Positions 1-43,456 of a stretch of 43,456 nt of DNA are shown piece after piece. The stretch spans positions 1 through 43,456 of the forward strand of contig CAJOES010000003.1 in assembly GCA_905233455.1 (NCBI GenBank), given 5' to 3'. Both the position numbers and the translations under genes were made by a program. The notes under the pieces were generated by a model. That model did no database searches. It saw only the letters and a program-made list of their open reading frames with translations, and was not told the DNA's origin. The number at the start of each line of letters is the position of its first letter. Position 1 is the first letter of the stretch. The stretch comes from an uncultured Synergistales bacterium. Lineage in GTDB: Bacteria; Synergistota; Synergistia; Synergistales; Aminobacteriaceae.

Positions 1-1469
1 AGCATCGCATTCAATCTTCCATACTCTGCCCTCATATCCTCCGAAGCTCTCAGCCAGTCTTCATAGTTCTCACTGACTGCAACATATGTGCTCTCATTCT
101 TGGCCGCAGTCCTGACATACAGAGGTATATTCAGCGAAAATTTATTGTCCGCAATCTCCTGAAGCGTTACCGCCTGTGCGAATCCTTCTTCCGTCTCATA
201 CTTCCGGTATGCCGCCGCAATCCTCTGAATGTGCCGTTCCTCAAGACAGCTTTGTGCGTTCCTGCGCTCTACCTCATCAAGAGCGTTTATGAATAATACT
301 CTACCGATACGTTCCGGGGCTTTGTTCATACTGCAGATCATGATACATGCTTCCATCGGCGAATTATAGAACAGGTTCGCAGCAAGGCCTATAACGCACT
401 CCAATCTATCGCTCCGTACAAGTTTCTCCCTCATTCCGCTTTCCTCGTTCCTGAACAGCACCCCGTGAGGAAGGAGTATTGCGCATCGTCCCGTATCAGG
501 TTTCAGGCTGGCTAAAATATGCTGTATGAATGCGTAATCTGCCCTGCCCTGCGGAGGAACACCAAGTAAATTGCGTCCGTATTTGTCGTTCTCAAAGGCT
601 GTACGATTCCACTGGCTGATAGAATACGGAGGATTAGCCAGAACAAGATCAAATTTGCGGAGCTGTCCGTCCTCTATGAATGCCGGCGAAGCAAGCGTAT
701 CATCATTCACTATGGAAAAATCCTTTATGCCGTGAAGAAACAGGTTCATTCTGCCTATTGCCGCCGTAAGTGAATTTATCTCCTGACCGTACACTGAAAC
801 GTTGCGCCATTCTTTGCCTTGTCCTTTCAGGTAAGCTATGGAGGATATGAGCATTCCTGCACTGCCGCAAGTAGGGTCATATATGGACTCTCCTGATTCC
901 GGCTTCAGCATTTCGGTCATGAGGTGAACTACGGTGCGGTTTGTGTAAAACTCCTGTGCAGTGTGGCCGCTGTCGTCTGCAAATTTCTTGATGAGATACT
1001 CGTAACCCTGTCCTAATTCATCTTCAGGGCAGTTTGCAAGCGACAGGGTTTTCGAGCTGAAATGCTCCAAAAGATCTTTAAGGAGTCTGTCGGAAAGTCG
1101 TTTTTTGTTCGTCCAGGCTCCATCACCGAAGATACCCTGTAATTTATCGTAATTTGCCCTTTCAATCTCACGGAATGCACCGACAATAGCAGCACCGACA
1201 TTTTCTGATACTGTGCGTACATTGTCCCAGTGATAACCTTCCGGCACAACGAATGCGTGAATTTCATGCTCGTCGAATTCTGCCGCGTCCTGCCCGTAAT
1301 CGCGAATGGCTGCAGCGGTTTCCTCGTCGTAAACATCACATATGCGCTTGAAGAACAGCAGCGGGAAAATGTACTGCTTGTATGCTCCTGCGTCTATATG
1401 AGTGCGGAGAAGTACGGCAGAGTCCCAAAGATACGACTGCAGTTCCTCAAGGGTAATGCGTTCATTCAT
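1..1469 (-). CDS. hsdM: Type I restriction-modification DNA methylase subunit (HsdM-like), second tandem copy, cut by window edge
   Basis: This frame is open from an ATG at 1469 to the left edge (about 489 codons with no stop). It is absent from the ORF track, probably because its stop lies outside the window. My translation shows the N-6 adenine methylase fold: an HsdM N-terminal helical region with 'FPLLFFKRICDVYDEET', then 'EFYTNRTVV', SAM-binding motif I 'DPTCGSAGML' and catalytic motif IV 'NPPY'. Family knowledge: such subunits methylate adenine when joined to a specificity subunit (HsdS). It overlaps the stop of the upstream hsdM by 8 bases, so the two are translationally coupled. The two proteins are clearly paralogous along their length. 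The rest of the system (hsdS, hsdR) could lie beyond the left edge. The C-terminus is not seen. Confidence 0.9.
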   Translation of the reverse strand, partial: MNERITLEELQSYLWDSAVLLRTHIDAGAYKQYIFPLLFFKRICDVYDEETAAAIRDYGQDAAEFDEHEIHAFVVPEGYHWDNVRTVSENVGAAIVGAFREIERANYDKLQGIFGDGAWTNKKRLSDRLLKDLLEHFSSKTLSLANCPEDELGQGYEYLIKKFADDSGHTAQEFYTNRTVVHLMTEMLKPESGESIYDPTCGSAGMLISSIAYLKGQGKEWRNVSVYGQEINSLTAAIGRMNLFLHGIKDFSIVNDDTLASPAFIEDGQLRKFDLVLANPPYSISQWNRTAFENDKYGRNLLGVPPQGRADYAFIQHILASLKPDTGRCAILLPHGVLFRNEESGMREKLVRSDRLECVIGLAANLFYNSPMEACIMICSMNKAPERIGRVLFINALDEVERRNAQSCLEERHIQRIAAAYRKYETEEGFAQAVTLQEIADNKFSLNIPLYVRTAAKNESTYVAVSENYEDWLRASEDMRAEYGRLNAM

Positions 1470-2982
1470 GGATATAACCTCCTTCAGCAAGCAGCTTCCT
1501 CATGGTGTCCTCTGCTGTGATGACGCTGCTGCAAGCCTCGAAATATCTGCGGCGGACTTCAGCGGGGGCAACAGTTTCCTGCGCTTTTTTCCTGACATAA
1601 TTATTTACTGCAAGCGTGTAATCTTTGTCTCTTATGTCCTGTACAGAAACTATTTTGCAGCGTTCAATAAAATCTTCATAGCCCGCATAAAGAGAATATA
1701 CCGTGTCAATGTCTTCACCGGTCATTATGTTTTGTGCTCTTTGCGGAGTATATATGCCTGAAGCGTCAATCATACATACATGCCCTTTATGTGATTCTTC
1801 TTTTGCATTGTTCAGGAATAATATGCAGGCAGATACACCTGTAGAGTAAAACACTCCGCCAACAAGAGATATTACGCATTCAAGTTTGCCGGAATCCACG
1901 AGATGCCGCCGTATCTCTCCCTCTTTGCCGCCGCGAAACAGAACTCCCTGCGGCAATACTACGGCACAGCGGCCCGTTTCAGGGTTCATGGACTTGACCA
2001 TATGCTGAAGCCACGCGAAATCGCCGTTAGAGTCTGACGGACTGCCCCAGATATTACGCCCGTAAATATCAGTGCTGAATTGCTGTGCTCCCCAGTTCTT
2101 TAATGAAAACGGAGGATTAGCTACAACACAGTCAAAAGTTTTCAGCGAGCCTTTTTCGAGGTAATTCGGAGCTCTCAAAGTATCTCCCTGCGTTACGTGA
2201 AAATCTTTTGCGCCGTGCAGAAACAGATTCATTCTTGCGATGGCAGACGTTGCAAGGTTATTTTCCTGTCCGTACATTTTGCCGTAAGTGGACTTTTCAT
2301 TATTGATGTAGCGTATAGCCTCAATGAGCATTCCTCCTGTACCGCAGGCAGGATCATAGACGCTTTCCCCGGCTTTGGGAGCTAAGAGCCTGATCAGCAG
2401 TTTAACGATTGAACGAGGGGTATAAAATTCTCCGGCATTTCTTTTAGAGAGGTCTGCAAATTTCTTTATGAGGAATTCATAGCTGTCTCCCATTACGTCT
2501 GCAGGGTAATCGTTATTGCCGACTTTAAGTTTTGACATGTGTTCAATAAGATTTTTCAGGCGGTCGTCAGTAAGTTTGGTTTTATCCGTCCAGCTGGCAT
2601 CATCGAAACTGCTGAAAACTCCGCTTAAAGTGTCCGGGTTAGCTCTTTCTATCCCAATCATAGCATCTGCAACAGCCTTTCCGACATTGATGCTTTGCTC
2701 CCGAATATCATTCCAATGACAGCCGGACGGAATGATGAAGCTGTGATTTTCGGGGAAAGCAGCATATTCCTTGTCTCCGCCGGACTCCTCTAATGCAGTC
2801 TGTGTTTCTTCATCATAGACATCTGATATGCGCTTGAAGAAAAGAATCGGTGTTACGTAGCTTTTGTATTCGTCTTGATTGATTGGGCCGCGAAGGATGT
2901 TGCAGGCCTCAAAGAGATGTGAAAATAACTGCTGGCTCGTATAACTCTCCTGAAGGAATAACGGTATGGTTCTGTCTTCCAT
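1462..2982 (-). CDS. hsdM: Type I restriction-modification DNA methylase subunit (HsdM), first tandem copy
   Basis: The 506-residue protein has the HsdM N-terminal domain ('ACNILRG...EYKSYVTPILFFKRISD', residues about 26-54). The methylase domain follows, with 'EFYTPRSIV' (about 185), SAM motif I 'DPACGTGGML' (about 210) and catalytic motif IV 'NPPF'. Length fits the family (about 500). By family it transfers a methyl group from SAM to adenine within a complex with HsdS. It begins only 5 bases after the rlmD-like stop and runs by an 8-base overlap into a second hsdM, so it sits at the tail of a housekeeping operon. No restriction subunit is visible in the window. A half-length HsdS lies about 10 kb away and may or may not be its partner. 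The ATG has an AAGGG only 2 bases upstream, so the start is slightly uncertain. Confidence 0.93.
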   Translation of the reverse strand: MEDRTIPLFLQESYTSQQLFSHLFEACNILRGPINQDEYKSYVTPILFFKRISDVYDEETQTALEESGGDKEYAAFPENHSFIIPSGCHWNDIREQSINVGKAVADAMIGIERANPDTLSGVFSSFDDASWTDKTKLTDDRLKNLIEHMSKLKVGNNDYPADVMGDSYEFLIKKFADLSKRNAGEFYTPRSIVKLLIRLLAPKAGESVYDPACGTGGMLIEAIRYINNEKSTYGKMYGQENNLATSAIARMNLFLHGAKDFHVTQGDTLRAPNYLEKGSLKTFDCVVANPPFSLKNWGAQQFSTDIYGRNIWGSPSDSNGDFAWLQHMVKSMNPETGRCAVVLPQGVLFRGGKEGEIRRHLVDSGKLECVISLVGGVFYSTGVSACILFLNNAKEESHKGHVCMIDASGIYTPQRAQNIMTGEDIDTVYSLYAGYEDFIERCKIVSVQDIRDKDYTLAVNNYVRKKAQETVAPAEVRRRYFEACSSVITAEDTMRKLLAEGGYIHE

Positions 2983-2987
2983 TTCCC

Positions 2988-4376
2988 TTACTCATGCCGC
3001 AGTACTGCAACCGTCTCAACATGAGCAGTCTGCGGAAACATATCGAACGCTCTAACGCTCTCCAAGCCGTAGCCGTACCCCGCCAAAATCCTGCAGTCCC
3101 TAGCCAGCGTTGCAGGATTGCACGACACATACACTATCCTGCGCACAGCAAAATTCTTCACGGCCTCAAGTACTGCACGGTTGCACCCGTCTCTGGGAGG
3201 ATCAAGCACTACGGCATCATACGAGTCTTTCAGGTCATCAATAATATCTTCCGAACGTCCGCAGAGAGTCCTGACATTCCCGAAACCGTTAGCCTGAAGA
3301 TTTCTCCCGGCCATCTTCACCGCACTGCGCCATTCTTCGATGCTCGTAACATTGCGGGCATTCCCGGCAAGATAGCATGTCAGGGATCCCGTGCCGCTGT
3401 AGAGTTCCAGAATGCTTTTTGCCCCGTGAACACAGCCTGAAGCATACGCAAAAAGTTTCTCCGCCTGTCCCGTGTTGACCTGAAAGAACGACGTAGTGTC
3501 GAACATAAGCCGATACCTACCAAGCATCTCCGAAATGATTCCCGCTCCTGTCAGGTTCTCCGTGTATGTCCCCAGAATCACGTTGCCGGGCTTTGAGTTG
3601 TGATTCATGGTGATTGTGTTCGGCCTCGCAATGTTACCTACGTATACGAGAGCCTTAATGCTTTTTGCCGAAAGTTTGCCGTTGACCACGAACGATAACA
3701 GGCTTTCTCCTGTGTTTATGCCTGTACGTGCGATTATGTGCCGAAGTTTGCCGGTATTGTTCCGCTCGTCGTAACCGTCAAACGGCAGTCTCTCCCTGTC
3801 GAGAGCGTCAAGAATCTTCCCGTAAATCTCGTTCAGCCTCTTAGCGTTCACCGGGCACTGCCGTATCAGTTCAAGCCTGTGAGTCCCTGCACGGTAGAAC
3901 CCCGCCGCAATCTTGCCGTGAAGGTTCTGCACCGGGAATGCTGCCTTGTTGCGGTACCCCCAAGAATCCGGAGACGGCTCGCACTCCGCATCATGAAGCC
4001 TGAAGCCGCCGATTCTGTTCATCGCGTCAATCACGAGTCCTGCCTTGAGCTTGAGCTGTGCATCATAGCTGGCATGTTGGAGCTGACACCCTCCGCACCT
4101 GCCGTAATATTTGCATCTTGGCCTTACGCGTCCCGGTGAGGAGCTCACAACTTCAACCGTGTCTGCAATGGCGAAATCCTTTTTGCGCGAGACAAGTTCT
4201 GCCCTGACCGTCTCCCCCGGCAATGCTCCCTGAACGAATATTATTCCGTGCTCAGTCCGTGCAATCCCGGCCCCGTCGCTGGAGAGTCCGGAAACCTCTA
4301 ACGTTAGCTGTTCGCTGTCAGACCATCTGTTCAGGGCGGACAACCTCCTCGAATTTCTCTGCTGTAAGGAGGCCAA
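2988..4376 (-). CDS. rlmD: 23S rRNA (uracil-5-)-methyltransferase, RlmD/RlmCD (RumA) family
   Basis: By family it methylates C5 of a uracil in 23S rRNA using SAM. An N-terminal TRAM-like segment ('VSGLSSDGAGIAR') is followed by an iron-sulfur cluster motif, 'CKYYGRCGGC' plus a distal 'IRQCPVN', matching the four-cysteine [4Fe-4S] site of RumA. The catalytic cysteine is in 'YVSCNPATLARDC' and the C-terminal glutamate in 'HVETVAVL'. 'LDPPRDG' is the SAM-domain motif. The track start is a TTG inside the end of fumC (59-base overlap). An AGGAGG at 4344-4349 places a second candidate start (CTG at 4334) 9 bases downstream, so the N-terminus is unsettled. RlmC, RlmD and RlmCD cannot be told apart by eye. 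It lies between fumC and hsdM in one minus-strand run. Confidence 0.9.
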   Translation of the reverse strand: MASLQQRNSRRLSALNRWSDSEQLTLEVSGLSSDGAGIARTEHGIIFVQGALPGETVRAELVSRKKDFAIADTVEVVSSSPGRVRPRCKYYGRCGGCQLQHASYDAQLKLKAGLVIDAMNRIGGFRLHDAECEPSPDSWGYRNKAAFPVQNLHGKIAAGFYRAGTHRLELIRQCPVNAKRLNEIYGKILDALDRERLPFDGYDERNNTGKLRHIIARTGINTGESLLSFVVNGKLSAKSIKALVYVGNIARPNTITMNHNSKPGNVILGTYTENLTGAGIISEMLGRYRLMFDTTSFFQVNTGQAEKLFAYASGCVHGAKSILELYSGTGSLTCYLAGNARNVTSIEEWRSAVKMAGRNLQANGFGNVRTLCGRSEDIIDDLKDSYDAVVLDPPRDGCNRAVLEAVKNFAVRRIVYVSCNPATLARDCRILAGYGYGLESVRAFDMFPQTAHVETVAVLRHE

Positions 4377-5697
4377 GCTCTAAGCAGGCTTCCTTCAGGG
4401 AAATATTCTTTTCGTGCGCAAGTTTGGCTACCTTTGCGGCATTCTCATAGCCTGTTACTGGATTCAGGGCAGTAACAAGCATCAATGAACGGTTAAGATT
4501 GTCATTCATCTTATCCTTATTGGCTTTTATTCCGGAAGCACAGTTTTTGTTGAATGATATTATGCTTTCAGTGAGAAGCCTTACGGATTGCAGGAAGTTA
4601 TACGCACAAACGGGCATAAAAACATTAAGCTCAAAGTTACCCTGACTTGCCGCCATGCCCACAGCAACATCATTAGCCATAACCTGAACAGCAACCATAG
4701 TAACCTGTTCGCACTGCGTAGGATTGACCTTGCCTGGCATTATGGAGCTTCCCGGCTCATTTTCCGGTATGAATATCTCACCGAGTCCGCATCTCGGCCC
4801 GGATGCAAGCCAGCGTATATCGTTTGCGATCTTCATCATATCCGCCGCCAATGCCTTGACCGCACCGTGAGCAAACACTATCTCGCTTCTTGAAGTCAGT
4901 GCGTGGAACTTGTTCCCGGCAGGCACGAATTCCCCTCCGGTGAGTTCCGACAGTGAAGCGCAAACAGCAACGTCAAAGCCTTCCGGAGCATTAAGCCCCG
5001 TCCCGACGGCAGTCCCGCCGATAGCAAGACGGTTCATGAAGTCCAGTGATGCCGATAACGCTTCCGCATCAGCTTCAAGGCTTGTGCGCCATCCGGAAAT
5101 TTCCTGCGAGAATGTCAGCGGTGCGGCATCCTGAAGGTGTGTGCGCCCGGTCTTTATGATGCCGGTATTCTTTGCTTCAAGTTTCCTGAAAGTCTCTGCA
5201 AGCTCTTTCACTGCAGGAATCAAATTATCCTGTATGGCTAATACCCCGGCTATGTACATTGCTGAAGGGAAAGTGTCATTTGATGATTGCGACATGTTCA
5301 CATCATCGTTAGGGTGAAGCAGGTCATCACCGGCTAACTTGTTGCCCCTGTTGGCTATTACCTCATTGACGTTCATGTTTGACTGTGTGCCGCTTCCTGT
5401 CTGCCACACTACAAGCGGGAAATTATCATCAAGTTCGCCCGAAATGATCTCATCGCATACAGTTGAAATGATATTCAGCTTCTCGTATGTCATTCTCTCC
5501 GGCAGTAATCTGCTGTTGGCATATGCACAGGCTTTCTTGAGATATGCAAAGGCCTGTATGATTTCCTGCGGCATAGTCTCAATACCAACCCCAATCCGGA
5601 AATTCTGACGGCTTCGTTCTGTCTGTGCTCCCCAGTATTTTGATGCGGGTACTCTTACCATGCCCATTGTGTCATGTTCAATTCTGTATTCTTCCAT
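4318..5697 (-). CDS. fumC: Class II fumarate hydratase (fumarase C)
   Basis: By family it interconverts fumarate and L-malate in the cytoplasm without an iron-sulfur cluster. The 459 residues match class II fumarases. The superfamily signature 'GSSIMPGKVNPTQCE' is intact, and the upstream active-site segments 'GSGTQSNMNVNEV' and 'SSNDTFPSAM' are present, as is 'TGRTHLQDAAPLTF'. The GSSIMPGKVNP form with these other segments favours fumarase over aspartase, argininosuccinate lyase or adenylosuccinate lyase, although aspartase (AspA) is close and cannot be excluded by eye. The ATG has a good Shine-Dalgarno (AGGAG, 8-base spacer). The gene starts 19 bases after lptB ends and overlaps the rlmD-like gene at its 3' end, so it is co-transcribed. 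Confidence 0.93.
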   Translation of the reverse strand: MEEYRIEHDTMGMVRVPASKYWGAQTERSRQNFRIGVGIETMPQEIIQAFAYLKKACAYANSRLLPERMTYEKLNIISTVCDEIISGELDDNFPLVVWQTGSGTQSNMNVNEVIANRGNKLAGDDLLHPNDDVNMSQSSNDTFPSAMYIAGVLAIQDNLIPAVKELAETFRKLEAKNTGIIKTGRTHLQDAAPLTFSQEISGWRTSLEADAEALSASLDFMNRLAIGGTAVGTGLNAPEGFDVAVCASLSELTGGEFVPAGNKFHALTSRSEIVFAHGAVKALAADMMKIANDIRWLASGPRCGLGEIFIPENEPGSSIMPGKVNPTQCEQVTMVAVQVMANDVAVGMAASQGNFELNVFMPVCAYNFLQSVRLLTESIISFNKNCASGIKANKDKMNDNLNRSLMLVTALNPVTGYENAAKVAKLAHEKNISLKEACLELGLLTAEKFEEVVRPEQMV

Positions 5698-5716
5698 GTA
5701 GAATGCTCCTTTATGC

Positions 5717-6673
5717 TTATGTGTACATTAATTTATTCAGCGGGTCGTCATCATCGTCATCATCTTTGTATGAATAAAGCGAAATAGTTTCAGGTTCAGG
5801 TGTCGGTTCTGGCTCTGGTTCTTTTTCCGGCGGTTTAGTCTCTTCCGCTTTAGGTTCGGGGACAGTATCTTCATGCTTCTCTTCCGGTATTGCATGTTCG
5901 GTTTCATGATGCGGTGTATCAGTGTGAACGTGGCCTTCATGGGGATGTCCTTCCCAGTCGAAATTTTCACCGAGATAGAATTTGCGTGCAAGCTCATTCT
6001 CTGCAACTTCCTCCGGGGATCCTGCAAGGAAAATAGTCCCGTCATGTATAAGGTATGTCCTGTCGGTGATCGAGAGAGTCTCGCGCACGTTGTGATCCGT
6101 GATGAGTATTCCGAATCCCTGCTCTTTAAGCTCGTCTATCATGCTCTGAATGTCTGCAACTGCTATCGGGTCAATTCCGCTGAAAGGTTCGTCAAGCAGT
6201 ATGAATTTCGGCCGTAGAGTCATAGCCCGTGCAATCTCTACCCTTCTGCGTTCTCCTCCTGAAAGCGAATATCCTTTAGTGTCAGCAATGTGGGTTATCT
6301 TGAACTGCCTCAATAATTCGTCCGTAAGGTCATCAGCATAACGTTTCTTGCCGGTTTCCTCCCATACGAGGTTAATGTTTTCACGTACAGTAAGGTTGCG
6401 GAATATTGACGGCTCCTGCGGAAGATAGCCTATGCCTGCCTTTGCACGCGCATATACGGGAAGTTCAGTGATGTCCTCCCAATCCAGAACGACAGAACCG
6501 GAGTCAGGACGTATCAGCCCAACGATCATATAGAATGATGTAGTTTTCCCCGCGCCGTTAGGGCCAAGCAACCCGACGACCTCACCGCCCTTGACATTTA
6601 TGCTGACTCCTCCTACAACAAGCCTTCCGTTGTAGCTCTTGCGCAAATCCGTAGCTGTTAGCTCGCTGTTCAT
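5717..6673 (-). CDS. lptB: LPS export ABC transporter ATPase LptB with unusual acidic/His-rich C-terminal tail
   Basis: By family this is the cytoplasmic ATPase that powers lipopolysaccharide extraction with LptFG. Residues 1-240 are a complete LptB: Walker A 'GPNGAGKTT' (37-45), Q-loop 'YLPQEPSIF', signature 'LSGGERRRVEIARA' (137-150), Walker B 'FILLDEP' (157-163), H-loop 'ITDHNVRETL'. E. coli LptB is about 241 residues; this protein is 318. The extra 78 residues have a histidine-rich part ('HPHEGHVHTD', 'HHETEH'), a Pro/Glu-rich stretch and a run of seven aspartates just before the C-terminus. The ATG overlaps the lptA-like stop (ATGA). Binding of divalent metal by the tail is only a guess from its composition. 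Confidence 0.95.
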   Translation of the reverse strand: MNSELTATDLRKSYNGRLVVGGVSINVKGGEVVGLLGPNGAGKTTSFYMIVGLIRPDSGSVVLDWEDITELPVYARAKAGIGYLPQEPSIFRNLTVRENINLVWEETGKKRYADDLTDELLRQFKITHIADTKGYSLSGGERRRVEIARAMTLRPKFILLDEPFSGIDPIAVADIQSMIDELKEQGFGILITDHNVRETLSITDRTYLIHDGTIFLAGSPEEVAENELARKFYLGENFDWEGHPHEGHVHTDTPHHETEHAIPEEKHEDTVPEPKAEETKPPEKEPEPEPTPEPETISLYSYKDDDDDDDPLNKLMYT

Positions 6674-7614
6674 TTCCTGCCTGTCTTTCTTGCTGTTCTC
6701 TTTGCGGCCTTCTTTGCTGTTTCTTCAGCCTTCTTCTGTGCTTCCTGCCGGGTAGGCGTTACAGCTGGTTTGCTGTTGCGTTCCCGTGAAAGGTCTATGG
6801 TTATCTCTGCCCTGTCCTGATTCATAGTGCCGTCTGCCGTCCGTGTGAGTCCTCCTAATGCTTCTACCCTGTTCAGGTCAGGGAAATACACAACAGAATC
6901 AGACTTCAGAGTCCTTCCTCCCTGAACTGCCGTAACATGCCCGCTGACTACAACGCTTCCCCGTTCAAGCGAATATAACGCGTTATCGCCTCTGAGACTC
7001 ACGGGAGCTTCATTAGCCTTCGGCCTGCCCTTGAGCCTTACGCCGCGTTTTGCCGTGAGGTCATAGAGTTCGCCTGCACGCAATACGCCTTCAACTGAAT
7101 CCGCGCTGAAAGACATTCCCCTGCTTCTGTCCTCCATGCTTCTGACCTTAGCCAGCGAAAATTTCGTCTGCATATCCTTCGGTGTAGGGTCTCCCAGTCC
7201 CCCGGCACCTATGAGGGTGAGCCTGTCAGCGTCAAGGTACATTGCGCCTATGCCGCCCTTTACGCCGTTCTGGAATCTGCATACCGGAATATCATCGAAC
7301 GTCAGCAGGAGTTTTCCCGCCCTGATGTCTACCTTGTCGCCCTGCCACCTGCCTGAAGCCTTTATGCCACGCTCGAATGTGATTATGCGGTTCTCGACAT
7401 TCCCGGAGCCTTCCGGAGCATCTATCTTGAGTTCTCCGGCAGTGATGGTAACGTCCCCGTCAGCGAGGAAGTCGCCTGTCTCGGCATCAAAACGCATACG
7501 GTTAGCCGCAAGCGTAGCCCTTTCCGGAAGAGATTCATCCATTGCGTATGAGGCAGGTATATAGCAAAAGCAAAGCCACGAAAAAATTATGATCAAAGGA
7601 ATTTTTCTGGGCAT
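6670..7614 (-). CDS. lptA: LptA/OstA-like periplasmic LPS transport protein
   Basis: After removing 18 upstream residues from the track ORF, the protein is 314 residues and begins with a signal peptide ('MPRKIPLIIIFSWLCFCYIP...ASYA'). The ATG at 7614 is preceded by an AAAGGGGAC Shine-Dalgarno, which favours it over the track start at 7668. The body has the OstA/LptA beta-strand pattern, for example 'ANRMRFDAETGDFLADGDVTITAGELKIDAPEG' read in parts, with repeats of 'A..G.V' strands. By family LptA forms a periplasmic bridge carrying lipopolysaccharide to the outer membrane. The C-terminus is Lys/Arg-rich ('KKAEETAKKAAKRTARKTGRK'), which is unusual for an exported protein. It directly precedes and overlaps lptB, the classic partner. 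LptC-like proteins share this fold, so the exact member is not settled. Confidence 0.82.
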   Translation of the reverse strand: MPRKIPLIIIFSWLCFCYIPASYAMDESLPERATLAANRMRFDAETGDFLADGDVTITAGELKIDAPEGSGNVENRIITFERGIKASGRWQGDKVDIRAGKLLLTFDDIPVCRFQNGVKGGIGAMYLDADRLTLIGAGGLGDPTPKDMQTKFSLAKVRSMEDRSRGMSFSADSVEGVLRAGELYDLTAKRGVRLKGRPKANEAPVSLRGDNALYSLERGSVVVSGHVTAVQGGRTLKSDSVVYFPDLNRVEALGGLTRTADGTMNQDRAEITIDLSRERNSKPAVTPTRQEAQKKAEETAKKAAKRTARKTGRK

Positions 7615-7647
7615 TAATTTTTGTCCCCTTTCATTTATATACATGAG

Positions 7648-7670
7648 CTGTGAAATAAAATATATCACAG
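7648..7670. repeat. CTGTGA-N11-TCACAG inverted repeat upstream of the lptA-like gene
   Basis: A perfect 6-base inverted repeat with an A/T-only 11-base centre lies 34 bases upstream of the lptA-like ATG. It could be an operator for a dimeric regulator or a small hairpin in the leader. The half-sites resemble those of CRP/FNR proteins, but the 11-base spacing is wider than the usual 6, so no specific regulator is assigned. Confidence 0.45.
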
Positions 7671-7701
7671 AAATTTTTGCGGAGAATGAGAATTTTACTG
7701 C

Positions 7702-7739
7702 AGCAAATAAAAAGGGAAACGAGGTAAATCGTCTCCCTT
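7702..7739 (-). terminator. Rho-independent terminator or attenuator, minus strand, upstream of lptA
   Basis: An 11-base stem with one mismatch (AAGGGAGACGA pairing with TCGTTTCCCTT) and a 6-base loop is followed on the minus strand by TTTTTATTTG. It ends transcripts moving toward the lptA-like gene, about 90 bases before its ATG. Either it ends a short independent RNA or it attenuates the lptA operon. Confidence 0.65.
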
Positions 7740-7743
7740 CTAT

Positions 7744-7788
7744 TCAAGGTAAAAATTCCGCAAACAAAAACGAGGGGGGAGCATCCAT
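7744..7788 (-). CDS. Possible 14-residue leader peptide
   Basis: ATG at 7788 follows GGAGGG with a 7-base spacer; the frame reads MDAPPSFLFAEFLP and stops 4 bases before the terminator hairpin. The good ribosome site and the position against an intrinsic terminator resemble a leader peptide. The peptide has no run of one amino acid that would name a regulating signal. It is too short to judge by coding statistics. Confidence 0.25.
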   Translation of the reverse strand: MDAPPSFLFAEFLP

Positions 7789-7856
7789 CAATGTACCCTC
7801 CAATATCAAGGAGTGTTTGTGTGCCCGTCTCAAGATTGTTCGCCTTAGCGTGTAGT

Positions 7857-7885
7857 ATTATAGGAATTATGCCCCTCAGCAGGAA
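7857..7885 (-). promoter_or_regulatory. Putative sigma-70 type promoter, minus strand
   Basis: On the minus strand a TATAAT (-10) lies 17 bases after TTCCTG (-35, three of six matches to TTGACA). Transcription would start near 7850 and run into the lptA leader. The -10 is perfect and the -35 weak. Confidence 0.4.
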
Positions 7886-8009
7886 TAATTAACGCCGATA
7901 AGAATTGATTATGAAATTTGATAATGCTGAATTTATGCTTTTGATTATTCCATATAAAAGTTTTTTGGCTAGGATTTTGCAAAGGAGTGAAAGAGGGGTA
8001 TTATCTGAA

Positions 8010-8930
8010 TTGAACATACTACACATGAAATATGCTGTTGAAGTGGCAAATGCAGGGTCATTGAACAGGGCATCAGAAGAGCTTTTGATTGCACCGCCGA
8101 ACCTGAGCAGATCCATCAAAGAACTTGAAGCAGATTTAGGCATAATGATATTTGACCGGTCATCTAAAGGAATGATGCTGACCAAACGCGGCGAGGAATT
8201 CGTACATTACGCGAAAAAGATTCTTGAACAGATTGATGATGTCGAACGGGCATTCAAGGAAACACCTCCGGAAAAAAAACAGTTCTCTATATCAGTGCCA
8301 AGAGCAAGTTATATCGCTGATGCCTTCGTGAGGTTCTCTAAGTCTATAGGCAGCGAGCCTGTAGAGCTGTACTACAAGGAAACCAACCCATACAGAGCCA
8401 TCAAAAATATCATGGAAGTGAATTACAGGCTGGGGATAATACGTTATGCGGAATGTTACGACAAATATTTTATTGACACTCTTGAAGAAAAAGGACTTGC
8501 GCATGAACTCATAGCAAAATTTCATTACGTCCTCATCATGAGCAAGGATAGTCCACTTGCTGAAAAGGATACCATACATTTTGATGACTTGAAGACTCTT
8601 GTAGAGATTGCACACGCAGATCCTTTCGTGCCGACCCTGCCGTCCGCAATCGTCAGGAAGGAGGAACTGCCCGACAATATCGGAAGGCGCATATTCGTAT
8701 TCGAGAGAGGGAGTCAGTTCTATCTGCTGTCGGATAACACTGAAACATTCATGTGGGTATCACCTGTTCCGAAGAAGATTTTAGCGCGGCATAACCTGAT
8801 ACAGCGGGAATGTCCGGACAATACGAAAACATACAAGGACGTGCTGATATACCGCAAAAACTATGAGCTGTCGGATCTGGACAAAAAATTTATCTCTGAA
8901 GTTCACAAATCCATACAGAATAATTTTTAG
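8010..8930 (+). CDS. LysR family transcriptional regulator
   Basis: Residues at the start of the trimmed protein form a LysR winged helix-turn-helix ('HMKYAVEVANAGSLNRASEEL', then 'APPNLSRSIKELEADLG' and 'LFDR'-like 'IFDRSSKGMMLT'). An effector-binding domain follows. Track length is 341; trimming to the TTG at 8010 (LNILHMKY) gives 306, the family norm, because LysR proteins begin directly before this helix. A GAGGGG lies 12 bases upstream; ATG 8025 is an alternative. The gene points toward the hydrogenase operon with only 108 bases between, so it may regulate hydrogenase expression; this is inference from position. The effector is unknown. Confidence 0.88.
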   Translation: MNILHMKYAVEVANAGSLNRASEELLIAPPNLSRSIKELEADLGIMIFDRSSKGMMLTKRGEEFVHYAKKILEQIDDVERAFKETPPEKKQFSISVPRASYIADAFVRFSKSIGSEPVELYYKETNPYRAIKNIMEVNYRLGIIRYAECYDKYFIDTLEEKGLAHELIAKFHYVLIMSKDSPLAEKDTIHFDDLKTLVEIAHADPFVPTLPSAIVRKEELPDNIGRRIFVFERGSQFYLLSDNTETFMWVSPVPKKILARHNLIQRECPDNTKTYKDVLIYRKNYELSDLDKKFISEVHKSIQNNF

Positions 8931-9038
8931 TTATCAATTTTCATAACACGGGCTGAAACTTTTTAATCATTCCGATAAAACCGCCAATAAAATAATATTC
9001 CCCTTATTTACACAAATTTTATGAGGGGGGATATTATT

Positions 9039-9524
9039 ATGCTTGATCAATCTTTCTACACGAAAACTGACGAGATATTAAGCAAATATCCAGCGCAGGA
9101 ACGTTCATTAATTCCCATAATACATGAAGTACAGGAAGCATATAACTACGTACCGCTTGAGCTTCTGCCCTACATCGCAAAGCACATAGGCATAACCGAG
9201 ACGAAAGCCTACAGTGTTGCGAGCTTCTATGAGCGTTTCTCGTTTGAGCCTAAAGGGAAATACATTATCCGTGTATGCGACGGTACAGCCTGCCACGTCA
9301 GGAACTCTCTGCCTGTTCTTGAGCGTCTCAGGGAAGAACTCGGTTTGAGTTCCCAGAAGAAGACCACCGACGATATGCTTTTCACCGTAGAAACCGTTTC
9401 ATGTCTTGGTGCTTGCAGTCTTGCACCGGCATTGATGGTGAATGACCACGTGCACCCGGCAATGACTCCGGACAAAGCTACGGAAATGCTTAAGACTCTT
9501 AGGGAGGAGGACGCGAAATCATGA
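9039..9524 (+). CDS. hndA: NuoE-like [2Fe-2S] subunit of the trimeric [FeFe]-hydrogenase
   Basis: This thioredoxin-like subunit carries one [2Fe-2S] cluster; its four cysteines are visible in 'CDGTACHV' and 'CLGACSLAP'. The segment 'YNYVPLELLPYIAKHIGITETKAYSVASFYERF' (read in parts) is the typical NuoE/HndA N-terminus. By family it joins HndC and HndD in an NAD(P)-linked, often electron-bifurcating, cytoplasmic hydrogenase. The ATG at 9039 is chosen over the track start at 9021 because GAGGGGGG lies 8 bases upstream and the family begins near this residue. It overlaps hndC by 4 bases (ATGA). Confidence 0.93.
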   Translation: MLDQSFYTKTDEILSKYPAQERSLIPIIHEVQEAYNYVPLELLPYIAKHIGITETKAYSVASFYERFSFEPKGKYIIRVCDGTACHVRNSLPVLERLREELGLSSQKKTTDDMLFTVETVSCLGACSLAPALMVNDHVHPAMTPDKATEMLKTLREEDAKS

Positions 9525-11410
9525 CCGAGAGAATATCCAGCCGCGAACAGCTCAACGCATTACGCGACAAATATACAGCCGCAATAGAGCATGAACCCGT
9601 AAGAATATTGGTGTGTGCAGGTACAGGGTGTCAGGCTTCGGGATCATTGGCCGTATGGGAGAAGATGAGCGAGCTTGCCGCAGGGACTGAAGTATCCGTA
9701 GAGTTCGGTGCAGAGATTGCGCACGGCAAAAACTTTCCGGCAGTCCATAAGTCCGGGTGCTTGGGATTCTGTGAGCAGGGGCCGCTGGTACGCATTGAAC
9801 CTTTAGGAGTTCTGTACACTAAGGTTAAGCCTGAAGACTGCGAAGAGATTTTTGACGTTACTGTCAGGAACAAAGATATAGTTCACCGCCTGCTATACAA
9901 GAACAAGATCACCGGAGAAGAATGCTTCAATCAGGATGAAATACCGTTCTATAAGGGGCAAACGCGCGTAGTTCTGAGGACTTGCGGAAAGATAGACCCG
10001 GAATCAATAGATGAGGCCATTGCGGCAGGAGAATATCAGGCACTAGCTAAGGCACTGTTCACGATGAGCCAAGAAGAAGTCATAAAAACCGTGCTTGACT
10101 CAAAACTCAGAGGAAGAGGCGGCGGAGGATTTGTTGCCGGCAAGAAGTGGCAGCAGGTTGCAGGACAGCCCGAGAAGATACGTTATATCGTCTGCAACGG
10201 CGATGAAGGAGACCCCGGCGCATTTATGGACTGCTCAATCATGGAGGGAGACCCTCACAGGATGATTGAGGGAATGATCATTGCGGCATATGCTGTAGGC
10301 GCTCAGGAGGGATATATATACGTCCGTGCTGAATACCCCCTTGCGGTCAAGCGTCTCAACCTCGCAATCAAACAGGCAACGGAACGCGGCTTGCTGGGCG
10401 ATAACATTCTTGGTTCAGGCTTCAGCTTCAGGCTCAACATCAACAGGGGTGCAGGTGCATTTGTCTGCGGTGAGGGAAGCGCGTTGACGGCATCAATCGA
10501 GGGCAAACGCGGAATGCCGAGAGTCAAGCCTCCGCGCACTGTAGAGCAGGGATTGTTCGGCAAACCTACGGTGCTCAACAACGTAGAGACATATGCAAAC
10601 GTACCGCAGATAATTCTTGACGGCGCGGAATGGTACAGGAGCATCGGGACGGAGAACAGCCCCGGCACAAAGACATTCGCATTAACCGGAGCGGTGAGAA
10701 ATACGGGACTCGTTGAAGTGCCTTTCGGGATTACTCCGCGCAAAATCATATTCGACATTGGCGGCGGCATCAGGAACGACAAAAAGTTTAAGGCGGTGCA
10801 GATCGGCGGGCCTTCCGGAGGGTGTCTGACGGAATCACAGCTAGATGAACCGTTAGACTTCGACAGCGTGAAGAAACTCGGCGTAATCGTAGGATCCGGC
10901 GGGCTTGTCGTTATGGACGAGGATACATGTATGGTTGAGGTTGCACGGTTCTTCATGGAGTTCACGCACAGGGAGTCTTGCGGTAAATGCGTCCCCTGCC
11001 GTGAAGGTACTTTGAGGATGCTTGAGACCCTTGAACGTATCGTGGCAGGGCAGGGAGAAATGAAGGACATTGACGAACTCCGGACGCTTGCGGATCTCAT
11101 CATACATACTGCATTATGCGGACTGGGCAAGAGCGCGCCACTTCCTGTAGTCAGCACGTTAAACGCATTCCCTGAAGAATACATTGCGCACATTCAGGAC
11201 AAGAAGTGCCCTGCTCATGTATGCCAGAAGCTGAAGCAGTACATTATAGACGAGGCAAAATGCAGATCCTGCTCAAAGTGTGCCAGAGGATGCCCTGTAC
11301 AGGCTATTGACGGCAAACCGAAAGTGCCATACGTCATCAATCAGGACAAGTGCATAAAGTGCGGTGCGTGCCAGTCAGCTTGCCCGTTCAAAGCTATATA
11401 TGTCGCTTAG
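9521..11410 (+). CDS. hndC: NuoF-like flavin/NAD(H)-binding subunit of the [FeFe]-hydrogenase
   Basis: The 629-residue protein has an N-terminal thioredoxin-like [2Fe-2S] domain ('VCAGTGCQASGS', 'GCLGFCEQGP'). The NuoF core follows: NADH site 'GRGGGGFVAGKKW' (about 195), FMN site 'NGDEGDPGAFMD' (about 228) and 4Fe-4S motif 'ESCGKCVPCREGT' (about 490). Two C-terminal ferredoxin clusters ('CRSCSKCARGCP', 'CIKCGACQSACP') complete it. This layout matches HydB/HndC of NAD-dependent or bifurcating hydrogenases, with the HndB-type domain fused at the N-terminus rather than encoded separately. It passes electrons between NAD(H), ferredoxin and the HndD subunit. Translation is coupled to hndA by a 4-base overlap, and hndD follows after 13 bases. 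Confidence 0.95.
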   Translation: MTERISSREQLNALRDKYTAAIEHEPVRILVCAGTGCQASGSLAVWEKMSELAAGTEVSVEFGAEIAHGKNFPAVHKSGCLGFCEQGPLVRIEPLGVLYTKVKPEDCEEIFDVTVRNKDIVHRLLYKNKITGEECFNQDEIPFYKGQTRVVLRTCGKIDPESIDEAIAAGEYQALAKALFTMSQEEVIKTVLDSKLRGRGGGGFVAGKKWQQVAGQPEKIRYIVCNGDEGDPGAFMDCSIMEGDPHRMIEGMIIAAYAVGAQEGYIYVRAEYPLAVKRLNLAIKQATERGLLGDNILGSGFSFRLNINRGAGAFVCGEGSALTASIEGKRGMPRVKPPRTVEQGLFGKPTVLNNVETYANVPQIILDGAEWYRSIGTENSPGTKTFALTGAVRNTGLVEVPFGITPRKIIFDIGGGIRNDKKFKAVQIGGPSGGCLTESQLDEPLDFDSVKKLGVIVGSGGLVVMDEDTCMVEVARFFMEFTHRESCGKCVPCREGTLRMLETLERIVAGQGEMKDIDELRTLADLIIHTALCGLGKSAPLPVVSTLNAFPEEYIAHIQDKKCPAHVCQKLKQYIIDEAKCRSCSKCARGCPVQAIDGKPKVPYVINQDKCIKCGACQSACPFKAIYVA

Positions 11411-11423
11411 GAGGTGTTGAAGA

Positions 11424-13109
11424 ATGGGAAAAATGATTATTGACGGAATACCTGTAGAGTTCACGGACGAGCAAAATATTTTGTCGGTTATACGCAAGGC
11501 CGGAATAGACCTGCCGACACTGTGCTATCACTCGGAACTGTCGATTTACGGAGCCTGCCGCCTGTGCAACGTTGAGGACGACAGGGGGAGAATGTTCGCA
11601 TCATGTTCGGAGCGTCCCAGAGACGGAATGATCATCAAGACCAGTACGCCGAGATTAGTGCAGTACAGACGCTTGCTGATTGAGTTATTGCTTGCCTCGC
11701 ATCACAGGGACTGCACTACATGCGTGAAGAGCGGGGACTGCGAACTTCAGAGGCTTGCTCACCGTCTGGGCGTAAGTTCTGTGCGCTGGGGCTACAAGGA
11801 GAGGACGCACAAAAAGGATTTCAGCTCGCCATCAATCGTGAGAGACCCGGACAAGTGCATATTATGCGGGGACTGCGTGAGAGTATGCGAGGGTATACAG
11901 GGCATAAACGCAATAGATTTCGCACACAGGGGAACAGAAGCTATGGTGATACCGGCCTTCAACAAGGACATAGCACACACAGACTGCGTGAACTGCGGAC
12001 AGTGCCGTGTAGTGTGCCCTACAGGTGCAATCACGATCAACACTAATATTCGTCCTGTATGGGAGGCATTAGCGGATCCTAACGTGAAGGTTTATGCGCA
12101 GGTAGCTCCGGCAGTGCGTGTTGCAGTGGGGCAGGCTTTCGGCGGTGCAAAGGGCGAAAATGTCATGGGCAAGATCGTAGCTGCACTTCACCGCTTGGGC
12201 TTCGATGATGTGTATGATACGACGTTCGGGGCGGATATGACGATACTTGAGGAGAGCAAAGAGTTCCTTGAAGTGTTCGAGAAGGGCGGGCCTTTCCCCC
12301 TGTTCACGTCATGCTGTCCTGCGTGGGTGAGTTTCTGCGAAAAGAGATGGCCGGAGTTCAGGAACAACATATCAACGAGCTATTCACCGCTTCAGATGCT
12401 TGCTTCAGTTGCACGGGAATACTACGCTGACCCCGCAAAGAATGAGGGCAAAAAGATAGTATCAGTAGGTATCATGCCATGCACGGCCAAGAAGGCAGAA
12501 ATCCTCCGTGAAGACCTCAAGCGGGACGGAAAGCAGAACGTGGACTACATACTCACGACAGAAGAACTCATCAGCATGATTCGCCGGGCAGGCATACGCT
12601 TTGACCTGATTGAAGGCGAGGCAGCTGATATGCCGTTTGGTATAGGTTCAGGAGGCGGCGTAATCTTCGGGAATTCCGGCGGCGTTATGGAGGCGGCTTT
12701 GCGTACTCTGTGCGAAGGGCCGGAAAGGTCATCTATTGAGCAGTTACGGAACAGCGGTGTAAGAGGGCCGGGACCTTTGAGGGAGTTCACGTTCACCTAC
12801 AAGGGCAATGAGATCCGTGCGGCAGTGGTGAGCGGGCTTGCTGAGGCTGATGCGTTACTGCGGAGGATCAAGTCGGGTGAGAGTATATATCACTTCGTCG
12901 AAGTCATGGCCTGCCGCCGCGGGTGCATCATGGGAGGAGGACAGCCGGCTCATGCTGGATTCAGGACGAAAGAGGCAAGGAAGCACGGGCTGTATGAATC
13001 TGACGTGAACACGCAGATAAAGAAATCAAACGAGAACCCGTTAGCGTTGTCGGTGTATGATACGCTGATTAAAGGCAGGGAACACGAACTGCTGCACAGC
13101 CACAGATAG
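11424..13109 (+). CDS. hndD: [FeFe]-hydrogenase catalytic subunit
   Basis: Catalyses reversible hydrogen production at an H-cluster. The N-terminus has a plant-type [2Fe-2S] domain (C34, C45, C48 and C62 region), a His-ligated cluster ('HHRDCTTCVKSGDC') and two [4Fe-4S] motifs ('CILCGDCVRVC', 'CVNCGQCRVVCP'). The H-cluster motifs are L1 'TSCCPAW', L2 'MPCTAKKAE' and L3 'MACRRGCIMGGGQP'. L3 has RR where many homologues have PG; the cysteine ligands are kept. Length (561) fits HndD-type subunits. Being third in an hndA-C-D operon places it with trimeric soluble hydrogenases. Maturation genes hydF and hydG are elsewhere in this window. A strong terminator follows. Confidence 0.96.
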   Translation: MGKMIIDGIPVEFTDEQNILSVIRKAGIDLPTLCYHSELSIYGACRLCNVEDDRGRMFASCSERPRDGMIIKTSTPRLVQYRRLLIELLLASHHRDCTTCVKSGDCELQRLAHRLGVSSVRWGYKERTHKKDFSSPSIVRDPDKCILCGDCVRVCEGIQGINAIDFAHRGTEAMVIPAFNKDIAHTDCVNCGQCRVVCPTGAITINTNIRPVWEALADPNVKVYAQVAPAVRVAVGQAFGGAKGENVMGKIVAALHRLGFDDVYDTTFGADMTILEESKEFLEVFEKGGPFPLFTSCCPAWVSFCEKRWPEFRNNISTSYSPLQMLASVAREYYADPAKNEGKKIVSVGIMPCTAKKAEILREDLKRDGKQNVDYILTTEELISMIRRAGIRFDLIEGEAADMPFGIGSGGGVIFGNSGGVMEAALRTLCEGPERSSIEQLRNSGVRGPGPLREFTFTYKGNEIRAAVVSGLAEADALLRRIKSGESIYHFVEVMACRRGCIMGGGQPAHAGFRTKEARKHGLYESDVNTQIKKSNENPLALSVYDTLIKGREHELLHSHR

Positions 13110-13120
13110 AATGAAGATTG

Positions 13121-13154
13121 AATCCCTCCGGTAAAAAGCCGGGGGGAATTTTTT
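13121..13154 (+). terminator. Rho-independent terminator of the hnd operon
   Basis: CCCTCCGG pairs with CCGGGGGG (one U-G pair) around a 7-base loop, followed by AATTTTTT. It lies 12 bases after the hndD stop. Confidence 0.9.
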
Positions 13155-13170
13155 GCTGGTTATCTGGTTC

Positions 13171-13719
13171 TTAGCTTACGTTGAATGACAGCAGCTTATC
13201 ACGGTAATACCCGTATTGTTGCCTGCGTAATTCAAGCTCTCTTTCTATCTCAGCTATAAGCCCATTATTAGCGTCAGACCATTTATCGAGAATGCGTATT
13301 GTTTCCTGCTGAATCTCCAAAGGCGGCAAGGGGATTATCAGCCCTTCTATTACTGCCTTTGATAGTCTAGGAACGGCTGAACGTCTTACCCGTGAATATA
13401 TAGCGTACTGCTGCCATAGCAGAACATGATATAAATATCTGTCTTCGAGTCTTTCATCAGGCATAATATACAGACAGTCATCAGCCGCCCAAAAGTCTAC
13501 ATAACTATAACCTATATCACCGGCAGCCCCGGCACTTATCACAAATACAGTACCAGCATGGCAGTTGTATTTATCGTAATACCCGAGAGGCTTCATGCTG
13601 TTCTGATAGACAGGATATTTTCCTTCCCGTGATAGCTGGTTTCTTACTACACGAACACCGCGAATAACTTTTGCTACTTCTGAAACCTTCACATACTCTG
13701 CATAATCAAACCTGCTCAT
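13171..13719 (-). CDS. hsdS: Half-length type I restriction specificity subunit (single-TRD HsdS)
   Basis: The protein of 182 residues (from ATG 13719, with GGTGG just upstream) has one target-recognition domain ('GKYPVYQNSMKPLGYY', 'AADDCLYI') followed by one conserved coiled-coil spacer ('PLPPLEIQQETIRILDKW', 'ELELRRQQYGYYRDKLLSF'). Full HsdS proteins have two such units and about 400 residues. Known half subunits can act as dimers, so it could be functional; it could also be a relic. No hsdM or hsdR adjoins it; the two hsdM genes are about 10 kb away. A terminator T-run ends 14 bases before its ATG, leaving no room for a promoter of its own, so expression would need read-through. Confidence 0.85.
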   Translation of the reverse strand: MSRFDYAEYVKVSEVAKVIRGVRVVRNQLSREGKYPVYQNSMKPLGYYDKYNCHAGTVFVISAGAAGDIGYSYVDFWAADDCLYIMPDERLEDRYLYHVLLWQQYAIYSRVRRSAVPRLSKAVIEGLIIPLPPLEIQQETIRILDKWSDANNGLIAEIERELELRRQQYGYYRDKLLSFNVS

Positions 13720-13732
13720 GAAATCCACCAAC

Positions 13733-13767
13733 AAAAAAGCCGGACAGACATAATCAATCCATCCGGC
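13733..13767 (-). terminator. Rho-independent terminator after the ABC importer operon
   Basis: On the minus strand GCCGGA pairs with TCCGGC and is followed by TTTTTTG. It lies just after the ATPase gene stop at 13779 and just before the hsdS-like start. Confidence 0.8.
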
Positions 13768-13778
13768 AGAAAAAATCT

Positions 13779-14885
13779 TTATGCTTTCTCTAAATCATCA
13801 ACAAGCACTTTCGTCAATGCAGGATCAAACGACAGAGAAACCGTTGACCCCTCGTCCCAAATCTTTTTCACGTCAGGGTTGTCTATCTGCACAAGCACAT
13901 TCCCCAAGTCCGTATGAACCCAAGTCTCTACGCTGTTGCCCAGATAGATGTTAGCCGTAACGACTCCGTCCTCAACTCCTGCACCGGCTTCACCGATAGA
14001 GAGAGATTCAGGACGCGCCATCACTAACGCCTTATCACCGGCCTTGAGCTTATCCGACCATCTAGGAGCGGTGAAACCCTGTCCCTTGACTTCGACATGA
14101 CAGCCGGAATCTATGCTCTTGACTTCGCACGGGAAGAATGCCACTTTGCCGACAAAACCGGCAACAAACGTATCAACAGGATCCCTGTATATGTCGCTGG
14201 GAGTTCCTATCTGTATTATGTTCCCGAGCTTCATCACTATGATTCTGTCGGAAAGGCTCATTGCTTCAACACGGTCATGCGTAACGTACATTGCAGTGAT
14301 GCCGAGCGATTTCTGCAGTCTCCTGATCTCTACGCGCATCTGTTCGCGGAGCAATGCGTCAAGGTTGCTCAAAGGCTCGTCAAGCAATAACACTGACGGC
14401 TCAACTATAAGGCTTCGTGCAAGTGCTACTCTCTGCTGCTGGCCTCCTGAGAGTCTCGACGGCGGACGCTTCCCCATCTGGCCAAGCCCGACCATCTCCA
14501 GAAACCTCTGCACCTTCTCCGCAATCTCATTCGCGGGCATCTTCCGGAGCTTCAAGCCGTATGCTACGTTCTCTGCTACGTTCATATGCGGGAACAGTCC
14601 GTAGCTCTGGAACACCATTGCAGTATCGCGCTTGTTGGGAGGTGTCTGCGTAACGTCGTTGTCGCCGATGAGTATTCTTCCGGAAGTGGGCTGCTCAAAC
14701 CCTGAGAGCATACGCAGAATCGTGGACTTTCCGCACCCAGAAGGCCCTAACAGCGTAACCAGTTCACCCGGCTCAATCGTGAAGGATACCCCGCCGACTG
14801 CCGTAACGTCTTGGCCTGACTGGGGATCCCTGAATATCTTTACTATGTTGTCAAATGTTACTGACTTTGATTTACTGCTCGCCAA
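13779..14885 (-). CDS. fbpC: ABC importer ATPase, Fe3+/spermidine-type (FbpC/PotA family)
   Basis: The 368-residue ATPase has Walker A 'GPSGCGKSTI', Q-loop 'MVFQSYGLFPHMNV', signature 'LSGGQQQRVALARSL', Walker B 'VLLLDEPLSNLDA' and H-loop 'VTHDRVEAM'. A C-terminal TOBE-type regulatory domain follows ('VMARPESLSIGE'). It energises uptake through the adjacent double-length permease. The start is TTG at 14885, supported by AAAGGAG 11 bases upstream. The gene order binding protein, permease, ATPase matches iron(III) or phosphonate-type importers. The substrate is inferred from family only; PotA-type polyamine transport is less likely because only one long permease is present. Confidence 0.88.
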   Translation of the reverse strand: MASSKSKSVTFDNIVKIFRDPQSGQDVTAVGGVSFTIEPGELVTLLGPSGCGKSTILRMLSGFEQPTSGRILIGDNDVTQTPPNKRDTAMVFQSYGLFPHMNVAENVAYGLKLRKMPANEIAEKVQRFLEMVGLGQMGKRPPSRLSGGQQQRVALARSLIVEPSVLLLDEPLSNLDALLREQMRVEIRRLQKSLGITAMYVTHDRVEAMSLSDRIIVMKLGNIIQIGTPSDIYRDPVDTFVAGFVGKVAFFPCEVKSIDSGCHVEVKGQGFTAPRWSDKLKAGDKALVMARPESLSIGEAGAGVEDGVVTANIYLGNSVETWVHTDLGNVLVQIDNPDVKKIWDEGSTVSLSFDPALTKVLVDDLEKA

Positions 14886-14905
14886 TTTATTTTATGCTCC
14901 TTTCA

Positions 14906-17110
14906 TCATGTTACGTTCTTCATCAGGTTGGAATTTTCACGGACAATCAGCCGCATAATCCCGAACGCCCCGAACACTATAATAATCAGCACCGTAGAAA
15001 GCACGCTTGCCAGTCCGAAGCGTAAATTTTCCGAGAAGTTGTAGATCAGCACCGTTATGTGATACCACCTTGCAGAGATCAGGAATATTACCGCACTAAC
15101 CGCCGTCATTGACCGCACGAAAGTATATGACAGGCTAGACAGGAATGCAGGACGCACAAGCGGCAGCACTATTGACCTGAACACCATAGCCTGATCCGCG
15201 CCGAGATCTGTAGCTGCTTCCTCTATTGAAGGATCTATCTGCCTCAATGACGCTATGCCGCCCTCAATCCCGACAGGAAGCTCACGTATAACGTAATTGA
15301 TGACGATTATTGCCGCAGTCCCGACAAGGATTATCGGTGCATGGTTGAACGCAAGAATGTAGCTTATGCCCAAGAGAGTCCCGGGCAGTGCAAACGGTGT
15401 CATCAGGAGCATCTCCAGCAGCTTTTTGCCGTGAAACTTCCTGCGCACGATCAGCAGTGCCGCAATCATCGCGATAATTCCCGCAATCGGTGTAGCTATT
15501 GCCGCAAGGGTTACGGTGTCGAACAGCGCATCACGCGAACGGGTTATGGCTTCCGTTATATTCTCCAGGCTGAAGGTGTAATCTATGCCCCAGTTCTTTA
15601 CGAAACAGCCCGCAAAAATAGTTCCGTATAACATGATGAGGAAGAACACAATCACGAAAATTATTCCCGTCAGAATCCTTCTTACTGTCGGTGTAGTGAG
15701 TTCGGTAATTCGTCCTGAAGGCTTGCCCGTAACAGTAACGTATGACCTTTTCGCCACCCAGAACCTTTGCGCCAGAAATGCCGTCAATGTCGGCAGCAGG
15801 AGCAGGATAGACAGTGCCGCACCATGTCCGAGTCTGTTCATGCCGGTAACCTCTATGTAGCTCTCAAGCGATAACACCTTCAGGTCTCCGGCCAGCAGTA
15901 ACGGGTTCGCGAAGTCTGCAAGCGATGTCGTGAACACTAACAGCCATGCGCTTAGGAGTCCCGGAACGGCTAAAGGCAGTGTGATTGATGAAAACGTCTT
16001 GAACCTCCCCGCTGAAAGATTCAGTGAGGCTTCCTCGTATGTAGAGTCGATCGCCTGCAGGACTCCTCCCAGCGTCAGAAACGCAATCGGGAACATTCCC
16101 ATAGTCTGAACTATAACCAGCCCGGGCAGTCCGTATATCGAGAAATCCAGACCTATAACACGAAGCCAGCGCGTAATCAGTCCGTTGTTGCCGAACAGTA
16201 ATATTATTGATAGCGTCAACGAGAACGGCGGGGATATTACAGGCAGGACTCCCATTGTTGATATGAGCTTCTTGCACGGCGCGTTAGTCCTGGACACCAC
16301 GAACGCGAACAGAAACCCGACGAGCGTGGAAAATGTTGCAGTCCAGCACCCCAGCTTCAGGCTTCCCCATAATGCCGACATATAGCCTTCAGAGTTCAGG
16401 ATAGTCCGCCATACTGCAAGCGAAAATTTCCCGTTCTCCATGAATGACAGCCTCAATGCCTCAAACAGCGGGTACGCAACAAACGTTATCGTCATCAGGA
16501 ACAGTCCCGCCAGAGCAAAACCTACTATAGGATCTCTGCTCAGCATCATCTGCCATATCACTACGGCAAACAGGATGAATGCCGCCGCAAACAGCGTATT
16601 CATCATACGCATGAATCCCTGTTCGCCTTCAGTGCTGAAAGAGAATACTAATGCCCCCTCAATATCATGCGTTCTGAGGTCAACTGCCGGTGCAAAGAAC
16701 AAAGCCTGTTCCTCCTGTGTGCCGACAGTCCATGTTTTTGCGCTCCGGTAAATCTCCTCGTATGCGGCATTGTCGAATCCCTTCGAGAACTCCGGATCTG
16801 ACGCTGAATCTTCCGTGAGTTTCGAGAGTTCCGCATCACCACGCGGGGGAACTTCCAGCTTTTCGCCGGGCATGGGGATTTCAGGGACTAATGCGACGCG
16901 GTAATCATTGGCATCTTCTGCAAGACGCTTTAGCCATTCGCCGATTTCGTCATCACCTGAAGGATAACCTGCCGCAACTGTCTCTACAGTCCGTCTTTGT
17001 GCTGCCCTTGACTGCTTGAGAAATTCATCACGAACGCTTGTATATATCCAGCCTCCGACTATAATAATGAAAATCATCATAAGCAGAAAATTTATTATTC
17101 GTTTCTTCAA
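14906..17110 (-). CDS. fbpB: Double-length ABC importer permease with an extra N-terminal extracytoplasmic domain
   Basis: Two fused permease units are seen, each with an EAA-type loop ('EEASLNLSAGRFKTFSSITLPL' in the first half, 'EEAATDLGADQAMVFRSIVLPL' in the second, quoted in part), as in FbpB. Unusually, an N-terminal helix ('FLLMMIFIIIVGGWIYTSV') and a soluble segment of about 145 residues precede the first permease helix ('LFAAAFILFAVVIW'), so a domain probably faces outside the membrane. The domain is not recognised. Track start 17176 is a TTG inside an intergenic hairpin; TTG 17110 with AGAGG 9 bases upstream fits better and gives 734 residues. It lies between the binding protein and the ATPase gene. 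Confidence 0.85.
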   Translation of the reverse strand: MKKRIINFLLMMIFIIIVGGWIYTSVRDEFLKQSRAAQRRTVETVAAGYPSGDDEIGEWLKRLAEDANDYRVALVPEIPMPGEKLEVPPRGDAELSKLTEDSASDPEFSKGFDNAAYEEIYRSAKTWTVGTQEEQALFFAPAVDLRTHDIEGALVFSFSTEGEQGFMRMMNTLFAAAFILFAVVIWQMMLSRDPIVGFALAGLFLMTITFVAYPLFEALRLSFMENGKFSLAVWRTILNSEGYMSALWGSLKLGCWTATFSTLVGFLFAFVVSRTNAPCKKLISTMGVLPVISPPFSLTLSIILLFGNNGLITRWLRVIGLDFSIYGLPGLVIVQTMGMFPIAFLTLGGVLQAIDSTYEEASLNLSAGRFKTFSSITLPLAVPGLLSAWLLVFTTSLADFANPLLLAGDLKVLSLESYIEVTGMNRLGHGAALSILLLLPTLTAFLAQRFWVAKRSYVTVTGKPSGRITELTTPTVRRILTGIIFVIVFFLIMLYGTIFAGCFVKNWGIDYTFSLENITEAITRSRDALFDTVTLAAIATPIAGIIAMIAALLIVRRKFHGKKLLEMLLMTPFALPGTLLGISYILAFNHAPIILVGTAAIIVINYVIRELPVGIEGGIASLRQIDPSIEEAATDLGADQAMVFRSIVLPLVRPAFLSSLSYTFVRSMTAVSAVIFLISARWYHITVLIYNFSENLRFGLASVLSTVLIIIVFGAFGIMRLIVRENSNLMKNVT

Positions 17111-17123
17111 ATCTTGATACCTC

Positions 17124-17150
17124 TTTTCAGCTACATTTTCAACTACAAAA
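17124..17150 (-). repeat. 27-base leader motif shared with the thioesterase leader
   Basis: The minus strand holds a tandem pair of 12-base units (GTAGTTGAAAAT, GTAGCTGAAAAG) just before the permease start. A nearly identical 27-base stretch (26 of 27 bases) occurs on the plus strand at 37821-37847. The function is unknown; it may be an operator or a short dispersed repeat. Confidence 0.5.
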
Positions 17151-17160
17151 TTTGTACATA

Positions 17161-17194
17161 AAACAGCCTCCCGCAATATTTCATGACGAGAGGC
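17161..17194 (-). terminator. Attenuator-like hairpin between binding protein and permease genes
   Basis: On the minus strand GCCTCTC pairs with GGGAGGC (one U-G pair) around a 15-base loop and is followed by TGTTTTATG. It follows the binding-protein stop (17210) and could cut back expression of the permease and ATPase relative to the binding protein. Confidence 0.5.
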
Positions 17195-17209
17195 CGCAAA
17201 ATTAAATGA

Positions 17210-18211
17210 TTATTTTTCCGGTGCTGTTGAAATTTCCTCGTTCCAGCGCGCTAATAATCTCTCCTTGTTGGATGCGTCCCACTGGTCATCCTGATTCACA
17301 AGATTCATATGGTCAAGAGAGAAGCCCGTATTTGTCGGTGTTGCAAGGCGTGAAAGCGGGATAACGTACCATCTTGCGATAATGTCCATGGCCTTCTGCC
17401 CGAGTACCCAGTCATAGAGCTTCTTCGCATTGAGGGGATCAGGGCCGCCCTTGAGGATTGACATTGATGCAGTCTCAAAGCCTGTGCCGTCCTCCGGGAT
17501 AACTATCTGAATCTTTGCGCCCTCACGCTGCAGCTTTATCTGGTCGTGCAGGTATCCTATCGCTATGGGAATCTCACCGAGTGCGCATGACTTTCCGGGA
17601 GCAGAACCCGAACGCGTAAACTGCTCGACAGACTTTGCCAGCTCCTTGAAGTAGGCAAATGCTTTGTCCTCGTCCCCGCCGTTAATGCGTATAACCGTCG
17701 TAATCATGTTGTACGCAGTCCCTGATGTGCTGGGGTGTGCAACGCGTACTTTCTTTGCATATTCCGGCTTGATCATGTCCGCCCAGCTCTTTGGCATTTC
17801 GAGTCCGAGTTCCTTTGCGCGCTCCGTGTTCATGCAGAAAGCTATCGGCCCGACATAGAGTCCCGTCCAGTAATTTTCGGGGTCTCTGTACCTTGCAGGG
17901 ATACTGCTTGCTACCCTTGAACGGTAAGGTGTGGAGAGTCCGCGAAGTTTCGCCTCTATGTGCTGTGTCCCGACTCCGCCGACCCAGATGGATGCCTGCG
18001 GATTGGCGCGTTCTGCCTCAAGACGTGCAATGGCCTCGCCGCCGGAGAGACGTACCCATTCAACACGGATTCCGGTCTCTTCCTCGAAAGCATCAAACAG
18101 TGCTTTGGCTAAAGGCTCTTCCATAGTCGTATATGCCTTGACGACCTCAGCACTGAAAGCACATGAAGCAAAAAGAATTACGCAGAGAAAAGATAATGCA
18201 AGTTTCTTCAT
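17210..18211 (-). CDS. Periplasmic substrate-binding protein of an iron-type ABC importer
   Basis: From ATG 18211 (AGGAGG upstream) the protein is 333 residues with a signal peptide 'MKKLALSFLCVILFASCAFSA'; 'FASC' could also be read as a poor lipobox. The mature part ('VVKAYTTMEEPLAKALFDAF', 'WVRLSGGEAIARLEAE', 'ASIWVGGVG', 'VAHPSTSGTAYNMI') is typical of the AfuA/FbpA or phosphonate-type cluster. The tyrosine pair used by many FbpA proteins to hold iron is not evident, so the ligand is uncertain. It is the first gene of the importer operon. The track's N-terminal 21 residues are likely untranslated. Confidence 0.88.
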   Translation of the reverse strand: MKKLALSFLCVILFASCAFSAEVVKAYTTMEEPLAKALFDAFEEETGIRVEWVRLSGGEAIARLEAERANPQASIWVGGVGTQHIEAKLRGLSTPYRSRVASSIPARYRDPENYWTGLYVGPIAFCMNTERAKELGLEMPKSWADMIKPEYAKKVRVAHPSTSGTAYNMITTVIRINGGDEDKAFAYFKELAKSVEQFTRSGSAPGKSCALGEIPIAIGYLHDQIKLQREGAKIQIVIPEDGTGFETASMSILKGGPDPLNAKKLYDWVLGQKAMDIIARWYVIPLSRLATPTNTGFSLDHMNLVNQDDQWDASNKERLLARWNEEISTAPEK

Positions 18212-18292
18212 GAATGCAAAACCTCCTGAAACGTTAAAGATAAATTTTTTGGGTGAGAATATTTTAGCTGTCATGTGCAGGATTGGTACAGA

Positions 18293-18326
18293 GTATTTCT
18301 ATCATTGCTTGAATTAAGAGAAATAC
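18293..18326. repeat. GTATTTCT/AGAAATAC inverted repeat in the divergent intergenic region
   Basis: A perfect 8-base inverted repeat with an 18-base spacer lies between the binding-protein gene (minus) and the ECF-type gene (plus). It could be a regulator site for either gene. No FMN or thiamine riboswitch was recognised here. Confidence 0.35.
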
Positions 18327-18376
18327 AATATACAATTTTGATGATACAAATTTTAGGAAAGCGTGAAAAAAATTTA

Positions 18377-18937
18377 ATGAAAAAACATGACAGACTGAAA
18401 GATATTGTGTTTTTGGCTATGCTGTCTGCTCTTGCTTTCGTGTCGGCAGCAATAATAAAATTTCCTCTGATCCCCTCTGCCCCGTTCCTTGAATTTGACA
18501 TTAAAGATTCTATTATTGCAATAGGCGGACTCTTGTACGGCCCTGTATCTGCTTTGGGAGTGTCAGTGCTCGCAGCCCTGCTTCAGTTCCTCATGACTTC
18601 CCAGAGCGGCATTATCGGCTTCTTCATGAATCTGCTGTCTACGGCATCATTTGTCTGTACGGCTTCCGCAGTATACCGCTTCAGGCAGGACAGGAAAGGG
18701 CTTGTTCTCGGTGTGGTTTCAGGAGCATTAGTGATGTCGGCTGTGATGGTGCTGTGGAATTATATTGTTACCCCTCTCTTTATGGGAATCCCGCGTGAGG
18801 CAATAAAGCCAATGCTATTTACGGTGTTTCTTCCGTTCAATCTCCTAAAGGGCGGTATAAATGCGGTGATAATTCTGCTGTATTACAGGCCGCTGATGTC
18901 TGCTCTTTCAGATTTTATCGGGGACAATTCACAGTAA
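18377..18937 (+). CDS. ECF transporter S component, RibU-like (vitamin uptake)
   Basis: From ATG 18377 the protein is 186 residues, with about five to six hydrophobic helices. The start 'MKKHDRLKDIVFLAMLSALAFV' followed by 'FPLIPSAPFLEFDIKDSII' and 'GALLYGPVSA'-like 'GGLLYGPVSALGVSV' is the ECF S-component pattern closest to riboflavin-specific RibU. S components capture a vitamin and work with a shared EcfAAT module, which is not in the window. The track start (18275) would add 34 residues unlike the family. The Shine-Dalgarno is weak (AGGAAAG, distant). Riboflavin as substrate is an inference. Confidence 0.8.
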   Translation: MKKHDRLKDIVFLAMLSALAFVSAAIIKFPLIPSAPFLEFDIKDSIIAIGGLLYGPVSALGVSVLAALLQFLMTSQSGIIGFFMNLLSTASFVCTASAVYRFRQDRKGLVLGVVSGALVMSAVMVLWNYIVTPLFMGIPREAIKPMLFTVFLPFNLLKGGINAVIILLYYRPLMSALSDFIGDNSQ

Positions 18938-18945
18938 TTTTGTGC

Positions 18946-18979
18946 AAAAAATTCCCTCCCCATCAAAACGGAGAGGGAT
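18946..18979 (-). terminator. Rho-independent terminator after mtaD (minus), possibly bidirectional
   Basis: On the minus strand CCCTC and GAGGG pair across a loop and are followed by AATTTTTTG. It lies between convergent genes; the plus side has a weaker TAAAATTTT tail for the ECF-type gene. Confidence 0.75.
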
Positions 18980-18985
18980 AAAATT

Positions 18986-20257
18986 TTAGCGGGTAATAGC
19001 TTCTCTTACTTCACGTGCTTTAGCAATAATCTCTTCACGGTCAAGCGTGGGATATTCTCCGTTCTTGTATACCCATCTGCCGTTAATCATAGTGCCTGCA
19101 ACATCAGCAGAACTCCCAGCATACACGATATACACAGCAAGATTCTCATCATTCACGCCGATATAGTGAGGCTTGTCGAGATCCACAAGCACCAGATCCG
19201 CAACCCAGCCTTCATGAATCATTCCCTTCTGTGCGAACCCGAAAGCCTTTGCTCCCTCATACGTAGCCATTCTCAGCACGTCCAGAGCCGAAACGCATAC
19301 AGGATTCATATTTACGCCCTTATGGAGCAGTGCCGCATATCTCATCTCGCCCCAAATGTCCAGCCTGTTATTGCTCGATGCGCCGTCAGTCCCTAACGCA
19401 ACGGAAACATCACGCTCAAGCCATGACACTAACGGCATAACACCGCTTCCGAGCTTCAGGTTGCTGCAGGGATTGTGCACAAGCGTAACGTTATCGGGAA
19501 GTGATATTGCGGGATCAAGCCATACTGCATGGGCAAGAGTCAGGTACGGCACGGATAACAGCCCGGATTCATTCAGGTATTCTTCTGCTGTCATGCCGAG
19601 ATTGTCCCGTTCGCCCTTTGTCTCCAGAAAGTGAAAATGCACACCGAGTCCGTGAGATTTTGCGGCTTCAGATATTTGCTTCATGTACTCAATCGGCACT
19701 GTGTACGGAGCATGAGGCCCCATCTGTACGGTGATCAGTCCCTCGCGCCCGTGATACTTCTCTGCAAGCTCAAGGTTGTTGGCGATTGAACGCTCAATCT
19801 TTCCCGGCTCTCCTGCAGTGATGCCCCGGCATAATCCTGCCCTCATTCCTGCACCGAGCACGGCCTCCGCAACCCTGTCCATCTCGAAATACATATCAGC
19901 AAAGCATGTCGTTCCGGTTTCGAGCATCTCAAGCATTGCCGACAGTGTACCCCAGTAAATATATTCCGGCGTTAATTTGTCCTCAACAGGCCATATCTGA
20001 GTCTGCAGCCACTCCATTAATGCAGTCTCCTCACCGAGTCCGCGCAGTAATGTCATTGCCGCATGTGTGTGGGCATTCACGAAGCCGGGAATTACTGCCA
20101 TTCTTCCGTGCCCGTAAACTATCTTGTCGGCCGTCGGTGGAGTCTGTGATACGTCAATGATTGATTCTATTCTGCCTTTCGACACGAGAAGGTGAACGCG
20201 CTCTGCCTTCTCCCGCGAACCGTCAATAATCAGTACGTCCTTAAACAGTGTAGCCAT
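18986..20257 (-). CDS. mtaD: 5-methylthioadenosine/S-adenosylhomocysteine deaminase
   Basis: An amidohydrolase of 423 residues that deaminates methylthioadenosine, S-adenosylhomocysteine or related nucleosides to inosyl forms. Metal ligands are visible: 'HTHAAMTLLRG' (about 62), 'HFHFLETKGE' (about 207), 'LAHAVWLD' and 'GTDGASSNNRLDI' (about 293). Length and motifs match the MtaD/TrzN group; guanine deaminase is less likely given the context. The ATG follows AGGAG that is inside the end of ahcY, only 4 bases away, so the two are translated together. Pairing with ahcY suggests recycling of the SAM by-product. Confidence 0.88.
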   Translation of the reverse strand: MATLFKDVLIIDGSREKAERVHLLVSKGRIESIIDVSQTPPTADKIVYGHGRMAVIPGFVNAHTHAAMTLLRGLGEETALMEWLQTQIWPVEDKLTPEYIYWGTLSAMLEMLETGTTCFADMYFEMDRVAEAVLGAGMRAGLCRGITAGEPGKIERSIANNLELAEKYHGREGLITVQMGPHAPYTVPIEYMKQISEAAKSHGLGVHFHFLETKGERDNLGMTAEEYLNESGLLSVPYLTLAHAVWLDPAISLPDNVTLVHNPCSNLKLGSGVMPLVSWLERDVSVALGTDGASSNNRLDIWGEMRYAALLHKGVNMNPVCVSALDVLRMATYEGAKAFGFAQKGMIHEGWVADLVLVDLDKPHYIGVNDENLAVYIVYAGSSADVAGTMINGRWVYKNGEYPTLDREEIIAKAREVREAITR

Positions 20258-20261
20258 TTCG

Positions 20262-21506
20262 TTACTCCTGCCAGCTCTTCATGTATTCTGTCTGCTCATC
20301 GGTCATGGTGTCAATCTCAATGCCTAATGCCGCAAGTTTGGACTCCATAACTGCCCGGTCAGCCTCTACAGGTACGGGATAAAGTCCAGGTTCAAGTTTG
20401 TGCGTGTAGACGTGCAATGCTGAAGCAAGCTGAAGGGAAAAGCTCAAGTCCATAATCTCTATGGGGTGTCCGTCCGCACATGCAAGGTTAGTGAGCCTGC
20501 CCTCGCCGAGAAGGTTAATGCGCCTTCCGTCCTTCATCACGTAAGTGTCTATGTTGTCGCGCAAATGTTCCATGTGATCCGAAAGCGCAGAAAGGTCGGG
20601 TTTGCTGATCTCAACGTCAAAGTGTCCTGCATTGCCCAGAACTACGCCGTTCTTCATTCGCATAAAGTGTTCGCGCCGTATAACGTGAATGTTTCCCGTG
20701 AGCGTCAGGAAAATATCCCCCAGCGGTGCGGCCTTCTCCATGCTCATTACGCGGAAGCCGTCCATCAGTGCCTCACATGCTTTATGCGGGTCAATCTCCG
20801 TAACGATTACGTGTGCTCCGAGTCCTGCCGCCCTCATTGCAACACCTCTTCCGCACCAGCCGTAACCGACAACTACAACGGTTTTTCCGGCAACTATCAT
20901 ATTTGTTGTGCGTATGAATCCGTCCCATACGGATTGGCCCGTGCCGTAACGGTTGTCGAATAGGTATTTGCTGAGAGCGTCATTGACATCAAGCACCGGG
21001 AATTTCAGGACTCCTTGCGCGTTCATGGCCTTCAAGCGTTTTACTCCTGAAGTTGTCTCTTCAGATGCTCCCATGATGCCGGGTATAAGGTCAGTCATTT
21101 CGGTGTGAAGGGTTGCTACAAGGTCAGCACCGTCATCTATTACTACGCTGGGCTTGTAGTTGAGGACTTTGCGGACGTTGGCGAAATATTCATCGCTAGT
21201 CATTCCCCGTTTGCTGTAGACATGCACGCCGTTCTTCGCGAGTGCGGCGCATATATCGTCCTGCGTCGAGAGAGGATTGCTCCCGCAGGCGGCTACACGT
21301 GCACCGAGCTTCTTCAGGGTAATGAGCAGGTTTGCTGTCTTGGCCTCAAGGTGAAGACATGCTGCTATTACTGCTCCCTTGAAGGGCTGTTCATTGCGGT
21401 ACTTGTTGTACAGATACTGCATTGAAGGCATATACTGCCATGCCCAGTCTATTTTTTTCTGCCCGTGATCTGCCAGGTTAATATCTTTCACTTCATAATC
21501 TGCCAT
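20262..21506 (-). CDS. ahcY: Adenosylhomocysteinase (S-adenosylhomocysteine hydrolase)
   Basis: Splits S-adenosylhomocysteine into homocysteine and adenosine with bound NAD. Motifs: 'AACLHLEAKTANLL' near the N-terminus, 'GSNPLSTQDD', the 'SEETTSGVKRL' segment and the NAD fold 'VVVGYGWCGRGVA' (about 225). The shorter bacterial/archaeal form (about 414 residues from M14) fits. ATG 21506 is chosen because AGGAGG is 11 bases upstream; the track start at 21545 adds 13 residues. mtaD follows directly, which allows the enzyme to act on S-inosylhomocysteine as in some archaeal pathways; this is inference. Confidence 0.93.
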   Translation of the reverse strand: MADYEVKDINLADHGQKKIDWAWQYMPSMQYLYNKYRNEQPFKGAVIAACLHLEAKTANLLITLKKLGARVAACGSNPLSTQDDICAALAKNGVHVYSKRGMTSDEYFANVRKVLNYKPSVVIDDGADLVATLHTEMTDLIPGIMGASEETTSGVKRLKAMNAQGVLKFPVLDVNDALSKYLFDNRYGTGQSVWDGFIRTTNMIVAGKTVVVVGYGWCGRGVAMRAAGLGAHVIVTEIDPHKACEALMDGFRVMSMEKAAPLGDIFLTLTGNIHVIRREHFMRMKNGVVLGNAGHFDVEISKPDLSALSDHMEHLRDNIDTYVMKDGRRINLLGEGRLTNLACADGHPIEIMDLSFSLQLASALHVYTHKLEPGLYPVPVEADRAVMESKLAALGIEIDTMTDEQTEYMKSWQE

Positions 21507-21557
21507 AAAGTTTTCAGCCTCCTGTAAAGTGTATATGTTATGCAATGTCCATAGTAT

Positions 21558-21594
21558 AGCAAAAACCCTCCCTAATAATTATCGAGAGGGTTAT
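21558..21594 (-). terminator. Rho-independent terminator after uvrA
   Basis: AACCCTC pairs with GAGGGTT (7 bases) and on the minus strand is followed by TTTTTGC. It separates uvrA from ahcY. A TATACT a few bases beyond could be the -10 for ahcY. Confidence 0.8.
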
Positions 21595-21630
21595 ATTAAG
21601 AGTGATTAAAATCTTACTGTTATGTTGTCA

Positions 21631-24450
21631 TCATATTACCGCGTCTTCATATTCCCGCAAAAATCTTGACGTATATCCATTGCCGCCCTTCATGACCTCT
21701 TCAGGAGTCCCGAAAGCTACAATATTTCCTCCTGCTTCTCCTCCTTCCGGCCCTAAGTCTATTATGTAGTCCGCCGACAAAAGCACGTCCAGATTATGCT
21801 CAATGAATATCACCGTGCTTCCGTTCCTGTCAATCATCCTGTGAACTATCTCTAACAGCTTCTTCACGTCCGTATAATATAATCCTGTTGTAGGTTCATC
21901 GAGCAGATACAGAGTCCTTCCGCCGAACTTCTTCGACAGCTCTTTAGACAGCTTGACCCTCTGAGCCTCTCCTCCCGACAGAGTCAGCGCAGACTGCCCA
22001 AGATGTATATAGCCTAATCCTGCGTCCTGAATCACTTTCAGCTTTAAGGCAATTCTCGTGATGCTCCCGAAGAACTCTGCAGCCTCATCGACGGTCATAG
22101 CCAGAACGTCCGCAATATTCTTCCCCTTGAAGCGAACTTCTAACGTCTCATGATTGTAGCGGGTTCCTCCGCAGACCTCACAGTCAGAATATATGTCCGG
22201 CAGGAACAGCATAGATGTCCGCACACTGCCCGCCCCGCCGCAAGCCTCACAGCGTCCGCCCTTCATGTTGAAGCTGAAACGCCCCGGTGTGTAGCCTCGT
22301 ATCCTGGCCTCCGGAAGCCCCGCGAAAAATTCACGTATCAGCGAGAAGACTCCGGTATATGTTGCAGGGTTTGAGCGCGGAGTCCTGCCTATAGGACTCT
22401 GATCTACCAGAACGATATTATCGAACGCTTCAGCACCCTCAATACTGCGGAACTTTCCGGGACGCTCCCTGTAATCACGGTCCAGCATTCTGCGCAGTCC
22501 CCGGTACAGCACATCATACAGGAAGCTGCTTTTGCCCGAACCTGATACGCCAGATATGCACGAGAACACGCCGACAGGTATATTCACGTCAATATTCTTG
22601 AGGTTGTTGTGTGATGCACCCTTCACCGTAAGCCAGCCTGCCGGAGTCCTGCGTGAGCCGCGCATTACGATTCCGGTTGCCTCACCGCGCAAATATCTTC
22701 CCGTCCTGCCGTCAGTCTTGAGCACGTCATCATAGCTCCCGGCATAAAGTATCTCCCCGCCATTCTCACCGGCATCCGGGCCAAGCTCTATGAGTTCATC
22801 TGCCGCCTGCATGGTCTCACGGTCATGCTCAACTACTACTACGGTGTTGCCGAGCTCGCGAATGGATTTCAGGGAACGTATCAGCTTCTCCGTGTCGCGT
22901 GAATGAAGCCCGATCGTAGGCTCGTCCAATACATACAGCACGCCGCTTAGGTTTGAGCCGATCTGTGTTGCGAGTCTGATTCTCTGGCTCTCTCCGCCCG
23001 AAAGCGTATCAGCCCTCCGGAGCAATGACAGATAACCGACTCCGACATCAGCGAGAAATTCAAGACGCTTCATTATTTCCGTCATGACCTGCTCAACTAT
23101 TGCGGACTCACTTTTCGACAGCGTAAAACCCTTCATGACCTGCAAAAGTTTTTCCACCGGCATAACAAGCAATTCACCTATACCGTAACCTGAAACCTTT
23201 ACGTTCAATGCCTCCTGCCTTAACCTTAAGCCTTTACACGTCTTGCATATATCTTCCTCCTTATATAATGCAACCTCATCAACAACATTTTCATTCTCCG
23301 CAAAATACTTCAGCTTTGCTTCAAGCCATCCTGCAACCCCCTCATACCGTCCCATATAAGGCCGTGCAATGCCTTTCTCATCAAATATCATGGGCATACG
23401 TTCATCCCCTGAACCGTTCCATATGAAGTCCTGAACTTCCGGTGAAAGCTCCTTATACGGCACTGACAAATCCCAGCCGTGTTTTTGCGCAAACATATTC
23501 AGCTTCTCGATAGTGTGCGGCTTGGTCTTCCAGGGTATAACTGCACCGTCAAGCACCGAGCGTTCCGGATCAATCGCTAATTCACGGGAAAAATGCTCAT
23601 GGCTTCCGAGTCCTCCGCAGTCAGGACATGCACCGAGAGGGTTGTTGAACGAGAACAATCTCGGCTCAATCTTCGGCATACTGATCTCACAGTCCGGGCA
23701 TGAATAATTCTCTGTCATGGTGTATTCTGCTTTCCCTTCCGGAGCAATCACTACATATCCCCCTGACAGCTTTAGCGCGGCTTCTATGCTCTCGGCGAGT
23801 CTGCTTCTTCTGTCTGCTGAAACTTTAAGCCTGTCTATAACTATTTCTATGTTGTGTTTTTTCTTCTTGTCTAAGCTAATTTCTTCCTCAAGGTAATAAA
23901 CAGTCCCGTCAACCCTTGCCCGTGTGTATCCTTTCTCGCGTGTCTGGCTGAATAAGTTTTTGAACTCTCCCTTTTTGCTGCGTGCCATAGGTGAAAGTAT
24001 CTCTATGCGCAGATCATTTTCCTGCTCCAGAATATAATTCAGTATCTCGTCGATTGAATGACGGTGCACAGGTTTTCCGCATTTCGGGCAGTGTGGAATG
24101 CCTATGCGCCCGTATAACAGCCTGAAGTAGTCGTATATCTCCGTAACAGTTCCGACGGTTGAGCGTGGATTATGGCCTGTTCCCTTCTGTTCAATCGATA
24201 TTGCCGGAGATAGTCCGGAGATCTCATCAACGTCCGGCTTCTTCTGGACACCGAGAAACTGACGTGCATACGCTGAAAGGCTCTCTACGTATCTGCGCTG
24301 GCCTTCTGCGTAAAGCGTGTCGAATGCAAGTGATGATTTCCCTGATCCTGAAGGGCCGGTTATGACAATTAATTTTCCGCGTGGTATATCTAAGCTGACG
24401 TTCTTTAGGTTATGCTCGCGTGCTCCTCTGATTGAAATTTTATCGTTCAA
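21631..24450 (-). CDS. uvrA: Excinuclease ABC subunit A
   Basis: DNA damage-recognition ATPase of nucleotide excision repair; 939 residues, as expected. Two ABC modules are present, with Walker A '[14 protein letters not shown]' and '[14 protein letters not shown]' and signatures '[12 protein letters not shown]' and '[12 protein letters not shown]'. Zinc-module cysteines appear in '[10 protein letters not shown]...CPDCGG' and 'CEACGG...CEVCGG'. The start codon is TTG at 24450 with GGAG 11 bases upstream. It appears to be a single-gene transcription unit. Confidence 0.98.
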
Positions 24451-24503
24451 GTAATTATTCTCTCCTTCCTGTTCTCAAAGTCATAAATATAGCACCAAAA
24501 GCC

Positions 24504-24540
24504 ATAAAGAAAGAGCCGCCCGGAAAGTGGACGACTCTTT
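24504..24540 (-). terminator. Rho-independent terminator after the pilin-like gene
   Basis: On the minus strand AAAGAGTCGTCC pairs with GGGCGGCTCTTT using G-U pairs, followed by CTTTAT. The stem is better as minus-strand RNA than as plus-strand RNA, fitting termination of the pilin-like gene. Confidence 0.65.
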
Positions 24541-24587
24541 TTATATTGGTTGGCTGTAGGTTTTAAGCTGTTTTCATAAGCAACAGA

Positions 24588-25010
24588 TTATTTCACTGGC
24601 ATAGTTGCTACGCCAGAATCAGTATCAATAGTGATTCCGAGCTTACTGCCTGCACTGGAAATTGCAGTACCAAGCGTAGTGGCATTTGCACCATAAGTAT
24701 ACTGTGCCTGCCATACACCATCATCACTTGTCATCGTATAGTCCCTAAGCAGACCCACTGATTCAGGGCCGACATAATCTTTAGATGCCGTATCCTTAAA
24801 ATAAACCCAAGTGGGTCCTTCATCAGAACTGGCTGCTTCATACATTATTACTGCAGTCCTTACCATCTTGAAGCCTGATATTATGGCTGAGGCTTTCGCT
24901 TTGGTTGCTGAATCACCAGCGGATAATGTCATCATCGTGGCGAGTACTCCTATTATTGCAACAACAATCAGTAATTCTACTAACGTGAATCCTTTGCGCA
25001 TTTTCCTCAT
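24588..25010 (-). CDS. Type IV pilin-like (prepilin) protein
   Basis: A 140-residue protein with a class III signal: short basic leader 'MRKMRKG', cleavage before 'FTLVELLIVVAIIGVLATMM', and the glutamate at +5. This hydrophobic helix is the assembly domain of pilins and type II secretion pseudopilins. The rest is a small globular domain that I cannot place. A PilD-type peptidase would process it; none is in the window. It stands alone between uvrA and rarA, with its own AGGAGG and 9-base spacer and its own terminator. Pilin and pseudopilin cannot be told apart. Confidence 0.88.
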   Translation of the reverse strand: MRKMRKGFTLVELLIVVAIIGVLATMMTLSAGDSATKAKASAIISGFKMVRTAVIMYEAASSDEGPTWVYFKDTASKDYVGPESVGLLRDYTMTSDDGVWQAQYTYGANATTLGTAISSAGSKLGITIDTDSGVATMPVK

Positions 25011-25109
25011 TATTTACATCCTCCTGTAAATTTAGTTGTTCATTGGGTTTTATCCCGTCCCATACCTACAACCAACAACGCAAAAAAATTATTTCCCTGC
25101 ACAAAACAA

Positions 25110-25138
25110 TTCACGCCTAAAACGCCATGTGATATAAT
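25110..25138 (+). promoter_or_regulatory. Putative promoter of a plus-strand small RNA
   Basis: TTCACG and a perfect TATAAT are separated by exactly 17 bases. The likely start, near 25145, coincides with the first base of the 8-base stem described for the small RNA. Confidence 0.55.
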
Positions 25139-25143
25139 AACCA

Positions 25144-25219
25144 CAGACAAGGGGTCTAATTGTTATTGTGCATATTCTTTTCAACGAGAAACATTATAGC
25201 ATAAATCCTTGTCTTTTTC
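25144..25219 (+). ncRNA. Candidate 75-nt small RNA between the pilin-like gene and rarA
   Basis: The segment starts where the promoter predicts. Its first bases AGACAAGG pair with CCTTGTCT near the 3' end, and a run of five T follows at once. The interior holds an A/T-rich region with short inner pairs (TTCT with AGAA). It is antisense to no gene; both flanking genes are on the other strand. I recognise no known family (not 4.5S, 6S or tmRNA). The closing stem with T-run could also simply be a terminator whose loop is long. Confidence 0.5.
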
Positions 25220-25288
25220 TTCTGCCTTATCTTAATTTTTCCGGAAAGATTTTTTTGAATAGTAATTTGAGTTTGCGGTTAATCATTG

Positions 25289-26578
25289 CTATATTTTACT
25301 ACGATGTTCTGCTTTCCACTTCCTGATATTCTCTAACCTGTTCTTATAGCGTCCCTCTGCTCCCTGTTCCGTAGGCTTGTAGTATTCCCGTCCTTCAAGC
25401 GATTCCGGAAGGCAGGTCATAGCCGTAATCTTTTCGTCGAAATCATGTGCATACTGATAGCCTTTCCCGTACTCCAATTCGCGCATTAACCTTGTCGGTG
25501 CATTCCGGATATGCAGGGGCACAGGCTCGGCGAGGGTATTCACTGCGTCATCACGTGCGGCATTATAGGCCGTGTAGAGTGCGTTGCTCTTGGGTGCAAC
25601 CGACATGTGAACTACTGCCTGTGTGAGGTGCACTGAGCATTCCGGCATTCCCAGAAAATGACAGGCATGATACGCAGATACGGCCATAGTGAGCGCGTTC
25701 GGATCAGCCAGCCCGACATCCTCGCTCGCGAATCGTACAACACGACGTGCAATATACAGCGGGTCTTCTCCTGCTTCAAGCATTCGTGCAAGCCAGTATA
25801 CCGCCGCATCAGGGTCTGAATTCCTCATGGACTTGTGCAGGGCTGAAATCAGGTTATAGTGTTCCTCGCCGTTCTTGTCGTACAGCAGGGATTTCCGGGA
25901 GGTGCACTGCGCAAGAATTTCGGGCGTTATCGTGCCGTCAGAATTTACCGCCATCATCTCCAGCAAAGACAGTGCAGAACGGGCATCACCGTTAGAGAAG
26001 TTTGCGACTGCCGAAAGAATATCATCACCTGCAGATACATTCAGGACACTCAAAGCACGTTTCAGGAGCTTCACAATATCACCTGAACCTAAAGCCTTAA
26101 GCACAAATACTTTGCACCGGGACAATAACGCGCTGTTCACCTCAAATGAAGGGTTCTCCGTAGTTGCGCCGATGAGTATAATGCTCCCCTTCTCGACGAA
26201 AGGCAGGAATGCGTCCTGCTGTGCCTTGTTGAAGCGGTGAATCTCGTCAACAAACACTATCGTACGTCCTCCGAAATTCCTGTTTGCTTCAGCCTGTTTC
26301 ATGACCTCCCGAATTTCCTTTATGCCGCTGGTTACTGCGGAAAAGTTGATGAAGTGTGCGTGTGTCTTCCCGGCGATTATGCTGGCTAATGTCGTCTTCC
26401 CGACTCCCGGAGGCCCCCAGAATATCATTGACGGTATCCTGTCGCTGTCGATTATACTGCGCAGAATCTTTCCGGGTGCTATAAGGTGTTCCTGCCCGGC
26501 GAAGTCCTCTAATGTCTTGGGACGCATCCGGGCAGCTAATGGCTCATTCTCTGTGCTGGCGAAAAGTGATGATGTCAT
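25289..26578 (-). CDS. rarA: Replication-associated recombination protein A (RarA/MgsA), AAA+ ATPase
   Basis: A clamp-loader-like ATPase linked to stalled replication forks. The 429-residue protein has Walker A 'GPPGVGKTTLA' (about 55), Walker B 'VFVDEIHRFNKAQQD' and sensor 'GATTENPSFEVN'. The C-terminal MgsA region is seen in 'YWLARMLEAGEDPLYIARR' and 'YPVPLHIRN'-like 'PVPLHIRNAPT'. Its ATG overlaps the stop of the ABC exporter gene (4 bases), making it the last gene of the hydG-hydF-ABC-rarA run. No clear terminator follows. Confidence 0.96.
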   Translation of the reverse strand: MTSSLFASTENEPLAARMRPKTLEDFAGQEHLIAPGKILRSIIDSDRIPSMIFWGPPGVGKTTLASIIAGKTHAHFINFSAVTSGIKEIREVMKQAEANRNFGGRTIVFVDEIHRFNKAQQDAFLPFVEKGSIILIGATTENPSFEVNSALLSRCKVFVLKALGSGDIVKLLKRALSVLNVSAGDDILSAVANFSNGDARSALSLLEMMAVNSDGTITPEILAQCTSRKSLLYDKNGEEHYNLISALHKSMRNSDPDAAVYWLARMLEAGEDPLYIARRVVRFASEDVGLADPNALTMAVSAYHACHFLGMPECSVHLTQAVVHMSVAPKSNALYTAYNAARDDAVNTLAEPVPLHIRNAPTRLMRELEYGKGYQYAHDFDEKITAMTCLPESLEGREYYKPTEQGAEGRYKNRLENIRKWKAEHRSKI

Positions 26579-28350
26579 GACAGCTCAAACGCTCCGGTGT
26601 ACAGCCTGTAATACTGTCCTCTAAGTCGTATCAATTCCTCATGAGTCCCCCGCTCTATGATCTCCCCGTGCTCCATCACAAGAATCAGATCCGAATTTCT
26701 CACGGTCGAAAGCCTGTGCGCAATCACAAAAACCGTCCTTCCCTTCATCAGTGCGTCCATTCCCCGCTGAACTAATGCCTCTGTACGTGTATCTATTGAG
26801 CTTGTAGCCTCGTCGAGAATCATCACTACAGGATTCGCCGCCGCCGCACGCGCAATAGCTATGAGCTGCTTTTGCCCCTGTGAGAGATTCGCGCCGTTGC
26901 CCGTAAGGTGTGTGCTGTAACCTTCAGGGAGTCTCCGTATGAACTCATCAGCACCGACAAGCCTTGCCGCCGCAATGCACTCATCATCAGTCGCATCAAG
27001 TTTCCCGTACCGTATGTTCTCCAGCACCGTCCCCGTGAACAGGTTGGTATCCTGAAGCACGATCCCCAGATTCCTGCGCAGTGATGATTTCTTCGCGTCA
27101 AGTATATTCACGCCGTCATAGAGTATCTCGCCCGCCTGAACGTCATAGAATCTCGGTATCAGATTCGCTATCGTCGTCTTGCCTGCTCCCGTTGATCCTA
27201 CAAGCGCGGTCTTCTGCCCGGGCTTGGCCGTCAGGGTTATGTCTTTCAGCACAAGCCTATCTGGAGTGTAGCCGAAATCTACGTGCCTGAACTCTATGCT
27301 CCCTTCTGCTTGTGTGCTGTCTATGGCGGCAGTTCCCGAATCATCTTCGGGCTGTGAGTCTGTAAGCTCGAATATCCTTCCGACACCTGCAAGTCCTGAC
27401 ACTATAGCGTTTAACTGCATGGACAGCATATTTATGCTCATGGCAAACTGTTTCGTCATGTTCAGGAACGGGATAGCAACACTAATACTCATGGGCAGAC
27501 CAGAAATGCTCACGTTCGGAACTCCTGAAAGTATCAGTATTCCTCCCGACAACGCAGTTACTACATAAAGAATGTTCCCTATGTTGTTCAGGATAGGGCC
27601 AAGAGTGTTGGCTCTCTTGTTTGCCTTGCTGGCTTCCGCAAAAAGTTCTTCATTTATCCTGCTGAACTCTTCAATGCTCTCTTTCTCACGGCAAAATACT
27701 TTTACCACCTTCTGACCGTTCATCATCTCCTCCGCAAAGCCTTCAAGTATTCCTGTGTTCTTCTGCTGCCTGCGGAAATTCCGTGCTGACCGGCCGCCGA
27801 CTCTCTTCGTTACTACCGACATAACAACTATTCCCGCTATAGTTACCAGAGTAAGCCACAGGGAGAAATACAGCATGATAGAGAGAATTGCAACCAGCGT
27901 GATTGAAGCCGTAAGCATCATGGGCACTGCCTGAGAGATCATCTGACGCAGTGAATCTACGTCGTTGGTGTAATGGCTCATGATGTCTCCGTGTGCGTTG
28001 GTGTCGAAAAATTTTACGGGCAGGTTCTGCATACGGTCAAACATCTTCCTGCGTAGTCTCACTAACACTCCCTGCGTTATCTCTGCCCCTAACTGTCCGT
28101 TGAGGAATGCTCCTGACAACGACAGAAAATAGAATCCCAGCAGAACAGCCAACAGCCTCACTACCTGAGAGCTTATATCGGCCCATGAAGAAGAAGCCCC
28201 GGATAACTCTATCAGGGCAATAATCTTCTGTATGAATATCGAAGGCACGGTGTTAATGGCGGCGCAAAAGAGTATAAGGAAGATTTCAGCGGGAAGTTTT
28301 ACGGGATAGAAAGAAAAAATTTCGCGTATCAGTCTCACAAGGTTCTTCAT
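26575..28350 (-). CDS. ABC exporter half-transporter (membrane domain fused to ATPase)
   Basis: The 591-residue protein has six predicted membrane helices in its first 320 residues and an ATPase with Walker A 'GSTGAGKTTIANLI', signature 'NLSQGQKQLIAIARA' and Walker B 'VVMILDEATSSID', plus H-loop 'VFVIAHRLSTV'. 'LSQGQ' in place of 'LSGGQ' is a common exporter variant. It resembles MsbA and multidrug exporters; no second half lies beside it, so a homodimer is likely. Its ATG overlaps the hydF stop by 4 bases, tying it to hydrogenase-maturation genes, but its substrate is unknown. Confidence 0.9.
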   Translation of the reverse strand: MKNLVRLIREIFSFYPVKLPAEIFLILFCAAINTVPSIFIQKIIALIELSGASSSWADISSQVVRLLAVLLGFYFLSLSGAFLNGQLGAEITQGVLVRLRRKMFDRMQNLPVKFFDTNAHGDIMSHYTNDVDSLRQMISQAVPMMLTASITLVAILSIMLYFSLWLTLVTIAGIVVMSVVTKRVGGRSARNFRRQQKNTGILEGFAEEMMNGQKVVKVFCREKESIEEFSRINEELFAEASKANKRANTLGPILNNIGNILYVVTALSGGILILSGVPNVSISGLPMSISVAIPFLNMTKQFAMSINMLSMQLNAIVSGLAGVGRIFELTDSQPEDDSGTAAIDSTQAEGSIEFRHVDFGYTPDRLVLKDITLTAKPGQKTALVGSTGAGKTTIANLIPRFYDVQAGEILYDGVNILDAKKSSLRRNLGIVLQDTNLFTGTVLENIRYGKLDATDDECIAAARLVGADEFIRRLPEGYSTHLTGNGANLSQGQKQLIAIARAAAANPVVMILDEATSSIDTRTEALVQRGMDALMKGRTVFVIAHRLSTVRNSDLILVMEHGEIIERGTHEELIRLRGQYYRLYTGAFELS

Positions 28351-29555
28351 GGATCAAACGGCTCTAAGCTCCTTCGTAATATTCCGTGCATTTCGGCGAT
28401 GGCAATGCCATAATTCACGATCGGCACTCCTGCAAGTTTAGCACCTTCAAGCCGTGAACGCATAGCCTGTTCATTGAGCATACATCCTCCGCAGTGCACA
28501 ATAAGGCTGTATTGCTTCAGGTCTTCAGGGTCAGGGAACTCACCGCCTGACGTGAACGCAAATTCCGGCTCTGAATGCGAGAATGCTTTTATCCATGCGG
28601 GCATTTTCTCCGTCCCTATGTCCCCGCACTGCCTGTGATGCGTACACCCTTCCGATATTAATACCTTGTCGCCGTCCTTTAGGCATGACAGCTTATCCGC
28701 CCCCTGCACTAATGCCTTCAGGTCTCCTTTGTACCGTGCGAACAGAATCGAGAATGACGTTAGCATTATGTCTTTCGGGACTATTGCGTCAGCCTTCCCG
28801 AACACCTGAGAGTCCGTGATGACTATTCGGGGCTTGGCCGTGAGTGCAGAGAGTACATGCGGCAGTTCATTCACCTGACACATGAACGCCGAACACTGCG
28901 CGTCGAGTATATCGCGTATGGTCTGCTGCTGGGGAAGTATCAGCCTTCCTTTAGGTGCTGCCTTGTCGACAGGAATAACCAGAATCACAATATCCCCTGC
29001 CGTAAGCAGATCCGCAACAAGCCTTTTGCTGTTCTCCCTGCGTTTTGCGATTGAGGCTATCCTCTCCTTGAGTTCGTTCACGTTCTCGCCGGTCAGGGCA
29101 CTGACATACAGCGCATTATTGTCCGGCCTTGACACGAGCATATCTGCCTTGTTGTGCGCAACGATATACGGCAGATTACGTTCCGCAAACACATTCAGCA
29201 GATCCCGTTCCGACTGCGTGAAGTCCTGCCCCGAATCATGCACCAATACAGCAACATCACACCCTGCAAGAACCTGATGCGTGCGTTTCACCCGGAGTTC
29301 TCCCAGTGTCCCTTCATCGTCGAGTCCCGGAGTATCCACTATCACTACCGGGCCGATCGGTAACAGCTCCATAGCTTTCCGAACAGGGTCGGTAGTCGTG
29401 CCCTTAATGTCAGACACGACCGCCAAATCCTGACCTGTTACGGCGTTGACGAGGGAGGATTTTCCCGCATTGCGCAGGCCGAAGAATGCTATGTGTATGC
29501 GTTCTCCTGAAGGCGTATCATTGAGGCTAGAACCTGAAGTCCCGTTTGTTGTCAT
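28347..29555 (-). CDS. hydF: [FeFe]-hydrogenase maturation GTPase HydF
   Basis: HydF is the scaffold that holds and delivers the two-iron H-cluster precursor. The 402 residues show the GTPase domain, 'GLRNAGKSSLVNAV' (P-loop, about 26), 'DTPGLDDEG' (G3) and 'NKADML' (G4), then a dimerisation region. The cluster-binding domain carries 'EGCTHHRQCGD' and 'VHCGGCMLN', the CxHx(n)CxxC ligands. It overlaps hydG by 29 bases and the ABC exporter by 4 bases. The client hydrogenase hndD is about 16 kb away in this window. Confidence 0.97.
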   Translation of the reverse strand: MTTNGTSGSSLNDTPSGERIHIAFFGLRNAGKSSLVNAVTGQDLAVVSDIKGTTTDPVRKAMELLPIGPVVIVDTPGLDDEGTLGELRVKRTHQVLAGCDVAVLVHDSGQDFTQSERDLLNVFAERNLPYIVAHNKADMLVSRPDNNALYVSALTGENVNELKERIASIAKRRENSKRLVADLLTAGDIVILVIPVDKAAPKGRLILPQQQTIRDILDAQCSAFMCQVNELPHVLSALTAKPRIVITDSQVFGKADAIVPKDIMLTSFSILFARYKGDLKALVQGADKLSCLKDGDKVLISEGCTHHRQCGDIGTEKMPAWIKAFSHSEPEFAFTSGGEFPDPEDLKQYSLIVHCGGCMLNEQAMRSRLEGAKLAGVPIVNYGIAIAEMHGILRRSLEPFDP

Positions 29556-30981
29556 TCTTCATGGCCTCAATATTTTCCCGCGCAATCTCCCTGACATTCT
29601 CACGCGGTATGCGCATAAGCTCCCGTTCAATCATCTCATAGCCCAGCTTCTTTGTCTCAGGCGAGGCGTAATCTTCAAGGTACTCCGTGAGCGTCATCAG
29701 TGCGTTGGGGTGGCAGCAATTGAGTATCTGCCCGGACTTGCACAACGCCATGAACCTGTCGCCTGTCCTGCCAGCCCTGTAACATGCCGTGCAGAACGAC
29801 GGTATATGATCCTGCTTCATGAGCCAGTACACTACTTCATCGAGCGTTCTCTGGTCGGAAACGTCAAACTGTTCTGTGTCGTGAGGCCTTTCCGCTTCCG
29901 TATAGCCTCCCACTGAAGTGCGCGAGCCTCCAGAAATCTGCGAGATACCTACCTGAAGCATTTTTGCCCGGACTTCTTCGCTTTCTCTGGTGGATATAAT
30001 CATTCCTGTATACGGAACTGCTACCCTGATACATGCGGCAATCTTCGTGAACACGTCATCAGGAATCGCGTTGTTGAACTCGTCCGGGTCAATGTCGTCT
30101 GCCGGTTTCACTCTCGGTACGCTGATCGTATGAGGCCCTACGCCGTGAACTGCCTCTAAATGCTCCGCGTGCATGAGCAGTCCCGCAAATTCATACTTGT
30201 AGCCTTCAAGCCCGAACAGCACGCCCAAGCCGACATCATCAATGCCGCCTTCCATTGCGCGGTCCATAGCTTCCGTATGATACGCGTAATCATGCTTAGG
30301 CCCGGTCGGGTGAAGTTCCTCGTAACGCTTCCTGTTGTAGGTCTCCTGAAAGAGTATGTATGTCCCTATCCCTGCCTCTTTCAGTTTGCGGTAATTCTCT
30401 ATGGTTGTTGCGGCTATGTTGACATTGACGCGGCGAATATCACCGTTCTTGTGATGGACGCTGTATATAGTCTTTATGCTGTCGAGTATGTACTCTATCG
30501 GGTTGTTGACGGGATCCTCTCCGGCCTCTATCGCAAGGCGTTTGTGCCCCATGTCCTGCAGGGCTATGACTTCTGCGCGAATCTCTTCCTGCGTGAGTTT
30601 CTTGCGCGGAATGGTCTTGTTCTTCGTGTGGTAGGGACAGTACAGACAGCCGTTGATGCAGTAATTCGACAGGTACAGCGGAGCAAAAAGCACTATCCTG
30701 TTGCCGTAGAACGCTAACTTTATCTCTTCAGCAACCTCATAGATGCGCTTGATCTTTTCGGGGTCTTCACATGCCAGCAAGACCGATGCTTCACGGTGAG
30801 TCAGCCCCGAACACGTGCAGCCCTTTTCGTTGTATTTAGGCCGTGCTTTCTCCAGAAGTGAATCGATTAGCGCAGAATCATCCTTGTGTGCCTGAGCGTA
30901 AATCAGCGTGTCAAGAATCTCATTATGATTGATGAACTCATCAGCTTTTAGTGATGCGGGATTGTATGTTGGTGCAGTCAT
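29527..30981 (-). CDS. hydG: [FeFe]-hydrogenase maturation radical SAM tyrosine lyase HydG
   Basis: HydG splits tyrosine to make the CO and cyanide ligands of the H-cluster. The 484-residue protein has the radical SAM cluster motif 'CINGCLYCPYH' (about 108) and the C-terminal second-cluster motif in 'CTACYRAGRTGDRFMALC' and 'NCCHPNAL'. The latter separates it from ThiH. Shine-Dalgarno GGAGGG precedes the ATG. It is the first gene of the minus-strand run; hydE is not present. Its promoter region is shared with the divergent glycosyltransferase gene. Confidence 0.97.
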   Translation of the reverse strand: MTAPTYNPASLKADEFINHNEILDTLIYAQAHKDDSALIDSLLEKARPKYNEKGCTCSGLTHREASVLLACEDPEKIKRIYEVAEEIKLAFYGNRIVLFAPLYLSNYCINGCLYCPYHTKNKTIPRKKLTQEEIRAEVIALQDMGHKRLAIEAGEDPVNNPIEYILDSIKTIYSVHHKNGDIRRVNVNIAATTIENYRKLKEAGIGTYILFQETYNRKRYEELHPTGPKHDYAYHTEAMDRAMEGGIDDVGLGVLFGLEGYKYEFAGLLMHAEHLEAVHGVGPHTISVPRVKPADDIDPDEFNNAIPDDVFTKIAACIRVAVPYTGMIISTRESEEVRAKMLQVGISQISGGSRTSVGGYTEAERPHDTEQFDVSDQRTLDEVVYWLMKQDHIPSFCTACYRAGRTGDRFMALCKSGQILNCCHPNALMTLTEYLEDYASPETKKLGYEMIERELMRIPRENVREIARENIEAMKNDNKRDFRF

Positions 30982-31055
30982 TTTTAGTTTTACCCTCCTT
31001 CTTTAGGGTCAGAGCGTGAATAAAAACTCTTTCCCGTCAGAAAATTTTTTGCATG

Positions 31056-31087
31056 ATTATAGCACTCATACAGTATTATGCTATAAT
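31056..31087. promoter_or_regulatory. Divergent extended -10 promoter pair in a 9-base inverted repeat
   Basis: ATTATAGCA (31056-31064) and TGCTATAAT (31079-31087) are perfect inverted copies 14 bases apart. Each arm is an extended -10 box (TGC-TATAAT), one facing hydG (minus) and one facing the glycosyltransferase (plus). The -35 region of each would overlap the -10 of the other, so firing may be mutually exclusive. No good -35 hexamer is visible for either. Confidence 0.55.
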
Positions 31088-31104
31088 TTCAAAAAATACA
31101 TGAA

Positions 31105-31128
31105 AAGGAGCTTGACAAAATCAAAATG
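31105..31128 (+). promoter_or_regulatory. Ribosome site and ATG upstream of the GACCA repeat
   Basis: AAGGAG ends at 31110 and an ATG starts at 31126 (15-base spacer, longer than ideal). The distance from the upstream TATAAT to the end of GGAG is 28 bases, identical to that at the neighbouring paralogue (32272 to 32300). The region also contains TTGACA-N16-CATAAT, which could alternatively be a promoter firing into the repeat. Confidence 0.5.
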
Positions 31129-31140
31129 GCCGTCATAATT

Positions 31141-31165
31141 GACCAGACCAGACCAGACCAGACCA
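31141..31165 (+). repeat. Five perfect tandem GACCA pentanucleotides (candidate phase-variation tract)
   Basis: GACCA is repeated five times without error, five codons after the ATG at 31126. With five copies that reading frame stops at a TAA soon after. With four or seven copies it would run without a stop into the glycosyltransferase frame. Short perfect tandem repeats of this kind change length by slipped-strand mispairing in other bacteria. Confidence 0.85.
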
Positions 31166-31229
31166 ATTTTATGTACTTATAAACCATATTAAACAAGTTG
31201 TAAAAAAATTCCTTTCAAGGCTTAGTTTA

Positions 31230-32192
31230 TTGAAATATATACAAAGAATGAAGCATAATTTTGGTTTCATTTTATGGCCTTTTGTGCGGTTCATATGGTA
31301 TATGGAACACATCTTGTTTAAGATATTCAAGAGAAAGAAAGAATACTGTATCCTTCGTTATTTAGGAAATGGAGCAGGTTTTTTTTGTTATTTCAATACG
31401 CTTCTGGGCGGTATTGCTTATGCAGACAGAAAAAATATGATTCCCATAATTGACATGAAATACATCAGAAACACATACCTTACTGATGATAAAGTAGGAA
31501 GGGTAAATGCGTGGGAATATTATTTTGAACAGCCGGCAAAAATATCTGCAGATGAAGTTCTTTCGCATGAAAGGTGTTTTATATTCGACCAGACACATTA
31601 CCTGCCGGGACCGCTTCAGAATCCTAATTTTTATTCTGGAAGAGGCGGTATGCTGAGTTACTGGCAAAAGATACGCAAAAAATACATTCGTTTAGCTCCT
31701 GCAGTTATAAACAGATTTGAGAATATGAAGATAAAGTACAAAGGCAAAAAAATACTTGGAGTACATATACGCGGAACTGATTACACAGTACTGAAACCAG
31801 CCGGACATCCTGTACAGCCTACACCTGAACAGGCGATAGACAAGGCAAAAGAAGCTATGCAGGAAAAAAATTTTGATATTTTATATCTTTCTACTGAAGA
31901 CAAGCGAATTATGTCGAAATTTCAAAAAGCATTCGGAGAAAAGCTGATATATCCCGAAAGCGAATATGTAGAATTTGATTATACAGGAAGCAATCACGGA
32001 TATATTGATTCGTATACTATCGACAGGGATAACGATAAATACCTGCGCGGCATGGAGTATCTAGTTTCTATATTGTTCCTGAGTCAGTGCGATGGAATAA
32101 TTTGCTCGCAATGCGGCGGTTCTACAGGAGCTTTCCTGTTTTCCGAAGGTTTCGATTATCTCTATGTCTTTGACTTGGGATATTATGACTGA
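31230..32192 (+). CDS. Fucosyltransferase-like glycosyltransferase, probably phase-variable (currently out of frame with upstream ATG)
   Basis: The called frame starts at a TTG (31230, AAGG upstream) and gives 320 residues. 'GVHIRGTDY' (about 183) and 'DILYLSTEDK' (about 225) match the HxR-type donor-binding region of the NodZ/FUT8/O-fucosyltransferase superfamily, so a GDP-sugar (perhaps GDP-fucose) transferase is likely. The frame remains open upstream to the GACCA tract, and residues encoded there ('VVKKFLSRLSLL') align with the paralogue's 'LMRKFIRNSKLL'. The true start is therefore probably the ATG at 31126, out of frame in this allele. A shorter product from TTG or ATG 31248 cannot be excluded. 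The acceptor is unknown; a cell-surface glycan is a reasonable guess. Confidence 0.8.
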   Translation: MKYIQRMKHNFGFILWPFVRFIWYMEHILFKIFKRKKEYCILRYLGNGAGFFCYFNTLLGGIAYADRKNMIPIIDMKYIRNTYLTDDKVGRVNAWEYYFEQPAKISADEVLSHERCFIFDQTHYLPGPLQNPNFYSGRGGMLSYWQKIRKKYIRLAPAVINRFENMKIKYKGKKILGVHIRGTDYTVLKPAGHPVQPTPEQAIDKAKEAMQEKNFDILYLSTEDKRIMSKFQKAFGEKLIYPESEYVEFDYTGSNHGYIDSYTIDRDNDKYLRGMEYLVSILFLSQCDGIICSQCGGSTGAFLFSEGFDYLYVFDLGYYD

Positions 32193-32268
32193 AGTATTGA
32201 TATGATAATTTTATTTTCATCTGCTACCTGGAAAATTTTTGGAGCATTAAAACACGTAAATATCTACA

Positions 32269-32300
32269 TGCTATAATTGCAAAAATTTGCTGTTATGGAG
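32269..32300 (+). promoter_or_regulatory. Extended -10 promoter and ribosome site of the paralogous glycosyltransferase
   Basis: TGCTATAATTGCAAAAA closely copies the sequence at 31079 (TGCTATAATTTCAAAAA). GGAG at 32297-32300 lies 11 bases before ATG 32312. No pentanucleotide repeat is present here. Confidence 0.55.
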
Positions 32301-32311
32301 TTATATAGCTT

Positions 32312-33215
32312 ATGAAACCATCAGGTAATTTCCATCCAATTAGATATATATTCAAACTGATGAGAAAATTTATCAGAAATTCTAAATTGCTTGATTTTCT
32401 GCTCAGAATAAGGACAAATTACCGCCTGTTCCTCTGGAAAGTCGAGTATGCACTCTTCAGCAGTATACGCAGAAGCAAAAAACTGTGCGTTATTTACATA
32501 GGCGAAACAAAAGCAGGCTTCTTTGCATGTTTTTTAAGAATCTTGTCAGGAATAGCATATGCTGACAGACATGCAATGATACCTGTAGTTGATATGAAGA
32601 ATCACTATAACGCTTATCTTGAGGAAGGAGAGCTAGGTAAAGTAAACACTTGGGAATATTATTTTATAACATAGACGGACAATTAGATTACTGGAGATAT
32701 ATATGCAGAAAATATATAGTACCTTCTCTTGCTGTACAAAATGAAATTGATAAGTTTAAGAAAAAATTTACGGGCAAAAGGGTTCTGGGAGTATCATTGC
32801 GCGGAACAGATTATGTAGTGCTCAAACTTCATGATCACCCTGTACAGCCGGAATCTGAGACCGTAATCACTAAAGCAGTAGAGGCAATGCGTGAAAATAA
32901 TTTTGATGCTTTATATCTATCGACTGAGGATAAAAACATTGTTGCAAGATTTCAGGAAGTGTTTGGTGAAAAGCTGCTGCTTCACGATGAAAAGTATGTG
33001 GATTTTGATTACAACTCTGACAAATGGATAACCCATTATTCAACCAACAGAGAACATGATAAATATCTTATGGGATTTGAATATGTAGTCTCAAAACTTC
33101 TGCTCATGGAATGCGCGGGTCTTATTACTACTATGACCTGCGGTACTACAGCATTAATGTGTATGTCCCAAGAATGGGAATATTTATATGTGTTGATTTG
33201 GGATATTACAGTTAG
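32312..33215 (+). pseudogene. Decayed paralogue of the fucosyltransferase-like gene
   Basis: Two frames together align with the preceding glycosyltransferase: frame one encodes the N-terminus through 'GIAYADRHAMIPVVDMK' and 'NTWEYYF', then stops; the other frame resumes at 'GQLDYWRYICRKYI' and carries 'GVSLRGTDYVVLK' and 'DALYLSTEDKNI'. About 45 codons present in the intact copy are missing at the junction (near 32670). A second frame change near 33195 separates 'YLYV' from a lost 'DLGYYS' and stop at 33213. With two lesions it is likely dead. The track ORF 32650-33312 runs on into the tRNA gene, which is an artefact of the lost stop. Confidence 0.8.
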
Positions 33216-33219
33216 AAGT

Positions 33220-33248
33220 TTGACAAAATTTAGGTTTGTTGCTATATT
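33220..33248 (+). promoter_or_regulatory. Strong sigma-70 type promoter of tRNA-Arg
   Basis: Perfect TTGACA, a 17-base spacer and TATATT, ending about 20 bases upstream of the tRNA. Confidence 0.85.
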
Positions 33249-33267
33249 CTCACAGTTGACTTTTTCA

Positions 33268-33343
<76 letters not shown>

Positions 33344-33372
33344 TAAGTTCCTCAATACGTACATCACCTCAC

Positions 33373-33410
33373 AAAAAATCCCACCCCGCATAGGAATGGG
33401 ATTGTTTTTT
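33373..33410. terminator. Bidirectional Rho-independent terminator (tRNA-Arg and M48 gene)
   Basis: AATCCCA pairs with TGGGATT. The plus strand continues GTTTTTTG and the minus strand continues TTTTTTG, so both convergent units can end here. Confidence 0.85.
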
Positions 33411-33417
33411 GTCCCTG

Positions 33418-34479
33418 CTACTTGAAGAATTTTGATGTAGGGTATTTCGCCCGCCCGGAGTTTATTGCCTTCAGCAGATTTTTGCGTATCTCGTCCGGCT
33501 GTGTCATGCCGTCAACCCTTCCGGCCGTGAAATGATTCCCGATATACAGCGAGCCGTTCTCCACATGAAGCTCATACGGTGCAAGCTCAAGCTGAAGGTA
33601 TCTGTCGAGTGTTCCGCGTATCCCCTCCATCATTGCTTTAGTCTCCGGATTCTTCCTGCCTGTGATCACAGCCTGCCCGTCAACCGTAAGCTGTATGTTG
33701 TAGTCCGTCTCCTGTATATTAGTCCTCAGCAGGCCGAGAGGATATTTGCGCTCAATCGGTATATTGCGGTCATGCAGGGTCTTCACTGTTGCACTGAGCC
33801 TTTTCGGTGTCTCCGGGTGATTCATGTATATTCCGTAGTCCGCTATGGGCTGCTTGTAGTCCTCCGCCATGAATTTTTCGAACAGCGTAATCATTCCCGT
33901 AGGAGGATACCCCGCCTGAATCACCGCCTCAAGCCCCAACCTGTCAGCTTCAGCCTCAAGGTCAATCGTATACGCGCTGGTTATAGCAACATTCGCCATC
34001 TGCGCAAGAACGATCGGAGCAACAGCACCTCCGCCGAGAATCATTACTGCCAGTGCACCTATCGTAACCTTTCTGCTTTCTGCCGCCATGCGCAAACTGT
34101 GTTTCCTGTCCGCGTGAATCATCTCGTGCGCCATAACTGCGGCCAGTTCAGAATCAGTGTTGAGCGCGTCAATTATCCCCGTCGTGAAGAATATGAATCC
34201 TCCCGGAAGGCAGAACGCGTTTAATGCTTCCGTCTTCACTAATCTTATCTCCCATGGGATGCGCCGGGACATGTACGGTTCAAGCCTCTTGTTGATCATC
34301 TGAAGTTTTGCCGTAACCGCCGGGTCAGACGTTAGCGGCCATTCCTGCTCTATCCTCTCGACTGCCTTGCGTCCTATAGCAATCTCTTTCGCAAGGTCAG
34401 CATCTCCGGAGAGTGCTTCAGCTCCCCAGCATTCAAGCGGCACAAGAAGGAACAGCAATACCAGTGCAAATTTCTTCAT
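33418..34479 (-). CDS. Exported M48-family zinc metalloprotease (BepA/LoiP-like)
   Basis: The protein (353 residues from M4) has a signal peptide 'MKKFALVLLFLLVPLECWGA' and an M48 zinc site 'HEMIH' (track residues 121-125). The third-ligand region is 'DLEAEADRLGLE', and 'GGFIFFTTGII' before the zinc site is typical. Such periplasmic proteases act in outer-membrane protein quality control. A C-terminal BON-like or TPR region is not clear. The ATG at 34479 overlaps the flgN-like stop (ATGA), making it more likely than the track start 9 bases upstream. It ends the gyrB-fliS-flgN run. Confidence 0.88.
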   Translation of the reverse strand: MKKFALVLLFLLVPLECWGAEALSGDADLAKEIAIGRKAVERIEQEWPLTSDPAVTAKLQMINKRLEPYMSRRIPWEIRLVKTEALNAFCLPGGFIFFTTGIIDALNTDSELAAVMAHEMIHADRKHSLRMAAESRKVTIGALAVMILGGGAVAPIVLAQMANVAITSAYTIDLEAEADRLGLEAVIQAGYPPTGMITLFEKFMAEDYKQPIADYGIYMNHPETPKRLSATVKTLHDRNIPIERKYPLGLLRTNIQETDYNIQLTVDGQAVITGRKNPETKAMMEGIRGTLDRYLQLELAPYELHVENGSLYIGNHFTAGRVDGMTQPDEIRKNLLKAINSGRAKYPTSKFFK

Positions 34480-34964
34480 CGTATCCATGATCCTCCCATG
34501 CGTGCATAACTTGCGGCGGCGTTCCTGCCATGTACCCTGTTCACCATCTGACCGCGAAGCCCGGCGTGAAGTTTGCTCATCTCTTCTACTGCTTCATTCT
34601 CGGCCTTTATGATGCTCTCGGAAATTTCGTGCGTCTGTTCGATCAATCCCGGCAGTTCTGCATCATCTGGGTAAAGCTCAAGCAGATATTTTCCGAAACC
34701 GTCAGGATTAGCTTTGCATTCAATTCCTGCTTCAGTGAATATGTCCCGCCACCCGTCAGCAAGCAGCTGAAGCTGTGAGATGATTTCGTCCTTGCGCTCA
34801 AGAATGGAAAATAACTCGTCCATATCACCATTAAGGACAATGGCCTCAAGTTCCCCTGAGATCATTGCCCTTAACATTTTGCAGAGTTTTATTTCTCTGG
34901 TGATTAATTCTTTTGCGCGGGTTAATACCTTATCCTGCAAGCGTAAAACTTCCGGCCTTTGCAT
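34476..34964 (-). CDS. flgN: FlgN-like flagellar export chaperone
   Basis: A 162-residue, mostly helical protein with a coiled-coil character ('KVLTRAKELITREIKLCKML' early, 'ILERKDEIISQLQLL' about 55, 'SIIKAENEAVEEMSKLH' late). This pattern and length match FlgN, the chaperone for hook-filament junction proteins, but no single invariant motif proves it. The position directly after fliS, overlapping it by 35 bases, supports the flagellar role. The C-terminus is basic and glycine-rich. The gene could alternatively be another flagellar helper protein. Confidence 0.65.
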   Translation of the reverse strand: MQRPEVLRLQDKVLTRAKELITREIKLCKMLRAMISGELEAIVLNGDMDELFSILERKDEIISQLQLLADGWRDIFTEAGIECKANPDGFGKYLLELYPDDAELPGLIEQTHEISESIIKAENEAVEEMSKLHAGLRGQMVNRVHGRNAAASYARMGGSWIR

Positions 34965-35493
34965 TTTTCACCGCCGCAACTGGAGCTTTCACTGCCGGCG
35001 TAACCGGTGCAGATGGTACTGATGCCGCAGGTTTTCTCCCTTCAACTTCTGCTACTGCATTCTGCAGATCCTTATCATCCGGGTGTGCTGCCTGATATTC
35101 TTTCAGGAGCTGGACTAATGCAGCCTCCCATGTCTGTTTCAGTTCCTCAAGCATTCCGCGCACTTCCCTGATGTTGTCGGGTTCTTTCTTCATGTTGGCT
35201 TCAACAAGACGCTGGTGCATGTATTCGTAGAGCTGTACGAGCTTATCGGCCATTTCTCCGCCCTTTTCGCGGTTAAGTGTTACCATGAGTTCCCGTATGA
35301 CTTCCTGAGCGCGTATGATTTCCCTGTTCGCTATGTCGTAATCAGGACTTCCGGAGATCTTTCCGAGCATAGCATTTTCCGCCATGTTGCACGCCTTTAT
35401 TCCTATATCGTATGTGATGAGCAAGAGCTGTTCTTTCGTTGCTGTTGAAATCCTCGTGGCCTGATAGGTGAACTGTGCATTGCTGTTTACCAT
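34930..35493 (-). CDS. fliS: Flagellar filament chaperone FliS with a C-terminal extension
   Basis: FliS binds flagellin in the cytoplasm before export. 'ISTATKEQLLLITYDIGIKAC' (about 16) is the diagnostic N-terminal helix, followed by the helical bundle ending near residue 130 ('MLEELKQTWEAAL'). Family length is about 125-140; this one is 187, with about 50 extra residues rich in Ala, Pro, Val and Lys. The ATG follows GGGGG with a 9-base spacer. No other flagellar gene except the flgN-like one is nearby; gyrB is upstream. Confidence 0.93.
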   Translation of the reverse strand: MVNSNAQFTYQATRISTATKEQLLLITYDIGIKACNMAENAMLGKISGSPDYDIANREIIRAQEVIRELMVTLNREKGGEMADKLVQLYEYMHQRLVEANMKKEPDNIREVRGMLEELKQTWEAALVQLLKEYQAAHPDDKDLQNAVAEVEGRKPAASVPSAPVTPAVKAPVAAVKNAKAGSFTLAG

Positions 35494-35566
35494 CTAAACT
35501 AACCCCCTGAATTGTTCTTTATTGCTTCTGCATAACTTATCGGCAAGGGCATAAGCACACTTAAAC

Positions 35567-37474
35567 CTAAACGTCAAGATTTTTCACCTCATGGGCATTT
35601 GCTATGATGAACTCCCTGCGCGGCTCTACCTTATCACCCATGAGAATATCAAAATATTCATCTGCAAGGAAGTTATCATCAAGTTCAACCTGCTTCAGTA
35701 TCCTGTTGGCAGGATCCATAGTAGTCTCCCATAACTGTTCGGGATTCATCTCGCCGAGTCCCTTGTATCTTTGCACGCTGACCTTTGAGGGATCCGGCGC
35801 ACGGTCAACATGTTCGCGCAGTTCCTTATCCGTGTAGCAGTAGTTTATCTCCTTGCCGTACTGCACCCGGTATAACGGCGGCTGTGCAAGATACAGATAC
35901 CCCTGCGACAGAAGCTCCGGCATATGACGGTAAAAGAACGTAAGAAGCAGTGTGCTGATGTGCGCTCCGTCAACGTCAGCATCAGTCATGATGATAATCT
36001 TGTGATAGCGCAGTTTGCTCGCGTCAAATTCATTGCCTATCCCGCAGCCCAATGCAGTTATGATCGTCTGTATTTCCTTGTTGGCTAACATTCTGTCCAT
36101 GTGCGCCTTCTCCACGTTGAGGATCTTCCCCCGCAAAGGCAGGATAGCCTGAAACTTTCTGTCCCTTCCCTGCTTGGCCGAACCTCCTGCGCTGTCCCCT
36201 TCAACAATATACAGTTCCGTATTCTCTGCCTTCTTCGACGAACAGTCCGCAAGTTTCCCCGGCAGGCTCATTCCCGACATTGCCCCCTTCCGGACAAGTT
36301 CACGGGCTTTCTTTGCGGCCTCCCTTGCGCGTCTTGCACGTATAGCCTTCTCCGCAATGGGCCGTACAATCTCCGGGCGTTCCTCGAATACCGACAGCAA
36401 GCCTTCATACACGAACGAATCAACTGCACCGCGTACTTCACTGTTGCCGAGTTTGGTTTTGGTCTGCCCCTCAAACTGAGGCTCTCCCAGCTTCACCGAC
36501 AGCACACAGGTTAGCCCCTCCTTGAGATCATCACCTGTAAGGTTCTCTTCCTTGTCGCGCAGAATCTTCCCGGAACGTGCAGCTTCATTCAGTGCCCTCG
36601 TAAGTGCTGTGCGGAGTCCTACAAGGTGTGTCCCGCCCTCTATCGTGTGTATCAGGTTAGCGTAGGTGTATATGTGCTCCTGATAACCGTCGTTGTACTC
36701 AAACGCAACATCAATAGCTATATCGTCCCTTGTGCCTGTGAGAACTACAGGAGGCTCAAACAGTGCAGTCCTGTCGCGGTCAATATACTTCACGAATGCC
36801 CCGATGCCGCCCTTGAAGAAATATTCCCGTGATTCATTTGTGCGTTCGTCGAGCACGGAAATCTTCAGGCCGGGATTCAGGAATGCAAGCTCCATGAACC
36901 TGCTCTTGAGCGTGTCGAGTGAGTGATGCACGTCCTCGAATATTTCTTTGTCGGGAAGGTAATCTATTCTCGTCCCCTGCCAGTCAGCCGTTACGCCTTC
37001 CGACAGTTCCGTTACGGGTATTCCGCGCTCAAACCTCTGCGACTTCTCGATCCCGTCCCGTGCGATCGTAACGACGAGCCATTCAGACAGCGCATTGACG
37101 ACAGAGACTCCCACGCCGTGAAGTCCTCCCGATACCTTGTACGCGCCCTCGCCGAACTTCCCGCCAGCATGAAGCACCGTCAATACGACCTCGCTTGTAG
37201 GCCTGCCGTTATAGGGGTGCGGGTCTGTAGGGATTCCCCTGCCGTTGTCCTGCACCGTTATGCTTTCATCCCGGTGAATTACTACCTGTATCTTGTCGCA
37301 GTACCCGGCCATAGCTTCATCGACCGAGTTATCGACAACTTCATACACTAAGTGATGAAGCCCCCGTGCTGACGTGTCGCCGATGTACATTCCCGGGCGT
37401 TTGCGTACAGCTTCAAGGCCTTCAAGAACTTTTATGCTTTCTGCTCCGTAATCGTTAGTGTGAGTTATTTCCAT
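35567..37474 (-). CDS. gyrB: DNA gyrase subunit B
   Basis: The ATPase subunit of gyrase, 635 residues. The GHKL ATPase shows 'EVVDNSVDEAMAG' (about 45), 'DNGRGIP' and 'GGLHGVGVSVVNALS'. The TOPRIM region has 'EGDSAGGSAKQGRDR' and 'MTDADVDGAHI'. The C-terminus carries the gyrase-type 'QRYKGLGEMNPEQLWETTMDP'. ParE is close in sequence, but this form favours GyrB. The ATG has AGGAG 16 bases upstream, a long spacing. It is the first gene of a run with fliS, flgN and the M48 protease. Confidence 0.96.
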   Translation of the reverse strand: MEITHTNDYGAESIKVLEGLEAVRKRPGMYIGDTSARGLHHLVYEVVDNSVDEAMAGYCDKIQVVIHRDESITVQDNGRGIPTDPHPYNGRPTSEVVLTVLHAGGKFGEGAYKVSGGLHGVGVSVVNALSEWLVVTIARDGIEKSQRFERGIPVTELSEGVTADWQGTRIDYLPDKEIFEDVHHSLDTLKSRFMELAFLNPGLKISVLDERTNESREYFFKGGIGAFVKYIDRDRTALFEPPVVLTGTRDDIAIDVAFEYNDGYQEHIYTYANLIHTIEGGTHLVGLRTALTRALNEAARSGKILRDKEENLTGDDLKEGLTCVLSVKLGEPQFEGQTKTKLGNSEVRGAVDSFVYEGLLSVFEERPEIVRPIAEKAIRARRAREAAKKARELVRKGAMSGMSLPGKLADCSSKKAENTELYIVEGDSAGGSAKQGRDRKFQAILPLRGKILNVEKAHMDRMLANKEIQTIITALGCGIGNEFDASKLRYHKIIIMTDADVDGAHISTLLLTFFYRHMPELLSQGYLYLAQPPLYRVQYGKEINYCYTDKELREHVDRAPDPSKVSVQRYKGLGEMNPEQLWETTMDPANRILKQVELDDNFLADEYFDILMGDKVEPRREFIIANAHEVKNLDV

Positions 37475-37520
37475 GTGTAATAAAAGACTGCTCCTAACGT
37501 AAGATTTTATTTTCGGATTG

Positions 37521-37564
37521 ATTATAGTTAATCACGCCAAAAATTTTAAGGAGGCTTTTATTGA
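37521..37564 (+). repeat. Duplicated leader, copy A, followed by a 26-codon reading frame
   Basis: ATTATAGTTAA, an A/T tract, AAGGAGG, CTTTTA and a TTG start mirror copy B, which starts the thioesterase. From TTG 37561 the frame gives 26 residues (beginning MNCAVLKSLMLLLL) and stops at 37641. The first 21 bases of this frame also resemble the start of the thioesterase gene, suggesting a broken tandem duplicate rather than a real peptide gene. Confidence 0.55.
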
Positions 37565-37820
37565 ATTGCGCTGTGCTGAAGAGTTTAATGCTTCTGCTGT
37601 TGTGCAATGCCCCTGATAGTCTCACGCAAAAATTTTCATGACATGAAATATTGAACTGTCCATACAGATTATCATGATGCTTAAGAGTCTAATGCTTGTG
37701 CCTATGGGGTATGCTCCGGTTAATTGTATATGGCAGTAAAATCATCTCCAACAAAAAATTATGATTCTATTTCGGGAATTATCTTTGTCATTGATCGTTA
37801 GTGCTGAATAATTTTAACTT

Positions 37821-37847
37821 TTTTGTAGTTGAAAATGTAGTTGAAAA
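37821..37847 (+). repeat. 27-base motif shared with the ABC permease leader
   Basis: Tandem 12-base units (GTAGTTGAAAAT then GTAGTTGAAAAA) lie 86 bases upstream of the thioesterase start. 26 of 27 bases match the minus strand at 17124-17150. It may be an operator for a shared regulator, or a short dispersed repeat. Confidence 0.5.
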
Positions 37848-37893
37848 AACTTCTCTGCTTCGTAAGCTGGCAGATAAAAATATTATGTTCAGA

Positions 37894-37936
37894 ATTATAA
37901 TTAACGCGTCAAAAAATTAAAGGGGGCTTTTAGTGA
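37894..37936 (+). repeat. Duplicated leader, copy B (promoter -10 and ribosome site of the thioesterase gene)
   Basis: TATAAT at 37896, an A-rich tract, AGGGGG, CTTTTA and GTG at 37933. It aligns over 43 bases with copy A at 37521. The conserved order of ribosome site, CTTTTA and start codon supports GTG 37933 as the real start. Confidence 0.6.
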
Positions 37937-38355
37937 TTATGCTTGCAGTGAAGGAAACAATAACCACGCGTGTGCGTTACGGCGAGACGGACAAAATGGG
38001 AGTGGCATATTACGGGCGATATATGGACTGGTTCGAGATGGGCCGCACGGAGTTCTGCCGCACCACAGGGAAGAGCTTTGCGCAGTGGGAGGCTGAAGGG
38101 ATCTTATTGCCGGTGGTTGAAGCTCACTGCAGATACAAATCTTCGCTGAAGTATGATGACGAGATCGAGATCGAGACGAGCATAAAGGAACTCTCTAAGG
38201 TCAGCATAATCTTCAGGTGCAGGATATTCCTGAAGGACGGCCATAAACTTGCGGCGGAAGGCTATACCAAACATGCGTTCGTGTCTGCGGACGGAAAGTT
38301 ATTGCGCGGGGGCAACGGCTTAGAGCGGAGTCTGCATGAACTTCTGGGAGAGTGA
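37933..38355 (+). CDS. Acyl-CoA thioesterase, 4HBT hotdog fold (YbgC/FadM family)
   Basis: The 140-residue protein has the hotdog thioesterase start 'TRVRYGETDKMGVAYYGRYMDWFEMGRTEF', where the aspartate of 'ETDKMGVAYY' is the usual catalytic residue. Strands with 'YDDEIEIETSI' and 'SIIFRCRIF' complete the fold. The family hydrolyses short or medium acyl-CoA; the specific substrate is unknown. The start is GTG 37933, supported by AGGGGG and the duplicated leader; ATG 37939 is the alternative. It stands alone; no terminator is clear after it. Confidence 0.9.
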   Translation: MIMLAVKETITTRVRYGETDKMGVAYYGRYMDWFEMGRTEFCRTTGKSFAQWEAEGILLPVVEAHCRYKSSLKYDDEIEIETSIKELSKVSIIFRCRIFLKDGHKLAAEGYTKHAFVSADGKLLRGGNGLERSLHELLGE

Positions 38356-38784
38356 TATTTTGTCTGGGGCTTCCGCAAAAATTTCGGCTTGTTCGTATCA
38401 TGGAAAGCGCAGAAACACAGCCGGTTAAAGATTATCATGATTAATACCGAAACAAATAGCGAGTAATTCAAGGGTAATTCATTCAAACGAAATACCCAGA
38501 GAACAGCACTTACGGCCATTACGGGAAACAAGCTCTCCTGTGATTTGCGGATATACAGTTCAGGAGGAATAGTTGCCGTGAGTAACAGGGGCAGTGAGTG
38601 TAAATTCAACAGCATTCTTTCAGGAGGTGAGGCGCATAATTTTACGTAATGCGCTAGAAGGAAGAAATACCCGGCCGGGAATTAAGGGAAAGCACCTTAA
38701 ATCGGAAGGGTATTTTGCGGAAAGATTTTCATATTTACTCTCATTCAAGAAGATGGGAAGAAAGGACAAGGAGGTTTGAAATAC
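38356..38784 (+). other. 429-base leader region of the giant surface protein gene
   Basis: No convincing gene is seen. Three strong Shine-Dalgarno sequences occur on the plus strand (AGGAGG at 38562, 38622 and 38769). The first precedes a 23-codon GTG frame (38578-38649); the last belongs to the surface protein. A minus-strand frame of 117 codons (38262-38615) overlaps the thioesterase gene and lacks a ribosome site, so I do not call it. The 3' part folds into two hairpins (separate entry). Confidence 0.5.
38632..38715 (+). promoter_or_regulatory. Candidate structured RNA leader of the surface protein gene
   Basis: First hairpin: GCGCAT pairs with ATGCGC (38632-38654). Second element: AAATACCC (38665-38672) pairs with GGGTATTT (38708-38715), enclosing an internal loop with the palindrome CCGG and an inner hairpin TTAAGG-GAAAGCA-CCTTAA (38682-38700). 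The stems are perfect, in a row, and 70 bases before the ATG. No known riboswitch family is recognised, and no T-run follows, so control of translation or RNA stability is more likely than termination. Confidence 0.45.
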
Positions 38785-41616
38785 ATGAAAAAGCGTTTAT
38801 TGGGTCTTGCTGTACTGGCGGGACTGGTTTTTGCTATCGGCGCGTCGGCATTCGCAGAAGAATACTGGATTGACGACGTGTTTGCTTCCGGCGGGCTTAC
38901 TGGTGTAACCGTAGGCACTCAGCAGACAACTTCCATAAATGAAGGTGCTGATGAGACTTTTATAGCAGAGGTAACCTTGAGGTTCTCTAACGGCGGCAAT
39001 GTACAGACACCTTCAGTAACGTTTACGAAAGGCAACACAGAAGCGTCATTGCCGTATTACTGGGATGCTGCGGATGGCTACGAGCTTTACGGAAGCAATA
39101 TGAAGCTTGTAGCCATCAACTCAGAAAGCGGTAATGACGATGAAATAGGCGTAGACCATTATGAGTTCAAGCTCCTGCTTTACATCGGCGCAAATTCTGA
39201 CAGTGCAGGAAGCTATACCGGTATTATAGGCTACAGCGGCAACAATAACACAGGCACAGTCACTCTTACGGTTAATGAGTATGCCGCAGACCCTGTGTTC
39301 TCTTCAGCCGAAGAAGTCAGCGTCGAATTAGGGGAACAGGGAGCTGTTGCAGGAATGGCTCTCAGCAACTACAAGAACAGTGAAGTAACTTGGAGCATAA
39401 ACGCTGAGGGAGAAACTGCACTAAACGCGCTGAACCTTACCTTTAATACAGAAAACGGCACAGTCAATGTAAAAGATAAAACTTCAGGCAATAACGGCGT
39501 AGATTACGGCACAACAGGACAGGCAAAATTTACCGTAACAGCAACGGTCAAGAAGAATCCTAAGCCCCATGAAGACCAGACAGTTACGCTCACTGTAACC
39601 GGTGCGGAAGCTGCAACTTTCTCTGCATCACCTGCAGATGGTTCAGACCTTGCAAAACTGTATGATACATATGAAAAAGGTATTTATGTTGGTGATGAAA
39701 TCGATGTCGCAAACGCAAACTATGAGAAAGCGTTCAAGTTCACCATCAGCGGCACTATTCAGGGACTCAGCTTCGATTACTATGGTCTTCCTGCCGGCTT
39801 GAATGTCTACAGCACTACTGCTGTTGCCAACAACAGGTTTGCAGACGGTCCCGATGCCAAGAACGGTACAAGGGACATCACAATTACCGGAAAACCTACA
39901 ACGCCAGGCCCCAGCACATTCACAATCACTGCTTACAATAATGTCGGCGATCCTGTTACGAAGACATACCCGATAACTGTTCTTGCTGCCCCGGCACTTG
40001 CTGACGGCACAGGATCAGTAACATGGAACACGGCTTTCACGTCAACGGCACTTGAAGCATCAAACTTCGCTGAAGGCAGTGATCCTATTGTATGGGAAGT
40101 CGACGACAACGTAAGCGGTGCATCTTATCTCACATCTGCAAACCTTGCTTCACTCGGCCTTTCCTTCAACGCTTCAAACGGAACGGTTTCCGGAACATGG
40201 AAAGGCAACGGGGACAGCGGCGGGCTTGTTTCATTCGGCTCAAGTGCTACGGCAGAGAAGAAAGTCAGGATCAAAGCCACAAAGTACGGCAAATCAGCTG
40301 AAGCAGATCTTACATTAACGTTCAACATGGTAGAGCCTGTGCTTACAGTGCCGGCTGAAATGACCTTCTACTATGATGAAAGCGCAGATCAGTACGAGAT
40401 TACGGCAGCAGGCGCAGGCAATATCAGGTTCAGCAGTTTGCCTTATGATCTCTCGAAACTTGATTTGGTTGCAGTAACCAGCACTGATGACGAAGGAAAA
40501 GCCACATATACCATCGGCGGCACTCCTAACTATGTTCTCGGTACAACAGAGCTTTCATTCACAGCATCCAACGCGGCAGGTTCGACGACGGGAACATCCA
40601 AAGTAACGGTAAAAACCAAAAAGGTAGATATACTTGACGTTTCAGAGTTACCTAACAGCGGAGATATATTCTCTCTAGGCAATGTTGTAGGCCCCTTCAC
40701 GGTAAAGGCCAGTCCTGCACCGGTAAAATGGTCTGTTCAGACAATTTTTACTGTAGGCAAGAAAGATACAGAGCGTGATGATATAGTTACCATCAAAGAC
40801 GAAGTATCCAATGCAGATCCTACGGGCGAGACGCATCTGCTCACGCTCACAATGGCGAGACCTACAGGAACTTACGACAACAAGTTTACTAACCTCACCG
40901 CAATAGGCAGCAATAGAATTAAGTTCACCGTTACACACGTTTCAGAGGATACTCCGGCGAAAGCTACTGATGAACGCATAATCACTATACGCCCCGTACC
41001 TGTTATCTCAACAAAGGTTAGTGAGTGGAAGATAGCAGACGGAAAGGCATTCACCAGCCCCAAACTTGAGACGAGCGTAAAGAATGCTGATAAAACGAAT
41101 ATCGTCGGCAACGGAAGCTGGGATATTCGTATGAGTTACAAAAATCAGAATGGCGAGACTATAGAATTCAAAGGATTTGATCCTAATGTTACTTACGAGG
41201 GCGATGATGCCTTTTACAATCAGGTCAATGCCAGCGGTGCTTACATCATTGATGACACTGGGAAAGATGATGACACTTCGAAAGATTACACTGTGGCCTT
41301 TGATAAAGTCGGCGATACATGGGTAAAGCGTCATAACTTCTTGTACGTAACTACAAACGCTAAAGGTGAACCGATAATTACGGGAAGCTTCGACAGGGCA
41401 GTCGACGGAAAGATTACCGTAAAGGTTTATGCAGTAGGCGAAGGCAATCTGGTAGGCAGCCAGGACTTCCCGGCATCGTTTACAGCAGCGGCACCGAAGC
41501 TCGACAAGAACTACAGTCTTCAGCTGGGATGTTGTTGCTACGGGAACGAAGCCGGTAACGATGAATGCTTACATTGCCGGAAAGGACGCTGCAAAAATCT
41601 ACGGCGGCGATGCTAA
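38785..41616 (+). CDS. Giant exported surface protein with putative Ig-like repeats, N-terminal part (frameshifted)
   Basis: ATG 38785 (AAGGAGG, 10-base spacer) starts a signal peptide 'MKKRLLGLAVLAGLVFAIGA...AFA'; the track start 9 bases upstream is less likely. The body repeats segments like 'GLSFNASNGTVSGTWKGNGD', 'LPAGLNVYS', 'ITITGKPTTPGPSTFTITAYN' and 'GTPNYVLGTTELSFTASNAAG', the pattern of putative Ig (He_PIG-type) domains found in bacterial surface proteins. The sense reading ends near 'FTAAAPKLDK' (about 41510). After that the frame turns to unlikely Cys-rich residues and stops at 41616, while the next frame continues the same kind of protein. Function is probably adhesion or surface-layer related, by inference. 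Confidence 0.8.
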   Translation: MKKRLLGLAVLAGLVFAIGASAFAEEYWIDDVFASGGLTGVTVGTQQTTSINEGADETFIAEVTLRFSNGGNVQTPSVTFTKGNTEASLPYYWDAADGYELYGSNMKLVAINSESGNDDEIGVDHYEFKLLLYIGANSDSAGSYTGIIGYSGNNNTGTVTLTVNEYAADPVFSSAEEVSVELGEQGAVAGMALSNYKNSEVTWSINAEGETALNALNLTFNTENGTVNVKDKTSGNNGVDYGTTGQAKFTVTATVKKNPKPHEDQTVTLTVTGAEAATFSASPADGSDLAKLYDTYEKGIYVGDEIDVANANYEKAFKFTISGTIQGLSFDYYGLPAGLNVYSTTAVANNRFADGPDAKNGTRDITITGKPTTPGPSTFTITAYNNVGDPVTKTYPITVLAAPALADGTGSVTWNTAFTSTALEASNFAEGSDPIVWEVDDNVSGASYLTSANLASLGLSFNASNGTVSGTWKGNGDSGGLVSFGSSATAEKKVRIKATKYGKSAEADLTLTFNMVEPVLTVPAEMTFYYDESADQYEITAAGAGNIRFSSLPYDLSKLDLVAVTSTDDEGKATYTIGGTPNYVLGTTELSFTASNAAGSTTGTSKVTVKTKKVDILDVSELPNSGDIFSLGNVVGPFTVKASPAPVKWSVQTIFTVGKKDTERDDIVTIKDEVSNADPTGETHLLTLTMARPTGTYDNKFTNLTAIGSNRIKFTVTHVSEDTPAKATDERIITIRPVPVISTKVSEWKIADGKAFTSPKLETSVKNADKTNIVGNGSWDIRMSYKNQNGETIEFKGFDPNVTYEGDDAFYNQVNASGAYIIDDTGKDDDTSKDYTVAFDKVGDTWVKRHNFLYVTTNAKGEPIITGSFDRAVDGKITVKVYAVGEGNLVGSQDFPASFTAAAPKLDKNYSLQLGCCCYGNEAGNDECLHCRKGRCKNLRRRC

Positions 41617-43456
41617 GACTGCACCTAATATTAGCATCATGTCCGCAGATGACAACGGCCTCGACCCTAACTACAAGGAATTTCCGAAAAGTTTGTCGAA
41701 TGGCAGTGCGACACCCAACACTACAAGGCTGTTCTTCAGGTACAACAAGTATGACGGCAAAGGACGTATCTTCTTCATGAGGTACGGTTCATCTGAGGCT
41801 GCATCGGATGATCATACCGGACAGTCATACAAGGGCATTCCTGTAACGGTAACGTTTGACAATGCGGCTGTTAAGGATCACAACAAACCTACTACTGCTT
41901 CACTAAAGCTGTCGACTTACGATGGGAAAAACGCACCGACTCTTGAGTGGAGAATTAAGAGCGGAGACGGATTCGTGAGTGTTCCTGATGCGAAAGGCAG
42001 TACAGCTAATGCAGTCAAAGAGTTCAATGCGATTGCCGGAACGCCGTTATCTGATGTTGATACGGACGGCGAACTCACATTCGTGCTGAAAGGCGACGGC
42101 CCTGTAACCGTTACTGCTTCACAGGCAATCGGCGAGGCAAACGCCAAAAACTTCCTTAAGATTGAGGCAGAAGACAGCGACGAGACAACTGACGGCAAGA
42201 TCTACAGGATCACCGGAACTCCTGACAGTACAAAAGAGACCAAGAACAAGATCACCCTTACGGCCAAGAACAACTCAACCGGAGCAAGTGCAAAGATCGA
42301 CGTTACGATTGTAGGCCAAGTTCCCGCTAGTATAGATGCGAAATACTTGGTCAAGACGGCCAACTACCAGAAGGAATTTGACTTGAGCAAGAAGGTAAGC
42401 ATAAAACTTTCTGCTACAGGCTCAAAGCCTCTGACTTGGGATTTTGCTAACGGCACTACTGCTGAGGATTTATCGAAATACAACCTGACGCTTGATTCTG
42501 CTAAAGGCGTGATAGAAGGAACTCCTGAGATTGTTACGGCAAACTCGGACGGTACTGCCTATGAATCTAAGGATTTCTACGTTAAGGCTGTAAACGATGC
42601 GGGTGAGAGTGTGCCTCTTAACGTCAAGATTGGTATCAAAGGGCCTAAGGTGAAAATTAACTCGAAGCAGGTTGAAGTTACCAGAGGCAGCGATCTTGCA
42701 AAGCAGTTAGAAGAGAATCTGATTGAAACAGATGCTGGTGATGGCTACTATGTAACATACAAGTTAGATCCTAAGATGAAGGATACGGAAACAGCGGCTG
42801 TAGAAAATATCGGTATAGACCCTTATAACATAAGCAGGACTGACGATAACAAAGGCAAGCTGAACTTCCTTAGCGGTGTTTCTGACCTTAAGGCTACGAC
42901 CGGAACAACATTAAAGTTCATTGCGGACAACTACGGGACTGAAGTTGCCGGCAGTATCAAGATCATTGTACATGACCCGAAACCTGTAATAGCACAGGCT
43001 TCCGGAATAACCATGACTGCCAGCTTGAATGAGGCACTGACAGATACAATACCATTATCGATTGCAGACAACACCAGCACCGGAGATTCAAAGATTACAT
43101 GGAAGATCAATAACAAGGTTGATAAGCCTGTAACTGCGAAAATTAATATTCCGGACAAGACAGACACTACTAACGCTGAACTGCAGATAACGGTAGCGAA
43201 GGTTAAAGCAGACCAGTACGAATATCCATTAACCATACCGGTTGAGGTAATTGCTACAACCAGCTCTATCAAGGATAAGACTGCTGCTGCGAGTGAGGTA
43301 ATGCCTGTAAATATTACAGTCAACGCACCTGGCGATGCTGCAGCAGAAGCACCTGAAGCAGAGGCTGTACCCGAAGACGTGATCGCCCCCGAAACCGACA
43401 CTGAAGCAGAGGCAGAAACTGAAGCTGAACCTGAAGCAGAAGCAGAAGAGAATGCT
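41525..43456 (+). CDS. Giant surface protein, C-terminal continuation in the next frame, cut by window edge
   Basis: From about 41501-41525 a second frame (+1 base) reads 'WDVVATGTKPVTMNAYIAGK' and stays open to the right edge. It continues the Ig-like repeats ('LSATGSKPLTWDFANGT', 'LDSAKGVIEGTPEIV', 'ISRTDDNKGKLNFLSG'). The last residues are rich in Glu and Ala ('ETDTEAEAETEAEPEAEAEE'). No start codon or ribosome site of its own is visible, so it is the broken-off end of the preceding gene: a real frameshift, a sequencing error or recoding. In Synergistota such proteins often end in a Synergist-CTERM sorting tail; that part would lie outside the window and is a guess. Confidence 0.75.

Follow-up and report, generated by a model that had tools for sequence, protein, structure and literature searches.

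A pentanucleotide tract in a glycosyltransferase gene of an uncultured Synergistales bacterium as a probable copy of a genus-wide phase-variation cassette

The glycosyltransferase locus and its (GACCA)5 tract

We analyzed 43,456 nt of DNA (the window; positions 1–43,456 of contig CAJOES010000003.1, assembly GCA_905233455.1) from an uncultured Synergistales bacterium, genome label G000. All features described at the locus lie on the forward strand. An extended -10 element, TGCTATAAT (31079–31087), is followed by the Shine-Dalgarno sequence AAGGAG (31105–31110), an ATG start codon (31126–31128), and a tract of (GACCA)5 (31141–31165). A predicted promoter-like pair, TTGACA-N16-CATAAT (31112–31139; 11/12 matches), abuts the tract. 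Tandem Repeats Finder gave the tract a period of 5, 5.0 copies, and a 100% match, and it was the sole 5-bp array listed in the window. By direct reading and by this program, the order and positions of AAGGAG, ATG, and tract were exactly those given in an earlier note on this DNA; the element as a whole begins further upstream than the note had placed it, at the extended -10. Another repeat, (GAAGCA)8.5 at 43403–43452, has a unit that is a multiple of three and would not act as a frame switch.

With five copies, the frame of ATG 31126 reads MAVIIDQTRPDQTNFMYL and ends at a TAA (31180–31182). The glycosyltransferase coding frame (31167–32192) is intact over 341 codons plus TGA, contains the conserved motifs, and comes into register with the ATG when the tract has 4 or 7 copies. 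In silico translation yielded ORFs of 353 or 358 aa with 4 or 7 copies, and products of only 18–23 aa with 3, 5, or 6 copies, confirming the claim that removing one repeat or adding two opens the frame. Thus, a non-triplet tandem repeat lies between the start codon and the ORF body, and in silico a change in copy number shifts the ORF in or out of frame, as at translational phase-variable loci mediated by simple sequence repeats. The sequenced allele (n = 5) is predicted to be OFF or to yield a shorter protein, in agreement with the earlier reading. The TTG at 31230–31232, the start that a gene caller would choose, is preceded by a weak AAGG about 9 nt upstream, and initiation there could yield a certain amount of a shorter protein when the gene is OFF.

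Comparison with homologues supported the claim that the coding sequence reaches the tract. The residues between the tract and TTG 31230 are conserved (HIKQVVKKFLSRLSLL, SVIKSVKEFLKKYDRFHVL, and HGLKSVKEFLKQHDRFHVL), and a tract-less homologue (G016:C74) begins with an ATG at the position of the tract (MIRSVLSALKSFLKKHARFHIL). Tract-less homologues are variable at the N-terminus, and in some of them the start lies further in (L173). The first ~20 residues of the window glycosyltransferase may therefore be dispensable. Tract-free and decayed-tract homologues exist (L171, L174, L177, and L195), as do homologues in other species with arrays of their own (G041 with n = 8, G021 with GACCA and GACAA, G002, and G016).

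The description of the enzyme as fucosyltransferase-like found only remote support. A profile of the family matched PDB FUT8 with E = 8.8e-6, aligning along the catalytic stretch only, whereas the window enzyme scored 16.5 bits against Pfam FUT8_N_cat, under the gathering cut-off of 27.6. A single-sequence AlphaFold model of the glycosyltransferase had a pLDDT of 40 and was unusable. The enzyme belongs to a family remotely similar to FUT8: it resembles the GT23 alpha-1,6-fucosyltransferases in the profile of its catalytic region, including the R-G-T-D motif region, and differs from them in falling under the Pfam cut-off and in aligning outside this stretch nowhere.

A tract-less paralogue lies next to the gene (32312–33195). 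It is broken and likely a pseudogene, since query residues 3–115 and 153–329 match it in two frames, with an internal deletion (~37 aa) and a frame change. Its TGCTATAAT promoter and ribosome-site spacing are similar to those of the window gene. A tRNA-Arg(CCT) (33268–33343) adjoins this glycosyltransferase family, and the same kind of tRNA-like sequence is found beside homologues from other genomes (L173, L059 near 4573, and L255), which suggests that this neighbourhood is an insertion hot spot.

A shared leader before interchangeable repeats

A leader of ~45 bp containing a Shine-Dalgarno sequence, TTGACA, a start codon, and ATAATT was found before short tandem arrays in 118 places. The 28 genomes concerned comprise 27 from the window's genus, a 'Fretibacterium'-like group of uncultured Synergistaceae from the ruminant gut, and one from a different genus. 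AAAGGA(G) was kept across the cassette alignment. Model R1, which represents the leader and first repeats, detected about 125 sites in 28/43 genomes of the genus and two weak sites in one other genus; at E <= 5e-6, no R1 site was found in 140 other genomes of the order. Many R1 matches covered the leader only, and the sequence after them consisted of other tandem arrays. The window site (31101–31155, the conserved leader and first three repeats) was among the three best matches in the whole genus scan; its score of 58.6 bits (E 1.9e-17) is not independent, because the set from which the model was built included the site itself.

The source genome (166 contigs, 2.49 Mb) carries three further GACCA arrays with at least three copies. 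The pattern ATAATT(GACNN)3 had 8 matches in this genome, with the units GACCA, GACAC, and GACAA, compared with 0 for the reversed control, and the leader at these sites was uniform, AAAGGAGCTTGACAAAATCAAAATGGCCRTCATAATT or a close variant, except where a contig end cut it. At least 17 cassette loci were counted in this genome, namely 15 from the unit survey, one on C94 with its leader cut off, and a second TGGTC array on C35. The idea that the TGGTC arrays on C35 and C38 were inverted tracts was dropped, as the C38 leader is ordinary and in the same orientation, and TGGTC is another unit. On contig C13, two cassettes lie 1.1 kb apart (17090 and 18207; L009 7096 and 8213). One, GACACx8, is at the 3' end of a 399-aa dehydrogenase-like ORF whose stop overlaps the ATG of the next gene, and the other, GACCAx7, is in frame within a nucleotidyltransferase gene. 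On contig C89, (AGAAG)10 follows AAAAAGGAGCTTGATTTTT and opens another long frame (L152 8879–8929); this is possibly a cassette variant outside the model.

In a search of 84,980 species, ATAATT(GACNN)3GAC matched 25 times, against ~7 expected by chance by our own arithmetic. All but two of these matches (23/25) fell in Synergistaceae/Synergistales MAGs, for the most part from the guts of goat, reindeer, and red deer, or in uncultured Fretibacterium. The three-unit pattern occurred in 15/43 genomes of the window's genus and in 0/145 others among 188 Synergistota genomes. The cassette pattern had 0 matches in 2.9 million viral contigs, and a phage origin of the cassette was rejected on this ground. 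Bare (GACCA)4 was present in 41 viral contigs, so the GACCA repeat alone is not diagnostic. In a genome of another genus (G077), (AAGC)14 follows the same leader (L258/L299); the stop of the leader frame and the start of a 432-aa protein overlap, and the N-terminus of this protein is signal-like. The cassette system extends to at least a second genus.

Repeat units over the 118 cassettes were 5 bp (82), 7 bp (34), 4 bp (1), and 8 bp (1) long. No array unit was a multiple of three, the sole 6-bp call being two copies at a decayed site. About 28 unit sequences were found, including the heptamers TCAGGAC, AGCCGAC, AGCAGAC, ACAGCAC, AGCTCAC, AACCACG, and GCAACGA, the further pentamers TCAAG, GAACA, and GCACA, the octamer GACGCAGG, and the tetramer AAGC x14 of the other genus. 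Identical 16-nt leader segments precede between three and five different units, and the unit can differ between orthologous genes (AGTCAGG in G010 and GGAAGCA in G003). Every unit seen was stop-free in all frames and hence encodes the same repeated peptide whichever frame is read. The encoded peptides vary between units (DQTRP, DTTRH, VKSSQ, and DSGLRTQ), which indicates that the frame, and not the peptide, is what is kept.

Leaders were more similar within than between genomes (0.488 vs 0.449), a borderline result against 300 label shuffles; this difference is weak, and we do not claim copying of leaders within genomes. Two loci (L264 on G038:C8 and L297 on G037:C37) are 94% identical over 278 nt of upstream sequence and leader and have different genes beyond the array, so that the array may be a point at which downstream genes were exchanged.

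Judging from Pfam matches, the genes behind the arrays are mainly glycan genes. They include glycosyltransferases (GT2, GT4, GT61, and GT87), acyltransferase_3, pyruvyltransferases, methyltransferases, PIG-L deacetylases, Stealth proteins, UDP-glucose dehydrogenases, a sulfatase, and a bacterial sugar transferase.

Coding frames, copy numbers, and promoter signals

We examined the frames downstream of the 97 arrays with enough sequence, placing an array in the long-ORF class when one frame, starting directly at the array, stayed open for 120 codons or more. This was the case for 78 of the 97. Their leader start codon was ATG in 69 and TTG in 8. At the assembled copy number, 22/78 (28%) were in frame (binomial p = 0.40 against 1/3), close to the one third predicted for arrays that slip freely. 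Upstream of the first in-frame start codon, about 228 stops were expected and 0 were seen, a chance estimate of about 1e-65 that is conditional on the frame having been defined as open. In several genes, domain matches start 5–6 residues past the array (Glycos_transf_2 at residue 6 and Stealth_CR1 at residue 5), so that translation has to begin before the array.

Nineteen arrays sit in short leader ORFs. In ~12 of the 19, the stop of the leader overlaps the next start codon (ATGA) or is separated from it by no more than about six bases. Such leaders precede an ornithine-cyclodeaminase-like gene (C13), putative alpha-1,2-fucosyltransferase genes in G021 and G010, recognized by motif, and other genes. 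The position of the leader stop at the next start codon points to translational coupling rather than attenuation and suggests that these loci may be phase-variable by such coupling.

Copy numbers were compared between genomes. At the syntenic site of the window gene, adjoining hydG, there are 5 copies in G000 and 4 in G016, whereas G029 and G012 have the gene without the cassette; all four retain the upstream extended -10. In three near-identical ortholog pairs, the arrays differ by 20, 21, and 60 bp, of which only the 20-bp difference changes the frame. This is the pair G026 and G040, with 8 and 4 units of TCAAG (one of the four altered) and flanks 96 and 99% identical. The other pairs are G008 and G030, with 3 and 6 units of 7 bp and the same C/T difference in every unit, and G038 and G037, with 15 and 3 units of GACCA. 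Copy numbers in MAGs assembled from short reads may be collapsed, many goat MAGs showing 4–5 units. Eighteen contigs end exactly inside an array, which fits copy-number variation or assembly failure and by itself proves neither. The earlier note had looked to related genomes for a test of phase variation: the copy number is not fixed, orthologous loci differ by whole units, and with the in-frame fraction given above this comparison supports its reading.

Two promoter signals were recognized. The element P1, of the type TGNTATAAT, was present upstream of the leader in 38/56 loci compared with 4.2 in shuffles, in most loci about 30 bp ahead of TTGACA. It is also kept at orthologous loci that have no cassette (G029 and G012) and is therefore the likely promoter of the gene; at the window, P1 is the TGCTATAAT element. 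The second signal is the pair embedded in the leader. TTGACA was exact in 52/56 leaders, and a -10 with at least 4/6 matches, spaced N16–18 from TTGACA and touching the array, was found in 54/56. The pair is kept even at loci where the ribosome site and start codon are shifted. As predicted from these positions, a transcript from the embedded pair would begin in the array, without the Shine-Dalgarno sequence and start codon.

A predicted translational switch and its alternatives

These results suggest that (GACCA)5 is very probably a translational contingency switch, and that leader and tract together are one copy of a dispersed, genus-wide cassette controlling glycan genes. Transcription from P1 would produce an mRNA carrying AAGGAG and ATG 31126, and ribosomes would translate through the tract into the glycosyltransferase frame. 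Slipped-strand mispairing would add or remove 5-bp units and thereby change the frame, alleles with n = 1 mod 3 (4 or 7) being ON and those with 5 or 6 being OFF or showing weak internal initiation only. The cassette would thus place glycan-modifying genes under independent on/off control across the genus, and the resulting surface diversity may serve, e.g., against phages, protists, or host immunity.

The conserved embedded pair could also be taken as a working promoter, with transcription starting in the array, the repeat number tuning transcription or mRNA stability, and the protein made from TTG 31230. The spacing kept in nearly all leaders and the terminator-like hairpins seen by eye just upstream of the leader at L058, L070, L136, and L139 are in line with this. 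Its transcript, however, would be without the Shine-Dalgarno sequence and ATG, and a separate P1, common to cassette-less orthologs, is present in most loci. Nor does such a promoter require non-triplet units, yet the unit length is nowhere a multiple of three, and long frames are open up to the array edge at 78 loci. Because coding runs to the array edge, we rejected a promoter-only model as the main function and consider this explanation improbable. That the five-copy tract is merely a frameshift scar in a decaying glycosyltransferase gene is very improbable. The adjacent paralogue is indeed broken, and tract-free and decayed-tract homologues exist, but the window frame is intact over its 341 codons with its motifs, homologues from other species have retained arrays of their own, and more than 100 further places carry the array, mostly ahead of intact frames.

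Two further explanations concern what the repeats encode, and to each we assign a minimal probability. Transcriptional attenuation by a repeat-containing leader peptide, in which the number of repeats fixes the ribosome's stopping point with respect to a terminator, would suit the 19 short-leader loci, where in ~12 translation of the leader could control the next gene. At these loci, however, the stop at the start codon points to translational coupling, and the window array lies in the gene's own frame. No terminator-like site was found in window positions 30900–32400, so that the pairing of leader ORF and intrinsic terminator known from pil1 of Streptococcus gallolyticus is not seen there; the RNA fold was ordinary (z -0.01), and a model of the tract as an RNA structure was dropped for want of signal. 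The repeats might instead encode a functional N-terminal peptide, (DQTRP)n, for interaction or targeting, with copy number tuning its length. The absence of stops in every frame, which preserves one repeated peptide in any frame, would agree with this, but the peptide differs with each of the about 28 units and orthologous genes carry different units. A search of the window for inverted repeats closely bracketing the tract, as in an invertible-DNA switch, returned only weak or AT-rich distant pairs.

The predicted translational switch resembles the phasomes of Haemophilus, Neisseria, and Campylobacter, in which slipped-strand mispairing of simple sequence repeats causes translational phase variation of surface glycan genes. 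Both have a non-triplet repeat in the 5' coding region, involve many independent loci whose targets modify glycans, and show ON and OFF states of about one third and two thirds. Here, in contrast, one conserved ~45-bp leader stands on unrelated genes while the repeat unit varies freely, and the host is an uncultured ruminant-gut Synergistota lineage and no known pathogen. The nearest precedent for the short-leader loci is pil1/pil3 of S. gallolyticus, where a GCAGA pentanucleotide repeat lies in a short ORF upstream of the regulated gene and, in pil1, a frame change moves the end of the leader and acts via a transcription terminator (PMC3894217). The present loci differ in that, at about 12 of them, the leader stop overlaps or adjoins the start codon that follows, and in that most cassettes, that of the window included, are direct fusions. 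Our search of the open-access literature turned up no account of repeat-mediated phase variation in Synergistota.

As to the embedded pair, our guess is that this promoter raises slippage by opening the array DNA. We tentatively put forward, with considerable doubt, a portable contingency cassette copied or recombined onto new genes with varied repeats, in which an embedded sigma-70 promoter raises slippage and does not make productive mRNA. If true, the embedded promoter would be a case of local hypermutation at the array driven by transcription initiation.

The claim of a single phase-variable gene holds up but understates the case, which by comparison of genomes looks like a genus-wide phasome with one leader and interchangeable repeats. 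Because gene callers assign such genes a wrong start codon further downstream or treat them as broken, MAG annotation misses the whole class; the leader model detects new members without prior knowledge of the repeat. The predicted switches would form a large set, directed mostly at glycans, in a ruminant-gut lineage that is uncultured, and in this set one leader, many units, and many genes provide a comparative system.
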